Below are positions 1-64,000 of a DNA stretch of 64,000 nucleotides, piece by piece. The translations under genes and the position numbers were made by a program. The stretch lies in the NCBI RefSeq assembly GCF_003025005.1, contig NZ_PVSS01000009.1, positions 242 through 64,241 of the forward strand. The letters run 5' to 3'. Origin of the DNA: Brumimicrobium mesophilum. Lineage in GTDB: Bacteria; Bacteroidota; Bacteroidia; Flavobacteriales_D; Crocinitomicaceae. The notes beneath the pieces were generated by a model, which made no database searches, was not told where the DNA came from, and saw nothing but the letters and a program-made list of their open reading frames with translations. The stretch's first letter is position 1. The number at the start of each line of letters is the position of its first letter.

Positions 1-51
1 ACAGCTTGGGGCAAGATTCTTCTCCTCGATAGGTTGAGAATCACTAATTAA

Positions 52-1002
52 TTATTTATTCATGAATATTTTAGATTCATATCTATCATCATAACTTATT
101 AAATACGATAATCCATCCTTTATTAAACCTGTCTTGATAAACTTGTTCTTAGCTGAATTGAATAAATATATTCTTTCCTCGCTAAATAAATGAATGTTTT
201 CTTGATAAAATTTATTTTTAACTAGTTTTTCACCCCTTCTCAAAAACTTATCCTTGTGAACCCATGAACTATTTAAGTATAAATATTTTATTTTCAGATC
301 ATCATCAAACATTACCCTACTATCATGATTGAAATAATTATTCTCCAATTTCAGTACTCTTCTAAAAGAAAGTATTTTTCTTTGTACAAATGAACGAAAA
401 TCATTTTTTCTCAAACTATTAAAAACCATTTCCACATTAAACCTATCCCAATCGTCATCAATTAAATTTAGTGCTTTATTTACTTTGCTCCAGCTTAATG
501 AAACCAACAAACTATCCGTATTGAACCTTATTGTATCATAAGCTTTCTGTAAGTCAATAGAAATAGTAGGATATAAACTTTGATAAAATTTCAAAGAATG
601 ACTATCCATTGACGGGCCTGTAATACCGAACACGTGAAGCTTTGTATTCTCTGCCGCTTTATCAAGTAGGTAATTTAAAAATCCGATTTTATATTTTAAC
701 TCTCCTCCTATTTCAAAATCATTTGTAGTAAACCTACATTTACAATCAGTAAGTTTATATTGAAAAAAACTATGGTCCACATCTACAATTACAGCCAAGC
801 TAAGAGAGTCCTTCTCAACATGCTCAATCATTTCTCGATAGAACACATATGAGATACTATCAATACTACTATTTCCAAAAAGATTGTATACATCATAATT
901 TTCTTCGAATATATTATCTTTTTGAATAATGCTTTGAGAAAGTAAAAGTTGAGTATTTACACAAAAATATAGAAGCAATAACAAAGCTTGTGATTTTTTC
1001 AT
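52..1002 (-). CDS. Exported protein of unknown function, coupled to the RHS tip
   Basis: I do not recognise this family. The product (about 316 residues from the preferred start) opens with a clear signal peptide (MKKSQ, a leucine-rich core, then a small-residue cleavage region near LLLSQS), so it should be exported; the rest looks globular and is rich in charged and aromatic residues, with one Cys-Lys-Cys. An open frame extends eight codons upstream to 1026, but that start would overlap the RHS gene and place residues before the signal peptide, so the ATG at 1002 is preferred. Only four bases separate the RHS stop (1007-1009) from this start, so the two genes are probably co-translated. By position it could be an immunity or accessory protein for the RHS tip, but no sequence feature shows that function. 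Confidence 0.6.
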   Translation of the reverse strand: MKKSQALLLLLYFCVNTQLLLSQSIIQKDNIFEENYDVYNLFGNSSIDSISYVFYREMIEHVEKDSLSLAVIVDVDHSFFQYKLTDCKCRFTTNDFEIGGELKYKIGFLNYLLDKAAENTKLHVFGITGPSMDSHSLKFYQSLYPTISIDLQKAYDTIRFNTDSLLVSLSWSKVNKALNLIDDDWDRFNVEMVFNSLRKNDFRSFVQRKILSFRRVLKLENNYFNHDSRVMFDDDLKIKYLYLNSSWVHKDKFLRRGEKLVKNKFYQENIHLFSEERIYLFNSAKNKFIKTGLIKDGLSYLISYDDRYESKIFMNK

Positions 1003-1006
1003 GGTA

Positions 1007-1996
1007 TTATGGTTTTTCAAAAACAACTTGCCCTTTTCGAGACATCTTTCTAGCCTCTTTAGTTGTAGTACCCTCTCTAGATGTATTTTCTGTTGTAGTT
1101 ATTCTATAGCTAAATCGTGAGCCAGGAGAGGGAGAATTTCCATTGACAGTTATATTTAATTTATTCGTACCAGAAGGTACGTTTATGATTCCTGATGTAT
1201 ATGAATTTGAGACCTCCCCATTTGCATTAGCACCAGGTAAATTTGCCGTGTCGAAAAGAATATTCCCATTGTTATCTGAAATTTGAATTCTATCACCAAT
1301 TGGACGATTATCTCCAGTAATACTAAATGACTGAAAACCACTGGAAACAAAAGAGTTAATCGTTTTAAAATCTTGTCCTTCAGTATTTGGTATACCTTCT
1401 ACATCATTGTTTATTCCAGTAACGTAATCAGTAGGTCTATACTCATAATTAACTTGAATTGAAGATGATGATCCTCCAGGTTTTCTTTTTGATTTTCTTT
1501 GTAGTCTTTTTGCTAACCTATTATACCTTCCAACCCTTTCAACAACACTCTCATCAACTTTTATTATTGTGGGTTTAGTCCATGAAGCATCATCGTGTCG
1601 TCCACTTCCATTCCCACTATATGAAGTAGATCGATATATGTGTAAGTTATTATCTTTTCGATCTTTTGCAAATTGATCTGCAAAAACTGGGTCGTTTCTT
1701 TTTCTAAAAGCTATTTGCATTCTAACTTTAAACCATCCAAACAAACCTCCATTTAATCTCATAGGAACAATTATCCTTTCACCATCAGGATCTTTATGAC
1801 CTATTGGGTTGTTAGCCACAAAATTATAAGGACTTTGATCAATGTATTCTGATTCCAAAGGATCAGTACTCAACCACCTCCCAACTCTAGGGTCGTATAT
1901 TCTAGCTCCAAAATCAAGGCTATTCCCCTCTCCTTTAATCTTATCATCTTTCTCCATGCCATTGAAGCCATAACGGTACGAACCTAAACTCAACAT
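1007..1996 (-). CDS. Orphan RHS-repeat core tip with unrecognised C-terminal domain
   Basis: Residues about 8-73 match the conserved RHS-associated core: a YRYGFNGMEKD start, the GARIYDPRVGRWLSTDPLE signature, then SPYNFVANNPI and a DPDGE end. In complete RHS proteins this core follows a long YD-repeat shell and precedes a variable toxin or effector. Here the shell is missing and the 329-residue ORF begins with the core itself. The remaining ~250 residues contain a basic segment (RLAKRLQRKSKRKPGG) and then a beta-rich, Gly/Asn/Ser-rich region; I see no nuclease or deaminase motif. The ATG directly follows the TAG of the T9SS gene upstream and is in the same frame. It is most likely a displaced RHS cassette that recombines with a full RHS locus elsewhere; a functional stand-alone protein is the alternative. 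Confidence 0.7.
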   Translation of the reverse strand: MLSLGSYRYGFNGMEKDDKIKGEGNSLDFGARIYDPRVGRWLSTDPLESEYIDQSPYNFVANNPIGHKDPDGERIIVPMRLNGGLFGWFKVRMQIAFRKRNDPVFADQFAKDRKDNNLHIYRSTSYSGNGSGRHDDASWTKPTIIKVDESVVERVGRYNRLAKRLQRKSKRKPGGSSSSIQVNYEYRPTDYVTGINNDVEGIPNTEGQDFKTINSFVSSGFQSFSITGDNRPIGDRIQISDNNGNILFDTANLPGANANGEVSNSYTSGIINVPSGTNKLNITVNGNSPSPGSRFSYRITTTENTSREGTTTKEARKMSRKGQVVFEKP

Positions 1997-3856
1997 CTAC
2001 TTCGAAATTACAATTTTCTCAACTCTCATAAAACTCTCTTTACCTATTCTTACGAGGTAAATCCCATTTGAAAGTGTGGTTTTGTCAAAGGAAGTTTTAA
2101 TTTTTCCATCGACTGTGCTTTTAGTTTGACGCTCGATTAATTTTCCACTGATGTCGAATAAATCGATGTACATTTCTGAAGAATTAGGTAGGAAATTTCC
2201 TTCAACTATGATTTGATCTTCGTTTTGAATTAAAACTAAAGTTGGGTCATTTGTTAAACTTTCATTTTCTACACTCACCTGACTTTGAAGATTGAAAGAA
2301 AATATTCTTGTTTTCCTTGCTCCAAATGCACCAATGTATTCTCCAGTGTACCAAAATTCCTGTCCATTTGGTGATAATGACATGTGAGAGTAATCTCCAA
2401 ACCGATTTCCTCCCGATTGCGCTGATAGACCTTTCTGAGCCCAAGTTTCTGTAAAAGTGAACTCACCTAAATTATCATTAGAAAAACGTCCTGTTGCTGC
2501 TAAACCCGGATATTCCGTAGTTCCAGATACTGAGTATCCCATTCCGATATGACCATTATAATCCATGGCAATACTTCCCAAAAAACGACTATTTCCATCA
2601 TCAATTGAATAGGTTCCTTGTTGATGAATTCCCCAATCATCTCCATCATTATCTTGACGCAATTCATACCAACGAATACCAGCAGTATTCTCATCATCGA
2701 TATCTACAACATTACAAAGTAAAACTGTATTATAAGTTGGCCATTTTAAATATTGTGCTCTATAGTTGAAAACTGAAGCGATAGCATCTAATTTTTGATT
2801 AGATGCTTGTTGTTCGATGTCATCCCAAGAATTCGTAAATGTTGAATTAAAAGGTACAGTAATAATTTCTTGGTCAATTACAATGGAAGAGTTGTTGGGA
2901 ATATTCCAATCCGTAGTCATCTTCAAAACTTTTATGTGATCTTCGGTAACTGATCCACTCCACGAATCATCTTGAAACAAAAACATGCTAATTGGAGTTC
3001 CATAAGGCGGTAAATCTCCATCCGCATCAGCAGGCAATACACTGTTAAACCCGTATTCTCTAGCAAAATCCGGTAAATCCAAATTAATCATAGAAGCTGT
3101 GGGGTCACCAACTAACATTTTATCACGTTCGAAAGCTACAACACCTTTTCCTTGCGTGTTTGATGTCATATAATAACCATCCGACCAAACAGAATACTTT
3201 GGATAATCAGGGAAACGGTTAAAGGAAAAAGAATATAAGTGATAAGCTCCAGTTGGATCATCAGATAGTGATACAGCAAGTAGAATTTCATTTGACCCCG
3301 TTTGAAATTGGGTAACGACAAATCTATCAGCGTGTCTGTCGTACATCACAATAGGATCTCCAGAATTCGAAGACCCTGGCCATAAATTATTTAACTGGAT
3401 AACACCAGTAACAGGGGTACCATCTATGTTATATACACGATAAGCCGTATTTACTGCTTGAACATAATATTCATCACTCACAGCTCCTGAAGGATCTGGT
3501 GGAAAAGAACCATTCATTCCATCAAAATTTTCTAGTAGATTTACCTCACCACGCGGTTTTTCTGCAGGCCCTTTAGTGCTGAAGTTTTGACTCTTAATTA
3601 ATGGATCATATTTAAGAGGTAAAGCTGTCGAATCAATATATTCTGGTCGAACTCTATTTTTCCTCACTTTTGCTTCATCGTTATAATAAACTACCGAATT
3701 TTCATCATGAATTTGAGGTAAATCCTTCAATGGTTTAGACAAACCCATATAAGTTCCTTGTTTCTTTATTGCATTCGATTTATCCACTTCTTGAGCAAAA
3801 GAATTGGTACTTACAGATACGAAGAAAATGGTTATTAAAAAGTAAATATTTTTCAT
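1997..3856 (-). CDS. Secreted protein with T9SS type A sorting domain
   Basis: The 619-residue product has an N-terminal signal peptide (MKNIYFLITIFFVSVS, ending near SFAQ) and a typical T9SS C-terminal domain in the last ~80 residues, with the IDLFDISGKLIERQ strand motif, SNGIYLVRIG and a basic end VEKIVISK. The body has aromatic/Asp-rich patches (YDRHADRFVVTQF, YPKYSVWSDGYYMTSN, GMGYSVSG), which suggest a beta-propeller-like or surface-enzyme fold, but I cannot name an enzyme. It should cross the inner membrane by Sec and the outer membrane by T9SS, then be released or anchored at the surface. Its TAG stop is immediately followed by the in-frame ATG of the RHS tip. Confidence 0.8.
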   Translation of the reverse strand: MKNIYFLITIFFVSVSTNSFAQEVDKSNAIKKQGTYMGLSKPLKDLPQIHDENSVVYYNDEAKVRKNRVRPEYIDSTALPLKYDPLIKSQNFSTKGPAEKPRGEVNLLENFDGMNGSFPPDPSGAVSDEYYVQAVNTAYRVYNIDGTPVTGVIQLNNLWPGSSNSGDPIVMYDRHADRFVVTQFQTGSNEILLAVSLSDDPTGAYHLYSFSFNRFPDYPKYSVWSDGYYMTSNTQGKGVVAFERDKMLVGDPTASMINLDLPDFAREYGFNSVLPADADGDLPPYGTPISMFLFQDDSWSGSVTEDHIKVLKMTTDWNIPNNSSIVIDQEIITVPFNSTFTNSWDDIEQQASNQKLDAIASVFNYRAQYLKWPTYNTVLLCNVVDIDDENTAGIRWYELRQDNDGDDWGIHQQGTYSIDDGNSRFLGSIAMDYNGHIGMGYSVSGTTEYPGLAATGRFSNDNLGEFTFTETWAQKGLSAQSGGNRFGDYSHMSLSPNGQEFWYTGEYIGAFGARKTRIFSFNLQSQVSVENESLTNDPTLVLIQNEDQIIVEGNFLPNSSEMYIDLFDISGKLIERQTKSTVDGKIKTSFDKTTLSNGIYLVRIGKESFMRVEKIVISK

Positions 3857-4089
3857 GTTATAAATATACTGAGATTAAACTCAATTTACTAAACGATTTA
3901 AGTTGGAAATATTGTAAGGCTAGTTTTTAATGATTAATGGTAAATTATTAATGATTAACGTGAGTGTGTAGACCGAGAGTGCAACCACGAGTTGAAAACT
4001 CGCGGTAACACTCGCGGCGACATTCACGGTGACACTAGTGATAGCACAAGTAAGGCTTTGGACTTTGGAAAAAGATGTTAAAAAGAAAA
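3857..4089. repeat. Intergenic region with 12-bp tandem repeats and a short hairpin
   Basis: This gene-free stretch contains a degenerate 12-bp tandem unit at 3998-4033 (ACTCGCGGTAAC, ACTCGCGGCGAC, ATTCACGGTGAC), followed by a weaker fourth copy. Directly before it, overlapping its first bases, is the hairpin CGAGTT-GAA-AACTCG (3988-4002). The same stem with another loop occurs at 20202-20216 downstream of the OmpA-family gene. AT-rich TTAATGATTAA-type words (3928-3959) recur at 18980-19055. The only ORF over the repeats is a repeat artefact and is not annotated. Confidence 0.6.
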
Positions 4090-4113
4090 AAGCCATCCTC
4101 AAAGAGAATGGCT
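4073..4113 (-). terminator. rny: Rho-independent terminator of the rny transcript
   Basis: Read on the minus strand, AGCCATTCTC-TTT-GAGGATGGCT (4113 to 4091) forms a 10-bp stem with one mismatch, followed by a run rich in T (TTTTTTCTTTTTAA). It lies about 35 bases downstream of the rny stop codon. Confidence 0.8.
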
Positions 4114-4147
4114 TGTATAATATGAATATTTAAAAATTCGTAATTAT

Positions 4148-5680
4148 CTACTTGGCGTAGTTAACTGATCTTCTTTCACGAATCAAAGTAACTTTCACTT
4201 GACCTGGGTAGGTCATTTCAGTTTGAATTTTTTGTGAGATGGCAAAAGAAAGTTCATCCGCTTTTAAATCGGATACTTTCTCGCTTTCTACCATAACGCG
4301 CAATTCTCTACCTGCTTGAATCGCATAAGCTTTAATTACACCGTCATAAGAAAGGGCGTGATTTTCTAATTCTTTAATTCTATTGATGTAAGATTCTACA
4401 ACCTCACGACGAGCTCCAGGTCTTGCTCCAGAAATAGCATCTGCTATCTGAACAAGTGGAGAAATCATTGTTGTCATTTCTATTTCATCGTGGTGAGCTC
4501 CAATTGCGTTACACACATCTGGTTTTTCACCAAATTTCTCAGCAATTTTCATCCCCAAGATTGCGTGTGGCAATTCTGGTTCGTCTTCAGGAACTTTTCC
4601 AATATCGTGAAGCAAACCAGCACGTTTCGCTAATTTCACATTCAAGCCTAACTCTGAAGCCATGATTGCACAAATATTCGCTACTTCTCTACTGTGTTGC
4701 AATAGGTTTTGTCCGTAAGAAGAACGGTATTTCATTCGACCTACCATTTTCAATAATTCAGGATGTAAACCATGAATTCCTAAATCGATACAAGTACGAC
4801 GGCCAGTTTCAGCGATTTCATCATCCAAAGATTTTCTTGTTTTCGCAACAACTTCTTCAATACGCGCTGGGTGAATACGACCATCAGAAACCAATTGGTG
4901 CATAGATAATCTTGCTATTTCTCTTCTTACTGGATCAAAACAAGAAAGTAAAATTGCTTCTGGTGTATCGTCAACAACGATTTCAACTCCAGTAGCTGCT
5001 TCTAAAGCACGAATATTTCTACCTTCACGACCAATAATTCTACCTTTTACCTCATCTGAATCAATGTTGAATACAGAAACAGCATTTTCAACTGCTTGCT
5101 CATGTGCAACACGTTGAATAGCTTGGATAATGATTTTCTTCGCTTCTCTGTTAGCGTTCAATTTCGCCTCATCAACAATATCTTTAATATGTGACATTGC
5201 TCCTGTTCTCGCTTCATCCTTTAAAGCTTCCATTAACTGTTTTTTGGCCTCGTCGACATCCATTCCTGAAATACGAGACAGCTCTAAAACACGCTTATCT
5301 TGAATTTTTTCTAATTCATCTTGTTTGGTCTGAACCAATTGAATCTTTTCTTCTAAAGATGCTGTTTTCGAATCAATGGATTTTTCCTTGCGGTTATTTT
5401 CTTCAATTTTTTTCGATAAATTTTTCTCTTTAGCTTTAGTTCTATCTTCTGCAGATTGTAATTTACGCTCACGATCTTTCATTGTTTTCTCGTGACTTTC
5501 TTTCAAGTTTAAGAATTTCTCTTTTGCCTGAATAATCTTGTCTTTTTTTATTGACTCACCCTCGGTTTCAGCCTCTTTAAGGATTTGTTCTTTTCTTTTC
5601 TTTAATAGTACATTTTGCACTACCACGGCAAGTATGACCCCTACTATCAGCCCTATACTTATCCCTATTATTATTTCCAT
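4148..5680 (-). CDS. rny: Ribonuclease Y
   Basis: RNase Y is a membrane-anchored endoribonuclease that starts mRNA decay. The 510-residue length is typical. Residues 1-26 form the N-terminal membrane anchor, followed by a long Lys/Glu-rich coiled coil to about residue 150. The KH domain carries the [17 protein letters not shown] motif near 215-231, and the HD phosphohydrolase domain has its metal-binding pair in GLLHDIGK (His358, Asp359) with a downstream GAHHDE. The start at 5680 gives the intact membrane anchor. It lies 91 bases downstream of zapA on the same strand and is probably co-transcribed with it; a terminator follows the stop. Confidence 0.97.
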
Positions 5681-5771
5681 AATTATTAAAAATTAAAAAT
5701 CCCAAATCTCTTAAGAGCAGGAATGCTATTAAAAAAAATGGGAAACGTTTATAACAAAATATGCAAGCTTA

Positions 5772-6059
5772 TTATTCTCCTTCTACAGTTTGTGACAATA
5801 AGGTTAAAGCCTCTAGCACATCCGATTTTACTACTCGCTCCTTACCATCTGAAGGAGTTGCATTTGCTCGTGTGGCCAATTGCAATGAAGTCATTGCTAA
5901 TAAATCTTGCATATCTTTTACTGCATAACTCTCTTGTAGCTTTTGAACATTGGTATTAATGTCTTCCACAGCTTTACGGATCTTTTCCTCCTCACCTTCA
6001 TTGATGGTAAGCGGATAATTTCTTCCGGCAATAACTATTTTAATTGACACTTTACTCAT
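5772..6059 (-). CDS. zapA: Cell division protein ZapA
   Basis: ZapA binds FtsZ and bundles its filaments at the division site. The 95-residue product has the family's N-terminal strand pattern (SVKIVIAGRNYPLTI, here KVSIKIVIAGRNYPLTI) and the EEEKIRKAVEDIN segment that begins the C-terminal coiled-coil helix. The length and the acidic C-terminus are as expected. It starts six bases after the stop of the coiled-coil gene upstream, so the two are translationally close. Confidence 0.93.
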   Translation of the reverse strand: MSKVSIKIVIAGRNYPLTINEGEEEKIRKAVEDINTNVQKLQESYAVKDMQDLLAMTSLQLATRANATPSDGKERVVKSDVLEALTLLSQTVEGE

Positions 6060-6065
6060 ATATAT

Positions 6066-6362
6066 TTATGCTTTCAATCGACCTATACAGTCATCTATTT
6101 CCCTAACTAACGCGTCTATTTGAGCTTCATTTCCTTTCTTATCTTGATCTTCAAGTGAAAGGCGTTCCTCATGTTGACGCTTTAAACCATCGTACTTTTC
6201 CCTGAAATCTTCAACCTCTTCCTCGCGCTGACCTAATTTTTCATTAAGCAATTGCACTTCTGATGCTAATTTTATGTTTTCAGTTTTAACATCCACTAAA
6301 GCAGCTCGCATCTTTGCGACCTTAGACTCTATTTCTGCTATGACTTTTTGAATTTCTTCCAT
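6066..6362 (-). CDS. Small coiled-coil protein, possibly ZapB-like
   Basis: The 98 residues are almost entirely predicted coiled coil: heptad-like Leu/Ile/Val positions among Lys and Glu, from EEIQKVIAEIESKVAKM to the end. There is no signal peptide or membrane segment. Genes of this type commonly sit directly upstream of zapA in Bacteroidota; a role in the division apparatus follows from position and ZapB-like character, not from a diagnostic motif. A promoter box lies 17 bases before the ATG, making this the likely first gene of the zapA-rny transcript. Confidence 0.75.
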   Translation of the reverse strand: MEEIQKVIAEIESKVAKMRAALVDVKTENIKLASEVQLLNEKLGQREEEVEDFREKYDGLKRQHEERLSLEDQDKKGNEAQIDALVREIDDCIGRLKA

Positions 6363-6379
6363 TTTTTGTACGAATCACA

Positions 6380-6387
6380 CAAAGATA
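6380..6387 (-). promoter_or_regulatory. Predicted -7 promoter box for the zap/rny operon
   Basis: TATCTTTG on the minus strand matches the Bacteroidota -7 consensus TAnnTTTG, 17 bases before the ATG of the coiled-coil gene. No convincing -33 TTTG was seen at the usual spacing. Confidence 0.55.
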
Positions 6388-6434
6388 ATATTTGCATGGA
6401 TATAAAACAATTATTTTTTCGAATGATTTTTCAT

Positions 6435-6485
6435 GTAGAGGCGCAATGTTTTATAATGTGGAGACGCAATGCATTGCGCCTCCAC
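6435..6485. repeat. Three copies of a 14-bp unit forming a palindrome
   Basis: The unit GTRGAGRCGCAATG occurs as GTAGAGGCGCAATG (6435-6448), GTGGAGACGCAATG (6458-6471) and, inverted, CATTGCGCCTCCAC (6472-6485). The last two copies form a 28-bp palindrome with one mismatch. It begins about 10 bases beyond the icmF stop codon and is markedly more GC-rich than its surroundings. REP-like palindromes with a GCAATG/CATTGC centre are scattered through many bacterial genomes; this looks like one of them and may act as a 3'-end structure for icmF mRNA. Confidence 0.75.
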
Positions 6486-6496
6486 GATTTAAAATA

Positions 6497-9400
6497 TTAC
6501 ATATTTCTTCTGTACTGCCCTCCTACATCAAACAAAGCACTTGTAATCTGTCCTAAAGAACAGAATTTACTTGCTTCCATTAATTTTTCGAACATATTCT
6601 CATTCTTGATGGCTGCTTCTTGAAGAATTGTCAACCATTTTTCTGATTCAGTTTTACGGGCTTCTTTTAAATCAGAAAGCATTTCAATTTGATATTGCTT
6701 TTCTTCTTCAGTTGCACGAATTACTTCTTTTGGAACAATCGTTGGCGAACCTGTTGAACTTTTGAAAGTATTTACTCCTATAATTGGAAATTCACCTGTA
6801 TGTTTCAAGGTTTCGTAATGCAACGACTCTTCTTGAATTTTTGAACGTTGGTACATTGTTTCCATTGCTCCAAGAACTCCTCCTCTTTCTGCAATTCTAT
6901 CGAATTCAGTTAAAACAGCTTCTTCAACTAAATCAGTTAACTCTTCAATGATGAACGAACCTTGAATTGGATTTTCGTTTTTAGTTAAACCTAACTCCTT
7001 GTTGATGATTAGCTGAATTGCCATTGCTCTACGTACAGAGTTTTCTGTAGGTGTTGTAATTGCCTCATCATAAGCATTTGTATGCAATGAATTACAGTTG
7101 TCGTAAATTGCATAAAGCGCTTGTAAAGTTGTACGAATATCGTTGAAATCAATTTCTTGAGCGTGTAACGAACGACCAGATGTTTGAATGTGGTATTTCA
7201 ACATTTGAGCACGTTTGTTTGCTCCGTATTTCTCACGCATTGCTTTCGCCCAAATTCTTCTTGCCACTCTACCAATAACAGCATATTCTGGATCAACTCC
7301 ATTTGAGAAGAAGAATGAAAGATTTGGACCAAATTCATTGATATCCATTCCACGGCTTAGGTAATACTCAACATACGTAAATCCGTTAGAAAGTGTCAAT
7401 GCCAATTGTGTAATTGGGTTTGCTCCTGCTTCAGAAATATGGTATCCAGAAATTGATACAGAATAGAAATTTCTAACTTTTTCAGAAATGAAGTATTCCT
7501 GAACATCTCCCATTAAACGCAAAGCAAATTCTGTAGAGAAAATACACGTGTTTTGAGCTTGATCTTCTTTCAAGATATCTGCTTGAACTGTTCCACGAAC
7601 AACAGAAAGCGTATTTTTCTTGATTTCTTCATAAACATCTGCTGGTAAAACTTGATCTCCAGTTATTCCTAACAACATTAATCCAAGTCCATCATTTCCT
7701 TGAGGAAGATCGCCTTGATAAACAGGTTGTTTTGTACCCAAAGCATCGAAAATTGATTTTATCTTCTGACGAACTTCATCTTCTAATCCGTTTTCTTTAA
7801 TATATTTTTCACAAGCCTGGTCAATTGCAGCATTCATGAAATATCCTAACAACATTGGCGCTGGACCATTAATTGTCATTGATACAGATGTTTTAGGATC
7901 ACTTAAATCGAATCCAGAATACAACTTCTTGGCATCATCTAAACAGCAAATCGAAACACCTGAATTACCGATTTTACCATAAATATCTGGACGTTCAGCT
8001 GGATCATTTCCATATAAAGTAACAGAATCAAAAGCTGTTGAAAGTCGTTTTGCTGGCATTCCCAAACTTACGTAATGGAAACGTTTATTAGTACGCTCAG
8101 GCCCTCCTTCACCCGCAAACATTCTTGTTGGATCTTCTCCTTCACGTTTGAATGGGAATAATCCGGCGGTATAAGGATATTCTCCTGGTACATTTTCTTG
8201 CAATAACCATCTTAAAATATCTCCCCAAGAAGAATATTTTGGTAAAGCTATTTTAGGTATCTGTAAATGAGAAAGTGACTCTGAATGGGTTTGAATTTTT
8301 AATTCTTTATCTCTCACTTTAAATTTAAAAACTGGGTCTTTGTATTTTTGAACTGTATCTCCCCAAGTTTCGATTGCCACCATATTGTGTGGGTTCAAAT
8401 CCATTTTCAATTTCTCGAAAGTTTCAGTCAAACCTTTAACCAATCTATCTTTATCATCCATTTCACTGTCAGAAATAGTTTCAATTGATTTTTGAACGGC
8501 ATACATTTTATCTGCAACAATCACTTGTGCATCAACCCAACGGTCATAATTACGGTTGCTTTCAGAAATTTCTGATAAATAACGTGTTCTTTCCGGTGGA
8601 ATAACAAAAATCTTCTCAGACATTTCATCTGTAATCTCGAAAGTAGATTCTAGTTTCGTATCGGTTTTCTCCTTCAATGTTTCCAAAAGTACTTTGTACA
8701 ATTGGTTCATTCCTGGATCATTAAATTGCGATGCAATCGTCCCAAAAACTGGCATTGAATCTACCGGGTCATCAAATTTTACGTGATTTCTTTGGTATTG
8801 TTTACGTACATCTCTCAATGCATCTAAAGCTCCACGTTTATCGAATTTATTTAAGGCGATAACATCCGCAAAGTCCAGCATATCAATTTTCTCTAATTGT
8901 GTTGCTGCTCCATATTCTGGTGTCATTACGTACAAACTCACATCAGAATGTTCCATAATCTCAGTATCAGACTGACCAATTCCAGAAGTTTCTAGAATAA
9001 TCAAATCAAATTCAGCTGCTTTTAGCACCAATAATGCTTCACCAACATATTTTGACAAGGCTAAGTTAGATTGTCTAGTTGCCAAAGAGCGCATGTATAC
9101 CCTATCGCTAGAAATTGAATTCATACGAATACGGTCACCCAATAAAGCTCCTCCTGTTTTTCTTTTCGAAGGGTCAACAGAAACAACAGCTATTTTTTTG
9201 TCATCGAAATCGATTAAGAAACGGCGAACCAATTCATCTACCAAAGATGATTTACCTGCACCACCTGTCCCAGTGATTCCTAAAACAGGAACATTAGCTT
9301 TTTCAGCCAAACCGTGCATTTCGTCTAATAGAGCTTTCGATTCTTCAGGATAATTTTCTGCAGCTGAAATCACTTTAGCGATATCTGCATCTTTCTTATT

Positions 9401-9877
9401 CTTTAGAGTTTTTGGATCAATTTTCACGTTTTGTCCAACTGGAAAGTCAGATTTCTCTATTAAATCATTGATCATTCCTTGCAAGCCCATTTCACGACCA
9501 TCATCTGGATGATAAATTCTCGTGATTCCATAAGCTTGTAATTCTTCGATTTCAGAAGGTAGAATTGTTCCACCTCCCCCAGCAAATATTTTGATTTGCG
9601 GTGCTCCTCTTTCTTGGAGCAAATCGTACATATATTTTAAATATTCTGTATGACCTCCTTGGTAAGAAGTCATTGCAATTGCTTGTACATCTTCTTGAAT
9701 TGCGCAATTCACCACCTCATCAACACTTCTATCGTGCCCAAGGTGTATCACTTCACAACCGGAAGCTTGGATGATTCTACGCATTACGTTAATAGCTGCG
9801 TCGTGGCCGTCAAAAAGTGAGGCTGCGGTAACTATTCTAACTTTATTCTTTGTTTTATAAGGTAATATTTTCTCCAT
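6497..9877 (-). CDS. icmF: Fused isobutyryl-CoA mutase/GTPase (IcmF-like, B12-dependent)
   Basis: IcmF uses adenosylcobalamin to interconvert isobutyryl-CoA and n-butyryl-CoA and carries its own G-protein chaperone. The 1126 residues show the fused order: a cobalamin-binding domain (FDGHD at 22-26, with His25 as the likely lower cobalt ligand), a MeaB/ArgK-like GTPase with P-loop [10 protein letters not shown] near residue 200, and a C-terminal mutase TIM barrel. Substrate-region motifs [19 protein letters not shown] and [12 protein letters not shown] favour the IcmF family over methylmalonyl-CoA mutase, which has a Tyr/Arg pair instead; related branched acyl-CoA substrates (for example pivalyl-CoA) cannot be excluded. 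It has its own promoter box at 9901-9908. Confidence 0.92.
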
Positions 9878-9900
9878 AATTTCAAAATACTGAATACCCG

Positions 9901-9908
9901 CAAATATA
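9901..9908 (-). promoter_or_regulatory. Predicted -7 promoter box for icmF
   Basis: TATATTTG on the minus strand matches TAnnTTTG and ends 23 bases before the icmF ATG, giving a short predicted leader. The rest of 9909-10136 holds no gene that I can support. Confidence 0.55.
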
Positions 9909-10136
9909 ATGAGTTTATGTTGAAATGAGCTTGGTTTTACTTGGTTATTTCAAAAGAGATGGAAGGAGACGGATATTGTATAAATGGTAAAACTTGAAGC
10001 TGAGTCTATGCATCTCCAATTGTTAAAACGTGAATTATTTAAACATTAGTAGTTCAGAAGTTGAGCAAGGTCACAAGATGAAATTTGTCATTTGAATTAA
10101 TAAACTGTAGATTTATATTTTATATTAAACTACATT

Positions 10137-10631
10137 ATGAAAAATCTACTAGTTATTTTACTCATCGCTTTTCTTGCATTGGGATGCAAAAAAGAAAATA
10201 AAATCGAAAAGAATCTTTGGAATAATGGAGGAGAATGGGAAATCAAATCATTTGAACAATCAGCCTATAAAATCCCTGCTTCACAATTTGACTATTCGAC
10301 ATTAATCAGCAATGGAGGCTCTATTCAATTTAATAAGGACGGAACTGGAAAATTCAAATACTCAGAAGAATTAGCAGAATATTTAGAGATTATTATATAC
10401 GAAGAACAAATCAACGCTGATTTTACCTATCACTTTACTGAAAATTCGATTTTCTTTATTTTTACAGATGCTCAAGGCGCAGCTTTTGACTTAGAGTGGG
10501 AAGAGGACAAAATGATCTACAGTCACAATGAAACTCATGTTGATTACGATCTTGATCAATTCAATGATACGATTCCAGGATCAAAAGTAACATCCATTTA
10601 TTCGATGAAGTTTAATTGTGAGAAAAAGTAA
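10137..10631 (+). CDS. Lipoprotein, first of a tandem paralogous pair
   Basis: The family is not recognised. The 164-residue product has a lipoprotein signal peptide (MKNLLVILLIAFLALGC, Cys17 as the lipidation site), then a KKENKIEKNLW linker. The mature part is small and beta-rich, with IQFNKDGTGKFKY and FDLEWEEDKMIYS patterns that resemble lipocalin-like or META-type small barrels, but this is only an impression. The next gene encodes a paralogue sharing the NLW-NGG-W block, the position of the GTGK/GSGW turn and the EWE motif, so the pair arose by duplication. Likely anchored in the outer membrane. Confidence 0.75.
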   Translation: MKNLLVILLIAFLALGCKKENKIEKNLWNNGGEWEIKSFEQSAYKIPASQFDYSTLISNGGSIQFNKDGTGKFKYSEELAEYLEIIIYEEQINADFTYHFTENSIFFIFTDAQGAAFDLEWEEDKMIYSHNETHVDYDLDQFNDTIPGSKVTSIYSMKFNCEKK

Positions 10632-10653
10632 AACTCAAACACTAAAATCATTA

Positions 10654-11103
10654 ATGATGCAAAGATTAATATTTATAACACTTACACTTTTCTTAATATT
10701 CTCGTGCAGCAAAGAAAAGAAAATAGAAAGAAATCTATGGAAGAATGGTGGCAAATGGGATATCGTAAAATATGAAGAAATTGTAACTTCTAATTGGCCA
10801 GCTAACGAGAAAAATGAAGTAAATGAAAATATTGGAATTTTCCAATTTGAAAAGGATGGGTCAGGTTGGATGATAGATTCTGATGGTTATGACGCACAGA
10901 AGTCAAATTTCAAATACACAAATTCTGATTCAGAATTAATATTAGATTTCTATGAATTTGAATCAACACGTACTTTTGATATTGAATGGGAGAAAAATTC
11001 ATTAATTCTTACCCGAAGTGGTACTTCTACTTATACACCCAATGGTTCAAGTATAGAAATTACAGACCATCGCATGTATAGGCATACTTGTGAGAAAGAG
11101 TGA
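10654..11103 (+). CDS. Lipoprotein, second of the tandem paralogous pair
   Basis: About 149 residues from the preferred ATG at 10654 (ATG at 10657 is equally possible). The open frame extends to 10618, inside the preceding gene, but that start would add a hydrophilic stretch before the signal peptide. The signal peptide ends in the lipobox LIFSC followed by SKEKKIERNLWKNGGKWDI, closely matching the paralogue upstream. Later blocks FQFEKDGSGWM and FDIEWEKNSLILTR also align with it. It starts 22 bases after the first gene's stop, so the two are probably one transcript. The function is unknown. Confidence 0.75.
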   Translation: MMQRLIFITLTLFLIFSCSKEKKIERNLWKNGGKWDIVKYEEIVTSNWPANEKNEVNENIGIFQFEKDGSGWMIDSDGYDAQKSNFKYTNSDSELILDFYEFESTRTFDIEWEKNSLILTRSGTSTYTPNGSSIEITDHRMYRHTCEKE

Positions 11104-11228
11104 TAATATTTTAACTTTCAAAAAAGTGAAATTCTGTCTGCCAAATAGTAAAAACAGATTTAGGTCTTTAAAAAGTCTCATTTCTTTTCATAATTCTCTA
11201 TTTTAACGGAAAATTACACAATCTATTT

Positions 11229-14200
11229 ATGAAGAAGCTTTCAGTTGCACTGTTCTATATATTCTTTTGCTTTTCATTTTTCGCGCAAGAATCAAATCGA
11301 AATCACCTTATCCATATAGGTAACACGCCAATTCAAATAAAAGGATCAATTGCACAAAACTGGGAGAGCCTAAAAAATGATTTAACTATTGAATTTGAAG
11401 GAGATTTTATTGTTTTACTTCAATTTAATACAATTCCATCGGAAGAAAACAAAGCTACATTATTAGCAAACGGTATAGAATTACTAAAATATATTCCAAA
11501 TTTCAGTTGGGTAGCCCGTGTTAAACCAAGCACAGACATTCAAACTTTAACTTCAAATAATGTTCGAAATATTACGAAAATCAATTCTGATTGGAAAATA
11601 GTGAGTGAATTAAAATCTGGAGATATCCCTTTTTATGCAGGTTCATTAGACAAAGTAAATGCCCGAGTAGTGTTTTTCGCTTCAACTAAAAACACCTCAT
11701 TTCAATCAATTTTAAATAAATACAGTGTTACAATTACAAAGGAAGATAACATTTTAAATAGTGTTGAATTGAGTACATCTGCTTCTGAATTAATAGATTT
11801 GGCAGACCATCCTTTAGTTCAATTCATAGAATTTGTTGATCCTCCGATTCAAAACGAAACCATTCTTGAAGAGTCTGAGCGAATTATAAGCACTTACATT
11901 TCCAATAACCCTGGAAAGAATTATTACTTCGATGGATCAGGAGCAAATATTGCAGTTGATGAAGGTGGAATATTAGACCCAATTGAAAACCCAAACTTTA
12001 GAAGTAGAATTGATAGAAGTTTTGAGAACGCTACGACTCCAAGCTCACATAAAACGAACGTAGGAACCCGAATGGCGAAAGCAGGAAATCTGAATCCTAC
12101 AGAAGAAGGAACTGCTTTTGGAGCAAGTCTATTTTCTGGGAGCATCAACACTCAAGATGCCGCTACGGGAGGAATGAATATCGTCAATCGTTCTTATGGA
12201 TGGGGATGTCCATCAGGAACTCAAACCTATAACGCCTCATCTTCCACTTATGATTATTACGTTCGTACATACCCAACATTTATCATTACACATTCTGCTG
12301 GAAATGCTGGAACAAGCAATTGCTACGCGGGATTATTTAGCTGGGGTAACATTACAGGAATGGCAAAAATGGCCAAGAACATTTTCAATGTGGGGTCTTC
12401 AGGTGATAATGGTGAATTAACCAACTTTAGCAGCAGAGGCCCTGCAAAAGATGGTAGAATTTTACCGCATATTATTGCTCCAGGTCAAGGTGGAACTTCC
12501 TATGCTTCTCCCAATTTAGCAGGTGTTTTCGCACAATTAATTGAAGCTTATCGTTTTCATAATAGCAACACCACTCCTTCAGCAGGTTTATTGAAGGCAG
12601 TAATCATGAATACCGCCGATGATATGTTAAATCCTGGGCCGGATTTCAAAACTGGTTTTGGACATGTGAATGCCAGACGAGCTTATGAAGTAATAAAAGA
12701 AGGAAATCATATTGAAGCATCCATAGCAAATGGAGCAAATAACAGCCACAACATTACGGTACCAGCAAATGTAAAGGAAGTAAAAGTGATGGTTTATTGG
12801 GTTGACTATGAAGCTACATCGGGAATAACGACAAGATCTTTGGTTAATGATTTAGATATCACACTTACAGAGCCAAGCTCTAATAGCTATCAACCATGGG
12901 TTCTGAATCCTTCGTTTAACCCCGCTACATTGAATCAAAATGCTGTTCGTGCAACAGACACGTTAAACAATAACGAACAAATAACAATTACTGACCCTCA
13001 AGCAGGAAACTACCAATTAAATGTGCAAGGGACCATGATTCCACAAGGTCCTCAAACCTACTTCATGACTTATGAATTCGTTTATGACGACATCATTGTA
13101 ACACACCCACATGGAGGAGAAAAATTTACACCTAATGAGACTCAAAGAATTAGATGGGACGCTGTGAGCAATGGACAAGATTTTGAGATTTCTTACAGTA
13201 ATGACAACGGAAGTACTTGGAGTAGCATAGCAACTGGAATAGGAGAAGCCGAAAGATATTACGATTGGAATGTGCCACAAGATTTAACAAATACTGCCCT
13301 TATCAAAGTTGATAGAGGAAATTCAAATGGACAAAGTGATACAACTTTCACTATTGCTCAACAAGCTGAAAACTTAATTGTAGCATGGACATGCGCAGAT
13401 TCATCAATGTTTGTTTGGGACGACTTTCCAAATGCAGATGGATATATTGTTTATCGTATTGTTGGAAACTATATGGATTCTATAATGTACACAACTTCGA
13501 ACTCAATAATTATTAACGGTTTGTCCTCAACAGAAATCGAATACTTTTCAATCGCAGCAGTTATTAATGGTGTTACCAGCAGAAGAGTAATTGCTGTTGA
13601 ACGAGCACCTTCAGATTTGAATTGTAATTCGAATGACATTGGAGCTACCAAACTTATTACGCCTGGAAGTTTAAATTTCCCTAGCTGTATGAGCAATGGA
13701 TTATCAATTAAAATTAATTTAAGAAATTATGGTGTCAATTCAATTGACACTTTACCTATTGGATATCAGTTAAATGGAGGTGCAATTTATTTAGACACCT
13801 TGTTTACAAATTTATCTTCTGCAGCAAATTATGAGTACACATTTAATTCTTCAGTCGATCTATTACCAGGCAGTAATACCCTTGCAGTTTGGACACATTT
13901 AAACGGAGATTCTAATATATTAAATGATTCAATCGTGAATGACATTATTGTTTATTCAAGTACGGGTTCAGGACCTTATTTAGAACAAACCTTTGACAAC
14001 TTCAATAATTGCAGTACCTCTTCAAATTGTGAAATAGGCACATGTATTTTACAAGATGGTTGGTACAATGTTCCAAACGGAACAGGTGATGATATTGATT
14101 GGAGAACACAAGATGGATCTACAATTTCGGCAGATACAGGACCCTCATCAGACCACACATCTGGAAATGGTAAATATTTGTATATCGAAGGGTCAGGGCC

Positions 14201-15476
14201 ATGTAATAACTCTACTGCAAAACTAATGTCTCCATGTATAGACTTGACTGGAATCACCAATGCACAACTTTCATTTTGGTATCATGCTTACGGAACTTCA
14301 ATTGGAGAATTACATGTTGACGTTTTAGCAGATGGTGAATTTTTTGAAGATATAATGATTCCTGTTGTTGGTGAAAAAGGGGATTTATGGATTAATCAGA
14401 TAGTTGATCTTTCGCAATTTAGCAATCAAAATGTGGTCATAATAATTAGGGGTTCAAATGCATCAAGCGGATGGACATCTGATTTGGCAATCGACGATAT
14501 TAATATATCTCCAGCTCCAATCGCAGAATTCACAGTAAACGAAACAAATCTTTGCAACAATGGCTCCACTACCATTTCCAATACTTCTACTTATGCAACT
14601 TCTTACGAATGGAACTTCCTACCAAACACTGTGAGTTTTGAAGCAGGAACAAATAACAATTCTGAAAATCCTGAAGTTAGTTTTAACGCTTCCGGCCTTT
14701 ACACAGTTGAACTTATCGCAACAAATACAGTTGGTGACGATACATTAACTTATGTAGACCATATTTATGTTTTCGAAGAGCAACCTCAACTTTCTGGAAG
14801 TCCATTTTGTAGTGGTGACTCAGTAATAGTTCAAGCAAATAATTTTGGTGAATTTGTAGAATATTATTTGAATGGCAATTTAGTTTATTCTGGAACAAAT
14901 GCTTCTCATTATTTTGAAAATGCAGTTGAATCAGATGAAATATATGTTACCTATAACGTGAATGGAACTTGCTCACTTCAATCCGACACATTAACCATAT
15001 CTTTTATCGATGTTGAAGTAGGAATAACTCAATCTGGATTTCAATTGAATGCAGATGCTGTTGGTGCGAAATATCAATGGGTAGATTGTTTGAACAATTT
15101 CTCTCCAATTCCAGGAGATACCAATGCGACCTTTACACCAACTCAAGATGGAGAATACGCTGTTGAAGTAACTCAAAATGGTTGTACTCAATTATCTGAT
15201 TGTATTGAATTCAATCAGAGTACTTTTTACGACTATGCTAGCGACAGTGTAAATGTCTTTCCTAATCCAACGAAAGATGGGGTTAGACTTCAATTTGGCA
15301 CCAAGAAAGAACAAGTAAACATTCAGATCTATTCAATTCTAGGTCAACTCCTTACAAAAATAACTGTTCAAGACACCGATAATATTGAAATTAATCTCCC
15401 GTTCGAATCCGCTGTTTACATGATCCATGTTGAAACAGAAGATGTAGATAAAGTGTTTAGAATTGTGAAGAATTAA
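11229..15476 (+). CDS. Large subtilisin-like (S8) T9SS-secreted serine peptidase
   Basis: The 1415-residue product starts with a signal peptide (MKKLSVALFYIFF through FFAQ). After a ~230-residue propeptide-like region comes an S8 catalytic domain in the usual Asp-His-Ser order: Asp244 in IAVDEGG, His274 in SSHKTNVGTRMAKAG and Ser424 in GGTSYASPNLAGV. The environments of Asp and His differ from classical subtilisin (DTG, HGTHVAG) but resemble a Bacteroidota subfamily. Beta-sandwich modules follow, including an adhesion-like domain near 960-1090 and a PKD-like domain near 1100-1180, and then a T9SS type A sorting domain (VFPNPTKDGVRLQFG ... FRIVKN). It is probably an extracellular protease for protein degradation. 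Confidence 0.88.
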   Translation: MKKLSVALFYIFFCFSFFAQESNRNHLIHIGNTPIQIKGSIAQNWESLKNDLTIEFEGDFIVLLQFNTIPSEENKATLLANGIELLKYIPNFSWVARVKPSTDIQTLTSNNVRNITKINSDWKIVSELKSGDIPFYAGSLDKVNARVVFFASTKNTSFQSILNKYSVTITKEDNILNSVELSTSASELIDLADHPLVQFIEFVDPPIQNETILEESERIISTYISNNPGKNYYFDGSGANIAVDEGGILDPIENPNFRSRIDRSFENATTPSSHKTNVGTRMAKAGNLNPTEEGTAFGASLFSGSINTQDAATGGMNIVNRSYGWGCPSGTQTYNASSSTYDYYVRTYPTFIITHSAGNAGTSNCYAGLFSWGNITGMAKMAKNIFNVGSSGDNGELTNFSSRGPAKDGRILPHIIAPGQGGTSYASPNLAGVFAQLIEAYRFHNSNTTPSAGLLKAVIMNTADDMLNPGPDFKTGFGHVNARRAYEVIKEGNHIEASIANGANNSHNITVPANVKEVKVMVYWVDYEATSGITTRSLVNDLDITLTEPSSNSYQPWVLNPSFNPATLNQNAVRATDTLNNNEQITITDPQAGNYQLNVQGTMIPQGPQTYFMTYEFVYDDIIVTHPHGGEKFTPNETQRIRWDAVSNGQDFEISYSNDNGSTWSSIATGIGEAERYYDWNVPQDLTNTALIKVDRGNSNGQSDTTFTIAQQAENLIVAWTCADSSMFVWDDFPNADGYIVYRIVGNYMDSIMYTTSNSIIINGLSSTEIEYFSIAAVINGVTSRRVIAVERAPSDLNCNSNDIGATKLITPGSLNFPSCMSNGLSIKINLRNYGVNSIDTLPIGYQLNGGAIYLDTLFTNLSSAANYEYTFNSSVDLLPGSNTLAVWTHLNGDSNILNDSIVNDIIVYSSTGSGPYLEQTFDNFNNCSTSSNCEIGTCILQDGWYNVPNGTGDDIDWRTQDGSTISADTGPSSDHTSGNGKYLYIEGSGPCNNSTAKLMSPCIDLTGITNAQLSFWYHAYGTSIGELHVDVLADGEFFEDIMIPVVGEKGDLWINQIVDLSQFSNQNVVIIIRGSNASSGWTSDLAIDDINISPAPIAEFTVNETNLCNNGSTTISNTSTYATSYEWNFLPNTVSFEAGTNNNSENPEVSFNASGLYTVELIATNTVGDDTLTYVDHIYVFEEQPQLSGSPFCSGDSVIVQANNFGEFVEYYLNGNLVYSGTNASHYFENAVESDEIYVTYNVNGTCSLQSDTLTISFIDVEVGITQSGFQLNADAVGAKYQWVDCLNNFSPIPGDTNATFTPTQDGEYAVEVTQNGCTQLSDCIEFNQSTFYDYASDSVNVFPNPTKDGVRLQFGTKKEQVNIQIYSILGQLLTKITVQDTDNIEINLPFESAVYMIHVETEDVDKVFRIVKN

Positions 15477-15495
15477 AGAAAAAGAATATACTGAG

Positions 15496-15527
15496 AAAAA
15501 CCGTTACCGCATAATCTCGCAGTAACG
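15496..15527 (-). terminator. Possible terminator between convergent genes
   Basis: CGTTAC (15502-15507) pairs with GTAACG (15522-15527), with a partly paired loop. On the minus strand the stem is followed by GGTTTTTCTC, so it would end the aroF-type transcript about 50 bases past its stop. The T run is short. Confidence 0.4.
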
Positions 15528-15575
15528 TTAAAAAAAGCAATAACCTACAATTTGTAATTAATAATCCCCAATTAG

Positions 15576-16655
15576 CTATGGGTTCATCACCTTGGTTTGG
15601 TGGCGAATAGATTCTTGGTGAATGGCATCTAAAACACTTCTTAAAAAATCGATAGTCAACTCTAATTCCTTAGCTTGAGAAAGCCTTTGATTAATCATTC
15701 TCTTCCAGTGATCAGATTGAAGAATTGTGATGTTATTTTCTTTCTTGTAGAGACCTATGTCTCTAACTATTTCCATTCTTTCTTTTAACAATTTGAACAG
15801 TTGATTGTCTAATTCAGCAATTTTGCTTCTTTGAAACCCAATAAAATCAAGTTCTTCAACTTTTATATCCGCTTTTCTCAATATGAGTTGCTGCAACAAT
15901 TCACTCAACTTTTCAGGTGTAATTTGTTGTTGGGCATCGGACCAAGCTTTGTCAGGATTGTTATGTGTTTCAATCATCAATCCCGCAAAATTTAAGTCCA
16001 TAGCCTTTTGGGAAACATGAAGCAATCCGTCTCTTCTTCCAGAAATATGACTAGGATCACAAATAACTGGTATTTCTGGTAGTTCTTCAGTTAAACCAAT
16101 TGGAATTTCCCAATTCGGTACATTTCTATATCTCGGATGTTTATAAACTGAGAAACCTCTATGAATGGCAATCAAATCAGTTATTCCGGCTTTTTGAAAT
16201 CTTTCGAAAGCACCAATCCACAGCATGAGATCAGGATTTATTGGATTCTTCACCATAACTGTAATTTCTGTTCCTTGAATCGCATCGGCAATTTCTTGAA
16301 CTGCAAAAGGGTTTACAGTGGTCCTTGCTCCTATCCATAAAACATCAACACCCGCTTTCAAAGCTGCTTCTACATGTTTAGCATTTGCAACTTCTGTCGT
16401 AACAGGTATTCCAACCTCCTTTCCTGCGTTCACGAGCCACGGTAAACCTATGGTACCAACACCTTCAAAAGAATCTGGTCTGGTTCTAGGTTTCCAAATT
16501 CCACCTCGAATTAATGCTGGTTTAGAAATAGCAATTGATTTCGCTATTTCCATCACTTGATCCTCACTTTCAACACTGCATGGACCTGCAATTAAAAATG
16601 GTCGCTTATATCTTTTTAAATTATTTTGTAAATCCAATTTCATTTGCTCTATCAA
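15576..16655 (-). CDS. Bifunctional DAHP synthase/chorismate mutase
   Basis: It condenses phosphoenolpyruvate and erythrose 4-phosphate (first step of the shikimate pathway) and also rearranges chorismate to prephenate. Residues about 15-265 form a class I-beta DAHP synthase: IAGPCSVESEDQ, RGGIWKPRTRPDSFEG, WIGARTTVNPF, MVKNPINPDLMLWIG and CDPSHISGRRDGL are all present. The last ~90 residues are a type II (AroQ) chorismate mutase helix bundle: LDNQLFKLLKERMEIVRDIG and YKKENN. This order (synthase first) is the form common in Bacteroidota, and the mutase part may mediate feedback inhibition by prephenate. The start at 16655 could instead be the Met five codons later. It stands alone on its strand. 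Confidence 0.93.
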   Translation of the reverse strand: MIEQMKLDLQNNLKRYKRPFLIAGPCSVESEDQVMEIAKSIAISKPALIRGGIWKPRTRPDSFEGVGTIGLPWLVNAGKEVGIPVTTEVANAKHVEAALKAGVDVLWIGARTTVNPFAVQEIADAIQGTEITVMVKNPINPDLMLWIGAFERFQKAGITDLIAIHRGFSVYKHPRYRNVPNWEIPIGLTEELPEIPVICDPSHISGRRDGLLHVSQKAMDLNFAGLMIETHNNPDKAWSDAQQQITPEKLSELLQQLILRKADIKVEELDFIGFQRSKIAELDNQLFKLLKERMEIVRDIGLYKKENNITILQSDHWKRMINQRLSQAKELELTIDFLRSVLDAIHQESIRHQTKVMNP

Positions 16656-16719
16656 TTTCTTATTACATCAACAACTAAGTATCGAAATAGATTTCTTTTA
16701 TATTAATTTCAAGACTGGA

Positions 16720-16869
16720 TTAGGCTTTTTTCTTTAAAGCTAAAAAAATGGCTAGACCAGCGATGCTAATAAAAACGGCATGTTTAATCTCGAATCCAGC
16801 CAAAGTAATATCATAAAATGTAATAGCTACTAAGGCTAATCCCAAAATAACGCGGAAATTGATTTTCAT
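16720..16869 (-). CDS. Small two-helix membrane protein (49 aa)
   Basis: This 49-codon frame begins MKINFRVILGLALVAITF and ends in a basic tail ALKKKA. It has two hydrophobic segments (about residues 6-24 and 30-44) separated by FEIKH. Its ATG (16869-16867) lies four bases after the TGA of the cysteine-rich lipoprotein gene, which strongly suggests a translated, coupled gene. The family is not recognised; tiny proteins like this are commonly skipped by ORF length cut-offs. Confidence 0.6.
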   Translation of the reverse strand: MKINFRVILGLALVAITFYDITLAGFEIKHAVFISIAGLAIFLALKKKA

Positions 16870-16873
16870 AATT

Positions 16874-17386
16874 TCACCAATTGATTTTTGCGAATTGTGC
16901 TCCTTTGATCACTAGGGTATCAAAAACATTAATATCTGAAATAAATTTCGCTGTAAATATACCTGAAAGATAATTTTCTACATCGTTAATTTCTTCAAAA
17001 GCAACAAAACCGCTATGCAAAGTTGAGTAATTAATATTATTCAATTCTCCTATAGAAAATGTAGTTGAAATTGGTCTACCACCTAAAGAATCTCCACTTC
17101 CAAAATTAACATTTACCGAAATTGTATCATTATCAAAACTAAAAATCCAATCAGGTGTTTTTGACAAACTAAAATTATTGAATGAAATTTGCTGGTCGTT
17201 TATTTCAGCGGAAAGATAAGTATCAATAATTGTTGGAACAAAATCGCAAGGTGGACAAACACCTCCACAATCAAGTTTTTCTTCTTTTTCCGGAGTAAAA
17301 ATACCATCAGAACATGATTGCTCATCTTTATTGCAAGAGAATAGGATCAATGCAAAGGTAAATAGTATAGATAAATTAGTCTTCAT
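16874..17386 (-). CDS. Cysteine-rich lipoprotein of unknown function
   Basis: The 170-residue product has a lipoprotein signal (lipobox LILFSC, Cys18). Immediately after it is a Cys cluster of the kind C-x-DGI ... LDCGGVCPPC, a short linker found near the N-terminus of many Bacteroidota surface lipoproteins. The C-terminal ~115 residues are beta-rich (FSLSKTPDWIFSFDND, FSIGELNN, GIFTAKFIS), resembling the small DUF6252-type domain; that assignment is tentative. It is divergent from the YigZ-family gene, and the two promoter boxes lie within 25 bases of each other. Confidence 0.7.
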   Translation of the reverse strand: MKTNLSILFTFALILFSCNKDEQSCSDGIFTPEKEEKLDCGGVCPPCDFVPTIIDTYLSAEINDQQISFNNFSLSKTPDWIFSFDNDTISVNVNFGSGDSLGGRPISTTFSIGELNNINYSTLHSGFVAFEEINDVENYLSGIFTAKFISDINVFDTLVIKGAQFAKINW

Positions 17387-17407
17387 TTATTTCAGCGATT
17401 ACTTTAT

Positions 17408-17415
17408 TATATTTG
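17408..17415 (+). promoter_or_regulatory. Predicted -7 promoter box for the YigZ-family gene
   Basis: TATATTTG matches TAnnTTTG on the plus strand. Transcription should begin near 17421-17424, which lies downstream of the first ATG of the frame (17331) and so argues for a later, non-ATG start. Confidence 0.5.
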
Positions 17416-17424
17416 CACAAAACT

Positions 17425-17432
17425 CAAAAATA
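17425..17432 (-). promoter_or_regulatory. Predicted -7 promoter box for the cysteine-rich lipoprotein gene
   Basis: TATTTTTG on the minus strand matches TAnnTTTG, 38 bases before the lipoprotein ATG. It lies inside the predicted transcription start region of the divergent YigZ-family gene. Confidence 0.4.
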
Positions 17433-18047
17433 CTGAAAATACCCACAACATACAAAACATTAAAAGGCACTTCAGAAGGTCAATATAAGGAAAAAGGTTC
17501 TAAGTTTATTGGAATTGCAATTAACTGTGAGGACGAAGAAGAAGCAAAACAGATTTTAGCCCAATGGAAAAATGATCATCATCAAGCCAGACATTTATGC
17601 TATGCCTATCGGTTTGGTATAAAACAAGATGTTTTTCGAGCGAATGATGACGGAGAACCGAGTAATTCTGCTGGAGCACCAATATTAGGTCAAATTCAAT
17701 CTTTCGATTTAACCAATGTTTTAATTGGTGTTGTCCGATATTATGGAGGTAAAAAATTAGGTGTTGGAGGATTAATAAATGCCTATCGAACGGCTGCCAA
17801 GGAAGCTTTAGAAAATGGAAAAATAATCAAAGAAGTTGTAAAAGATCGCTTTGAATTATTTTTCAACTATCAAGATATGGCTTTAATCATGGATGTTGTA
17901 AAAGACAGTGATGCAAATATCAACAAACAAATTTTTGAGAATGATTGTTACCTACAAATAGCAATCAAAATAGAATCGACTGAATTACTTTTATCTAAAC
18001 TAGAATCATTTGATTCACTAAAAATTGAAAAAATTGGCACATTTTAA
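17433..18047 (+). CDS. YigZ/IMPACT family protein
   Basis: The YigZ/IMPACT family binds translation-related partners; its exact role in bacteria is unclear. The N-terminal UPF0029 domain is evident from TYKTLKGTSEGQYKEKGSKF, HHQARHLCYAYRFG, NDDGEPSNSAGAPILGQI and VVRYYGGKKLGVGGLI. A ferredoxin-like C-terminal domain follows (FNYQDMALIMDVVKD ...). The frame is open from an ATG at 17331, but that codon lies upstream of the predicted promoter and inside the divergent lipoprotein gene. Family proteins start just before TYKT, so I place the start at CTG 17433 (ATA at 17430 or 17439 are alternatives). Length from there is about 204 residues, normal for the family. Confidence 0.85.
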   Translation: MKIPTTYKTLKGTSEGQYKEKGSKFIGIAINCEDEEEAKQILAQWKNDHHQARHLCYAYRFGIKQDVFRANDDGEPSNSAGAPILGQIQSFDLTNVLIGVVRYYGGKKLGVGGLINAYRTAAKEALENGKIIKEVVKDRFELFFNYQDMALIMDVVKDSDANINKQIFENDCYLQIAIKIESTELLLSKLESFDSLKIEKIGTF

Positions 18048-18978
18048 ACCAGAATTACTAGAGCAATTAATAGAAGTTAGGGGAGCTTCAGGAAATGAAG
18101 GAGATATTAGGGATTTCATTCTCGATTATATTGAATCCAACAAAAAATCTTGGAAAAGCGAAGTTTCGGTGCATTATGGAGAAGGATTTCAAGATGCCAT
18201 TGTGCTGATATTTGGAAAACCAAAAACGGCTGTTTTCGCACATATGGATACAATAGGTTTTACAACGGCTTACAACCAAAATCTCATTAAAATTGGCGGA
18301 CCAAGAGCCATTGATGGGATGAAGCTAGTAGGAAGTGATAGTCAAGGTGAAATTGAAACCGAACTTATGATTATTGAAGATGACGAAGGAAATACAAGTT
18401 TGAAATATGTTTTCGATAGGGAAATTGACAGGGGAACAGATTTAACATTCAAACCGAATTTCAAATTAACAGAACAATATGTTCAAACACCATATCTAGA
18501 TAATCGTTTAGGCGTTTTAAATGCATTAACAATCTGCGAAGACATAGAAAATGGTGCAATTGTATTTTCTACTTATGAAGAACATGGCGGTGGATCAGTT
18601 GGATTTTTAGGCCGTTTCTTATACAACAGTTTCAATGTTCGTCAAGCATTAATTTCGGATATAACATGGGTAACAGATGGTGTTAAACATGGAGGAGGTG
18701 TTGCCATTTCAATGCGTGACAAAGCTATTCCAAGAAAGAGCTTCCTGAATAAAATTATTTCTATTGCAAAAGAAAACGACATTCAATTCCAATTGGAGGT
18801 TGAATCTGCTGGAGGAAGTGACGGTTCAATGCTACAAGACACGGATTTACCTTTTGACTGGTGTTTTATAGGCGCTCCGGAAGACAATGTTCATTCGCCA
18901 ACTGAAAAGGTTTACTTAAGTGACATCGAGGAAATGATAAAGCTATACAAGGTCTTAATGAAAGAGATGAATAAATAA
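18025..18978 (+). CDS. M42-like zinc aminopeptidase
   Basis: The 317-residue product resembles M42/M20-clan di-zinc aminopeptidases that trim peptides in the cytoplasm. Metal-site blocks are FAHMDTIGF (His73, Asp75), TPYLDNRLG (Asp159), STYEEHGGG (Glu185, Glu186) and VHSPTEKV near the end. No signal peptide is seen. The reading frame starts with TTG at 18025 (a second TTG at 18034 is possible) and overlaps the last 23 bases of the YigZ-family gene, so the two are translationally coupled. No ATG is available in frame near this position. Confidence 0.82.
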   Translation: MKKLAHFKPELLEQLIEVRGASGNEGDIRDFILDYIESNKKSWKSEVSVHYGEGFQDAIVLIFGKPKTAVFAHMDTIGFTTAYNQNLIKIGGPRAIDGMKLVGSDSQGEIETELMIIEDDEGNTSLKYVFDREIDRGTDLTFKPNFKLTEQYVQTPYLDNRLGVLNALTICEDIENGAIVFSTYEEHGGGSVGFLGRFLYNSFNVRQALISDITWVTDGVKHGGGVAISMRDKAIPRKSFLNKIISIAKENDIQFQLEVESAGGSDGSMLQDTDLPFDWCFIGAPEDNVHSPTEKVYLSDIEEMIKLYKVLMKEMNK

Positions 18979-19182
18979 TGGTTAATGATAAATTATTAAT
19001 GTTTATCGGCACTTTTACTAATGGTTAAAGTTAAATTATTAATGTTTAATGGGTTTGGCATTGAATTTCGACAGCTTAGAAATTGTGTCTGATTTTGAAG
19101 AAGTCCAACTCAACTCGCGTTAATAATTAAATCGTAAACATTAATAATTAATAAAATTCTCCGAGAGTGCTTTCAAAATCTG
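18979..19182. repeat. Intergenic AT-rich repeats
   Basis: Two related words lie in tandem: GGTTAATGATAAATTATTAA at about 18980-18999 and a variant GGTTAAAGTTAAATTATTAA at about 19023-19042. A relative occurs at 3935-3955. TCGCGTTAATAATTAA (19115-19130) is repeated exactly at 30954-30969, just downstream of the YihY gene. No gene is seen. Confidence 0.5.
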
Positions 19183-19190
19183 TATATTTG
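19183..19190 (+). promoter_or_regulatory. Predicted -7 promoter box for the OmpA-family gene
   Basis: TATATTTG matches TAnnTTTG and ends 30 bases before the ATG at 19221. Confidence 0.55.
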
Positions 19191-19220
19191 AGTAATTACA
19201 TAAAAATTTAACATTAAACT

Positions 19221-20183
19221 ATGAAAAATAAGAATTTCGCATTCATTGCAATGGGTGCTTTGTTTTCTCTTGCTTCTTGCGCCCCTGTTTATAAATGTGG
19301 GGAAGAAAAACCACCTGGAGAAATTGCGGGAAGTAAACGATTGGTAGAAGTTGTTGAAGAACGTGATGAATTGTGTGAAAACTTGAGTATCAAAACAGAG
19401 GAAAACGATTTTTTAATTAGAAACAATCAGAAATTAGAAGTCGTTAACGATAGTTTATCAACTATTAATGCAGACTTGAAAGAAGAAAATGCTTTAACAA
19501 GTAAAAAGCTCAAGAATCTAGAAAGCGAACACTTGAAATTAAGCGAGCGCTATTCAGATGCTGTAACTAATAATCTGAATCAAGGTCACTTATATGATGA
19601 AAGAATCAAAGAAAAAGAAAGAAAACTTGCTGAAAAGGAAGCTGCTTTAAGTGAAAGAGAAGGTGAAATCAAGAAATTAGAAGAAGAAATAGCTCGTCAA
19701 GATTCAATTGCAAACCGATTGAATAGAGTTTTACGTGAAGCTTTACTTGGATTTGATGGAGATGAATTGACAACTGAAATAAAAAATGGAAAGATTTACG
19801 TTTCGATGTCAGATAAATTGATGTTCCAATCAGGAAAAGCAAATGTTCAAGCTAAAGGAAAAGAAGCATTGGAAGCATTGGCTGGAGTATTAAAGAAGAA
19901 CAAAGAATTCCAAATATTGGTTGAAGGTCACACTGACAATGTTCCAATTAAAACAGCGCAATACAGCGACAACTGGGATTTAAGTGTAGCACGTGCCACA
20001 TCAATGGTAAGAATATTACAAGATGAACACGGACTTGATCCAGATAGATTGACTGCATCTGGTCGTGGAGAATACGAACCTAAGGCGTCTAATGACTCTT
20101 CCGCTGGAAAAGCTAAAAACAGAAGAACAGAAATTATTTTATCTCCAAATTTAACGGAAGTTATGGAGCTGATAGGTAAATAA
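19221..20183 (+). CDS. OmpA-family peptidoglycan-binding lipoprotein
   Basis: The 320-residue product is a lipoprotein (lipobox SLASC, Cys20) that should sit in the outer membrane and bind peptidoglycan. A long coiled coil (about residues 45-175, with ERKLAEKEAALSEREGEI) spans the periplasm. The C-terminal OmpA-like domain has a MFQSGKANVQ strand, LVEGHTDNVPI, WDLSVARATSMVRIL, ASGRGEYEP and the NRRTEIILSP end, including the Asp and Arg positions that contact diaminopimelate. It is preceded by its own promoter box and followed by a strong terminator, so it is monocistronic. Confidence 0.92.
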   Translation: MKNKNFAFIAMGALFSLASCAPVYKCGEEKPPGEIAGSKRLVEVVEERDELCENLSIKTEENDFLIRNNQKLEVVNDSLSTINADLKEENALTSKKLKNLESEHLKLSERYSDAVTNNLNQGHLYDERIKEKERKLAEKEAALSEREGEIKKLEEEIARQDSIANRLNRVLREALLGFDGDELTTEIKNGKIYVSMSDKLMFQSGKANVQAKGKEALEALAGVLKKNKEFQILVEGHTDNVPIKTAQYSDNWDLSVARATSMVRILQDEHGLDPDRLTASGRGEYEPKASNDSSAGKAKNRRTEIILSPNLTEVMELIGK

Positions 20184-20201
20184 AAAGTATTCATTAAACG
20201 A

Positions 20202-20216
20202 CGAGTTGGTAACTCG
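20202..20216. repeat. Short hairpin repeated from 3988-4002
   Basis: CGAGTT-GGT-AACTCG repeats the stem of the hairpin at 3988-4002 (there with loop GAA). The flanking bases ACGAGTTG..AACTCGC.GTA are also shared. Confidence 0.5.
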
Positions 20217-20254
20217 CTGTAGTACACTTTTGAATAAGGATAAAACAAAGAATT

Positions 20255-20288
20255 AAGGAGCAACAGAAATGTTGCTCTTTTTTTATTT
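20255..20288 (+). terminator. Rho-independent terminator of the OmpA-family gene
   Basis: GAGCAACA (20258-20265), a GAAA tetraloop and TGTTGCTC (20270-20277) form a perfect 8-bp stem followed by eight T. This is a textbook terminator on the plus strand. Confidence 0.9.
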
Positions 20289-20741
20289 AATCATTTCTCC
20301 GTAGAAAGGAATCTCTTCAAAGTATTGAATAGCTCCAGAGCTTTGATCAACGAAGGCTACAATAGTTTGAAGACCGTTCGTAAGAATCAACCAATTCACC
20401 CGTAACCTGAAATTGTATTGTGCTATTTGATGTAAAACAGCTTCTGTAAGATTAATTTTAGGCGCTTTGCATTCTACAATTGCAATAGGTTTTCCTTCAC
20501 GATTAAAAAGTACTCCATCGCATCGGCGCACCATTTTATTGACTTCGATAGGATATTCTGCAGCAATTAAGGTTGCCGGAACTTCTTTTTCATTAATCAA
20601 AAAATGCAAAACATGTTGTCTTACCCATTCTTCTGGTGTAAGAAGTAATTTCTTTTTCCTAAAAATATCCCAAACATATATTTCATCTCCTTTTTTGGAG
20701 AGTTTTAATGGGGTTTTGGGAAAATTTAATGGTGTTAACAT
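20283..20741 (-). CDS. HsdR-N-like PD-(D/E)XK nuclease-fold protein
   Basis: The 152-residue product corresponds to the stand-alone type I restriction R-subunit N-terminal domain (HSDR_N_2) common in Bacteroidota. The nuclease core is visible: RRCDGVLF (catalytic Asp), then IAIVECKAPK (Glu-x-Lys), with an upstream EYPIEVNK helix/strand. No methylase or specificity gene is nearby, so it is not part of a classical restriction system; the actual substrate is unknown. Its TATTTTTG promoter box ends only four bases before the ATG, predicting a leaderless mRNA, and overlaps a perfect 39-bp inverted repeat. Its 3' end overlaps the T run of the convergent OmpA terminator. Confidence 0.85.
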   Translation of the reverse strand: MLTPLNFPKTPLKLSKKGDEIYVWDIFRKKKLLLTPEEWVRQHVLHFLINEKEVPATLIAAEYPIEVNKMVRRCDGVLFNREGKPIAIVECKAPKINLTEAVLHQIAQYNFRLRVNWLILTNGLQTIVAFVDQSSGAIQYFEEIPFYGEMIK

Positions 20742-20745
20742 CGAG

Positions 20746-20753
20746 CAAAAATA
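20746..20753 (-). promoter_or_regulatory. Predicted -7 promoter box giving a leaderless mRNA
   Basis: TATTTTTG on the minus strand matches TAnnTTTG. Only CTCG separates it from the ATG at 20741, so transcription should start at or within a base or two of the start codon. Confidence 0.5.
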
Positions 20754-20785
20754 GTATTAAAAATTTTATTTTTAATACTATTTTT
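20747..20785. promoter_or_regulatory. Perfect 39-bp inverted repeat in the HsdR-N promoter
   Basis: Arms AAAAATAGTATTAAAAAT (20747-20764) and its exact complement (20768-20785) are separated by TTT. One arm contains most of the predicted -7 box of the HsdR-N-like gene. An 18/18 match is unlikely by chance even in AT-rich DNA. It could be an operator or a cruciform-forming site; there is no T run to make it a terminator for a known gene. Confidence 0.7.
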
Positions 20786-20861
20786 AGTCTTGAGTTTTGA
20801 GAAAGGAGTCTTGGGTTTAGCGCGAGGAATCTTTAATATCAACCCCAATACTGACCACTCA

Positions 20862-21302
20862 TTACTTAATTGATGTTGTAACTATTCTAAAACCAACCAT
20901 TGGTGAAGGCCCATCATAATTTTTCGTACTGCGATTACGGATATCTTTACCGCCATCATGCCTATGATAATGTATTGAGTAGGCCTCTGATTTTTGACCA
21001 AATTCTTTTTGCCAACCTAAAGTATCAATTTTTGCAACTTCATATATTTCATTTTCACCATTTTCTTTCAGCTCATGTAAGAACTCTTGGTATTCTTTAT
21101 TGCTCACCTCTGTTTTAGAAATGTGAAATTCTGATATCCTTTTATCATTTCCATCTAAGTTCACTTCCCCGGAAGGAACATGTCCAAAGGATTTACTAAT
21201 GTTTTTAAGAATTTTTCGTTCTGATGGTAATTTTTGAATGTTCATAGAAATTGAAATTCCTAAGATTAGAACTGTTAGGATGGGGAAGACTGTTTTTTTC
21301 AT
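20862..21302 (-). CDS. Shrunken formylglycine-generating-enzyme (SUMF1)-like exported protein
   Basis: The 146-residue product has an N-terminal hydrophobic export segment. It then shows the start of an FGE-sulfatase domain (HVPSGEVNLDGN, FHISKTEVSNKEYQEFLHEL, GWQKEFGQ) and, after only ~20 residues, the end of such a domain (PSPMVGFRIVT). The family normally has roughly 150 more residues between these blocks, including the active or substrate-binding region. This looks like an in-frame internal deletion of a GldJ/GldK- or SUMF1-type paralogue. It may be a decaying gene or a small binding protein; catalytic activity is not expected. The family assignment rests on remembered signatures. Confidence 0.6.
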   Translation of the reverse strand: MKKTVFPILTVLILGISISMNIQKLPSERKILKNISKSFGHVPSGEVNLDGNDKRISEFHISKTEVSNKEYQEFLHELKENGENEIYEVAKIDTLGWQKEFGQKSEAYSIHYHRHDGGKDIRNRSTKNYDGPSPMVGFRIVTTSIK

Positions 21303-21589
21303 ATGTAATGTTTGTATTATCTGTAACGGAAATTTTTAGACAAGTTACATCTTTTTTTAAAACTTTTTAATTGAAGATAGATATTGAACTTCAATCTCGC
21401 TAAAACGCATATCTTGTCAGATAATTTATATTTTATCATGGGGAAATCTCGAATTTCAGACTTTTAGTCAGCTCTAAAACTTTCCGAATGCCATATTGTC
21501 ATTGATACATAGCGATTCTATACATTTTTTCTAATGGATTAGATTTTGATATAAGTCTATCGAAAATAAGAAATAAAAAACAAGAAAAT

Positions 21590-24208
21590 ATGGATACTAA
21601 TAAATGGACAACTAAAACGCAGATGGCTGTGCACGAAGGGCAAAAAATTGCGCTTGAAGGCGGTCAACAGGCGATTGAAACTGGACATGTTTTGCGCGGC
21701 ATGATACAGGTCGACGATAGTGTTCTTCCTTTTATATTTAAAGAATTAAATAGCGATTTGGCTATATTTACAAGTGCTTTGGATAGTATAATAAAAAACT
21801 ACCCGAAAGTTCAAGGTGGTCAACCTTATTTAAGCAACACCTTACAACGTGTTTTGAATTATGGGATGAATGAAATGCGCAATTTTAAGGACGAGTTTCT
21901 TTCATTAGAGGTTTTACTTTATGCATTGATGGATGGAAACGACACAGTGGCGAGTTTAATGAAAGACAATAAGTTCAAAAAATCGACTTTAAAAGAAGCA
22001 ATTATGAAATTAAGAGATGGAGAATCTGTAGACTCTCAAGGCAAGGACGGAACATATAAGTCTTTGGATAAATTTGCCAACAACTTAAATGAAATGGCGA
22101 AAAATGGGAAGTTAGACCCTATTATTGGTCGTGATGAAGAAATTCGTCGTGTACTGCAAATTCTAACGCGAAGAACGAAAAACAATCCAATTATGATTGG
22201 TGAAGCAGGTGTTGGTAAAACAGCAATTGCTGAAGGAATCGCTCAAAGGATAGTTTCGGAAGACGTTCCTGAAAATTTAAAATCAAAAATTGTTTATTCT
22301 TTGGATATGGGAGCATTAATTGCTGGAGCAAAATACAAAGGAGAATTTGAGGAGCGATTAAAAGCAGTTGTGAACGAGGTGATCAAGTCGGATGGAGAAA
22401 TTATTCTTTTCATTGATGAAATTCATACACTTGTAGGAGCTGGAGCTGGAGAAGGCGCTATGGATGCAGCAAACATTCTAAAACCTGCTTTAGCGCGTGG
22501 AGAATTGAGAGCGGTTGGAGCAACAACGTTGGATGAATACCAAAAACATTTCGAGAAGGACAAAGCTTTAGTGAGACGTTTTCAAACTGTTTTAATTGAT
22601 GAACCAACTTCGGATGATGCAATTTCAATTCTTCGTGGAATTAAAGAAAAATACGAAAATCACCATAAGGTTTTAATCAAAGATGAAGCGATTATTGCTG
22701 CGGTGGAACTTTCACAACGATACATTACCGACAGACAACTACCAGATAAAGCGATTGACTTAATTGATGAAGCTGCTTCAAAATTGAGAATGGAAATCAA
22801 CTCAAAACCTGAAGAATTGGATGAGATTGAAAGAAAAATCATGCAATTGGAGATTGAGCGAGAAGCAATTAAACGAGAAAATGATCAACAAAAATTATCG
22901 AGTCTAAAAGCAGAACTAGCAAATCTTTCTGAACAGCGTGATGAATTTATGGCGAAATGGAAAGCTGAGAAAGATGTGATTGATGTTATTCAAAATGCGA
23001 AGGAAGAAATTGAACAAACTAAATTGAAAGCCGATCAAGCAGAACGCGCTGGAGATTATGGAAAAGTAGCCGAATTGCGCTATGGAAAAATTAAAGAACT
23101 GGAAGCAGTAGTTGAAAAAGGAAAAGCAGACTTAATTGACCTTCAAGCTGACAGTAAGATGATTAAGGAAGAAGTGGATGCAGAAGAAATTGCGGATGTA
23201 GTTTCTAAGTGGACAGGAATTCCGGTGAATAAAATGTTGGAAAGCGAAAGAGCTAAACTCTTACGTTTAGAAGATGAGTTGAGGTTAAGAGTTGTTGGAC
23301 AAGAAGATGCAATCGAAGCAGTTTCTGACGCTGTGAGAAGAAATAAAGCAGGATTACAAAACCCAGATAGACCAATTGGTTCTTTCCTTTTCATGGGTAC
23401 AACAGGTGTTGGGAAAACAGAATTGGCGAAAACATTAGCTTCGTATTTATTCAACGATGAAAACGCAATGACGCGAATAGACATGAGTGAATACCAAGAA
23501 AAACACAGTGTGAGTCGTTTAGTTGGAGCTCCTCCAGGATATGTTGGGTACGATGAAGGTGGGCAATTGACCGAAGCTGTTCGCAGACGTCCCTACTCTA
23601 TTGTTTTGTTGGACGAAATCGAAAAAGCGCATCCTGATGTATTCAATGTTTTATTACAAGTTTTAGACGATGGAAGGTTAACCGACAATAAAGGAAGGCT
23701 AGTGAATTTCAAAAACACCATCATTATCATGACTACAAATATGGGTGCGGAAATCATACATAGAAACTTTGATGCAGCTGTAGATGTGGAACTCCCAAGA
23801 ATTAAAGAGAAAACAAAAATGGAAATGCATGAGTTCTTGAAGCAACACATTCGTCCAGAATTTTTAAACAGAATCGATGAGCAAATCTTGTTTACTCCAT
23901 TAACAAAAGAAGATACACGTCAAATTGTAGAAATTCAGTTGAACAACTTGAAAAAACAATTAGAGCAACACGATATCAGATTGGTTGTAAAAGATGATGC
24001 CCTCAATTGGATTGCCGAAACAGGTTACGACCCACATTTTGGAGCGAGACCGGTGAAAAGAGTAATTCAAAAAAGTATTTTGAATGAATTATCGAAAGAT
24101 TTACTCGCTCAGAAAATTGACAAATCCCAAAACGTGATTGTTGATTTATTCGATGGTAAGATTGTGTTTAGAAAACCGATTACGGAAGAAGAAGAGGCAA
24201 TTGTTTAA
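21590..24208 (+). CDS. clpB: ATP-dependent protein disaggregase ClpB
   Basis: ClpB works with DnaK to rescue aggregated proteins after heat stress. The 872 residues show the Clp N-domain (about 1-145), first AAA+ module with Walker A GEAGVGKT near 204-211 and Walker [15 protein letters not shown], the middle coiled coil (about 410-530), which distinguishes ClpB from ClpA/C, and second AAA+ module with Walker [10 protein letters not shown] near 603-611 and [15 protein letters not shown]. The C-terminal GARPVKR sensor-2 motif is present. The start at 21590 is supported by the family N-terminus. A terminator follows at 24268. Confidence 0.97.
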
Positions 24209-24267
24209 CAATTTCTTGAAAGAAGTGCCGATGAATCGGCAAGGAAGTGAGAATGAAATAAAAGTTG

Positions 24268-24304
24268 AAATCCTCTGTACTGAAAAGTATGGGGGATTTT
24301 TTTT
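24268..24304 (+). terminator. clpB: Rho-independent terminator of clpB
   Basis: AAATCCTCTGTACT, a GAAA tetraloop and AGTATGGGGGATTT form a 14-bp stem with G-T pairs, followed by a T run to 24304. It is located 60 bases after the clpB stop. Confidence 0.88.
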
Positions 24305-24616
24305 ATGTAACAAATTATAACTAACTATCAGAGAAAAATCAATTAGGACACTCCTACTAGTAATCAAATACACCACACTAAAATCCTCACTCTGTATCTC
24401 CCTCCAAAGGGAGAGGTGCATCGAAATATCATTAAAAATATAATAAATAAAATTTAACATTCACACCTACATCTCAGACTTAACCATATTTCTTCTGAAT
24501 AATGATTTTATTTGAGACCATTTAAGACTAAAGAATAAAATGAGAATTTAAATTATAAAAAGTAAAAAATCCTTGATCTCGCCTCTCTACTCAATACTCT
24601 TGCTCAATACTGATAT
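24305..24616. other. Gene-free spacer with one small hairpin
   Basis: I see no gene here. The only structure is TCTCCCT-CCAA-AGGGAGA at 24397-24414, a short perfect hairpin without a T run, of a type commonly scattered between genes. Confidence 0.5.
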
Positions 24617-25099
24617 TTAAATATCTCTCATTGCTTCAACTATTCTACTTGCTGCAGGACAGATTTCAGTATTTTTCAATGTTAAAGGAATAATTTGGAA
24701 CATTTTTTTTCTGTCGGTATGTGGATATTCACTGCAGGCTTTTGGTCTATCTTCATAAACACTGCATGAATTATCATCAAAAAGGAAAGGACAAGGTTCA
24801 GCCAATTTTAACACATAATCTTCGTCTTCATCAACCCTTAAATATTGATCAATAAATTGAATTGGCTTTACTCTAAAGCGTTTTGCTAATCTTTTAATAT
24901 CAACATCTCTGAAAATCGGACTTGTTGTTTTGCAACAATTGGCACATTCTAAGCAGTCAATATCTTCAAAAGCTTTTTCGTGTTCCGCATGGAAAATTTC
25001 GTCCAGTTTTCTTTCTGGAGTTCGTCTCATTTGCTTTCCCAACCTTTTATTGTCGGCTTTGTTCTCTTTTGCGATGTCTAAGTCCTCTTGATATTTCAT
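24617..25099 (-). CDS. YkgJ-family cysteine cluster protein
   Basis: The 160-residue product has the YkgJ zinc- or iron-binding pattern: DCLECANCC (Cys49, Cys52, Cys55, Cys56), then PCPFLFDDNSCSVYEDRP and ACSEYP. The N-terminal ~45 residues are charged and helical. The cellular function of the family is not established. The start at 25099 fits the family's usual N-terminus, and the promoter box TAACTTTG ends only five bases before the ATG, predicting a leaderless or nearly leaderless mRNA. Confidence 0.88.
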   Translation of the reverse strand: MKYQEDLDIAKENKADNKRLGKQMRRTPERKLDEIFHAEHEKAFEDIDCLECANCCKTTSPIFRDVDIKRLAKRFRVKPIQFIDQYLRVDEDEDYVLKLAEPCPFLFDDNSCSVYEDRPKACSEYPHTDRKKMFQIIPLTLKNTEICPAASRIVEAMRDI

Positions 25100-25104
25100 T
25101 GTTG

Positions 25105-25112
25105 CAAAGTTA
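25105..25112 (-). promoter_or_regulatory. Predicted -7 promoter box giving a leaderless ykgJ mRNA
   Basis: TAACTTTG on the minus strand matches TAnnTTTG, with five bases (25100-25104) before the ATG. Confidence 0.5.
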
Positions 25113-25230
25113 GGGGAATAAAATTTAGTTAATAGAAAAATATCTGTTTAATGATTTCATCATACTCAAAAACATAAGCTGTTTAATGTTTCATTACAAG
25201 AATGGAGAAACAAGGTTAAATCAATCGTCT

Positions 25231-25238
25231 TATCTTTG
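25231..25238 (+). promoter_or_regulatory. Predicted -7 promoter box for the 20-residue-repeat protein gene
   Basis: TATCTTTG matches TAnnTTTG and ends 36 bases before the ATG at 25275. Confidence 0.5.
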
Positions 25239-25274
25239 GCTATAATTTTTCAATAAAAAAGATAAATTCAAATT

Positions 25275-25736
25275 ATGAAAAACATTCTGATTATAGCTTC
25301 CCTCTTCTTCTCATTAACACTTTTCGCTCAAACAAATATTTACAAAGGGAATTCTACCAGTTACTTTGATGTACTATACAACATAAATGGTGATAAAATA
25401 TTTCGTGGGGGATCTACAAGTTTTACGGATATTCAATTTACCATAAAGGATGGGAAATTCTATAAGGATCAATCCATAAGTTTTACAGATATTCATTACA
25501 CTGTTAAAGGAAATATCATTTATCGTGGGAATTCTACGAGTTTTACAGATGTTTTATATACAATTAGCAATGGAAAAATTTACAAAGGGGAATCTACCAG
25601 CTTTGTGGATTGTTTACTCACAGTTCGAGGAAATAAAATATATCATGGAGATGCAAATAGTTTTTCGAATATCTTGGCTACATTCGATAAAGAAATAGAT
25701 ATTTCAATTATAGCCGTCTTGTTTGGACCTTATTAG
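25275..25736 (+). CDS. Exported protein built of six 20-residue repeats
   Basis: After a signal peptide (MKNILIIASLFFSLTLFAQ) the 153-residue product consists of six tandem 20-residue units of the form IYxGxSTSFTDxxYTIxxGK, for example IYRGNSTSFTDVLYTISNGK. They end at about residue 140, before a hydrophobic tail IAVLFGPY. The strict period, alternating hydrophobic positions and Gly at fixed sites suggest a small beta-solenoid or beta-meander. No catalytic motif is seen. The neighbouring Crp/Fnr gene starts 22 bases after its stop, so co-transcription is likely. Confidence 0.7.
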   Translation: MKNILIIASLFFSLTLFAQTNIYKGNSTSYFDVLYNINGDKIFRGGSTSFTDIQFTIKDGKFYKDQSISFTDIHYTVKGNIIYRGNSTSFTDVLYTISNGKIYKGESTSFVDCLLTVRGNKIYHGDANSFSNILATFDKEIDISIIAVLFGPY

Positions 25737-25758
25737 ATGAAAACATTAACTTTATTTC

Positions 25759-26322
25759 ATGATAAATTATCTCAAATCCTTTAGATTACTCACTGAAAAA
25801 GAACTTCAAATCGCTGAAAAATTGGCGAAAGTAAAAAAATACAAAAAAGGTGATTTTTTTATACGAGAAGGTTCTACTTGTAAGGAAGTAGCTTTTATTT
25901 CAAAAGGAATATTTAGGTCTTTTTACTCAACTTCGAACGGTGAGGAAGTTACTTATTGTTTTCGTTTCGAGAATTCATTTGTTAGTGCTTATTCTTCTTT
26001 TTTAACCCAATCTAAATCTATTGAAAATATTCAAGCGATTACTGATATTGAGGTTTTAAGCTTTACGCGGGATGACGTATTGAAGTTGGAGAATTCTAGT
26101 GAAAATTGGTTACGATTTTTCAAAATCAATGCTGAAAACGAATACGTTGAAATGGAAAAGCGTATTTTCATTCTACAAAAAGAAAGCGCCGATCAACGCT
26201 ACAGAAACATGATGATTAACGAACCAGAATTATTAAAAATTATTCCTCTTAATTACCTTTCCTCCTATTTAGGTATCACACAAAGGCATTTAAGCCGAAT
26301 TAGAAAGTCAATTGCGAATTAG
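25759..26322 (+). CDS. Crp/Fnr-family transcriptional regulator
   Basis: The 187-residue product has an N-terminal cyclic-nucleotide-binding-like beta-roll (KKGDFFIREGSTCKEVAFISKG, FRFENSFVSAYSSFL) and a C-terminal helix-turn-helix (YLSSYLGITQRHLSRIRKSI). The canonical cAMP-contact residues of Crp are not obvious, so the ligand is unknown. In flavobacteria such short regulators usually control an adjacent oxidoreductase gene, and one starts 62 bases downstream. Confidence 0.88.
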   Translation: MINYLKSFRLLTEKELQIAEKLAKVKKYKKGDFFIREGSTCKEVAFISKGIFRSFYSTSNGEEVTYCFRFENSFVSAYSSFLTQSKSIENIQAITDIEVLSFTRDDVLKLENSSENWLRFFKINAENEYVEMEKRIFILQKESADQRYRNMMINEPELLKIIPLNYLSSYLGITQRHLSRIRKSIAN

Positions 26323-26384
26323 ACATTTGTCCTTTCCCCTCTATTTTTACTTGTTGAACTTTGCAGAAATAAAAATAAGCAATC

Positions 26385-26963
26385 ATGAAACAAGTTTTAA
26401 TTATTAATGGACATCCAGACCAAGAAAGTTACAATTACGCATTATCGGAAGCATATTTAAATGGAGCTGCCAAAACAGATGTTCAATTGAGTCAAATAAA
26501 TATAGCTGATTTAAAGTTTAATCCGAACCTAACATACGGTTATCGTAAAAGAATGGAATTAGAACCAGATTTATTGGATGCAATAGAGAAAATTAAAAAT
26601 GCGGACCATATTGTATGGGTTTTTCCAATGTGGTGGTACGGCTATCCCGCTTTAATGAAAGGATTTATCGATAGAACTTTTCTCCCAGGAATTACTTATC
26701 AACCTATTGAAGGAAAACCATTTCCAGAAAAGTTATTGAAAGGAAAATCCTCAAGAATAATAATTACTGCAGACACCCCAAGATGGTATGACTTTCTAAT
26801 TATGAAGCGTCCAACTATCAATCAATTTAAGAAAGGAACTTTGAAATTTTGCGGAATCAATCGAGTAAAAGTTACTTTCATAAGTTCTATTAAAGGTTCA
26901 AATGCAACTTTTAGAGAAAAATGGTTGAAAAAGGTGGAGCTGTTAGGTGAGCAATTGAAATAA
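26385..26963 (+). CDS. NAD(P)H-dependent flavin oxidoreductase (flavodoxin-like fold)
   Basis: The 192-residue product belongs to the MdaB/KefF/NQO1-like quinone reductases. It begins with the FMN/FAD-binding KQVLIINGHPDQESYNYAL block and carries HIVWVFPMWWYGYPALMKGFIDR, which contacts the flavin and forms the substrate pocket. The family reduces quinones or nitro compounds by two electrons in the cytosol. It is probably the regulated target of the Crp/Fnr gene just upstream. Confidence 0.88.
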   Translation: MKQVLIINGHPDQESYNYALSEAYLNGAAKTDVQLSQINIADLKFNPNLTYGYRKRMELEPDLLDAIEKIKNADHIVWVFPMWWYGYPALMKGFIDRTFLPGITYQPIEGKPFPEKLLKGKSSRIIITADTPRWYDFLIMKRPTINQFKKGTLKFCGINRVKVTFISSIKGSNATFREKWLKKVELLGEQLK

Positions 26964-27061
26964 TCTAATAAGGACAAAATTCTTACTTCTATTATTTAGC
27001 AATTATCGGGTTTCGAGTCATTAAAAACATTTCTACATTTACAGAATTAAAACTAAAGTGT

Positions 27062-27901
27062 ATGAATGAGCAAGCAATTCTAAATTATCAGCGAATAGCA
27101 GAGGCAATTGAATTCATTCAAGAAAATTACAAAAATCAACCTACGCTTGACCAAATTGCAAAGAAAATCAATTTAAGTCCATTCCATTTTCAGCGTTTGT
27201 TCACGGAATGGGCTGGCGTGAGTCCTAAGAAATTTTTACAATTCATTAGCGTTCATCATGCAAAACAAATATTGGGAACGCATCAATCAACCTTATTTGA
27301 TGCTGCAATAGAAACTGGACTCTCCGGAACAGGAAGGTTGCATGATTTATTCGTGAATATTGAAGGAATGACTCCGGGAGAATACAAAAACAAAGGAGAA
27401 AATCTTACCATTAACTACAGTTTCGGAGAAAGCCCATTTGGAAAATTATTGGTAGCATCTACATCAAAAGGAATTTGCTATATGGGATTTTCAGATGACT
27501 CAGAAATAGCATTCTCTGAACTAAATAACCGTTTTCAAAATGCAAAGTTTATCCTACAAAGCGATGCTATTCAAGAAAATGCATTAAAGATTTACACAGA
27601 AGATTGGACGGAAATTGACAAAATAAAACTGCATTTAAAAGGAACAGATTTTCAACTCAAAGTTTGGGAGGCACTCTTGGCCATTCCAACAGGAAAACTT
27701 TCAACTTATGGGAAGTTAGCCAAGAAAATTGACAATCCAAAAGCGGCAAGAGCAGTAGGAACGGCAATTGGCAGTAATCCCATTGCATTTCTGATTCCTT
27801 GTCATAGAGTAATTAAAGCGACGGGAGCTTTTGGAGGATATATGTGGGGAAAAACACGGAAAGCGGCTATAATTGGATGGGAGAAGGCAATTGAAAAGTG
27901 A
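27062..27901 (+). CDS. AraC-type HTH fused to methylguanine-DNA methyltransferase (Ada-like)
   Basis: The 279-residue product joins an AraC-family DNA-binding domain (about 1-110, LDQIAKKINLSPFHFQRLF and AAIETGLSGTGRLHDLF) to an O6-methylguanine-DNA methyltransferase domain. The suicide active site is IPCHRVI with Cys247, with GTAIGSNPIAF before it and GAFGGYMWG after it. The N-terminal zinc/phosphotriester domain of E. coli Ada is absent, so methyl-phosphotriester sensing by that route is not expected. It repairs alkylated DNA and may regulate itself. AlkB at 55991 is a second alkylation-repair gene in the window. Confidence 0.92.
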   Translation: MNEQAILNYQRIAEAIEFIQENYKNQPTLDQIAKKINLSPFHFQRLFTEWAGVSPKKFLQFISVHHAKQILGTHQSTLFDAAIETGLSGTGRLHDLFVNIEGMTPGEYKNKGENLTINYSFGESPFGKLLVASTSKGICYMGFSDDSEIAFSELNNRFQNAKFILQSDAIQENALKIYTEDWTEIDKIKLHLKGTDFQLKVWEALLAIPTGKLSTYGKLAKKIDNPKAARAVGTAIGSNPIAFLIPCHRVIKATGAFGGYMWGKTRKAAIIGWEKAIEK

Positions 27902-28025
27902 AAATCTTGTTAGAGGAATAGTTAGTCATGAATGGTGAACGAAAAACAGTTTAGATATTTATCACGTGCAACCATTACTTGTTTCCGATTAACTTTATAA
28001 ATTTACACTACTATTCTTCAAATCT

Positions 28026-28586
28026 ATGACAAAACGACAATTACGTAAAGCTGCTAGAATTCATGTTTCTAATGGATTATCAAAGCAAGAAACTTATGAT
28101 ATCCTTAAATCCGAAAATAAGATTTCTAGCGATGATTTAGGAAGAATAGTTCAAACAATAGCTTCTTTAAATGCAAGAATAAAATTTAAAATCATGAATG
28201 GGAATTTGATGCTAATCATCGTTTTCACCATTATTCTCAAGATACTTACACTTATTTGGAACTATAGTGATGGTGAATCAAATTGGTTTCAAGGAATTTC
28301 ACTTTTAATGAGTATTCTGTTTCTGATTGGTGTAGCCAGATATTACAAAGGTACTTATGTAGCCATCATGGTTATATATAGTATTGGATTGGTAGGTGTC
28401 ATTTTATCATTTGATTATAATTTTGAAGCTTATGAAATAGTCAATTTGGCGATATTTATTGCCCTAATCTTATTGAGTTATCTCTTAAACAAGAAATTAT
28501 TTCCAAATTTCACAAAAGAAAAACAACTGTACCGGAATCGTTTCAATCAAGATAGAATGAGATATTTGATAAAATTTGAAGATTAA
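28026..28586 (+). CDS. Integral membrane protein of unknown function
   Basis: The family is not recognised. The first ~55 residues are hydrophilic and look helical (ARIHVSNGLSKQETYDILK, resembling a short DNA- or protein-binding helical hairpin). About four membrane spans follow (near 60-78, 88-103, 108-126 and 132-152), with a basic cytoplasmic tail. The next two genes are on the same strand, but the gaps are too long to be sure of an operon. Confidence 0.6.
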   Translation: MTKRQLRKAARIHVSNGLSKQETYDILKSENKISSDDLGRIVQTIASLNARIKFKIMNGNLMLIIVFTIILKILTLIWNYSDGESNWFQGISLLMSILFLIGVARYYKGTYVAIMVIYSIGLVGVILSFDYNFEAYEIVNLAIFIALILLSYLLNKKLFPNFTKEKQLYRNRFNQDRMRYLIKFED

Positions 28587-28676
28587 AATAGAAGTTCAAT
28601 TGTATGATTTTACAAGTCCCAATTCCTATTTAAATTCTTAAGAATTAATTAAACTTGTACCTTATAAAAAGCAGCC

Positions 28677-28856
28677 ATGAAATTAAGCAAACCGACAAAA
28701 CTTTTAATATCTGGAATATTTCTAACTATTTTAAGTTTAAGTGATTTAGATAATTTTAATGTTCTTTTTCATGGCTTTTTTTTACTCATTGGACTTACAG
28801 CTATCGTAATGTCTGCGATATTTCATATAAAATCTAGAAACGAAGAAAGCAATTAA
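28677..28856 (+). CDS. Small two-helix membrane protein (59 aa)
   Basis: This 59-codon frame starts MKLSKPTKLLISGIFLTIL and ends KSRNEESN. It has two hydrophobic segments (about 9-22 and 29-50) in a positive-inside arrangement. It lies 15 bases upstream of the MepB gene on the same strand. I do not recognise a family; its length is just below common ORF cut-offs. Confidence 0.55.
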   Translation: MKLSKPTKLLISGIFLTILSLSDLDNFNVLFHGFFLLIGLTAIVMSAIFHIKSRNEESN

Positions 28857-28871
28857 AAATTTATAGTTAAT

Positions 28872-29333
28872 ATGGACATTCCAGAAATAGAACTTCTCGA
28901 CGCAAAACTTTTCATACCTCAAGGGAAGAAAATAAGTAACATTGTATCTGAGTCAGAGAGTAAAGAATATTTAGCTCACACATTTCAATTGGATGGTCAA
29001 AAAGTAATCTTTAGAAAAGCTAAAATCACACCTACGAAAACCGGGCAATTTGTAACTATTTGGAAGCGTAATAATGAAGGAATAACTTCGCCCTATAATA
29101 TTGTTGATGATTTTGAATTCTTTATAATATTAGTCCAAAAAGAAGAATCATTTGGTGTATTTATATTTCCAAAAGCTGTTTTGCATCAAAAAAAGATTAT
29201 ATCTGATGAGCGTAAAGACGGAAAACGTGGAATTAGGGTTTATCCTCTTTGGGATTTACCAATGAGTAAACAGGCGATTAAAACTCAAGAATGGCAAATC
29301 AAGTATTTTTTTGAATTGAAAATAGCCAATTGA
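28872..29333 (+). CDS. MepB-family protein
   Basis: The 153-residue product matches the MepB-like family: GQFVTIWKRNNEG, then FFIILVQKEESFGVFIFPKAVL, KDGKRGIRVYPLWD and a KTQEWQIKYF end. MepB was named from the mepRAB operon of Staphylococcus aureus, but its biochemical role is unknown. The length is normal. No regulator or efflux pump is adjacent here, so it is present as an isolated accessory gene. Confidence 0.82.
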   Translation: MDIPEIELLDAKLFIPQGKKISNIVSESESKEYLAHTFQLDGQKVIFRKAKITPTKTGQFVTIWKRNNEGITSPYNIVDDFEFFIILVQKEESFGVFIFPKAVLHQKKIISDERKDGKRGIRVYPLWDLPMSKQAIKTQEWQIKYFFELKIAN

Positions 29334-29524
29334 TTTGATAAGGTATTCTTAAAAGAATATACCCTTTTAACCCTGTTATTTATTATTCAAAAAAAAAGGA
29401 AACCAATTTAAAACTGCAGCCCAAACCAATTTACTCAACTAGTTTTTAATACTTTACAAATAATTTCTTTATATTTATTCCAAAAGTTTAAGATTTAAGC
29501 ACCATTCTAACTAATAATAGCAAG

Positions 29525-30844
29525 ATGAAAAACCACCTATTTTTCGCACTGATTATTGTTTTTTTCAGCTCATTCTCTTTATCACAAAGCTTTGATAAAA
29601 AGAAACTAGATGGATATTTTAACACATTAGAAAAGAATAATAAATTTATGGGAAGTGTTGCAGTATCCCAAAACGGCATTATAATTTATACTAAATCAGT
29701 TGGTTTTTCAGATGTTAAAAACCAAATTAGAAATACTCATGAAACAAAATTTAGAATTGGGTCAATCTCCAAAACTTTTACTGCAGTTTTGGTATTGAAT
29801 GCAATAGAAGATAGAAAATTGACTATAAATCAACACATTGACAAGTTCTTTCCATCAATAAAACACGCTGAGCAGATTTCAATCCTACAATTATTAAATC
29901 ACAGTAGTGGAATTTCAAATTTCACCAACGATAAAAATTTCGTGAACTATTACACTCTGCCAAAAACCCGAGAAGAATTAATACAAATCATTGCTGATGG
30001 CGGTAGTGACTTTAAACCAGGCAAGAAGGCTGAGTATAGTAATTCTAACTATGTATTGTTGACCCTCATTCTCGAAAAAATTTACGACAAAACATTGGAT
30101 GAAATTCTTTCTAAATATATTACTCAGCCTTTAGGATTAAACAACACTTTTATGGGGTCTAAAATAAGTACTTTAAGTAAGGATGCTAAATCTTATTATT
30201 ACAATGAAGGTTGGCAAGAACAAGTAGAAAGTGACATGTCTATTCCATTAGGAGCTGGAGGAATAGTTTCCACTCCTTCAGATATAGTTAAATTTAGTGA
30301 TGCCCTTTTTGCTGGATCACTCTTAAATTCTGAGAGTGTAAACCTTATGAAAACAATAAAAGAAGATTATGGAGTTGGATTATTCTCTTTTTCTTTTAAA
30401 AATAAAATGGGTTATGGCCATGACGGAGCAATTGATGGCTTCAAGTCTAGTTTTTATCATTTTTCAAAAGGAAAGATATCATATTCAGTTATTTCCAACG
30501 GTTTAGACATTGATTTAAATTTTATCACTAATGGAGTACTCAATGTCATAAATAACGAACCTTTCGCGATTCCTTCCTTTCAAGAATATAAGGTGAGGTC
30601 TGAAATTTTAGAACATTATATTGGCACTTATTCTTCAGATGAAATTCCAATAAAAATTAAAATTTCCAGAAATGAAAACAAATTAATTGCCCAAGGAACA
30701 GATCAACCAGAATTAATTTTAGTTGCAACAGGTGAGCATGAGTTTAAATTTGATCAGGCTGGAGCAATCTTCACTTTTATTCCGACAAGAAATGAAATGA
30801 TTCTAAATCAAGATGGTAGAGACTTTTTGTTTAGAAAAAAATAA
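29525..30844 (+). CDS. Exported serine hydrolase (class C beta-lactamase fold)
   Basis: The 439-residue product has a signal peptide (ending near SFSLSQS) and the serine beta-lactamase/DD-peptidase motifs: Ser80-x-x-Lys83 in RIGSISKTF, Tyr171-Ser-Asn in AEYSNSNYVLL and a third box near GYGHDGAIDGF. The ~95 residues after the catalytic domain form a small beta domain (SYSSDEIPIKIKI-like pattern near 355-435). Enzymes of this group hydrolyse diverse esters or peptides in the periplasm; the substrate cannot be told from sequence. Confidence 0.88.
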   Translation: MKNHLFFALIIVFFSSFSLSQSFDKKKLDGYFNTLEKNNKFMGSVAVSQNGIIIYTKSVGFSDVKNQIRNTHETKFRIGSISKTFTAVLVLNAIEDRKLTINQHIDKFFPSIKHAEQISILQLLNHSSGISNFTNDKNFVNYYTLPKTREELIQIIADGGSDFKPGKKAEYSNSNYVLLTLILEKIYDKTLDEILSKYITQPLGLNNTFMGSKISTLSKDAKSYYYNEGWQEQVESDMSIPLGAGGIVSTPSDIVKFSDALFAGSLLNSESVNLMKTIKEDYGVGLFSFSFKNKMGYGHDGAIDGFKSSFYHFSKGKISYSVISNGLDIDLNFITNGVLNVINNEPFAIPSFQEYKVRSEILEHYIGTYSSDEIPIKIKISRNENKLIAQGTDQPELILVATGEHEFKFDQAGAIFTFIPTRNEMILNQDGRDFLFRKK

Positions 30845-30972
30845 CGCTTAATGGATAATTATTATTGTATGCCGAATGGACCAATAGTAGTGCGTTGTAA
30901 AGAAAACGCAATATTCAATCAATTCGACTTATATAGCTCAATATGAGTGAATATCGCGTTAATAATTAATCA

Positions 30973-31923
30973 TTATTTATCTTTATCGTAGAAATTTGAT
31001 TTATAAGTATCGTAATCAACTTGCTTAACAGAAACTTTTTTGGCGTGCTCCGCAGGGCGAATTGGTCTACCTTTGTAAATCATAATTGCTCTGGTTATTT
31101 CCGCCCCAAGAAGAATAACGACAGTTGAATAATAAACCCAAATCAATAAAACTACAATAGATCCAGCTGCTTGGTATGTTTCAGCAAAATCGCTAGTTGA
31201 TAAATAATATTGTATTCCATACTTTCCTAAAATAAATAATCCAGCTGTGATTAATGCTGCCAATCCAACATCTTTCCATTTTAAAATTACGTCAGGAAGA
31301 AATTTAAATATCATTCCGATGATTGCGAATACAACTGCGAATGAAACAATACTACTTGTAATATTTAAAAGTAAACTTGGTTCGCTTCCTATTAAACTTT
31401 GAATTTTACCAAAAAACAATTCTAGTAAAGTGTCACTAATTAAAGATACGATAAAAATGAACCCCATTCCAACAATCATCCCAAGAGATAACACCCTATT
31501 CACAAGAAACTTAACAAAACCCCTTTTAGGCTGCGCAACCACATCCCAAATTTTATTTAAACCTTCTTGTAAACTCATGAATATGGTTGTTGCAGAGAAT
31601 ACCAAAGTTCCTACTCCAAATATTGTCTGAAGTGTACTATCTGATGACATATCTACTTGAACAATAATTTCAGAAATTGACTGTGCAATATCAGGTCCAA
31701 TAAATTCGCTTAACTGCATTGTTAATTCACCAGTTGCAGCTTCCTTTCCGAGAAATACTCCGGCAACAATAATGATTGTTATAATCAAACCTGGCAATGA
31801 AAATATGGTGTAAAATGCTATTGCAGCGGCAAAAGTCATTAAACTATGAGAGCCTACTCCAGAAATAATCGTTTTTACAACTTCGATAATAGGATTTAAT
31901 GCGGTTTTTATTTTTTGAAACAT
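30973..31923 (-). CDS. YihY/BrkB-family inner-membrane protein
   Basis: The 316-residue product has the six-span YihY/BrkB pattern: SHSLMTFAAAIAFYTIFSLPG near the start, IFMSLQEGLNKIWDV, a FKFLPDVILKWKDV loop, and LIWVYYSTVVILLGAEITRA at the end. The family was once called RNase BN, but it is an uncharacterised membrane protein proposed as a transporter. The basic C-terminal tail is cytoplasmic. Convergent with the serine hydrolase gene; no operon partner is seen. Confidence 0.92.
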   Translation of the reverse strand: MFQKIKTALNPIIEVVKTIISGVGSHSLMTFAAAIAFYTIFSLPGLIITIIIVAGVFLGKEAATGELTMQLSEFIGPDIAQSISEIIVQVDMSSDSTLQTIFGVGTLVFSATTIFMSLQEGLNKIWDVVAQPKRGFVKFLVNRVLSLGMIVGMGFIFIVSLISDTLLELFFGKIQSLIGSEPSLLLNITSSIVSFAVVFAIIGMIFKFLPDVILKWKDVGLAALITAGLFILGKYGIQYYLSTSDFAETYQAAGSIVVLLIWVYYSTVVILLGAEITRAIMIYKGRPIRPAEHAKKVSVKQVDYDTYKSNFYDKDK

Positions 31924-32372
31924 ATAGTGATATTTGAGTGAAAAATATTTTAAATCGAATAGCTAATCAGTGATTTAAACGAATTCCAAAACCATTTCTA
32001 ATAATTACAATTAATAATACTGAAAATTAATAAATTGGATTTTAAAATTTATAATATTTAACAAAATGAGAACAATGTAGTCGCAATTCAGAAAAATGAA
32101 AAAGGTAGAAGAATTGAAATTCAAGTTCCAAATCTAATTTTTCAACCCATAATAGTCTGGTCTATTTTAGAAATTGATTTGCTTTTTCCAATACACTAAA
32201 GGTTTGCCATTGAAAAAAAATGGGTTTTATCTGTTATTGTTCAGCGAAACTTCAATTGAGGGATTAAGGCAACAAAAGATTGATAATAAAACTCCTAATA
32301 AATACATTCTTTTCAGCTAGTAGCTGTTCAACCTGATGTGGAGCAGTTTAACAAAAATTCATTTTATTGATT
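31924..32372. other. Gene-free AT-rich spacer
   Basis: About 450 bases between yihY and the terminator downstream of osmC. I see no reading frame with coding character, no repeat and no RNA-like structure. Confidence 0.5.
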
Positions 32373-32405
32373 AAAAAAAAACGGAAAATCCCATTGGAAA
32401 TTCCG
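32373..32405 (-). terminator. Rho-independent terminator downstream of osmC-type gene
   Basis: On the minus strand CGGAATTTCC-AATG-GGATTTTCCG forms a stem interrupted by a small internal loop, followed by nine T. It lies about 60 bases after the OsmC gene stop. Confidence 0.75.
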
Positions 32406-32463
32406 CTTCTAAATTTGATTTTGAATATTGAGATTAATCAAAATTCCGCATTTAGAATACCAT

Positions 32464-32877
32464 CTACTTATTCAAGGTGTAATCCAAATTTATTTTGGTA
32501 TCTAACAACAATGAAATTGGACAATTCTCTTCGGCATCCTTTGCTAATTTCGAGAACTCATCTTCTTTAATTCCATCAACTTTGGCTGTCAGTTTTAGAT
32601 TTGAAGAAACAACTTTACCGTCTTCAAATGTAAGAGAACCTGAAGTTTCCAGGGTATCTGCGGTATATCCTGCCTCTTGTAAGTTGAATGTTAATTTCAT
32701 CGTGAAACATCCTGCGTGAGCAGCTGCAATCAATTCTTCTGGATTGGTTCCTTTTCCATCTTCAAATCTACTTTTGTAAGAATAATTGGTTTCATCTAAA
32801 ACTTTACTTTGAGTTGTTAAATGGCCTTTTCCTTCTTTTCCATTTCCGCTCCAAACGGCTATTGCTTTTCTTTCCAT
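32464..32877 (-). CDS. OsmC-family peroxiredoxin
   Basis: OsmC/Ohr proteins reduce organic hydroperoxides with a pair of cysteines. The 137-residue product keeps both: Cys57 in AAAHAGCFTM and Cys119 in EENCPISLL. The order and spacing, plus the N-terminal AVWSGNGKEGKGHL strand pair and PEELIAAAHA helix, match the OsmC subgroup. No promoter box is convincing (TACCTTAG at 32902-32909 has one mismatch). Confidence 0.93.
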   Translation of the reverse strand: MERKAIAVWSGNGKEGKGHLTTQSKVLDETNYSYKSRFEDGKGTNPEELIAAAHAGCFTMKLTFNLQEAGYTADTLETSGSLTFEDGKVVSSNLKLTAKVDGIKEDEFSKLAKDAEENCPISLLLDTKINLDYTLNK

Positions 32878-33305
32878 AATTTGTCATTATTTGATGAACT
32901 CCTAAGGTATGAATTAGGTTTCTTTGATAGTGATAAACAATGTTAAAGTGATGAAATAAATCAATATATATTCTCTTTAAACGAAACTTCATTTTAATTT
33001 CCAAACATCCTGTTTAGTTACCCCACTTCAGTATAAAAAATAGACTTAAGATATTAGATAAACCAAGTGAAATCAAAATTAGAATATAGTGATTATACGT
33101 ACTTGTCTGATAAGTGGTTTATTACTACTTTTGTTTCGTCTAAAGATTCTCATTTTATAAAAGATTTAATTCAAATTTAAGTACAATTATTTTTTGGCTT
33201 TTTAAAATCTTGACTTTAGGATGAAAGTAATTTATTAACTAATAATTTTGATTATTTTAGAGTTAGGTAAAGAGGCCACAATTTAAAATTTTCAATTCAA
33301 AAAAA
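32878..33305. other. Gene-free AT-rich spacer between divergent genes
   Basis: About 430 bases hold the upstream regions of the OsmC gene (minus) and the SGNH-like gene (plus). No coding region, repeat or structured RNA is visible. Confidence 0.5.
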
Positions 33306-34301
33306 ATGAAAAAACTTCTTACTAGATTCCTTCTATTCCTAGCACCTATTGCAATAATTGTTTTGCCCATTGCATATTTTGATTTCTTCCAAGTTTTTGG
33401 TTTTCCAGAGTATCACCTTGATCAAAGAACTGCAGTCAATCGTGGAACGATGACTACTAAAACATATATTCATTTAAGAGAAGAAGAGAAATATGATTCT
33501 TTTTTATTTGGAAGCTCAAGATCACACGCATTTAAATGTGAAAATTGGAAAGAACATTTACCTAAAGATGCTAAACCCTTACATTTCGATGCTTCAGCCG
33601 AGGGGATATGGGGCATATTGAAGAAAATGCAGTTTATTAATGAGAATGGTGATTCTATAAAAAACGCTTTAGTTATTTTGGATAGACATGGACTATCAGA
33701 AACAAGACCTAGGGACGGAGTGTTATTCATTGCCATGCCTGAAATTTCTAAGGGATCGTATGTAAAATACTATTCGGAATTTCTAAAGGCTTCACTGTAC
33801 CCTAAATTTTTACTGGCTTATATCGATTACGCAATATTTAAAAAGCATAGAGAATATATGGGCAATTTTATCAATACTCGTGAATATCCATTTTTAATGA
33901 ATCGCAAAAATGGGGACATATGGTATGGATATGACAGGGAAATTGAAGAAGATTCCTTAGGGTATTACAAAGACCTTATTGAACAAGGTGTCTTTTACGA
34001 AAGACCTAAACCAAACAATCGGAAACCTGAGGTTACTAAAGAGGAAATAGAGCAACTAAAATTGATGAAAGAGCTTTTTGTTCAACATAACACTAACTAC
34101 AAAATAGTGTTATCACCTATTTATGACCAAGTTCCAGTTGAACAGGATCAAATTGACCTATTGAATGAAATATTTGGCAGTGAAAATATTTTTAATTTCT
34201 CAGGTAAAAACAGTTTTACTGAGCCAATTCATAATTTTTACGAAACTTCACATTTTAGGCCTCATGTAGCAAATGAAATTATGGAAATTATTTATCAATA
34301 A
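33306..34301 (+). CDS. Membrane-anchored SGNH-hydrolase-like protein
   Basis: The 331-residue product begins with an uncleaved-looking membrane segment (LLTRFLLFLAPIAIIVLPIAYF), so the rest faces the periplasm. Two short blocks recall SGNH or AlgX/DltD-type esterases: FLFGSSRSHAFKC near residue 65 (Gly-Ser-Ser nucleophile block) and ETSHFRPHVANEI near the C-terminus (catalytic His block). Such proteins often add or remove acetyl groups on polysaccharides, but no O-acyltransferase or polysaccharide genes are next to it, so the substrate is unknown. Confidence 0.6.
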   Translation: MKKLLTRFLLFLAPIAIIVLPIAYFDFFQVFGFPEYHLDQRTAVNRGTMTTKTYIHLREEEKYDSFLFGSSRSHAFKCENWKEHLPKDAKPLHFDASAEGIWGILKKMQFINENGDSIKNALVILDRHGLSETRPRDGVLFIAMPEISKGSYVKYYSEFLKASLYPKFLLAYIDYAIFKKHREYMGNFINTREYPFLMNRKNGDIWYGYDREIEEDSLGYYKDLIEQGVFYERPKPNNRKPEVTKEEIEQLKLMKELFVQHNTNYKIVLSPIYDQVPVEQDQIDLLNEIFGSENIFNFSGKNSFTEPIHNFYETSHFRPHVANEIMEIIYQ

Positions 34302-34391
34302 TAAAATTGCTAAACTCTTAAAAAAAGCATCACATTGATTAATTAATCCACTACATTCTATATTTTTACATTCAAAATTAAGACCATAGCT

Positions 34392-35255
34392 ATGAAGTGG
34401 AAAGGAAGAAGAAAAAGCAGTAACGTAGATGATAGACGAGGAATTAGTTCTAAGTCTAAAATTCTAGGTGGAGGTGGTTTGATTGGAATAATCATCCTTT
34501 TAGTAAGTGTATTCGGTGGAGAAACTGGAAAGCAAATTGCTCCTATTTTAGAACAGTTTAATCAATCCTCCTCATCGGGAATGGTAAATTCTGAACAACG
34601 AGAACTTTCTGCTGAGGAAGTTGAAATTGGAGATTTCGTAGCAACTGTTTTCCAAGACACAGAAGATGTTTGGAACAAAATTTTCCAAGAAAACAATATG
34701 GTTTACGAAGAACCAGGTATGGTTTTATTTACTGGGCAAGTTTCTACAGCTTGTGGAAATGCAACTTCAGCATCTGGTCCTTTCTACTGTCCAGGAGACA
34801 AAAAAGTATATATGGATTTAGATTTTTTCCAAGAACTTGAAACCCGGTATGGAGCTAAAGGAGGAGATTTTGCAATGGCTTATGTAATTGCTCACGAAGT
34901 TGGACATCACGTTCAGACAATATTAGGAATCACAGCAAAAGTTCGTCAAATTCAATCCAAAAAATCACAAGTCGAAGCCAATAAAATGACCGTAAAACAA
35001 GAATTGCAAGCGGATTTTTATGCTGGAGTTTGGGCATATCACATGAAGCAATATCTCGAAGAAGGAGATATCGATGAAGCGTTAAGTGCAGCCCATGCCG
35101 TGGGAGATGATGCCATTCAAAAGCGAGTAAGAGGAAATGTAACACCCGACTCCTTCACTCATGGAACTTCTGCTCAACGTAAAAAATGGTTCACAAAAGG
35201 ATTTAAAACTGGTGACATTAGACAAGGAGATACCTATTCGAGTGATGATTTGTAA
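34392..35255 (+). CDS. Neutral zinc metallopeptidase (YpfJ-like)
   Basis: The 287-residue product fits the YpfJ/KPN_02809 family: a basic N-terminus (MKWKGRRKSSNVDDRRG) before one membrane span (about 27-42), then a periplasmic protease domain with HEVGHH at 168-173 (two zinc ligands and the catalytic Glu), FYCPGDKKVYMDLDFF before it and ELQADFYAGVWA after it, which supplies a further ligand. The final TSAQRKKWFTKGFKTG is also typical. The physiological substrate is unknown. Confidence 0.93.
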   Translation: MKWKGRRKSSNVDDRRGISSKSKILGGGGLIGIIILLVSVFGGETGKQIAPILEQFNQSSSSGMVNSEQRELSAEEVEIGDFVATVFQDTEDVWNKIFQENNMVYEEPGMVLFTGQVSTACGNATSASGPFYCPGDKKVYMDLDFFQELETRYGAKGGDFAMAYVIAHEVGHHVQTILGITAKVRQIQSKKSQVEANKMTVKQELQADFYAGVWAYHMKQYLEEGDIDEALSAAHAVGDDAIQKRVRGNVTPDSFTHGTSAQRKKWFTKGFKTGDIRQGDTYSSDDL

Positions 35256-35571
35256 CATCTTCGAGGGGTAAATCAACTAACTGCGAAGTTTGTACCAACT
35301 ACATGCTGATATTTTTTTATTTAACCATTTGACATTAGAGAATATCGTTATATAAAACGAAGAATAAGCACTTTTGCAAAAATCCTTTTTACAAATTAAC
35401 ATTCAATAGTTCGCAATTTTTTCATCAATAAAACAGCCTCAAAAAGTACCTAAAACGGTAATAATTATGGTAGTAATTTCATGACTTAATTATAATTGAT
35501 TGAAATTAAAAGGTTAACAAAAAGTAACTTATTTCGTTCGGTTCTATTCGGACAAAACCCTTTAAAATAGA

Positions 35572-35579
35572 TACCTTTG
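35572..35579 (+). promoter_or_regulatory. Predicted -7 promoter box for the beta-helix protein gene
   Basis: TACCTTTG matches TAnnTTTG. The expected transcription start (about 35585-35590) coincides with the base of the long hairpin at 35591-35635. Confidence 0.6.
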
Positions 35580-35589
35580 CTTCAGTAAC

Positions 35590-35640
35590 AACACTAAATA
35601 CCATAGAAAAACAGTTTTCCTATGGTATTTAGTGTTTTTG
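35590..35640 (+). promoter_or_regulatory. Strong 5'-leader hairpin (attenuator or mRNA stabiliser)
   Basis: ACACTAAATACCATAG (35591-35606) pairs perfectly with 35620-35635 over 16 bp. The apical part extends with four more A-T pairs after one mismatch, and TTTTTG follows. It begins at the predicted 5' end of the mRNA, 28 bases before the start codon at 35664. It is either an intrinsic terminator/attenuator or a 5' stem-loop that protects the transcript. The upstream part of the spacer (35256-35560) holds no gene. Confidence 0.7.
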
Positions 35641-35663
35641 AATAATCATTAAAAAAAAATAAC

Positions 35664-37136
35664 ATGAGAAAAATTACACTTTTCGCTTTTGGTGTTTTAG
35701 CAAGTGCCGCAAGTTATGCGCAATTGACAACACCAGGAACAGGTCAAAATTATGACTTAACCACTCTATCTGCTTTAGACCCATCAATTTTAACCTTTGA
35801 TGGAACAAAATACATCCTGAGTGATGATTTAATCATTTCAACTACCGATGTTTTAGAAATTACGACTTCAGACACTTTATTCGTTGATTCCGATAAAAGA
35901 ATAACCATTGAGGGGAGTCTAGTTATTGATGCTGGTCAAAACAATCCGAAGTTTGTGCTTAGTTCTACAGATACCTTGAATCCAGCAGAAGGTATTCGTT
36001 TTGAAGAATTCTCTATTGGATCAATAAAAAATTCTGAAATAACCTATACAGGTGGTTTAAGAGTTCTAACGGAAGACTTCGAAATTGAAGATAGTTATCT
36101 AGCTCATAATGTCTCAGGAGTTTCAACAGGTGCAGTAATTTCGTTATCAAGAGGTGCTGCTGTAATAAAAAACAACACATTTTATATGAATGACTTGCCT
36201 GCAGTTGGTTCGGGAGCAAATCAAAATGTAGCCGCACAAATCATTAATAACTGGATAGAAAAAAATTGTCAGTCAAATCAAAACCGCCCTCAAATAAATG
36301 TGGGACCAACTGGTACTGATACTTTAAGGATTATTGGAAATACTATTCTTGGTGATAGAGCTATGACAATGGCTGGTGGAATTGGTGTATCTAATTTTGT
36401 TGGAGCAGATATCAATGCAATTATAGAGGCAAACGTAATCATTGACAATAGATATGGTTTATCTGTTTTAGGTGCAAACGCAAATGTATTGATAAAAGAC
36501 AATATTATTGAAGACAATGATTCTCAAAATGACCCTAATTTAGGAGGAAGTGGAATTTCATTAAATAGTAGTGATGACTCACAGAATATCATCATACGTG
36601 AAAATAAAATTCGTGGGAACATCTGGGGAATTACCGTAATTGGTCAAGCTTCAGCTGATCTTGGAACAACTGGTGATCTTGGAAACAACCTTTTTTCTGA
36701 CAACGGAAACAATGGAGAAATATTTGCAATCTACAACAATACTCCGCTAGACATTAGCGCTATGGGAAATTGTTGGATAGAATCTAACCAAGCGGCCGAC
36801 TCTACTGAAATAGAAGATGTTGTATTCCACAATGTAGATGATGTAACTTTAGGAACTGTTGATTTTAGTAATTGGTCTTGCGGAATTCTATCAACTGATA
36901 AATTTAAATTAGAAAATATCAATTTATACCCAAATCCAGCTCAGAACAGAATCAACATTACCAATGATTCGAATTTTGAAACTGTCGAATTTTTTAATAT
37001 TAGCGGTAAACTATTGAAAACTGAAAAGTTAATTGATGGTGAAAACAAAATAGATTTATCATTTCCTAATGGTTTGTATTTGTTAAAATTCACAAACAAA
37101 GAAAATAGCTTGACAAAAAAATTAATGATTAAATAA
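35664..37136 (+). CDS. T9SS-secreted right-handed beta-helix protein
   Basis: The 490-residue product has a signal peptide (MRKITLFAFGVLASAASYAQ). The central region (about 120-350) shows repeated parallel-beta-helix turns with Asn ladders (IKNNTFYMND, IRIIGNTILGD-like, IEANVIIDNRYGLSVLG, IIIRENKIRGNIWGITVIG), as in pectate-lyase-type folds. The last ~75 residues are a T9SS type A sorting domain (INLYPNPAQNRINI ... LTKKLMIK). It is a cell-surface or released protein; no lyase catalytic residues could be identified. It has its own promoter, leader hairpin and terminator. Confidence 0.85.
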   Translation: MRKITLFAFGVLASAASYAQLTTPGTGQNYDLTTLSALDPSILTFDGTKYILSDDLIISTTDVLEITTSDTLFVDSDKRITIEGSLVIDAGQNNPKFVLSSTDTLNPAEGIRFEEFSIGSIKNSEITYTGGLRVLTEDFEIEDSYLAHNVSGVSTGAVISLSRGAAVIKNNTFYMNDLPAVGSGANQNVAAQIINNWIEKNCQSNQNRPQINVGPTGTDTLRIIGNTILGDRAMTMAGGIGVSNFVGADINAIIEANVIIDNRYGLSVLGANANVLIKDNIIEDNDSQNDPNLGGSGISLNSSDDSQNIIIRENKIRGNIWGITVIGQASADLGTTGDLGNNLFSDNGNNGEIFAIYNNTPLDISAMGNCWIESNQAADSTEIEDVVFHNVDDVTLGTVDFSNWSCGILSTDKFKLENINLYPNPAQNRINITNDSNFETVEFFNISGKLLKTEKLIDGENKIDLSFPNGLYLLKFTNKENSLTKKLMIK

Positions 37137-37157
37137 TAACACTCAATTAGAATTGAA

Positions 37158-37213
37158 GCTGACCATAAACTCAAGAAAATATTAGTATTGAGGGAATGGT
37201 CAGTTTTTTTTTG
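37158..37213 (+). terminator. Rho-independent terminator of the beta-helix protein gene
   Basis: CTGACCAT (37159-37166) pairs with ATGGTCAG (37196-37203), and inner CTCAA pairs with TTGAG, followed by a long T run. Confidence 0.85.
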
Positions 37214-37268
37214 TTTTTTAAGTCTACGCACAAAGCTTACTTAACGGTTCATATATTCGTAATTATTT

Positions 37269-37276
37269 TAACTTTG
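37269..37276 (+). promoter_or_regulatory. Predicted -7 promoter box giving a near-leaderless mRNA
   Basis: TAACTTTG matches TAnnTTTG. Fourteen bases separate it from the GTG start at 37291, so the leader would be only about 7-9 bases. Confidence 0.5.
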
Positions 37277-37290
37277 TATAAACAACTTAC

Positions 37291-38352
37291 GTGGGAGTAT
37301 TTTTTCTAGTATTATCGATATTTTTAGTTCTTTTGAGCTTGTTGCCTTTTGTTCCAAATCAGCACTGGGTTTTTCGTGTTCCAGAATTCCTTAGTTTACA
37401 GCTCCTATTTCTTCATATGACAGCCATTGTTGGATTAGGTATTTTTACTGAAGTAAACACTTTATTTTGGGTAGTTTTCTTATTACAGTTGGCTTTAATT
37501 ATTTATCATTTTTATTTATTTTTCCGCTATACTAGATTCTATAAAAAACGTGGGCAAGATATTAGCGATTTAAAAGGAGTCAAAATTATTTCTGCAAATA
37601 TTTATCAATTCAATAAAGAATTTGAAAGATTTAATAAGTTCATTAGAAAGGAAGATCCCGACATTTTTTTAACCATTGAAAGTAACTCAGATTGGGAAAA
37701 AGCAATGCGTGTTCATGAAGAAGATTATCCTCATACCAAGAAAATTACACTTGAAAACACCTATGGAATGCATCTTTATTCGAAAATTCCATTTGAAGAA
37801 ATTACGGTTCACTATTTTGTAGCAGATGACGTACCAAGTATCGAAGTTCATTTCAAAAATGAAAATGATGAAGATTTCGCCGTGTTTTTCGTTCATCCTC
37901 CTCCACCAAGTCCTACAGAAGAGGCTAACTCTAAAGAACGTGATGGAGACTTGTTGTGTGTAGCCAAGAAAGTTAAAGAATTTGATAAACCTACATTAGT
38001 AATAGGGGATTTCAATACAGTGGCATGGTCAAACATCTCGAAATTATTTCGTAAAAATAGCGGCTTAATTGATGGGAGGCACGGAAGGGGAATTTTGGCC
38101 TCATTTCATGCCAAATATTGGTTTTTCAGAGCGCCCTTAGATTTGGTCTTTCATTCTCCGAATATGTTTCTCAAAGAATTAAATGTAAAGGAAAATGTAG
38201 GTTCAGACCACTTCCCTATTTGTTGCATTTTATGCATTGACCGCTCGGATGACAGTCAAAAAGATGAAGTTGAAGAAATTTCTGGTAATGAAAATGAAGA
38301 AACGGAAGAAATTATTCAAGAGGGAAAAGAAGAAGAAAGCGAAAAAAGATAA
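37291..38352 (+). CDS. Membrane-anchored endonuclease/exonuclease/phosphatase (EEP) family protein
   Basis: The 353-residue product starts with GTG and has three N-terminal membrane spans (about 2-20, 29-50, 55-78). An EEP domain follows, with VKIISANIYQFN, the catalytic VIGDFNTVAWS (Asp-x-Asn) and the terminal NVGSDHFPI (Asp-His). The Glu metal ligand is probably in DIFLTIESNSDW. A 30-residue acidic tail is unusual. The active domain probably faces the periplasm; the substrate (nucleic acid, phosphoester or lipid) cannot be told. Confidence 0.87.
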   Translation: MGVFFLVLSIFLVLLSLLPFVPNQHWVFRVPEFLSLQLLFLHMTAIVGLGIFTEVNTLFWVVFLLQLALIIYHFYLFFRYTRFYKKRGQDISDLKGVKIISANIYQFNKEFERFNKFIRKEDPDIFLTIESNSDWEKAMRVHEEDYPHTKKITLENTYGMHLYSKIPFEEITVHYFVADDVPSIEVHFKNENDEDFAVFFVHPPPPSPTEEANSKERDGDLLCVAKKVKEFDKPTLVIGDFNTVAWSNISKLFRKNSGLIDGRHGRGILASFHAKYWFFRAPLDLVFHSPNMFLKELNVKENVGSDHFPICCILCIDRSDDSQKDEVEEISGNENEETEEIIQEGKEEESEKR

Positions 38353-38387
38353 GACCTGGATAACATTGAGAAATAACTGAAAAATGC

Positions 38388-38907
38388 ATGAATAGAAAAT
38401 TCCAGTTCTTCCTCCTTACAATTATTTTAGTGACAGGATGTGTACAAAACAATGATTCTATTTCACTTGATAAAAATCCTTATGACATTTCAAGATTGAC
38501 ATCAAATGATTTACCCCATCTAAAAATTATCTTGCGAAGAGGAGCATTTCATTACGATTCTTTCGAGCTTTCAGGAAATAAACTGACTTTCACACCAAAA
38601 GAGACTAAAAACACAAAAGTGGAGTTCGACTTTGAGAAAAAGCATAAAGTAATTTTAGAAGATAGCATTGCTTTATCTATTTTTCATAGGTTAAATAATA
38701 ATTCCATTTTTGATATGGACTCCTTGTACGAAAGCTCAACCTCATGCAACAGTATGCTTGAAGTTGAGATTTTTTTTTTATGACCAAAAAGTTAAAATTA
38801 GATGTGAAGATTTTGAAAGAGGATGTCCAGAAATCATTTCAAAACTTGAAAAAAATTTCATAAAACGCATTGGGAAAGATTTGAAGAGAGTTGTTTTACC
38901 TGGATAG
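38388..38907 (+). pseudogene. Lipoprotein gene frameshifted at a T9 tract
   Basis: The first frame (38388-38783) encodes a lipoprotein signal (lipobox LVTGC) and ~110 mature residues, ending just after EVEIFFL in a run of nine T (38770-38778). A second frame from before the tract to 38907 continues with FFYDQKVKIRCEDFERGCP to a natural stop. Removing one T joins them into a 172-residue protein (EVEIFFYDQKV). The shift may be a sequencing error, a slippage-based on/off switch, or a true lesion. The family is not recognised. Confidence 0.75.
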
Positions 38908-38941
38908 TTAGGGCGATATTATATATTTAAAGAGAAATATA

Positions 38942-39427
38942 GTGAGACATTTAAAAACGAATATAACTCCCATAACAGTAGCATTTTTTGTTTCTCTCCT
39001 CTTGGTTATTTTAGGTCATGTAGAAATTGAGCAATCGTTGCATGTTTACTCTCCCTTTCCTGTTTCATTAATAAAATTTTGGAGCATGATTATTCTCTAT
39101 CTATTCGTCTCAACTTCATTTTTATCACTAGTTTTCATTCCTATTTTCAAAATAATAAGTGCAACTGAGTACCAAAAAAAATCGGAAGTTTTAAAAAAGT
39201 ACAAATATATAGTTTATGTATTAGCATGGAGTACAATTATTAAACTAGCGCTATATGTGGCTCAATTCACAGGAATTAAAATGCTCTTTGAACTCAGTAT
39301 GAGTTTAAATCTTCACATGGATTGGTATTTTGGAAGTGATCTTAATTATTTTTACCATCTTTTTGCTTTCGAAGTGATTTTTATGATTGTTCATGGAATT
39401 TATTTCTTGAAAAGAAAACTTAGTTAA
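38942..39427 (+). CDS. Four-span membrane protein of unknown function
   Basis: The 161-residue product starts with GTG at 38942 and has about four membrane spans (near 11-30, 43-69, 84-108, 137-155). A short lysine-rich loop (TEYQKKSEVLKKYKY) lies between spans two and three. I do not recognise a family. It follows the broken lipoprotein gene on the same strand. Confidence 0.6.
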   Translation: MRHLKTNITPITVAFFVSLLLVILGHVEIEQSLHVYSPFPVSLIKFWSMIILYLFVSTSFLSLVFIPIFKIISATEYQKKSEVLKKYKYIVYVLAWSTIIKLALYVAQFTGIKMLFELSMSLNLHMDWYFGSDLNYFYHLFAFEVIFMIVHGIYFLKRKLS

Positions 39428-39520
39428 AATAAAACACACAATAAATAATACACACAACAAAAGCAACAAATCCATCCTTTTTACGTTAAACCTAGTTTAA
39501 CTACTGTAAAAATTCTAAAC

Positions 39521-40240
39521 TTGGAAATTCTAATCGAAAATATTTTATCCAATCACTCTTATCCATTGTTATTTGGTTTGACGGTAATCTATTTTATGAT
39601 TTTGTATTTTGGTGTTGGCTCACTTTTCTTAGCTATTTGTAAGTTTTTAGAAAGGAAGAATATACTTCATAAAATCATAGAAAAGGACGTTTCAAAAAAA
39701 CAAATCAAATTTGAAATTAAGCATTCATTAATATCAATCTTTGTTTTTGGATTTTCAATCATTCCTATTATCTATTTAATCCGGATTGATACGATTGAAC
39801 TACTGCCAAACACTTGGTTGAATATCTTCATTGGATTGGGCATCCTTACTTTATGGAATGAAATTCATTTTTACATCGTTCATCGAATTATGCACCACAA
39901 ATTTATGATGAAAAAAGTTCATTATATTCATCATAAATCAACTGTTCCAACTGTTTACTCGGTTTTTAGCTTCCATTGGATTGAAGCATTATTATTGAGC
40001 ACAATTCCACTCACCATAGTACCTTTCATTCCATTTTCAATAATAGCTGTCTTTCTATTTCCTTTGGTTAGCATCCTCTTAAATTTCGCAGGTCATTGCA
40101 ATTATAGATTTGGAGGTGGAAAAGGAGCTGATTGGAGTCTTTTTGGCACCTATCACAACGAACACCACAGCAGAGGAAGAAAAAATTATGGTTTTTCGCT
40201 TAACTTTTTGGACAAATTATTTTCCAAGAATAATAAATAA
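39521..40240 (+). CDS. Membrane fatty-acid hydroxylase/sterol desaturase superfamily enzyme
   Basis: The 239-residue product starts with TTG at 39521 (no ATG nearby). It has about four to five membrane spans and the di-iron histidine clusters of the superfamily: HFYIVHRIMHHKF (HxxxHH-like), VHYIHHKS (HxxHH) and, near the end, YHNEHHSRG. These enzymes use O2 and two irons to hydroxylate or desaturate lipid chains in the membrane. The next gene starts three bases after its stop, so it is the first gene of a three-gene operon with the ketosynthase-HDO fusion. Confidence 0.85.
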   Translation: MEILIENILSNHSYPLLFGLTVIYFMILYFGVGSLFLAICKFLERKNILHKIIEKDVSKKQIKFEIKHSLISIFVFGFSIIPIIYLIRIDTIELLPNTWLNIFIGLGILTLWNEIHFYIVHRIMHHKFMMKKVHYIHHKSTVPTVYSVFSFHWIEALLLSTIPLTIVPFIPFSIIAVFLFPLVSILLNFAGHCNYRFGGGKGADWSLFGTYHNEHHSRGRKNYGFSLNFLDKLFSKNNK

Positions 40241-40243
40241 AAT

Positions 40244-42092
40244 ATGAAAGAAGTTTACATCACAAGTTCAGGTACTTTTTTACCAAATGAAGCGATTTCG
40301 AATGAAGAAATGGAAGACTATTTAGGTCGAATAAATGGTAAAGACAGCCGAGCAAAAAATCGTATTCTTAAGCAAAACGGAATTAAATCCAGGTATTTTG
40401 CACTAAATAAAAACCAAGAAACTACGCATTCGAATGCTCAACTGGCAATAAACGCGGTCAATAATGCTTTGTATAAAAGCATTATTGACCGCAGATGTCG
40501 AATTTTTATGCACAGGAACTACTCAAGCGGACCTCCCAATCCCGGGATTTGCAAGTATGGTTCATGCAGGACTTGACATCAACCGATGTGAAGTAGCCAG
40601 CTTTCAAAGTGTTTGTGCGAGTGGAATGATGGCTTTGAAAAATGCTTATTCTCAGATTAAAAGTGAAGAAAAGGAAAATGCTGTTTGTGTGGGAAGTGAA
40701 TTGGCTTCTCGCCTATTTAAATCTTCAAGATTTGAAGCCCAAGGCGTAGATTCTTTGCCTTTTGATTCCGAATTTCTTCGATGGATGCTTTCCGATGGAG
40801 CTGGTGCAATGGTACTTCAAAACAAAAAAAACGAAAATGGAATCTCTTTGAAAATTGATTGGATTGATTTAAAATCTCATGCCAACGAATTTCCTGTTTG
40901 TATGTTCACCGGTAAAACGGACAACAAGAATGAAGAGGAACAAACTTGGTTAGATTACCCTAGTTATGAAGAAGCTTCAAAAGCCGGCGCAATAAATTTA
41001 AAGCAAGACACCCGATTACTAGACAAGGTAATTAAAGCTGGAGTTGCACATTATTTCGACTTAATAGATCAAGGGAAAGTCAAGAAAAACAAAATAGATT
41101 GGTTATGTTGTCATTATTCATCTGAAATTTTCAAAGAACCTATTAAAGAATTAATGCTAAAAGGTGGTGGAGAAATAACTGATGAAAAATGGTTCAGCAA
41201 TCTTACCACAAAAGGAAATACCGGAGCAGCCTCAATTTTTATTATGTTAGAAGAATTGATGTATTCGAAAAAATTGAAAGTAGGAGATAAAATCCTTTGT
41301 ATGGTTCCTGAAAGTGGAAGGTTCATCACTTCTTTCATGCAGTTAACGGTAGTTGGAAACGAAGAATCAAATTCAAAAAAATATCCAGTTAGAGAAATTG
41401 AATCACCAGAATTAGTCATTGATAAAAACGAAACTTCTGAATGGTTGATTAGAAATTTAGCACAAATTTGGATTGATTTCGAGACTGAATTACTTAAAGT
41501 TCCTATCATTACTAAAATTCATGACGGGAAATTGAGCATTTCGGATTACAAATTATTACTTCATGATTTGAGGCAACAAGTAATTGATGGTTCTTTGTGG
41601 ATTTCTAGAGCGGCTTCTAATATAGATATCGATTTATTTGAATTAAGGTCAGCATTCATAAAACATACCGCTGCAGAACACAAAGATTATCAAATGTTGG
41701 AAAGAAATTACGAAGCTTTAGGTGAAAACATTGAAATGATTAGAACAGGTGAACAGAACATTGGAACCGTGGCGTTGACTTCGTTTATGTTTCAACAAGC
41801 GAGTAAAAACAACCCTGTTGACTTGCTTGGTGCAATGTTTATCATAGAAGGAATCGGGAAGAGACTCGCTGGATACTGGGGTGAAATGATTAAAGATCAG
41901 ATGAATTTAAAAGACAATCAAGTTTCTTTTTTCACTTATCATGGTGTAGCAGATGAAAATCATTTTCATAACTTAGAAGAAGCTTTAAATCATCCGAGCA
42001 TGAATATGGATGTGGCTAGAAAAATTGTAAAAACTGCTAAAACAACAGCTAAATTATACATTTTGCAGTTGAAAGAATTAGGCAATTATTAA
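40244..42092 (+). pseudogene. Ketoacyl-ACP synthase III fused to heme-oxygenase-like domain, frameshifted
   Basis: One extra base breaks this gene. The first frame (40244-40576) encodes a KAS III N-terminus (MKEVYITSSGTFLPNEAI); the second (open from 40452, first ATG 40464, stop 42092) carries the rest. Deleting one A from AAAA at 40475-40478 restores ALYKALLTADVEFLCTG and a 615-residue protein. In that numbering the thiolase-fold triad is complete: Cys124 (SVCASGM), His290 (CCHYSSE), Asn325 (GNTGAAS). Residues beyond ~390 form a helical heme-oxygenase-like domain (HTAAEHKDYQML, HGVADENHFHNLEEAL) of the di-iron HDO type. It should condense acyl chains and oxidise the product. Only 3 and 9 bases separate it from its neighbours. 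Confidence 0.8.
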
Positions 42093-42101
42093 AAATAGAG
42101 T

Positions 42102-42998
42102 ATGATAAACGAAAATATGGATATTTCAGCGCACGACGATAGAGATCCTAATCCTTGGTTGGCGTTACTTTTAGATGACAGTATTCCAATTAATCAAACC
42201 ACAAAAATGGCCTTGATGAGAGATAACGCATCGAAATCTGTGAGGTATTTTATGCCTGTGATTCAGTTATTCTCCAAAATCACAATGTTTTTCATTCACA
42301 TTTTTAAGTTTTTCTTCCCTAAATTGATCAATTCTTCAAAATTCTTGCATCGTATATTAGCTTGGGGACTCAAAAGATTTGTAAGTCCGGATGCAAACCT
42401 GCTTATATTTAGACACTTTCACGTTGGAACTGAAATTTTACAGTTTATAGAAGGGAATGTCCCCAATATTGAAATCAACGGAAACCCTCTAAAACCTAAA
42501 GATTTTAATGATGTAAAGGACGATTTGTTTTTAAATCATGATTTGAATTTGTACAATTTCGTAATAAGACTAAACAGTCAAATGAAAGAGAAGAACATTA
42601 CAATCACTCCACCTGAAAAAATCAATTTAGATATGATTACGGTAGATCAATTCGATCACATCAAATTCCCAAATAAATGGACCAACTTTTTAGATTTGCG
42701 TTCAGCAATAGAACTTTTTACTCCCTTTTATCAATTATTTTTAACTTCTAATGATTTTATTCGAGCATCAAACTCACTTCAATTAGATGAAACAATAGCT
42801 ATTTATGCATCACAAATTCTCGGAACTCCTGGACATTTAGGTCTAGTGAACAACAAACACCCGATGGTTCCTGTTACAACTTACAGTGCAGCATATAGAT
42901 TGGTTTTGCATGGATTAGCCGCAGAAACGCTACACGAGGTATTGGTTAAAATGAAGACCAATAAAAATATCGATGGAATTGTAACTCCTAAGACCTAA
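42102..42998 (+). CDS. Unrecognised third protein of the ketosynthase-HDO operon
   Basis: The 298-residue product has no family I can name with certainty. A hydrophobic, aromatic stretch (IQLFSKITMFFIHIFKFFFP, about 53-72) suggests one membrane or lipid-facing helix without a signal peptide. A conserved-looking RHFHVGTEILQFIEGN follows and could bind a metal through its His-x-His, and the end is helical (AYRLVLHGLAAETLHEV). It begins nine bases after the stop of the ketosynthase-HDO gene, so it is almost certainly co-translated with it and likely acts on the same lipid product. Confidence 0.7.
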   Translation: MINENMDISAHDDRDPNPWLALLLDDSIPINQTTKMALMRDNASKSVRYFMPVIQLFSKITMFFIHIFKFFFPKLINSSKFLHRILAWGLKRFVSPDANLLIFRHFHVGTEILQFIEGNVPNIEINGNPLKPKDFNDVKDDLFLNHDLNLYNFVIRLNSQMKEKNITITPPEKINLDMITVDQFDHIKFPNKWTNFLDLRSAIELFTPFYQLFLTSNDFIRASNSLQLDETIAIYASQILGTPGHLGLVNNKHPMVPVTTYSAAYRLVLHGLAAETLHEVLVKMKTNKNIDGIVTPKT

Positions 42999-43116
42999 AA
43001 TCAATTTTTATTCTTAACTTTAAATGAGAAATAAGACACTACACATCTCATGAACAAACAGTTAAACAACTTTAGTATTCTTGAGCAGTCTGATTATATT
43101 CACTAATATTGAAGTT

Positions 43117-44508
43117 ATGAAACCCATTTTATCAAAAATACTAGTAGTTTTTTTCCTTTCGAATATCGGGCTAAGTATTCATGCTCAAGGATCTGGAGGA
43201 GGAGAATACAACCACAATCACGAAAAATCTCCTTGTTTAACTTCTGAACAAAGACAAAATATTATTCACCAATTAAATGAAAGCAAGAAGAATTTAATTG
43301 AGCAAAATAATTACATTCAATCGAATGTACGAACTCCTAGTTCTCTTTTTATTTGGCCAGTAGAACAAGCGACCAATGTTAATTATCATGAAATTTGGGG
43401 AATCTCCAATTATGTCGATCACAATCAAAATTACCCAAACCAATTAACAGATTATTCGGGTGGAACGAGAACTTATGACACACAATCAGGATACAATCAT
43501 CAAGGAATAGATATTTTCACTTGGCCATTTCCTTGGAAAATGCAAGATGAAGATGGTTTGAGAGTTATTGCCGCTTCAGATGGTCAAATTATTTATAAAA
43601 ATGATGGTGAATTTGACAGGAGTTGCAATTTCAATAACAATATTTGGAACGCTGTTTATGTCAAACACAACGATGGAAGTGTTGCATGGTATGGACACCT
43701 CAAAAATGGCTCTCTTACTTCAAAAAGTATTGGTTCTACAGTGAGCCAAGGGGAATATTTAGGAATTGTGGGCAGTTCCGGAAATTCAACTGGACCTCAT
43801 TTGCATTTTGAAGTTTATGAAGATGATTCCTATGCCTTAAATAAATTGATAGACCCTTATGCTGGACCATCGAACACATGGAATTCAACATCTTGGTGGG
43901 AAAATCAGAAACCCTATTTGAACCCAACAATAAATGGCTTAACAACAAATAGCGCTCCTGTTGATTTGAGTAATTGTCCGACGCAGGAAACTACAAATGA
44001 ACAAGACAATTTCCAACCAAATCAAACGGTTTATTTTACAGTATTTCTAAAAGATCAGCTGAATGAAAGCTTCGTTTTGAAAGTTATTAAACCAGACAAT
44101 TCTATCCATCAAACTTGGACCAAAAATTTATCAGAAGATTATGTTGCATCTTATTATTGGTATTCTAAAAATGTGACTTCCCAAGGCTTATGGAAAGTTG
44201 AATGTATATTGAGCACAGGTCAAGTATTGACACATAATTTCACCGTGGGTAACTTAAACACAGAATATTATGATTTAAAAAACTTGAGCATATACCCTAA
44301 TCCTGTAAAAGACATATTAAATATTAAAACTGAATCTAGAATCATCAAAGTTGAAGTTAGAGATGCTTTAGGTAAGAGAATTCATAGTGCTGAAAATAAA
44401 AGTAAGGGAATTACAAAAGTGAATACAGAAGCGTTTTCTAAAGGAATTTATTTTATCACCGTTATGGATAAAAATTCTCAAGAGAAGACCTTAAAGTTTG
44501 TTAAGTAA
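43117..44508 (+). CDS. T9SS-secreted M23 (LytM) metallopeptidase
   Basis: The frame is open from a TTG at 43081, but the signal peptide (MKPILSKILVVFFLSNIG through IHAQ) begins at ATG 43117, which I use; the product is 463 residues. The LytM zinc site is complete: His128 and Asp132 in YNHQGIDIF, with His228 and His230 in GPHLHFEVY, and WYGHLKNGSL and GSSGNSTG between them. These enzymes cut peptidoglycan cross-links or peptides. The last ~75 residues are a T9SS type A sorting domain (LSIYPNPVKDILNI ... KTLKFVK), so the enzyme acts outside the cell, perhaps against other bacteria. Confidence 0.9.
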   Translation: MKPILSKILVVFFLSNIGLSIHAQGSGGGEYNHNHEKSPCLTSEQRQNIIHQLNESKKNLIEQNNYIQSNVRTPSSLFIWPVEQATNVNYHEIWGISNYVDHNQNYPNQLTDYSGGTRTYDTQSGYNHQGIDIFTWPFPWKMQDEDGLRVIAASDGQIIYKNDGEFDRSCNFNNNIWNAVYVKHNDGSVAWYGHLKNGSLTSKSIGSTVSQGEYLGIVGSSGNSTGPHLHFEVYEDDSYALNKLIDPYAGPSNTWNSTSWWENQKPYLNPTINGLTTNSAPVDLSNCPTQETTNEQDNFQPNQTVYFTVFLKDQLNESFVLKVIKPDNSIHQTWTKNLSEDYVASYYWYSKNVTSQGLWKVECILSTGQVLTHNFTVGNLNTEYYDLKNLSIYPNPVKDILNIKTESRIIKVEVRDALGKRIHSAENKSKGITKVNTEAFSKGIYFITVMDKNSQEKTLKFVK

Positions 44509-44580
44509 TTGAGCCAATTGATAATTGAAAATATTGTAATCTTATGCTTTTCAGTTATTATAATTGAGGAGAACAATTAC

Positions 44581-44605
44581 TCCGTAAATTCCTTGAATTT
44601 ACGGA
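44581..44605. repeat. Perfect 25-nt palindrome upstream of xrtK
   Basis: TCCGTAAATTC-CTT-GAATTTACGGA is a perfect 11-bp stem with a three-base loop, 73 bases after the M23 gene stop and about 100 before xrtK. No T run follows on either strand, so it is not a typical terminator. An operator, or an mRNA 3' structure, is possible. Confidence 0.6.
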
Positions 44606-44708
44606 ATTTCAAATCATTCTGTGAAAAAATGCCAAAAAATTATCTCTTGAAATTTTCACATACAACATAGTTAATTAATGTCCGTTAAAATTCGAGACAC
44701 ACAAGAAT

Positions 44709-45236
44709 TTGACAAGGAATAAGAACATACTATTTTACCTAACAGCATTAGGGATTTTCATTCTTTTGAAACTACTTTATACTTTATCCGAAACAAGTGA
44801 TTTATTATTTATACTCAGTCCAACAAATAAAATAATTGAGCTCATCACTGGTTCCCAAGCAACATTCATTATTGGAGAAGGTTATTTTTATGATAAATTG
44901 AACATTATCATTGATAAATCTTGTTCAGGATTTAACTTTTGGTTGCTCTGCTTCCTAATGCTTAGTTTTCTAAGCATTAAATATTTTACCAGTTCGTTGG
45001 TTAAAGCTTTAATGCTGTTAATTTCATTCGTTGGAGCATACATTTTTACGGTTCTAGTGAATAGCTCAAGAATATTCACCTCAATAATTATAGAAAAGAA
45101 ATTTCATTCTCTACCAAACCAATCGGTAATTCACGAAGGTATTGGAATAATTACTAACCTCACATTTTTGATCCTCATCTATTTAGCTGTGGAAAAAATA
45201 TTACAAAAACGAAACTCACATGCGAACATTGCTTAA
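44709..45236 (+). CDS. xrtK: Exosortase K
   Basis: Exosortases are polytopic membrane transpeptidase-like enzymes that cut and transfer proteins carrying a short C-terminal signal. The 175-residue product has about five spans and the catalytic triad: Cys72 in DKSCSGFNFW, Arg121 in NSSRIFTS and His142 in IHEGIGIITN. Its small size and the HEGIGIITNLTFLI block are those of the XrtK type. The gene starts with TTG at 44709 and overlaps the start of the next gene by 17 bases. That gene encodes a protein with the matching MSEP-CTERM signal, so this is a dedicated pair. Confidence 0.9.
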   Translation: MTRNKNILFYLTALGIFILLKLLYTLSETSDLLFILSPTNKIIELITGSQATFIIGEGYFYDKLNIIIDKSCSGFNFWLLCFLMLSFLSIKYFTSSLVKALMLLISFVGAYIFTVLVNSSRIFTSIIIEKKFHSLPNQSVIHEGIGIITNLTFLILIYLAVEKILQKRNSHANIA

Positions 45237-48030
45237 TCCAAAATGGCTATTTCTTGTAAATACCTTACCAATTGTAATTTTATTTCTCCTTTTCAATAAT
45301 GATTTTCAAATCATAAAAACCCTGCTCGATGAAGAAAATATTATCGTTTGGAAGAAGTTTGGTTGGACTTTGGGAATATTAGGACTAGCTAATTTCGGCT
45401 ATGCTATTTACTTGACGCGAAAACAGAAAAATATTTCAATTTGGTATGCATTAATCGCACTACCAACATACATCACTTTCATTTATTTATATGGATTTTA
45501 TTCTCATGAGATAATTCCATTTTCGATTCCACGATGGATGATTTCTGAAAATTTACTCGTTTATGTGGGTACGTTCTTAATGCCTACTTTAGCTTATGCA
45601 TTATTTATTCTAGTAACTCAAATAACCATTAAAAAAGATGATCCTAGAGCATGGAAAAGTCTATTTATCGCCATTTTTATTCCTGTAATCTGGTATATCT
45701 TTTCACAAGTTATACTTCCACTTTGGCAACCTGTGGGAGATAAGTTCGGAATCCACTCTATGCTAATACTACTCATAATTGGCACACTATTTTTTTTATT
45801 TTTCCTTACGCAAAGCGCACTTATCCTTTTAACAAAAAAAGCGGATACATTACAGAAATATGAACTCGTTTGGAAAATTCCAATTGCAATTATATTCCCA
45901 ATAATAGGCTTGTTGGTGAATAATGGCTCTTTTTCCAATGGTTTTAGTACCACAAGCTCTGGTATTTTCGGAGATTTCAATAGTTATTGGTATTTCATAT
46001 TAGCAATTCTCAATGGAATATTCATCTGTTTGCCAAACCTTGAAAACAAGATTTATAGAACTTTTTTATTTATTGGAAGAAGCATTACACTAGTTTACAC
46101 ATTCTATTTCTTCGTGGTTTTTCTTCCTTTCTTACCCCTTTCCGTAGTTGCCATTATTGCAGTAGGAACAGGATTTTTAATGTTAACGCCTCTGCTCCTA
46201 TTTATCCTTCACATCAATGAATTGGTTAAAGATTTCAAATACTTAAAAAATCAATATTCTTCTACGCAAATTTGGTCCATATCAATTGGAGGTTTCTTGA
46301 TAATTCCACTGTTCATAATCGCTAGTTATTCCAGTGATAGAAACACCTTAAATGAAGCTTTAGCCTATGTTTATAGTCCAGATTATTCAAAAGAATATGA
46401 TATTGATGAAGAATCGTTAGAAAAAACTTTAAGTGTTTTAAGAAAACATAAAGTCAATAATAGAGGTGGAATTTTCGGAAGTCAACAACCCTATTTGTCC
46501 ACTATTTTCAATTGGATAGTTTTAGACAATCTAACTTTATCAAACTCCAAAATAGACAATCTTGAAAGTATATTCTTAGGAAAAGAACCTCGAAATGTAA
46601 GAACAGACATTATTCAAAATAATAAGGTTGAAATCACTGAGATTACTTCTAAAAGCACTTTTGATAAATCTCAAAATGCTTGGAAAAGTTTGATCGATTT
46701 AGAAATCACGAATAAAAACGAAGATTCATGGATGGCAGAGTATGCCACAACAATCGATTTGCCGGAAGGAACATGGATTAGCGATTATTATCTCTATGTT
46801 TTTGACAAGAAAGAAATGGGGATTTTAGCTGAAAAAAGAACTGCAATGTGGGTTTTTTCTAGCATTAGAAATGAGAACAGAGATCCTGGAATTTTGTATT
46901 ATTTATCAGGAAACAAAGTTGGATTTAGGGTTTTTCCATTTGCAAAAAATGAAGTTCGGAAAACTGGAATTGAACTTTTACACAAAGATCCAATTCAAAT
47001 AACAATTGATGATCATGCACTGAATCTTGGACAATCTCTCAACAAACCAAAACCACATTTAAGTGTCGAAAATGATAATGCAGTTTATGTTTCAACGTCA
47101 GAAAAAGAGAAATTAAAGGAAATTAAAAGAAAACCATATTTCCATTTTTTAGTCAATTCAACCGCAAAAGAAAACATTAAGAAATACATTAAACGCATTA
47201 AAGCAATTGCAGAAAAACATAAAGATTTAGCTGAAAATGCGAAAATCAGCTTTGTAAATAAATATGTAACAAGCACTTCTTATAATTCCAATTGGGAAGA
47301 GGAATTAAATAAGCAAAACTTTGAGGGCGGATTTTACTTGGATAGGGCCATAAAGTCAACGTTATATAATTCATACAAAGCTCAAGAAAAATCTTATCCA
47401 GTGATTGTTGTTTTAACTGATGACTTAGAAAATGCTATTTTGAATAAAGACTTTTCAGATTGGAATTTTGCCTTTCCTGAACCAGATATATTCTATAATT
47501 TGACCAAGAATATAAAACTTGAACCTCATTCATTGCTTGCTAATCCAAAGTTAGTTACAAAGGACAGTCTAGCTCTGTCATTTGATCAACCTGTATTGGA
47601 ATATCCTTTATCTGACAAAAGTATTCGCTACATCTCAAATGATGAAAATCCAAGCATTATTCTAAAATCAGACAAGTTTGAAAGTGATGAGAAAAACATG
47701 AAAGAAAATAACTGGAATTCCGCATTAACGATGCAGGCTATGTGGAGATCTCAAATTCTTCATCCAGAAACAACCCAAACCGAATGGTTAAACCTTGTAA
47801 AACACAGTTTTGTTTCCAAAGTAATGTCGCCCGTAACTTCGTTTTTAGTAGTAGAAAATGAAGCTCAAAAGGCTATTCTAAAAAAGAAACAGAAAGAGGT
47901 TTTATCAAGCAATAAAGATTTAGATATTGGAGAGGACACAAGACGAATGAGCGAACCAAGTTGGCTTATTTTGGCGATTTTGTTGGGAATCACAGTCTAT
48001 TTCAGAAAGAAAAGGCAAGTTCAACATTGA
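45220..48030 (+). CDS. MSEP-CTERM protein, presumed sole substrate of exosortase K
   Basis: The 936-residue product has roughly ten N-terminal membrane spans (about 1-390), a large periplasmic part, and at the C-terminus the tripartite sorting signal: Met910-Ser-Glu-Pro, a hydrophobic helix (WLILAILLGITVYF) and basic RKKRQ. The periplasmic part contains a VIT-like region (LPEGTWISDYYLYVFD, EKRTAMWVFSSIRN, VGFRVFPFAKNEVRKTGIE) followed by a segment (PYFHFLVNSTAKENIKKYI) where a von Willebrand A domain would have its metal site, here without the DxSxS residues. Overlap with xrtK by 17 bases makes coupled translation likely. The role is unknown. Confidence 0.88.
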   Translation: MRTLLNPKWLFLVNTLPIVILFLLFNNDFQIIKTLLDEENIIVWKKFGWTLGILGLANFGYAIYLTRKQKNISIWYALIALPTYITFIYLYGFYSHEIIPFSIPRWMISENLLVYVGTFLMPTLAYALFILVTQITIKKDDPRAWKSLFIAIFIPVIWYIFSQVILPLWQPVGDKFGIHSMLILLIIGTLFFLFFLTQSALILLTKKADTLQKYELVWKIPIAIIFPIIGLLVNNGSFSNGFSTTSSGIFGDFNSYWYFILAILNGIFICLPNLENKIYRTFLFIGRSITLVYTFYFFVVFLPFLPLSVVAIIAVGTGFLMLTPLLLFILHINELVKDFKYLKNQYSSTQIWSISIGGFLIIPLFIIASYSSDRNTLNEALAYVYSPDYSKEYDIDEESLEKTLSVLRKHKVNNRGGIFGSQQPYLSTIFNWIVLDNLTLSNSKIDNLESIFLGKEPRNVRTDIIQNNKVEITEITSKSTFDKSQNAWKSLIDLEITNKNEDSWMAEYATTIDLPEGTWISDYYLYVFDKKEMGILAEKRTAMWVFSSIRNENRDPGILYYLSGNKVGFRVFPFAKNEVRKTGIELLHKDPIQITIDDHALNLGQSLNKPKPHLSVENDNAVYVSTSEKEKLKEIKRKPYFHFLVNSTAKENIKKYIKRIKAIAEKHKDLAENAKISFVNKYVTSTSYNSNWEEELNKQNFEGGFYLDRAIKSTLYNSYKAQEKSYPVIVVLTDDLENAILNKDFSDWNFAFPEPDIFYNLTKNIKLEPHSLLANPKLVTKDSLALSFDQPVLEYPLSDKSIRYISNDENPSIILKSDKFESDEKNMKENNWNSALTMQAMWRSQILHPETTQTEWLNLVKHSFVSKVMSPVTSFLVVENEAQKAILKKKQKEVLSSNKDLDIGEDTRRMSEPSWLILAILLGITVYFRKKRQVQH

Positions 48031-48123
48031 ATTTCAATGTAAATATTCAATAATCGTTCAAATAATTTTAAATTAGTTCATATTTTAGAAAGTAAACGCG
48101 AATTATTCTACAAATTATCTACT

Positions 48124-49056
48124 ATGAAACTTACAATTTTATCACTGTTACTTTTTTTGAACTTTAATTTTATAGTTGCCCAAACTGCCGAGGAATACAA
48201 TCTTCAATCAATTGAAAAGGCAAATGAAGGTAAATATTCTGCTGCATTGAAAGATATTGATAAGGCATTAGAGATCGACTCATTAAATATTGAGTATTTA
48301 ATCTCCAAAGCTTATTTACATTATGATTTAAAAGAATTTCAGGAATCTTACAACGTTTTTTCTCATGTAATATTTTTGGACGGAAATTCTGTTTCGTACA
48401 ATGGTAGAGGAATGGTTATGGAAACAGTTGGAGAAATGGAAATGGCTATTGAAGATTACAGCATGGCCATTGATAATGCCGAAAATGATACTATTAGAGC
48501 GAGCGCTTTATCAAATAGAGCTGCATCCTATTCGAAAATCAGAAATTTCAATCTTGCCTATGAAGATTTAATTAAAGCTTATTCAATTGATTCAACAAGT
48601 TTGTCCGTTTTGACTAACCTCGGAGCAATTTGTGACGAAATTGGAAAAGGTGATGAAACGCTGAAATATCTACTCAAAGCTTTGGAAGTCGACCCTGACT
48701 TCTACCCTGCTTATGGAAATATTGGATACAAATATCAAGAAATGGGACAACACGAAATGGCCATTAAATATTACGACAAAGTGCTAGAATTCAATCCTGA
48801 GGAGCCTTTAGGCTACAGTAACAGAAGTTTTAATTATTATAAACTAGGTGATTTTAAACAAGCAATGAAAGATATTGACAAGTCACTTAAACTGTATCCG
48901 TCGAACTCGTACGCTTATAGGGTTAAAGCACTTATTTTACTGAAAGACGGGAAAACAGAAAAAGCATGTGAGAATTTACAAATAGCAATAGAATACGGAT
49001 TTACGGAACGTTTTGGAAATGAGGTTTTGAGTTTACAACGAGAGTTTTGTAAGTAA
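48124..49056 (+). CDS. Exported TPR-repeat protein
   Basis: The 310-residue product has a signal peptide (MKLTILSLLLFLNFNFIVAQ) and then about seven to eight tetratricopeptide repeats, with A-x-x-D-x-x-x-A-L and Y-x-x-R/N-x-x-x patterns (AALKDIDKALEIDSLN, AIEDYSMAIDNAEND, ALEVDPDFYPAYGNIG, AIKYYDKVLEFNPEEP). It is probably a periplasmic scaffold that binds other proteins; no catalytic domain is present. It stands 93 bases after the MSEP-CTERM gene. Confidence 0.85.
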   Translation: MKLTILSLLLFLNFNFIVAQTAEEYNLQSIEKANEGKYSAALKDIDKALEIDSLNIEYLISKAYLHYDLKEFQESYNVFSHVIFLDGNSVSYNGRGMVMETVGEMEMAIEDYSMAIDNAENDTIRASALSNRAASYSKIRNFNLAYEDLIKAYSIDSTSLSVLTNLGAICDEIGKGDETLKYLLKALEVDPDFYPAYGNIGYKYQEMGQHEMAIKYYDKVLEFNPEEPLGYSNRSFNYYKLGDFKQAMKDIDKSLKLYPSNSYAYRVKALILLKDGKTEKACENLQIAIEYGFTERFGNEVLSLQREFCK

Positions 49057-49175
49057 TGATTACACAATAGAAATCGGATGTTTAATGAGGGCAAACGCTT
49101 ATAAAAAATATTTAATGCCCGCAGATTGGATTGCTTGTGCAATTGTTGGAGGAAAGATAAATTTGAAAATAAGTA

Positions 49176-49709
49176 ATGGAAATAGCGTATAAATTAACGG
49201 AAAAAGACTTTTTAGATTTTCAAATGTACACTGCATCAAAAAATGAAAGAATCAATAAAAAGAAAAATAAATCGTGGATTTTAATTGTAGCAGCTTCTCT
49301 GATTTTAGGAATCTATTTTTACTTTCAGAATAACATCTTTACATCAATTTATTGCCTTTCATTTTCAATAATAACTGGTCTTTTTTATCGTAAATATTTT
49401 ATTTGGAAACATAAAAAGCACTACCAAAACTTTATTAAAGAAAACTACAGTAAACAATTTGGTAAACCAATAAAATTAAATTTCGGAAACGAATATATTC
49501 ATTCAAGTGATAAAACGGAAGAAGGGAAATTCAAATTATCTGAAATTGAAATCATAAATGAAACCCACTATCATTTGTTTTTAAAAATTTCACCAAGTAT
49601 GTCCATTATTATTCCAAAAAGAGAATTGTTAGACATTCAATCGTTGAAGAAACACATAGCGTTTGTTGGAATTAAAATCAATACTGAATTGGATTGGACA
49701 TGGAAATAG
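49176..49709 (+). CDS. YcxB-family membrane protein
   Basis: The 177-residue product resembles the YcxB group: a short strand-rich N-terminus (YKLTEKDFLDFQMYTASKN), two membrane spans (about 34-50 and 55-70), then a cytoplasmic domain ending in the YcxB-like IIPKRELLDIQSLKKHI block. The family's function is unknown. The following membrane protein starts 31 bases after its stop. Confidence 0.75.
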   Translation: MEIAYKLTEKDFLDFQMYTASKNERINKKKNKSWILIVAASLILGIYFYFQNNIFTSIYCLSFSIITGLFYRKYFIWKHKKHYQNFIKENYSKQFGKPIKLNFGNEYIHSSDKTEEGKFKLSEIEIINETHYHLFLKISPSMSIIIPKRELLDIQSLKKHIAFVGIKINTELDWTWK

Positions 49710-49740
49710 CTTTAGAAAACAAACACACAGTACTCTAGCT

Positions 49741-50358
49741 ATGGACGAATTGAAAACCATTTTTGATATACCTAAACCTAAGAATTCAAGTCATATTATT
49801 TGGACGCATGTCACAACATCCGTTATAACTTTTGTTGGCACATTTGCCTTAATTATTTTTGGTCCTATGTTTTTAGGAGCTAAAACAAGACTAGGCAATT
49901 CTAAAACCAGCGCCCTAAATATAATAGGATGGATGTCAGAAAACCCTGAGATTACTTATTTAATCTGTTTTATGGTCGCTGTAATTGCCAATATTTATAT
50001 CTATTGGAAAAATTCAAAGTGTAAATTCGTTCAGAAAATTTCCATTGTTGAAAATCGAGTTCATTTCCAATTAATTGATTTAATGTTTAAGAAATCTGTG
50101 GATTATTCTATACCAATAAATGAATTTGAGATCAAACTAAAATCTGAAAAAGAAGGTGAACAACTGAAAACAAAGAAGATATCATTTTACAAATTAAATC
50201 AAGGAAAGCCTTTTGCTGAAATTCTTACACGTCATATTATTTGGGAAAAGCATGTCCTTAAAATGAAAACCCTTTTAAAAGCCCTACATAATTCAGGGGC
50301 AACAATAAATCGAAGTTCAAGAGATAAGAAATCTCTTATGTCAAATCTTTTTAATTAA
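49741..50358 (+). CDS. Two-span membrane protein of unknown function
   Basis: About 205 residues from ATG 49741. The frame is open from 49663, but that region overlaps the YcxB gene and adds hydrophilic residues before the membrane part, so the later start is chosen. Two spans (about 26-48 and 72-90) are followed by a basic cytoplasmic domain. No family is recognised. It lies directly behind the YcxB-like gene, which has a similar layout, so the two may work together. Confidence 0.65.
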   Translation: MDELKTIFDIPKPKNSSHIIWTHVTTSVITFVGTFALIIFGPMFLGAKTRLGNSKTSALNIIGWMSENPEITYLICFMVAVIANIYIYWKNSKCKFVQKISIVENRVHFQLIDLMFKKSVDYSIPINEFEIKLKSEKEGEQLKTKKISFYKLNQGKPFAEILTRHIIWEKHVLKMKTLLKALHNSGATINRSSRDKKSLMSNLFN

Positions 50359-50446
50359 CACATTAGAAATTTGAAAAACCAAGTCTACAAAAATCATTAA
50401 TTTCGATGTCCAAGTAAAAAGTGAATTCAAACTTGACCCAGAAAAA

Positions 50447-51259
50447 ATGAAAAAGAAAATCATCAAATTAGCATCCAACCTCTTCCCTACTGCAATAACA
50501 AATTTTGCTTTCGACCAATTGATGAATCCACAAGTTCATAAATTACGTCAAAATGAATTAGAAATTATAGATAAAGCAGAAAAGGAAATATTCAAGTACA
50601 ATGAGTTCGATATTCAATTGTACACTTGGAAAGGAGGTAAAAAAACAGTCTTTCTAATTCATGGTTGGGAAGGTCAAGCTGGGAATTTTTCAGATATAAT
50701 TGTAGCACTTTTGGAAGACGGATACACCGTTTATGCTTTTGATGGACCTTCTCACGGATATAGTAGTAAAGGCAAAACTAGCCTTACAGATTTTGCAAAC
50801 TTGGTGGGAGTGTTAATCCGAAAATTTAAAACCAAACATTTGATCAGCCACTCTTTCGGTGGAGTGGCTACAACTTATGCATTACACGACAATCTTGATT
50901 TAGAAATTGATAAATATGTGCTCATAACCACTCCCGACAAATTCGAAGAGAGAATTGATGAAGTTGCTGAAATGGTTGGAATCAACAACAAAGTGAAAAG
51001 CAAACTCATTTCTAAATTAAAAAAAGAGTCGAACATGAATGTAAGATCGCTAAATGTTAGTGATTTTGTAAAGGAAGTAAACGTAAAAAGTGCAATTATC
51101 TTTCACGATAAAAACGACAAAGTCATTCCCATTGAAAGATCTAGAAATGTTCAAAGAAATTGGAATGTTTGTGAATTTAGAGAAATTGAAGGCACTGGCC
51201 ATTTTCGTATATTGAGAACGAAAGAGGTGATTGATGGGGTGATTCAATATTTGAGTTAA
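50447..51259 (+). CDS. Alpha/beta hydrolase
   Basis: The 270-residue product has the alpha/beta-hydrolase core: oxyanion HGWEGQAGNF, a nucleophile elbow SHSFGG (Ser replaces the usual first Gly of GxSxG), catalytic Asp in IFHDKNDKVIP and His in GTGHFRILR. The first ~65 residues carry a membrane-proximal helical segment but no clear signal peptide. The substrate is unknown. Confidence 0.85.
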   Translation: MKKKIIKLASNLFPTAITNFAFDQLMNPQVHKLRQNELEIIDKAEKEIFKYNEFDIQLYTWKGGKKTVFLIHGWEGQAGNFSDIIVALLEDGYTVYAFDGPSHGYSSKGKTSLTDFANLVGVLIRKFKTKHLISHSFGGVATTYALHDNLDLEIDKYVLITTPDKFEERIDEVAEMVGINNKVKSKLISKLKKESNMNVRSLNVSDFVKEVNVKSAIIFHDKNDKVIPIERSRNVQRNWNVCEFREIEGTGHFRILRTKEVIDGVIQYLS

Positions 51260-51327
51260 AATTATAGAATACTCAACCCATTTATAAATTGATTTAAATT
51301 AAACGAAAAAAACAGCAGCGCACAAAA

Positions 51328-53079
51328 GTGAAAAATCTAAAAACCATATTGTTCTTAATATTTTTCCTTGTCTTGCATATAGCTTTAGGCCAAAATTCGA
51401 ATAACTCTTTCAAAATCAAAGCTATTTTGATCGATTCATTGAGTGATCAGCCTATTTCTTTTGCTTCCATTTACAAAACCAGAGATACAAAAGGAACATT
51501 AAGCAATTATAACGGTGAATTCACACTAGAAAACGTTACCAATGGTGACACTATTATTTGCTCGTTTGTGGGTTATGAAAAGTTGATTTTCATAGCTCAA
51601 CAAACAAAAAAATACTCAAAAATCTATCTTTTACCAGAAGCTCAATTGGAAGATGAGGTTACTATTCTTGCTGATGATGCGTTTCTTTATCAATTAGTTT
51701 CCAATGCGAAAAAGTCAAATACTACTGCGAAAAAAGTAGCTAAAACCTATTTCGAATTAGAGTCATTTCACAACAACGCCCAATTAGAATTATTTCAAGG
51801 ATATTACAATGGAACTTTTAAAGGTTATGATGTTTCCGAGTTAGAAATGAAAAATGCACGTTTTGCTTTAGCTCCAATCGAAAATCGGTTTTTTATTTCA
51901 ACGGAAACTTCCAAAGCGATGTATATGCAAAACTTGATGGAGTCAGATGCTTATTTTCCAACTGGCCCTTTGGAATTAAGTTCGCGAAAACTCAGAAAAA
52001 CTTATTGGCTTTCTTTAAATACTAAATTCAAAAACGAAGAAAATAAAATCATTTATGCCATAAAATTCAAACCTAAAGTAAGTAAAAATCATTTTTTCCA
52101 AGGAACGGTTTGGATAGATTCATTGTCGAATAAATTAATTAAAATCAAGTTTAACATCGAAAATGCACGAACTCATCCTTTTCAGGCAATTTGGTCTATT
52201 CACTCTTTGGAGAAAGTAAATTTAGAATTATCAAAAAGTTTTATCGAAATAGAAGGTGAAATGTTTCTAAATTCAATGGACTTCAACTACAATTTAGCTT
52301 ACAAATCTGAAAACGATTCGCTTATCAATATTTCTACCAGAGCAATTTTATATGCATATAATTTCAGTGATGAATTTATTCTTCCCTTTTTTGATTTCGC
52401 TGAAGTTTCAAATGCAGATTATCGAAAAATTCAAATGCTGCCCGATAATCAAAAGTTTTGGGCTTGCACAAATGAATTTAAAATAGAAAACAACAGTATA
52501 AAAAGGAACTCCTTCATCAACGAAAAAGCGAAAATTAAAGATTATAACTTTTTCGATACAGACACTTTATTCAAGAAAAATTTCTTTGAACAGTCTTATG
52601 CTGTATGGAATGGAAATCGATTCTTACTTAAGGAAAAAATTGATGAGACCAAGCAAAATGACTTTCATAGGAGGAAAATACCATCCAATTTATATCATTT
52701 GGAAGTTCAATTATTTATGGACTTAAACATACTGTGTGATACATTGCAAATTATCACAAAAACTGTTTTCGACCCTTTCGATACTTTCTATAATCTACCA
52801 ATGACCAAGGAATCTCAAGCTTTTATCAATATTTATTTTGACTTAATGGAAATTGAAAGACGAAAAATGCATGAAGAACTTCTCCTATGTGGAAATGATT
52901 TGAATTTGATCAAGAAAAAATATAAGAACTCTAAAATCAAAGCATTAGAAATGAGTGAAATCTACTTTAAAGAAATGCAAAGAGGTACAAATCGTGAAAA
53001 TTTGTTGAAATGGAATGAAGTGGTGAAGAGAGAGTTAAATATTGATAATTTTACTTTGTTTGAGGTTGGTATGGATTAG
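51328..53079 (+). CDS. Exported protein with carboxypeptidase-like regulatory domain
   Basis: The 583-residue product starts with GTG at 51328 and has a signal peptide (ILFLIFFLVLHIALGQ). Residues about 28-105 form a CarboxypepD_reg-like beta-sandwich (LIDSLSDQPISFASIYK, GTLSNYNGEFTLENV, CSFVGYEK), the module that precedes many TonB-dependent receptors; here no plug or barrel follows. The remaining ~460 residues are beta-rich (ARFALAPIENRFFIST, TVWIDSLSNKLIKIKF) and periplasmic or outer-membrane attached. I do not recognise the C-terminal domain. Confidence 0.8.
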   Translation: MKNLKTILFLIFFLVLHIALGQNSNNSFKIKAILIDSLSDQPISFASIYKTRDTKGTLSNYNGEFTLENVTNGDTIICSFVGYEKLIFIAQQTKKYSKIYLLPEAQLEDEVTILADDAFLYQLVSNAKKSNTTAKKVAKTYFELESFHNNAQLELFQGYYNGTFKGYDVSELEMKNARFALAPIENRFFISTETSKAMYMQNLMESDAYFPTGPLELSSRKLRKTYWLSLNTKFKNEENKIIYAIKFKPKVSKNHFFQGTVWIDSLSNKLIKIKFNIENARTHPFQAIWSIHSLEKVNLELSKSFIEIEGEMFLNSMDFNYNLAYKSENDSLINISTRAILYAYNFSDEFILPFFDFAEVSNADYRKIQMLPDNQKFWACTNEFKIENNSIKRNSFINEKAKIKDYNFFDTDTLFKKNFFEQSYAVWNGNRFLLKEKIDETKQNDFHRRKIPSNLYHLEVQLFMDLNILCDTLQIITKTVFDPFDTFYNLPMTKESQAFINIYFDLMEIERRKMHEELLLCGNDLNLIKKKYKNSKIKALEMSEIYFKEMQRGTNRENLLKWNEVVKRELNIDNFTLFEVGMD

Positions 53080-53198
53080 AATTACTAAAACTAATTAATC
53101 CATCAAGAAAACACATGAATAAATCAGAAATCCAATTCTAAATTTTTAAAGAAATTTCCATAACTTGTTACTTTATTCATCTAGACAAACTATTGATT

Positions 53199-54422
53199 AT
53201 GATAACAAAAATTACTGCACTCTTTTCAGCATTGCTGTTTTTAGGAACAACTACAGCCCAAACTTGGCAACAAAAAGCCAGTAATCCCGGTGATGGAAAA
53301 CATCATCCAGTTTCTTTTTCCCTCAATGGAAAAGGTTATAAAGCAACTGGGGTAACTGTTGCTAATGAGTCTACATCAGATTTCTTCGAATATGATCCAG
53401 TTACTGATACTTGGACTACTTTACCGGATTTCCCTGGCGTAGGTCGAGGTTTTTCAATTGGAGATACCTGGGACGGAAAAGCTTATATGGGATTTGGATA
53501 TGGTGCAAACAACTCTTATCTAAATGATTTGTGGGTTTTTGATCCAGCAACAGGAGTTTGGACTGAATTGGCTACGTGTCCTTGTGAAGAAAGAATTCAT
53601 CCTTCATTCGTAATTGAAGACGGTTTACTTTTCACTGGAATGGGAAACAACGACGTAAGCGGAAATATGAAAGATTGGTGGGAGTACAATATCGCAACTG
53701 ATACTTGGCGTCAGCTTCCAGATTTACCAGGATTAGAAAGACATCATCCCTTTATGTTTTCAGCGGATGGAGATGTTTACACAGGTTTAGGACATGGAGA
53801 CGGACCGGGAACAAATGTATTTGTAGACTGGTATAAGTGGGACTTAACAAACGAAAACTGGGTTCAATTAAATGATTTCCCAGGTGAAGGTCGTGTAGCA
53901 GGTTCACAATTTAACATTGGAGATAGAGGTTTTGTTATTAGTGGTGATGGAGACAACCACAGTTCTATGCCAACTGGAGAGTTTTGGGAATACGATTACC
54001 AAACTGATTCATGGACAGAATTACCTCCACATCCTGGAGTGAGCAGATGGGCTCCTGGAACTTTCGCTATTGGAACCACAGTATATTTTGGAGCTGGAGA
54101 AGTGAGAAATGGAGCTGAAGCCGGATTAAAAAATGACTTGTGGAGCTTTGATTTAGACCCAAGTCTTAGCATGACAAATGAAGAATTAGCTTCAAACATT
54201 GTTCTTTACCCTAATCCAGCTGTTTCAACTATTCAAATAGATGGAATTTCTATGGATGATAACGCAGAGATAATTATTACGAATAGCGCAGGTCAAGAAG
54301 TGCTAAAACAAAGTTACTCGAACAATGAAATCAACATTAAAAATTTGAATGATGGACTGTATTTCATGACTATTTCAAATCCTGAAGGATTATTGAAACG
54401 CGTTAAGTTTGTTAAAAATTAA
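53199..54422 (+). CDS. T9SS-secreted kelch-repeat protein
   Basis: The product is 407 residues from ATG 53199; the frame opens two codons earlier at TTG 53193, but the ATG directly begins the signal peptide (MITKITALFSALLFLG through TTAQ). Six kelch-like blades repeat a pattern of W-x-x-L-x-D-x-PG-x-x-R, G-x-x-Y-x-G-x-G and DxW-x-Y (WTTLPDFPGVGRGFSIG, WRQLPDLPGLERHHPFM, WTELPPHPGVSRW), predicting a beta-propeller. A T9SS type A sorting domain closes the protein (IVLYPNPAVSTIQI ... LKRVKFVKN). It is surface exposed or secreted; binding or enzyme function is unknown. Confidence 0.88.
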   Translation: MITKITALFSALLFLGTTTAQTWQQKASNPGDGKHHPVSFSLNGKGYKATGVTVANESTSDFFEYDPVTDTWTTLPDFPGVGRGFSIGDTWDGKAYMGFGYGANNSYLNDLWVFDPATGVWTELATCPCEERIHPSFVIEDGLLFTGMGNNDVSGNMKDWWEYNIATDTWRQLPDLPGLERHHPFMFSADGDVYTGLGHGDGPGTNVFVDWYKWDLTNENWVQLNDFPGEGRVAGSQFNIGDRGFVISGDGDNHSSMPTGEFWEYDYQTDSWTELPPHPGVSRWAPGTFAIGTTVYFGAGEVRNGAEAGLKNDLWSFDLDPSLSMTNEELASNIVLYPNPAVSTIQIDGISMDDNAEIIITNSAGQEVLKQSYSNNEINIKNLNDGLYFMTISNPEGLLKRVKFVKN

Positions 54423-54485
54423 AGTTAAAAAAACCTGATCATTGCTTATTATGATTAAAATTAAAGAAACATATTTCAGGAGGGG

Positions 54486-54968
54486 ATGAATCAATTCAAT
54501 GCAAAACTAGATATTATTGTTGGAAATCCATTCGTATTTGTCCCCTCTGAAATACTCAATTCAATTTTCGAAAAAGCCAATAAGAACAAAGGGACAATTC
54601 CAATTAGAGGAAATGTTAATGGAAAACCTTATCAACAAACTTTACTGAGATACAGTGGAGAATGGCGACTTTACATCAATATGAAAATGCTTAAGGATTC
54701 ACCTAAAAGAATAGGTGAAATTATTGAAGTTGAAATCGAATTTGATCCAAGCGATAGAACAATAAAACCTCATCCGAAGTTAGTCAATGCTTTAACTGAA
54801 AATAAAGAAGCCAACAATGTTTTTGAAAGCTTATCTCCCTCCTATCAAAAGGAAATTGTAAGGTATATTTCATTCCTAAAAACCGAGAAAAGTTTAGAAA
54901 AAAACGTGAATAGAGCAATTAATTTTTTACTTGGAAAAGAAAGATTTATAGGTCGAGATAAGCCATAA
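54486..54968 (+). CDS. DUF1905/YdeI-type protein
   Basis: The 160-residue product has an N-terminal DUF1905-like beta domain (FNAKLDIIVGNPFVFVPSEI, PIRGNVNGKPYQQTLL) and a C-terminal YdeI/OmdA-like helical part (FESLSPSYQKEIVRYISFLKTEKSLEKNVNRA). Fusions of these two are common in soil and aquatic bacteria; the function is not established. It is preceded by a good ribosome-binding-like AGGAGGG just before the ATG. Confidence 0.8.
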   Translation: MNQFNAKLDIIVGNPFVFVPSEILNSIFEKANKNKGTIPIRGNVNGKPYQQTLLRYSGEWRLYINMKMLKDSPKRIGEIIEVEIEFDPSDRTIKPHPKLVNALTENKEANNVFESLSPSYQKEIVRYISFLKTEKSLEKNVNRAINFLLGKERFIGRDKP

Positions 54969-55054
54969 TTGAAAATAGTAACATAATTTAGTAACTAATT
55001 TTCATGTTAGAATTGAATTAAAATTCGCAAATTCACCTAAAAAAATCAAGTTTA

Positions 55055-55951
55055 ATGAAATTTACATTCCCCTTTGCAGCAATTCTCCTGTTTTTGATTT
55101 CAACATCTTGTGAATTCAATCAATCCGTAAAAAAGGATTTAGCAACCGGTGCTTATTCGCGAGGAGATGGAATTAACTGTGATGAAGTTTCAATCAATAT
55201 CAACGAAGAATTAGACAATCGAAATGAATTTATTTTTGGAGAAGGAGTGGTTATCTATTTTAATGATATTCAAGGACTAAAAAAAATCGAAGGAAAAACC
55301 TATCCTGGAATGTCAATTTACATTATCAAAAATGAAAAAGATACAGTTGTTTCGAATGCAAATTTATTGGAAGAAGTGAAGGATGGTACAGATTTATCTC
55401 CTCTGCAATTGCACGCAAAGTTTGGAGCTATTTTTCCATATAAAAACGATGAAGAATACAAATTATTCGTTGAAATATGGGACGAAAAAAGTGATGGTAA
55501 ATTCAACTACGAATTACCTTTCACCATCAAAGAAAACGAACTTTTAGAGATTAATTCCAAAGGAATCAAGTATTCACAAATTTATTTATGGAATGAATCC
55601 TTGAAAAGTCCGGTCTTTAAAAACCACATAGACAGCAGAAGTGAATTAATTTTAATTCTTGATGGGATTGAAGGATTTGATTTAAATCAAGGAAGAGCTT
55701 TCCCAACTTTCTCAATAGATATAACTGACAATAGTGGAAATAAAATATTGTTTACACCAAACCTACTTTTTGAAAATGAAGATATTGGTTTTAATCCTGA
55801 CAATTTGAAAAAACAGCTATACGCTAAGTTCAATTTTTCTTCTAGTCAAGTAGATAATCCTTGTAAAGTAGTAGCTAAATTGAAAGATCAAAACTCCAAT
55901 AAGGAACTGATCGTTGAAACTGAGTTAATTGTTGAGCACCACAACGAATAA
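55055..55951 (+). CDS. Lipoprotein with an internally duplicated domain
   Basis: The 298-residue product has a lipoprotein signal (lipobox STSC, Cys19). The mature part contains two related ~125-residue halves: in each a line such as VIYFNDIQGL or LILDGIEGF is followed by GKTYPGMSIYI or GRAFPTFSIDI and then SNANLLEE or FTPNLLFEN. This indicates duplication of one beta-sandwich domain. The family is not recognised; it should be membrane anchored outside the cytoplasm. Confidence 0.75.
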   Translation: MKFTFPFAAILLFLISTSCEFNQSVKKDLATGAYSRGDGINCDEVSININEELDNRNEFIFGEGVVIYFNDIQGLKKIEGKTYPGMSIYIIKNEKDTVVSNANLLEEVKDGTDLSPLQLHAKFGAIFPYKNDEEYKLFVEIWDEKSDGKFNYELPFTIKENELLEINSKGIKYSQIYLWNESLKSPVFKNHIDSRSELILILDGIEGFDLNQGRAFPTFSIDITDNSGNKILFTPNLLFENEDIGFNPDNLKKQLYAKFNFSSSQVDNPCKVVAKLKDQNSNKELIVETELIVEHHNE

Positions 55952-55990
55952 AGAATGACTAAAATTTCAGAATTGACACATTAAATCAAC

Positions 55991-56593
55991 ATGGATCTAT
56001 TTAGCGACGATATTAATATTTTACCCTTTGATGGAGAAGTGAATTACTACGGGCCTGTGCTCTCACAATCCAAAGCACAAGAGTATTTCGAGAAATTAAT
56101 GGACAACATTCAATGGGAAAATGATAAAGCAATCATTTTCGGGAAAACCATCATCACCAAAAGAAAAGTAGCTTGGTACGGTGATCAACCTTTTGAATAT
56201 ACCTATTCGAAAACCACTAAATCTGCTTTACCTTGGAGCAAAGAACTTCTGGAATTGAAAGAAATCATCGAAAAAAAATCGGGTGAAACTTTTAATTCTT
56301 GTCTGTTGAATCTTTATCACAGCGGCGAAGAAGGAATGGCGTGGCATAGTGATGCCGAAAAAGATTTGAAAAAAAATGGCGCTATTGGGTCTTTGAGTTT
56401 TGGTGCAGAGCGCAAATTCTTATTTAAACACAAAGCTTCGAAAAAAAACGTTTCTGTCATTTTAGAAAAAGGGAGCTTGCTCGTAATGAAAGGAACAACT
56501 CAAACTAACTGGTTACATCGCTTGCCACCAACAAAAAGGGTGAAAATTCCAAGAATTAACTTAACTTTTAGGACAATTGAAATTAAGCAATAA
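55991..56593 (+). CDS. alkB: AlkB-like alpha-ketoglutarate-dependent DNA repair dioxygenase
   Basis: AlkB removes methyl groups from bases such as 1-methyladenine using Fe(II), O2 and 2-oxoglutarate. The 200-residue product keeps the iron ligands His119 and Asp121 in MAWHSDAEKD and His176 in NWLHRLP, with the 2-oxoglutarate-binding arginines in RVKIPRINLTFR. FNSCLLNLYHSGEEG is also typical. It lies in a run of small stress and repair genes. Confidence 0.93.
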   Translation: MDLFSDDINILPFDGEVNYYGPVLSQSKAQEYFEKLMDNIQWENDKAIIFGKTIITKRKVAWYGDQPFEYTYSKTTKSALPWSKELLELKEIIEKKSGETFNSCLLNLYHSGEEGMAWHSDAEKDLKKNGAIGSLSFGAERKFLFKHKASKKNVSVILEKGSLLVMKGTTQTNWLHRLPPTKRVKIPRINLTFRTIEIKQ

Positions 56594-56703
56594 CTTAAAG
56601 ATATAATGATTTACAAATTGGTGAAACTTTAAATTACTTGGAACCTCAAGGTTGGAGAAATTGGAGGGCTAAAAAAAAGAGTATCGCAGTCAATAAGCTA
56701 AAA

Positions 56704-57414
56704 ATGGACAAAGAAAAACCTAGAATATCGAGATTAACTGCAATTCTCACTGAATTACAATCGAAAAACATTGTAACCGCAACAACTATCGCTGAAAAAT
56801 TCGACATCAGTATAAGAACAGTCTACCGTGACATAAGAACATTAGAAAAATCTGGAATTCCAATAATAACAATTGAAGGCAAAGGATATTCTTTCGTTGA
56901 TGGCTATAAAATTCCACCAATAATGTTTACTGAACAAGAAGCAAATGCATTGATCACTGCCGAATTGCTCATTAAAAGAAATAAAGACGAATCTTTGACC
57001 GAACAATATGAAAGTGCTGTTACCAAGATTAAATCTGTTTTAAAATATTCACAAAAGGAGAAAACAGAATTATTATCAGACAGAATTCAAGTTCGAAATA
57101 ACAAAGAAAATGAAAAAACCAGTAAATATTTAATTCAACTTCAAACCACGATTTCCAATTACAATTTGGTAAAAATCGAATATAAATCTTTAGCCAATAA
57201 ATTAAGCCAAAGAGAAATAGAACCTTTCGCACTTTATACAACCCAAGATAATTGGGTTCTAATTGCTTTTTGCAGAAATAAAAATGATTTCAGAGCATTT
57301 AGATTAGATTGTATACAGAAATTGAAAATTTTGGAAACTCATTTCGAACCACATAAATTATCGCTTCAACAGTATTTAGAGAACTGTAGTGCGAAATATT
57401 CAAGGAAAAGATAA
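56704..57414 (+). CDS. WYL-domain (YafY-like) transcriptional regulator
   Basis: About 236 residues from ATG 56704; the frame is open from a TTG at 56638, but the added residues are not conserved in this family. The N-terminal HTH (RLTAILTELQSKNIVTATTIAEKFDISIRTVYRDIRTLE) and the C-terminal WYL-type ligand-sensing domain (IEYKSLANKLSQREIEPFALY, WVLIAFCRNKNDFRAFRLDCI) are evident. It probably controls the GyrI-like gene 75 bases downstream, a pairing often seen in Bacteroidota. Confidence 0.9.
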   Translation: MDKEKPRISRLTAILTELQSKNIVTATTIAEKFDISIRTVYRDIRTLEKSGIPIITIEGKGYSFVDGYKIPPIMFTEQEANALITAELLIKRNKDESLTEQYESAVTKIKSVLKYSQKEKTELLSDRIQVRNNKENEKTSKYLIQLQTTISNYNLVKIEYKSLANKLSQREIEPFALYTTQDNWVLIAFCRNKNDFRAFRLDCIQKLKILETHFEPHKLSLQQYLENCSAKYSRKR

Positions 57415-57458
57415 ATATTTCCTAACACCCCTGACACACCTTTGACATTCACCTCAAT

Positions 57459-57466
57459 TATATTTG
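57459..57466 (+). promoter_or_regulatory. Predicted -7 promoter box for the GyrI-like gene
   Basis: TATATTTG matches TAnnTTTG, with a TTTG at 57441-57444 that is closer (14 bases) than the usual -33 spacing. The open frame's first ATG (57442) lies upstream of this box, supporting the later start at 57490. Confidence 0.5.
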
Positions 57467-57489
57467 CATTGAATATTAAAAACAACAAA

Positions 57490-57951
57490 ATGGAAAATGT
57501 GAAAATTGAGTCTTTTAAGGTCATCGGAATCTCTATCCGTACAACGAATGAAAATAACCAAGCCGCTGAGGATATTGGGAAATTATGGGGTGAATTCATG
57601 TCTAAAAACATTTTAGGTCAGATTCCAAACAAAATAAATAATGAAATATATTCTCTTTATACCGATTATGAAAATGACCACACTAAACCATATACAGCGA
57701 TATTAGGTTGTAAAGTAGAGAGTCTGAACGAAATCCCTAAAGGAATGATAGGCAAAAACATATCAGGTGGAACTTTCAATAAAACTTCCGCTAAAGGTGA
57801 TTTAACTAAAGGTTTAATTGTTAATCATTGGTCAAAAATATTCGGAATGCCTTTAGATAGAACTTACACCACAGACTTTGAAGTATTTGGTGAAAAAGCT
57901 CAAAATCCAGCAGATGCCGAAATCGATTTTTATGTAGCAATCAAAAAATAA
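57490..57951 (+). CDS. GyrI-like small-molecule-binding (effector-binding) protein
   Basis: The 153-residue product is a single GyrI-like/AraC effector-binding domain: FKVIGISIRTTNEN, KLWGEFMSKNI, EIYSLYTDYENDHTKPYTAILGCKV, the MIGKNISGGTF turn and VNHWSKIF. Such stand-alone domains bind drugs or metabolites and may sequester or hydrolyse them. The start at ATG 57490 is chosen because it lies after the promoter box. It is next to a WYL regulator and followed by a DUF1801 gene after 11 bases. Confidence 0.88.
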   Translation: MENVKIESFKVIGISIRTTNENNQAAEDIGKLWGEFMSKNILGQIPNKINNEIYSLYTDYENDHTKPYTAILGCKVESLNEIPKGMIGKNISGGTFNKTSAKGDLTKGLIVNHWSKIFGMPLDRTYTTDFEVFGEKAQNPADAEIDFYVAIKK

Positions 57952-57962
57952 AAATCGGTATT

Positions 57963-58397
57963 ATGGATTTAAGAAAAACCAAAATTAAAACCGAACCGAA
58001 ATTCGATATTGTATTCGCAAATTATCCTGACTTTGTTCGGGATAAAATGCAAATGTTAAGGGGATTGGTCATTGAGACTGCCAAGGAATCCAATGGAGTT
58101 GATATTTTAACTGAAACTTTGAAATGGGGAGAACCAAGTTTCGTTACCAAAAATGGAAGCACATTAAGAATGGATTGGAAAGCGAAATCACCAAATTTTT
58201 ATGCAATGTACTTTCAATGCAATAGCAGATTAATAGATACTTTTAAGTTAGTTTTTGATAAACAATTTCAATTTGAAGGAAATCGTGCAATTGTATTTCA
58301 ATTGAATCAAAAAATCCCAGAATTGGAATTGAAACAATGCATAAAAGCTGCACTAAATTATCATTTAATGAAAGATCAAGCAACTTTAGGAATATAA
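57963..58397 (+). CDS. DUF1801-domain protein
   Basis: The 144-residue product matches the DUF1801 (YdhG-like) group: VFANYPDFVRDKMQMLRGLVIETAKE, ETLKWGEPSFVTKNGSTLRMDWK and a Cys-containing YFQCNSRLIDTF. The fold is related to iron-chaperone-like proteins; the function is unknown. It begins 11 bases after the GyrI-like gene and is likely co-transcribed. Confidence 0.85.
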   Translation: MDLRKTKIKTEPKFDIVFANYPDFVRDKMQMLRGLVIETAKESNGVDILTETLKWGEPSFVTKNGSTLRMDWKAKSPNFYAMYFQCNSRLIDTFKLVFDKQFQFEGNRAIVFQLNQKIPELELKQCIKAALNYHLMKDQATLGI

Positions 58398-58469
58398 AAA
58401 TGTTCTAAGAATCAAGATAATCTCTTACTTTTAGGAATACCAAAACTTAATAAACTAAAAGAAAATCAA

Positions 58470-59030
58470 ATGAGAAAATTAAAACTTCAAATTCAACTTT
58501 CAATCGACGGATATATCACAGGACCAAATGGAGAAATGGACTGGATGGTTTGGAACTGGGACGACAAACTTAAGTCTTTTGTGAATGAATTAACCCAACC
58601 AGTAGACACTATTTTGTTGGGTAGAAAATTGGCTTAAGGATTTATTCCTCATTGGACAGATACCTTCGAAAAGTCTGATAAAAAAGATGAATTCGCTCAA
58701 AAAATGGTTGAAGCTGATAAAGTTGTATTTTCAAAAACTTTAGACAAATCAGAATGGAAGTCAACTGAAATAGCCAAAGGTGGTCTCAAAAATGAAATCG
58801 AAAAATTAAAAAAATCAGAAGGCCATGACATCATTGCTTATGGAGGAGGTGAATTTGTTTCATCATTAATTCAAGAAAATTTAATCGACGAATATTACTT
58901 TTTTATCAATCCTTCGATCTTAGGAAGTGGAATGACAATTTTCGAAAAAGTAGATTATAAAACAGATTTGAAATTAGTGGAATCTCAAGCTTATGATTGT
59001 GGAATTACAGTTTTGAAATATGTTAAATGA
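58470..59030 (+). pseudogene. RibD/dihydrofolate-reductase-like gene with an internal stop
   Basis: From ATG 58470 the frame encodes an intact DHFR/RibD-C-like N-terminus (LKLQIQLSIDGYITGPNGEMDWM, DTILLGRKLA) and then a TAA at 58635-58637, directly followed in the same frame by GFIPHWTDTF and the remainder to 59030 (DIIAYGGGEFVSSLIQENLIDEYYF, NPSILGSGMTIF). The family normally has LGRKLAEGF, so one GAA-to-TAA change explains the stop. The full product would be 186 residues. It may be a recent pseudogene or a sequencing error; the downstream part alone lacks the nucleotide-binding start. Confidence 0.88.
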
Positions 59031-59072
59031 TTTTTGACAAGTAAAAACTAATTGAAATATAAAGTTGTGGAA

Positions 59073-59333
59073 ATGATCAATAAGAAATTAACACTAAAAG
59101 AAATCCTAATTGCTATTGGATTACTCATACCAACTTATTTCATAATTGCTATTTTCAATATTTCCAATGAGGATTTGTATAACAATGATATAGATACAAT
59201 TTTTAGCCAAGGAAGTTTTATGAATAAAACAGCATACATTCTATTTTGGATTTGGTTAATTATTATAATTTTATGGGGATTGAGTATTATTAATCGTTTT
59301 ATTAAACAATTAAAATCAATACTTAAGAATTAA
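59073..59333 (+). CDS. Small two-span membrane protein
   Basis: 86 residues from ATG 59073 (an in-frame TTG at 59052 would add seven). Two hydrophobic segments (about 9-29 and 52-72) are separated by an acidic loop (NEDLYNNDIDTIF), with a basic C-terminus (IKQLKSILKN). No family is recognised. Confidence 0.55.
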   Translation: MINKKLTLKEILIAIGLLIPTYFIIAIFNISNEDLYNNDIDTIFSQGSFMNKTAYILFWIWLIIIILWGLSIINRFIKQLKSILKN

Positions 59334-59350
59334 TTAATAACATCACTTCC

Positions 59351-59779
59351 ATGGCCAACGAAACAAAAATTCACTCAACAAATTACGTCAACACCTTTAT
59401 TGAAGTTGCTGAAGACACAAAATCTACTACGGGAACGGTTCCACCAAGGAAAGGTGATAAGAAAACAGTGGCTCTAATGCAGTATGAATTGATTGCTAAA
59501 CATCCATATAAATTCACATCAGACGATATATTCTTTCAAGTGTTTGCAGAAAGAAATGATTTAACTAAAGTAGAATTAGGGGAAGCCAAAGAAAAATTCT
59601 TTTCCAAAGGTCAACCTTGTTTTAGGGCTTCACCGCTAACTAAATCTTATGGATTTGGTGTTCATAGCGATGAAGAAGGGAGAATAGCGCTTTACGGAAT
59701 GGAATCAGATGAGTATCAAAAGTATTTAGCTGAAGACAAAATCAAGAAGGTCAAAGCAATGCGATCAAGTAAAAAATAA
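59351..59779 (+). CDS. DUF6157-like protein
   Basis: The 142-residue product has the pattern HSTNYVNTFIEVAEDTKSTT, KTVALMQYELIAKHPYKFTSDD, CFRASPLTKSYGFGVHSDEEG, which I associate with the DUF6157 group of soil and water bacteria. The function is unknown. A short lysine-rich tail ends the protein. It is convergent with the giant T9SS gene. Confidence 0.8.
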   Translation: MANETKIHSTNYVNTFIEVAEDTKSTTGTVPPRKGDKKTVALMQYELIAKHPYKFTSDDIFFQVFAERNDLTKVELGEAKEKFFSKGQPCFRASPLTKSYGFGVHSDEEGRIALYGMESDEYQKYLAEDKIKKVKAMRSSKK

Positions 59780-59831
59780 ACATATGCTATTGTTTACACA
59801 TTCCATTTTTTATGAAATGCAATTAGAGCTA

Positions 59832-62800
59832 CTACTTAACTATTAGCTTCCTAACCTCAACTTCCTCATTGGTATAAACCTTTACAAAGTAAACTCCTGA
59901 AGATACTTTAATATTCTTTAGTTTAACTTCCTTTGTAATTTCAGTAAAATTGAAACTTTTCACTAATTCACCAGTACCGTTAATTAATTCAACTTTAGAA
60001 ATAGAACCTGTTGAACTAATTAATAAGTCGCGCCCTGAAATTAATGGATTTGGATAAATATTTAAGTAATCCCAAGCATCAAACTCAACAGATTTTATAT
60101 CAGAAAATGAAAACTGACCATCAAAATCAATTTGCTTTAATCGATAATAGTTTATTCCTGTTTTTGGTTCTCTATCCAAATAATCATATTCAATTATCTC
60201 AGAACTATTTCCTGCTCCATCAACTATAGTAATTGTTTCAAAATTATAACCATCCGTAGATCTTTCTAAGTTGAAATAATCATTGTTTAACTCTGAAGCA
60301 GTTGACCAATTCACCATTGCAGCAGATCCCTGTTTTTCAACTTTGAACTCTATTAATTCAATTGGCAAAGGATTATTTGCAGTTGTAGTAGCTATGGTAA
60401 ATGGACTGAAGTTTGAGATTGTTCCTGCTGAAGTAACAGCTCCATTAGCTGCGGTTCCAGTATTCCCACCATTACCATGGTCTTTCCAAATACTACCATC
60501 CCATCTGCTAACCAACAATTCAATTGGAATATTAACTCCACTACAACCAAATGTAGGAATATCTCGATAAGAAAGAGTGACTTCCACAGCTATTGTACTT
60601 ATACCGTTTAATTTATCCAATATCCAATACTCACAATCACTGACATGATCAATAGAAGTTTCAACAGGATTATCCGGAGTTCCACTTGTCACAACATCTT
60701 GTGGAAAATATTCAGCTCTAAATTCAGCATTAATAACATTAGGCTCAGAAATGCTAATTGGTCTATAATATCCTTGTTTACCAACTGGAAAAACAAAAGC
60801 AGGTTTTCCTATCTTTGAAATTGGCCCCTCCACAAACCCATTATCAGAAACATTACTAACAATAGAACCATCGACCATTGTCACTAGATTCGTTAAGCTC
60901 GACACAATGTTTCCCTGTACCATTCTTAAGTCCTTATCAATGATAATCGGTGTCCCCAAAGTAATCTCTTCATTTGGATTTTGTGTTTCTAGTGCCCTAA
61001 ACTCTGGCCTTGGAGTTGACCCCACTGCAGAAATAAATTGTGGTATTGTTCCATCCATAACAACACGACCGCCACTATTTGAACCAAACACTACAATTGT
61101 AGCAGAATTAACTGATATCGCTCCTTCATAAGTGCTCGAGGCATTATATGTTGGTAATATTGCACCTGAACCGGTTTCAACATATGAAACGTCATCATTG
61201 AAATCATTACCATTAAGATTTGCAAAAACAAGATTTCCTGCCCCAGAATTTTTAAGTATTGCAGTCCCATTAAATGTATTCCCTCCTGAACTAAGATCAT
61301 CAATAGCTCCAGTTTTTTCTAGAAAAGCTGGAGAATTGTAAATAGATGTATTTGAAAACATTCTCGAACTAATGAAATTTACCGGCCCATTCCATTCTGA
61401 GTCTCTACTTTCAAATCTCGTTAAACCTAATAACGGAACAAAGCTTTGAGTCGTGGTTCCCAACTGTGTGAAATTTCTGAACAATAATCTTTTTCCTATA
61501 AAATCGCTAGTTCCAACAGAAATGGAGTAACCGACACCCAAAGTTCCTTGTCCTGCTGTGGTTGATGTTCTTCTACCAAAGAATATTCCATCATCAACGC
61601 TAGAAGCTCCATTGGTCGTGCTATTAAGCAATATATCACCATTATATGCATTTGAACTTTCGACATCTGAATTCAGAAGAATATATGAATCTAAGGTAGA
61701 CGTCGCCGAATTGTTAAGGTTTAGGGTATTATTAAAAGTAACATCTCCTTTCAGTCCAGCAACTATCCGCTTGACATCCCCACCATTACCTAAATTGACT
61801 AAATTTGAAATTCCGGTTATATTCACCACTGAACTTGGATTTCTAGCTATGATCAATTCTCCTACAGTAGAAATAGCAGTATTTAATATTTCCAAACTCC
61901 CTAAAAAGTTAATATCACCTTCATACCCAAGAATAACACCAACATTGCCAGCAATAGCATTATTACGCACAGTGGCACTTCCTCCAACTTCAAGGGTTGA
62001 CATAGCAGTATATGAAAAAATGCTGTTTTGAGACGCTCCTGTAGACGTAGTCACTACGTCAAGATCTCCATTAATTACATTCCCGGCACTATTATAAGCT
62101 ACATGTAAATCACCTGAACCTTCACTTATTACTTTTAAATTCGCGTTCCAAGTATCAGGATTGGTATTTCCCATTATGAAAGAACCAGAGCCTGTATTAC
62201 GCATAGATGAATTAGAATCAAAGACATTATTTCCTTCGCTTAAATCTGGATTTATACCCGTTTTTTCCAAATGGGTAGAATCTCCATAATGACTGTCTCT
62301 TGTTGTAATTCTTGGACTAATAAAATCTCCTCCTCCTTGCCAATCACAAAATAAGATTGTTAGTTCAGTATCAGTACCTGTTGATATAACAACCTGAGGT
62401 GTGGAGCCTAATTGGGTGAAATTTCTAAAATACAACTCACCAGTATCAAATCCAGCGGCCCCAATAGAAATAGATTGACCAGCTGCCAAGATTCCAAACC
62501 CACCTGGAATAGGAATACCACTTCCGTTTCCAAAATAAATTCCATCGGAAGAAACACCTGTATTTGTCAATACAATAGCTCCATTATAATAATTAGTGCT
62601 TCCTGGGAAGTGATTTAAATAAATACCACTTAGGGTAGCTATAGCATTATTTTCGATGATTAGGGAGTCGCCAAATGTTATATCACCACTGTATCCCATA
62701 TACATCCTTCGCACATCTCCAGAACCGTTGTTTACGAACTTTGCAACGCCAGAAATACTAACTGCAGATGGTTCGGTCTCAGCAACACGAATCGTTGTAC

Positions 62801-64000
62801 TATCCCCTGTAGCATTTTGAACTATATCTAGTCTTCCTCCAATGTTTACATCTCCCTCATTTCCAATATAAATATTACTTTTCTCTGCAGATGAAGCTGA
62901 AAGTACATAGACATTCCCCAGAATACTGATAGACGAAGTACTTTCATTACTAACCGCTATATCTTTTGAAATACCTGAAGTAAAAATAAAAAGATCACCA
63001 TCAATACTATTTCCCGGGCTTGTTTCCGCTATTTCTAACGTAGCTGAACCAGAATTATTCAAAATTAAATCCTTATAGAACTCATCTGGAAAACCAGTTC
63101 CGAACCTAACATTACCGGAACCAGAATTACTAATCACTGTACTATCCTGAAAGTAATTACCACCGGATTCATTATTACCTGGACCTGTTTTTTCTATGAC
63201 TGTAACCCCTATAAAAGTTGAAGCTTTCAATTCTATCTGAGGTGCAATTACGTTTAAATCTCCTTCGAATGTTGTATTGTAGTTTGTATAGAATTTTGAT
63301 GTACCCGTTAAAATAATGTTTTGGGTTGTATTACCTGATTGAGTAAAGTTTCTCAAATTTAAATCCCCAGATGTAAAGCCATTTGAACCTACCGTAATTG
63401 TTTTTGTATTAGCCATCACTGACCCACCTAATGTTCCCCCAATTTCCACGCCAATTCCATTTGATGAGTTTACTTCAATATCCTCATTAAATTGTGTTCC
63501 TACACTACCAGCTGCCAGCCTCAAACTAGAAATTCCAGTATTGAATAATTTAACTTCTCCATTAAACTCATCAGGATTGGTAAAACCAAAATAAAAATAA
63601 CCAGACCCAGTATTTGTAAATGCAACTTCGTCATGAAAGATATTACCTCCGCTCCCAGCAGTGTTTGTACCTCCAGTTTGAGTTGCATTGATAACACTAT
63701 AGAAAGTACTATTTCCAAAACGAACTTCACTTGCCGTTATATTCAAATTAATATTTGACGCTACAGAACCTAAGGTAAACGAATTGAAACTAATCTCACC
63801 AGAAGTTACAATATTAATAGTCGAAACACCTGAAGAATTTATTATTGTTCCACCACCAAAAATACAATTCCCAGTGGCTCCTGCTACAGGTTGAAATGTA
63901 TTACCGTTTAAATCAATTGTTCCATCATAGCCAGTTGTAATAATTCCAGCTATACTTACGTTAATATCTAAATCACAATCTGCCCAAACCCCTGAAGTAA
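59832..64000 (-). CDS. Giant repeat-containing T9SS-secreted protein (5' end outside the window)
   Basis: The frame is open to the right edge, so the true start lies beyond it; at least 1388 residues are present. The first apparent start at 63746 is only a TTG inside the frame. The N-terminal ~1000 visible residues are Asn/Gly/Ser-rich beta-helix-like sequence with three long repeats (period about 315 residues) marked by RNFTQxGxTxQ and EKTG. A short adhesin-like segment and a fibronectin-like region (ELIEFKVEKQGSAAMVNWSTASE) precede the T9SS type A sorting domain (LNIYPNPLISGRDLLI ... VRKLIVK). It is probably a long surface adhesin or structural protein. Confidence 0.88.
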   Translation of the reverse strand, partial: TSGVWADCDLDINVSIAGIITTGYDGTIDLNGNTFQPVAGATGNCIFGGGTIINSSGVSTINIVTSGEISFNSFTLGSVASNINLNITASEVRFGNSTFYSVINATQTGGTNTAGSGGNIFHDEVAFTNTGSGYFYFGFTNPDEFNGEVKLFNTGISSLRLAAGSVGTQFNEDIEVNSSNGIGVEIGGTLGGSVMANTKTITVGSNGFTSGDLNLRNFTQSGNTTQNIILTGTSKFYTNYNTTFEGDLNVIAPQIELKASTFIGVTVIEKTGPGNNESGGNYFQDSTVISNSGSGNVRFGTGFPDEFYKDLILNNSGSATLEIAETSPGNSIDGDLFIFTSGISKDIAVSNESTSSISILGNVYVLSASSAEKSNIYIGNEGDVNIGGRLDIVQNATGDSTTIRVAETEPSAVSISGVAKFVNNGSGDVRRMYMGYSGDITFGDSLIIENNAIATLSGIYLNHFPGSTNYYNGAIVLTNTGVSSDGIYFGNGSGIPIPGGFGILAAGQSISIGAAGFDTGELYFRNFTQLGSTPQVVISTGTDTELTILFCDWQGGGDFISPRITTRDSHYGDSTHLEKTGINPDLSEGNNVFDSNSSMRNTGSGSFIMGNTNPDTWNANLKVISEGSGDLHVAYNSAGNVINGDLDVVTTSTGASQNSIFSYTAMSTLEVGGSATVRNNAIAGNVGVILGYEGDINFLGSLEILNTAISTVGELIIARNPSSVVNITGISNLVNLGNGGDVKRIVAGLKGDVTFNNTLNLNNSATSTLDSYILLNSDVESSNAYNGDILLNSTTNGASSVDDGIFFGRRTSTTAGQGTLGVGYSISVGTSDFIGKRLLFRNFTQLGTTTQSFVPLLGLTRFESRDSEWNGPVNFISSRMFSNTSIYNSPAFLEKTGAIDDLSSGGNTFNGTAILKNSGAGNLVFANLNGNDFNDDVSYVETGSGAILPTYNASSTYEGAISVNSATIVVFGSNSGGRVVMDGTIPQFISAVGSTPRPEFRALETQNPNEEITLGTPIIIDKDLRMVQGNIVSSLTNLVTMVDGSIVSNVSDNGFVEGPISKIGKPAFVFPVGKQGYYRPISISEPNVINAEFRAEYFPQDVVTSGTPDNPVETSIDHVSDCEYWILDKLNGISTIAVEVTLSYRDIPTFGCSGVNIPIELLVSRWDGSIWKDHGNGGNTGTAANGAVTSAGTISNFSPFTIATTTANNPLPIELIEFKVEKQGSAAMVNWSTASELNNDYFNLERSTDGYNFETITIVDGAGNSSEIIEYDYLDREPKTGINYYRLKQIDFDGQFSFSDIKSVEFDAWDYLNIYPNPLISGRDLLISSTGSISKVELINGTGELVKSFNFTEITKEVKLKNIKVSSGVYFVKVYTNEEVEVRKLIVK
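61300..63370 (-). repeat. Three ~945-nt repeats inside the giant T9SS gene
   Basis: The marker RNFTQ lies at about 63350, 62415 and 61467, and EKTG at about 63187, 62262 and 61313 (spacings 925-950 bases). DNA similarity persists over the markers (for example GTGAAATTTCT in two copies), so the duplications are not ancient. The repeat unit spans a RNFTQ block, an EKTG block and several shorter beta-turn units. Confidence 0.75.

Follow-up and report, generated by a model that had tools for sequence, protein, structure and literature searches.

The xrtK and MSEP-CTERM genes

The window, a 64,000-nucleotide stretch of Brumimicrobium mesophilum DNA, carries on its forward strand, to which all features below belong, the exosortase gene xrtK (44709..45236; 175 aa, TTG start) and the gene of an MSEP-CTERM protein (45220..48030; 936 aa). 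The coordinates of both open reading frames and their 17-base overlap (45220..45236) were verified as given in an earlier sequence-only reading. The exosortase K and MSEP-CTERM identities proposed there were borne out by family profiles, as the first product scored 155 bits against TIGR04287 (cut-off 55) and the second 950 bits against TIGR04286 (cut-off 150), both far above cut-off. The TIGR04286 alignment ran over profile positions 2-916 of 920, with the MSEP tail present. Both families are already curated, and the window pair is a further case of a known pair; it belongs to both families, and the sole difference noted was in two metal-site residues (N646 and T648, see below). The description of TIGR04286, which we take to include an adjoining XrtK gene, agrees with the overlapping arrangement found here. 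The identical overlap was observed in 47 of 73 pairs, and the two genes overlapped to some extent in 66 of the 73. One exosortase was found in the genome of the window organism, namely the XrtK of the window.

The catalytic triad suggested previously was examined across 77 aligned XrtK proteins, and Cys72 (codon at 44922..44924), the predicted nucleophile, Arg121 (45069..45071) and His142 (45132..45134) were each invariant in 77/77.

Predicted membrane topology and sorting tail of the target

The MSEP-CTERM protein (hereafter the body, whatever its tail) is predicted to begin with an 11-span membrane domain (residues 1-370; 45220..46329) whose N terminus lies in the cytoplasm, as determined by hydropathy and charge over 74 aligned rows and by an AlphaFold model. 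The body had been described as polytopic with about ten spans; it is indeed polytopic, but both approaches counted 11 spans, one long hydrophobic stretch being taken as two in the hydropathy and charge count. Lysine plus arginine content of the predicted inside loops exceeded that of the outside loops in 74/74 rows. When modelled separately, the membrane domain gave a pLDDT of 86.7, and no match to the PDB was obtained at E ≤ 0.001; helical pieces of it align to known structures with Z up to 8.4, which supports no conclusion on the fold. Family profiles revealed no cytoplasmic-side signalling domain in the window protein.

At the other end, a C-terminal sorting signal (47947..48027) consists of MSEP (910-913), a hydrophobic helix (modelled at 915-935) and a basic end, making up the 27-residue tripartite tail that had been recognized earlier. 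The last 14 residues were net positive in 74/74 aligned rows. Hydropathy, charge and the AlphaFold model all predicted a periplasmic location for MSEP, and none of them placed it in the cytoplasm.

A predicted heavy-chain-like periplasmic region

The region between the membrane domain and the tail contains a VIT-like beta domain, predicted periplasmic (residues 470-603; 46627..47028), a vWA domain (637-790; 47128..47589) and a remaining heavy-chain-like region (791-895; 47590..47904). The VIT profile PF08487 matched the window protein weakly (14.3 bits, below the gathering cut-off of 26.5) and matched 30/30 sampled family rows at E ≤ 0.1, with a best value of 1.9e-11. The vWA domain aligned with 1sht over 137 residues (Z 10.0, rmsd 3.4), and the first residues of its metal site are replaced. 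This site had been called degenerate, with NST instead of DxSxS, which is true of the window copy but not of the family: column 646 is D in 73/74 aligned rows and N in the window alone, and column 648 is S in 70/74, the window being one of two rows with T. The third Ser of DxSxS is unconserved across the MSEP-CTERM family as well.

The top PDB matches of the model in Foldseek were structures of inter-alpha-inhibitor heavy chain 1 (6fpy and 6fpz; E 1.1e-8 to 2.0e-8), and these also cover the VIT-like domain. In a second structural comparison, 6fpz aligned over 307 residues across model positions 467-884 with Z 9.1. Identity was 9-11%, and over the whole alignment the rmsd was 14-16 and the TM-score 0.18-0.30, indicating that the single domains agree better than their arrangement does. 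The window copy also differs from the heavy chain in its altered vWA metal site (MIDAS; N646, T648), a site of which heavy chains make use. A profile search against PDB sequences returned ITIH4 alone, at E 0.11. The fourth Foldseek match of the whole model below 0.001 was an axonemal chain (E 4.8e-4).

Pairing of enzyme and target across genomes

XrtK was found above cut-off in 9 of 395 genomes of the class, and the body gene lay directly 3' of it in 9/9; in this set eight loci contain just the first part of the body, their tails being out of view. In one locus (L168) the body is split over two frames. A sample of the phylum gave XrtK in 4/296 genomes, with the body present in 4/4. Viewed from the other side, 73 of 80 body loci had an XrtK partner. 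Furthermore, the protein distances of XrtK and the body were correlated (r 0.91, 70 taxa), a value reached in 0 of 2000 permutations. These counts sustain the proposed dedicated pair of one enzyme and one target, and no XrtK genome lacking the partner was seen among the nine. The stricter proposal of exactly one partner holds seen from XrtK but fails seen from the body, since 26 of 41 Hymenobacter-like bodies have no XrtK.

A natural exchange of the sorting tail

The body was detected in 41 of 120 genomes of this Hymenobacter-like genus, 15 with XrtK and 26 without. All 15 bodies accompanied by XrtK end in M[ST]EP (MSEP 13, MTEP 2). A PID-type tail (VPID, VPLD, TPID, TPLD, TPVD or IPID) was found in 25 of the 26 bodies without XrtK; the remaining one (G696) is a broken gene whose final piece reads VPLN. 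A different exosortase was present in 25 of these 26 genomes, its gene lying distant from the body, and the four that were typed were all XrtX (NF046081). No exosortase was seen in G744, an assembly of 600 contigs and 90% completeness whose body has a PID-type tail. In a set of 13 Hymenobacter-like genomes, a non-XrtK exosortase occurred in nine, and PID_CTERM (NF046080) matches occurred in 9/9 of those, at one to four per genome; the four XrtK-only genomes gave such matches in 0/4. Where both enzymes were present (3/13), the body retained M[ST]EP. Judged by co-occurrence, on which the matching of enzyme and tail rests throughout, XrtX with PID-CTERM serves the same body in the XrtK-less genomes. 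For the window protein, which has an MSEP tail, NF046080 was not among the matches listed at E ≤ 1.

The MSEP-type and PID-type groups of Hymenobacter-like bodies comprise 15 and 25 rows; their mean identity to each other was 0.46 in the body, 0.67 immediately ahead of the tail and 0.20 within it. Compared with 20 small PID proteins, the tails of PID-type bodies showed an identity of 0.47, whereas MSEP tails showed 0.20. A tree built by a quick method, in which other branches are long, puts the 25 PID-tailed bodies in one clade that requires a single event. Several independent swaps thus found no support, and the 26 genomes do not count as 26 tests. A search for XrtK relics next to PID-tailed bodies gave nothing convincing, the recurring short matches being upstream DNA with the common palindrome.

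The tail exchange where XrtK is absent is a natural signal swap, and since the XrtK-less relatives bear the tail type of another enzyme, it provides natural evidence that the tail is a sorting signal. To our knowledge, few exosortase targets have been tested so far. The terms 'exosortase K', 'MSEP-CTERM', XrtK with exosortase, and exosortase with 'VIT domain' were absent from the open-access literature searched; open-access matches to PID-CTERM, XrtX, XrtN and exosortase N/X, and to CreD with winged helix in Bacteroidetes, were unrelated by title. The one-to-one relation on the XrtK side, together with relatives that carry another enzyme's tail type and so act as a control, opens three questions to direct tests in common laboratory bacteria: how specific the signal is, what the acceptor is, and what purpose a polytopic target has.

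Related systems

A polytopic target had been regarded as unusual, but it is not unique: the target of the XrtN system (TIGR04476 with the VIT protein TIGR04477) is polytopic as well and homologous to the body (341 columns aligned by hhalign, E 6.5e-20). That system likewise has an adjoining exosortase and a tail of motif, helix and basic end, and the core palindrome described below lies immediately upstream of the body in 2/3 loci. It differs in its larger enzyme (418-447 aa, from ORFs read stop to stop, versus 175 for XrtK), in gene order (the XrtN gene is downstream of its body, xrtK upstream) and in the tail motif, GAVPEPHEW of the VPEP type versus MSEP. The window protein scored 54 bits against TIGR04477 (cut-off 250), and is thus a relative but not a member. 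A weaker likeness was found to the marine proteobacterial sortase target TIGR03788: of 30 sampled rows, nine matched it weakly (E ≤ 0.1, the lowest being 0.0031), all scores seen being far below cut-off (e.g., 11.0 bits versus 551.65). TIGR03788 is taken here to combine VIT and vWA domains and to be served by a dedicated sortase, not an exosortase.

A putative operator in relatives

In many relatives a palindromic putative operator heads the operon, often together with HTH_34 and creD genes. CreD-like genes were present in 10/80 body loci and HTH_34-like regulator genes in 9/80, one representative of each class having been typed by Pfam. In the window the core palindrome was not found, and in the genome of the window organism neither the strict operator form (0 matches) nor a CreD match was detected. 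Among the recurrent neighbours that were typed, none was an obvious acceptor-making gene. A creD mutant of Stenotrophomonas is reported to show envelope defects (PMC4689548). The operator and these neighbouring genes in relatives point to envelope integrity, and the occurrence of one palindrome at both these operons and creD operons hints at when the system is used.

Proposed action of XrtK and alternative explanations

Given the computed results, namely the pairing of the genes, the invariant triad, the topology and fold predictions, the agreement of tail with enzyme, and the shared operator and neighbours in relatives, we consider the chances about even that XrtK is a dedicated inner-membrane thiol sorting enzyme with the MSEP-CTERM protein as its target, which would gain a second covalent tether and probably act in envelope integrity. 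The target would present 11 helices, a heavy-chain-like periplasmic domain (VIT, vWA and the following region), MSEP, and then a last helix that leads into a basic stretch in the cytoplasm. Cys72 would attack near MSEP, the last helix would be discarded, and the new C terminus would be handed to an acceptor, possibly a lipid or glycan. An inner-membrane protein would in this way become linked to another envelope molecule, a likely contribution to the integrity of the envelope. Release of the large domain, which the sequence-only reading had envisaged, was rejected, because cleavage at MSEP would not detach the domain from its 11 N-terminal helices; the new C terminus could therefore only be tethered or trimmed.

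Trimming only, in which XrtK removes the last helix for maturation or activation and leaves a bare C terminus, after which the domain moves or binds a partner, appears rather unlikely, even though the pairing, topology and tail-swap data fit it equally and a domain already held by 11 helices does not need a second anchor. The substrates of exosortases, archaeosortases and rhombosortases, however, appear to stay anchored, which suggests a new moiety at the cut (PMC11980579). A sensor role, also raised in the initial reading, found no support. The many spans and a fold of ligand-binding type would suit a membrane sensor whose cleavage by XrtK sends a signal, as would the HTH_34-like genes in some loci, but the window protein has no detected cytoplasmic signalling domain, and the palindromic sites upstream of the operon in relatives make the pair look like an output rather than an input, so we regard this as improbable. 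It is equally hard to credit that XrtK leaves the last helix alone, this helix being a plain membrane anchor and the two genes merely co-transcribed, as the absence of XrtK coincides with exchange for the tail typical of XrtX genomes, the XrtN-associated body bears yet another tail, and C72, R121 and H142 are invariant.

Returning to covalent tethering, a wider interpretation is offered tentatively. The body may be what corresponds in bacteria to the inter-alpha-inhibitor heavy chains, which become covalently joined to glycans (PMC7170535). It would sit in the inner membrane, and a K, X or N exosortase would join the C terminus of its periplasmic heavy-chain-like domain covalently to a polymer of the envelope; because the sorting tail would be an exchangeable module, any of these that is available could serve the body. 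In many species its production might belong to a response that safeguards envelope integrity, switched by the operator common to creD and the HTH_34 regulator. The two proteins differ in location, since heavy chain 1 is a secreted animal protein and the window body a predicted inner-membrane protein.

Identity of the window pair

The two open reading frames claimed in the sequence-only reading were confirmed at window 44709-45236 (+, 175 aa) and 45220-48030 (+, 936 aa). The first product, with the triad Cys72, Arg121 and His142, was computed to be exosortase K (XrtK; TIGR04287, 155 bits against a cut-off of 55) and was the sole exosortase found in this genome by a TIGR04178 search. The second was the MSEP-CTERM protein, hereafter the body (TIGR04286, 950 bits against a cut-off of 150), with its MSEP tail at residues 910-913. 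Since TIGR04287 and TIGR04286 are both curated NCBIfam families, the pair as such is already known, and no mention of either family name was found in the open-access library searched. Within these families the window pair is nothing out of the ordinary; its interest comes from the comparisons that it prompted, namely a tail swap, a body common to three exosortase systems, a predicted heavy-chain-like fold and a putative operator.

The gene next upstream of xrtK (window 43081-44508) encodes an M23 peptidase whose tail is a type IX secretion sorting signal. A DUF6999 protein gene (42102-42998) adjoins that of a StlD/DarB-like ketosynthase fused to a heme-oxygenase-like domain (40464-42092). The N-terminal part of the ketosynthase was found upstream in a different frame, so the gene looks frameshifted or affected by a sequence error.

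Pairing of XrtK and the body

XrtK was above cut-off in 9 of the 395 genomes of the class sample, and the body gene was directly downstream in all nine, as the self-contained pair proposed from the sequence would require; for the eight besides the window's, the view covered the first part of the body, with the tails outside it. At one of these loci (L168) the body was split over two frames. The phylum sample, which overlaps the class sample in genomes including the window's own, held XrtK in 4 and the body in 5 of 296 genomes, both occurring together in four; in the fifth, G166, the body was present and XrtK absent.

Scanning named genomes together with MAGs yielded 125 relatives of the body; 80 loci were kept, and XrtK adjoined the body in 73 of these. 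The other seven comprised five Hymenobacter loci and two (L045, L070) on contigs starting about 90 bases upstream. With start codons assigned by ourselves, the genes overlapped in 66 of the 73 pairs, and by exactly 17 bases in 47. Pairwise distances of XrtK and the body were correlated (r 0.91, 70 taxa; 0 of 2000 permutations as high). The aligned proteins (rows) were mostly from Bacteroidota; a few came from MAGs labelled Spirochaetota, Fibrobacterota, Elusimicrobiota or Pseudomonadota, for which misbinning is possible.

Tail swap in Hymenobacter

The genus around G166, with 120 genomes, was taken as Hymenobacter because 12 of the bodies in it are duplicates of rows from named Hymenobacter. 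The body was present in 41 and XrtK in 15, all of them among the 41. The bodies accompanied by XrtK ended in MSEP (13) or MTEP (2), and 25 of the 26 XrtK-less bodies carried VPID (8), VPLD (8), TPID (3), TPLD (3), TPVD (2) or IPID (1). The 26th gene (G696) was broken into several frames, its final piece bearing VPLN, and the genome keeps two exosortases. XrtK remnants were looked for at the XrtK-less bodies and none was seen. The PID_CTERM model NF046080 (cut-off 26 bits) recognised two of four scanned proteins, the other two scoring 25.0 and 21.9, and five of six PID-tailed bodies in a genome search. Likeness to the tails of 20 small PID proteins was 0.47 for PID-type body tails and 0.20 for MSEP tails, while identity between the MSEP and PID groups was 0.46 over the body, 0.67 just before the tail and 0.20 in the tail.

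By our own tally, a non-XrtK exosortase was present in 25 of the 26 genomes with an XrtK-less body, in 4 of the 15 that have XrtK and in 54 of the 79 that lack a body; in the one exception among the 26 (G744; 600 contigs, 90% completeness) no such enzyme was found. All four of the genus's non-XrtK enzymes that were typed were XrtX, which by co-occurrence goes with PID-CTERM tails. Nine of 13 genomes in close view had a second enzyme, each with one to four PID_CTERM matches, and the four with XrtK alone had none; in the three of the 13 with both enzymes the body tail was still M[ST]EP.

A quick maximum-likelihood tree of 106 body rows with the tails removed placed all 25 PID-tailed rows in one clade (SH-aLRT 100), nested in a Hymenobacter group (support 100) whose remaining 15 rows were M[ST]EP. 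Because the PID-tailed rows form one clade, the tail swap most likely happened once, which makes this natural experiment clean but unreplicated.

A third tail in the XrtN system

VIT proteins associated with exosortase N (XrtN) were above cut-off (TIGR04477) in 3 of 296 genomes. This XrtN-type body was homologous to the MSEP body over the last helices and the VIT region (hhalign E 6.5e-20) and scored 78 bits with TIGR04286, whereas the tails of all three proteins were GAVPEPHEW instead of the MSEP of the window. An exosortase-sized gene overlapped or followed each of them, and both of the two typed were XrtN. With MSEP, PID-type and GAVPEPHEW tails each occurring alongside a different enzyme, three enzyme-tail combinations are therefore seen on one kind of body. 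G166 also carries, at L288 (C2:103558-104181), a 316-aa ORF whose match to the XrtN-type body model is confined to positions 66-290; it may be a membrane domain that stands by itself.

Topology, fold and proposed mechanism

Loops called cytoplasmic contained on average 15.9 K+R versus 4.4 in periplasmic ones (74 rows; borders set by ourselves), and the inside exceeded the outside in 74 of 74 rows. Eleven helices are predicted, which would place residues 370-912 in the periplasm and run the last helix out-to-in, the orientation needed by an exosortase substrate; the AlphaFold model agreed (pLDDT 86.3, pTM 0.83). The prediction thus agrees with the periplasmic VIT-like region of the earlier reading, and the ten or so spans become eleven; an MSEP tail inside the cytoplasm, which would have spoken against the reading, is not what charge bias and model predict.

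Inter-alpha-inhibitor heavy chain 1 accounted for the three top PDB matches of the model (E 1.1e-8 to 2.0e-8, rmsd 14-16, TM 0.18-0.30); the agreement lies in the domains more than in how they are arranged. The vWA region aligned with CMG2 over 137 residues (Z 10.0, rmsd 3.4). VIT was below the Pfam cut-off in the window protein, and a VIT match at E <= 0.1 was obtained in all 30 rows sampled from the 74. The first metal-site residue was D in 73 of 74 rows and N in the window alone, so the degenerate vWA-like site described previously holds for this copy but not for the family.

XrtK Cys72 would cut its target near MSEP, the 11 helices would hold the product in the membrane, and the new C terminus may be joined to something. 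Release of the large domain after the cut, as suggested before, is excluded by the predicted topology. Inter-alpha-inhibitor heavy chains are described as joined to glycans (PMC7170535), which is an analogy for the body and not evidence. In Flavobacterium johnsoniae an exosortase of another type, XrtF, is reported to matter for surface colonisation (PMC10936215), and measurable phenotypes are therefore possible for Bacteroidota exosortases.

Putative operator and neighbouring genes

Many relatives carry a core palindrome, CTTTG-N5-CAAAG, mostly lengthened to ACTTTG-N5-CAAAGT, ahead of the gene for the body or for XrtK. It was upstream at all 27 loci with an XrtK-less body (from 26 genomes) and at 14 of the 15 Hymenobacter loci that have XrtK; it also occurred in 25 of 68 other named loci, in two of which (L046, L108) it was not upstream of the pair. 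The lengthened form gave 45 sites in 35 of the 80 named loci; 119 permuted palindromes, used as control on the same loci, gave a mean of 0.06 sites and a maximum of 1. When A/G and T/C ends were allowed, 46 of 50 sites headed a same-strand gene run (gaps up to 400 bases accepted) ending in the body, three headed Cre/HTH runs and one neither. The operator ACTTTGnnnnnCAAAGT, usually followed by nCTTT, heads XrtK-MSEP, HTH_34 and creD operons, for example at L052 2052 and 3015, L059 11 and 1566, L092 4467 and L114 4861.

Recurrent neighbours among the 80 loci, typed by Pfam from one representative per kind, were a 213-aa membrane protein (13; no Pfam match for its representative), CreD-like (10), HTH_34-like (9), DUF4153 (8) and DUF1361 (8) genes. 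From its position, we infer that the HTH_34 regulator binds the operator. Loss of CreD is reported to harm the envelope in Stenotrophomonas (PMC4689548).

A stricter operator form gave nine matches in six whole genomes and none with the reversed control. The whole genomes of the window organism and G299 had no strict match; G299 has a variant-end site beside its body, and the strict form therefore undercounts. As strict operator and CreD were both sought in the window genome and neither was found, the regulatory link does not transfer directly to it. The two strict matches of Dysgonomonas alginatilytica lay before XrtK-MSEP and before creD adjoining an HTH_34 gene. In two of three loci (L254 2862, L256 2836) the XrtN-type body gene had the core palindrome immediately ahead of it. 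One of three strict matches in H. norwichensis was at XrtK. The other two sites of that genome (L258, L262) adjoin genes without a match to the neighbour representatives, and are either regulon members or chance occurrences.
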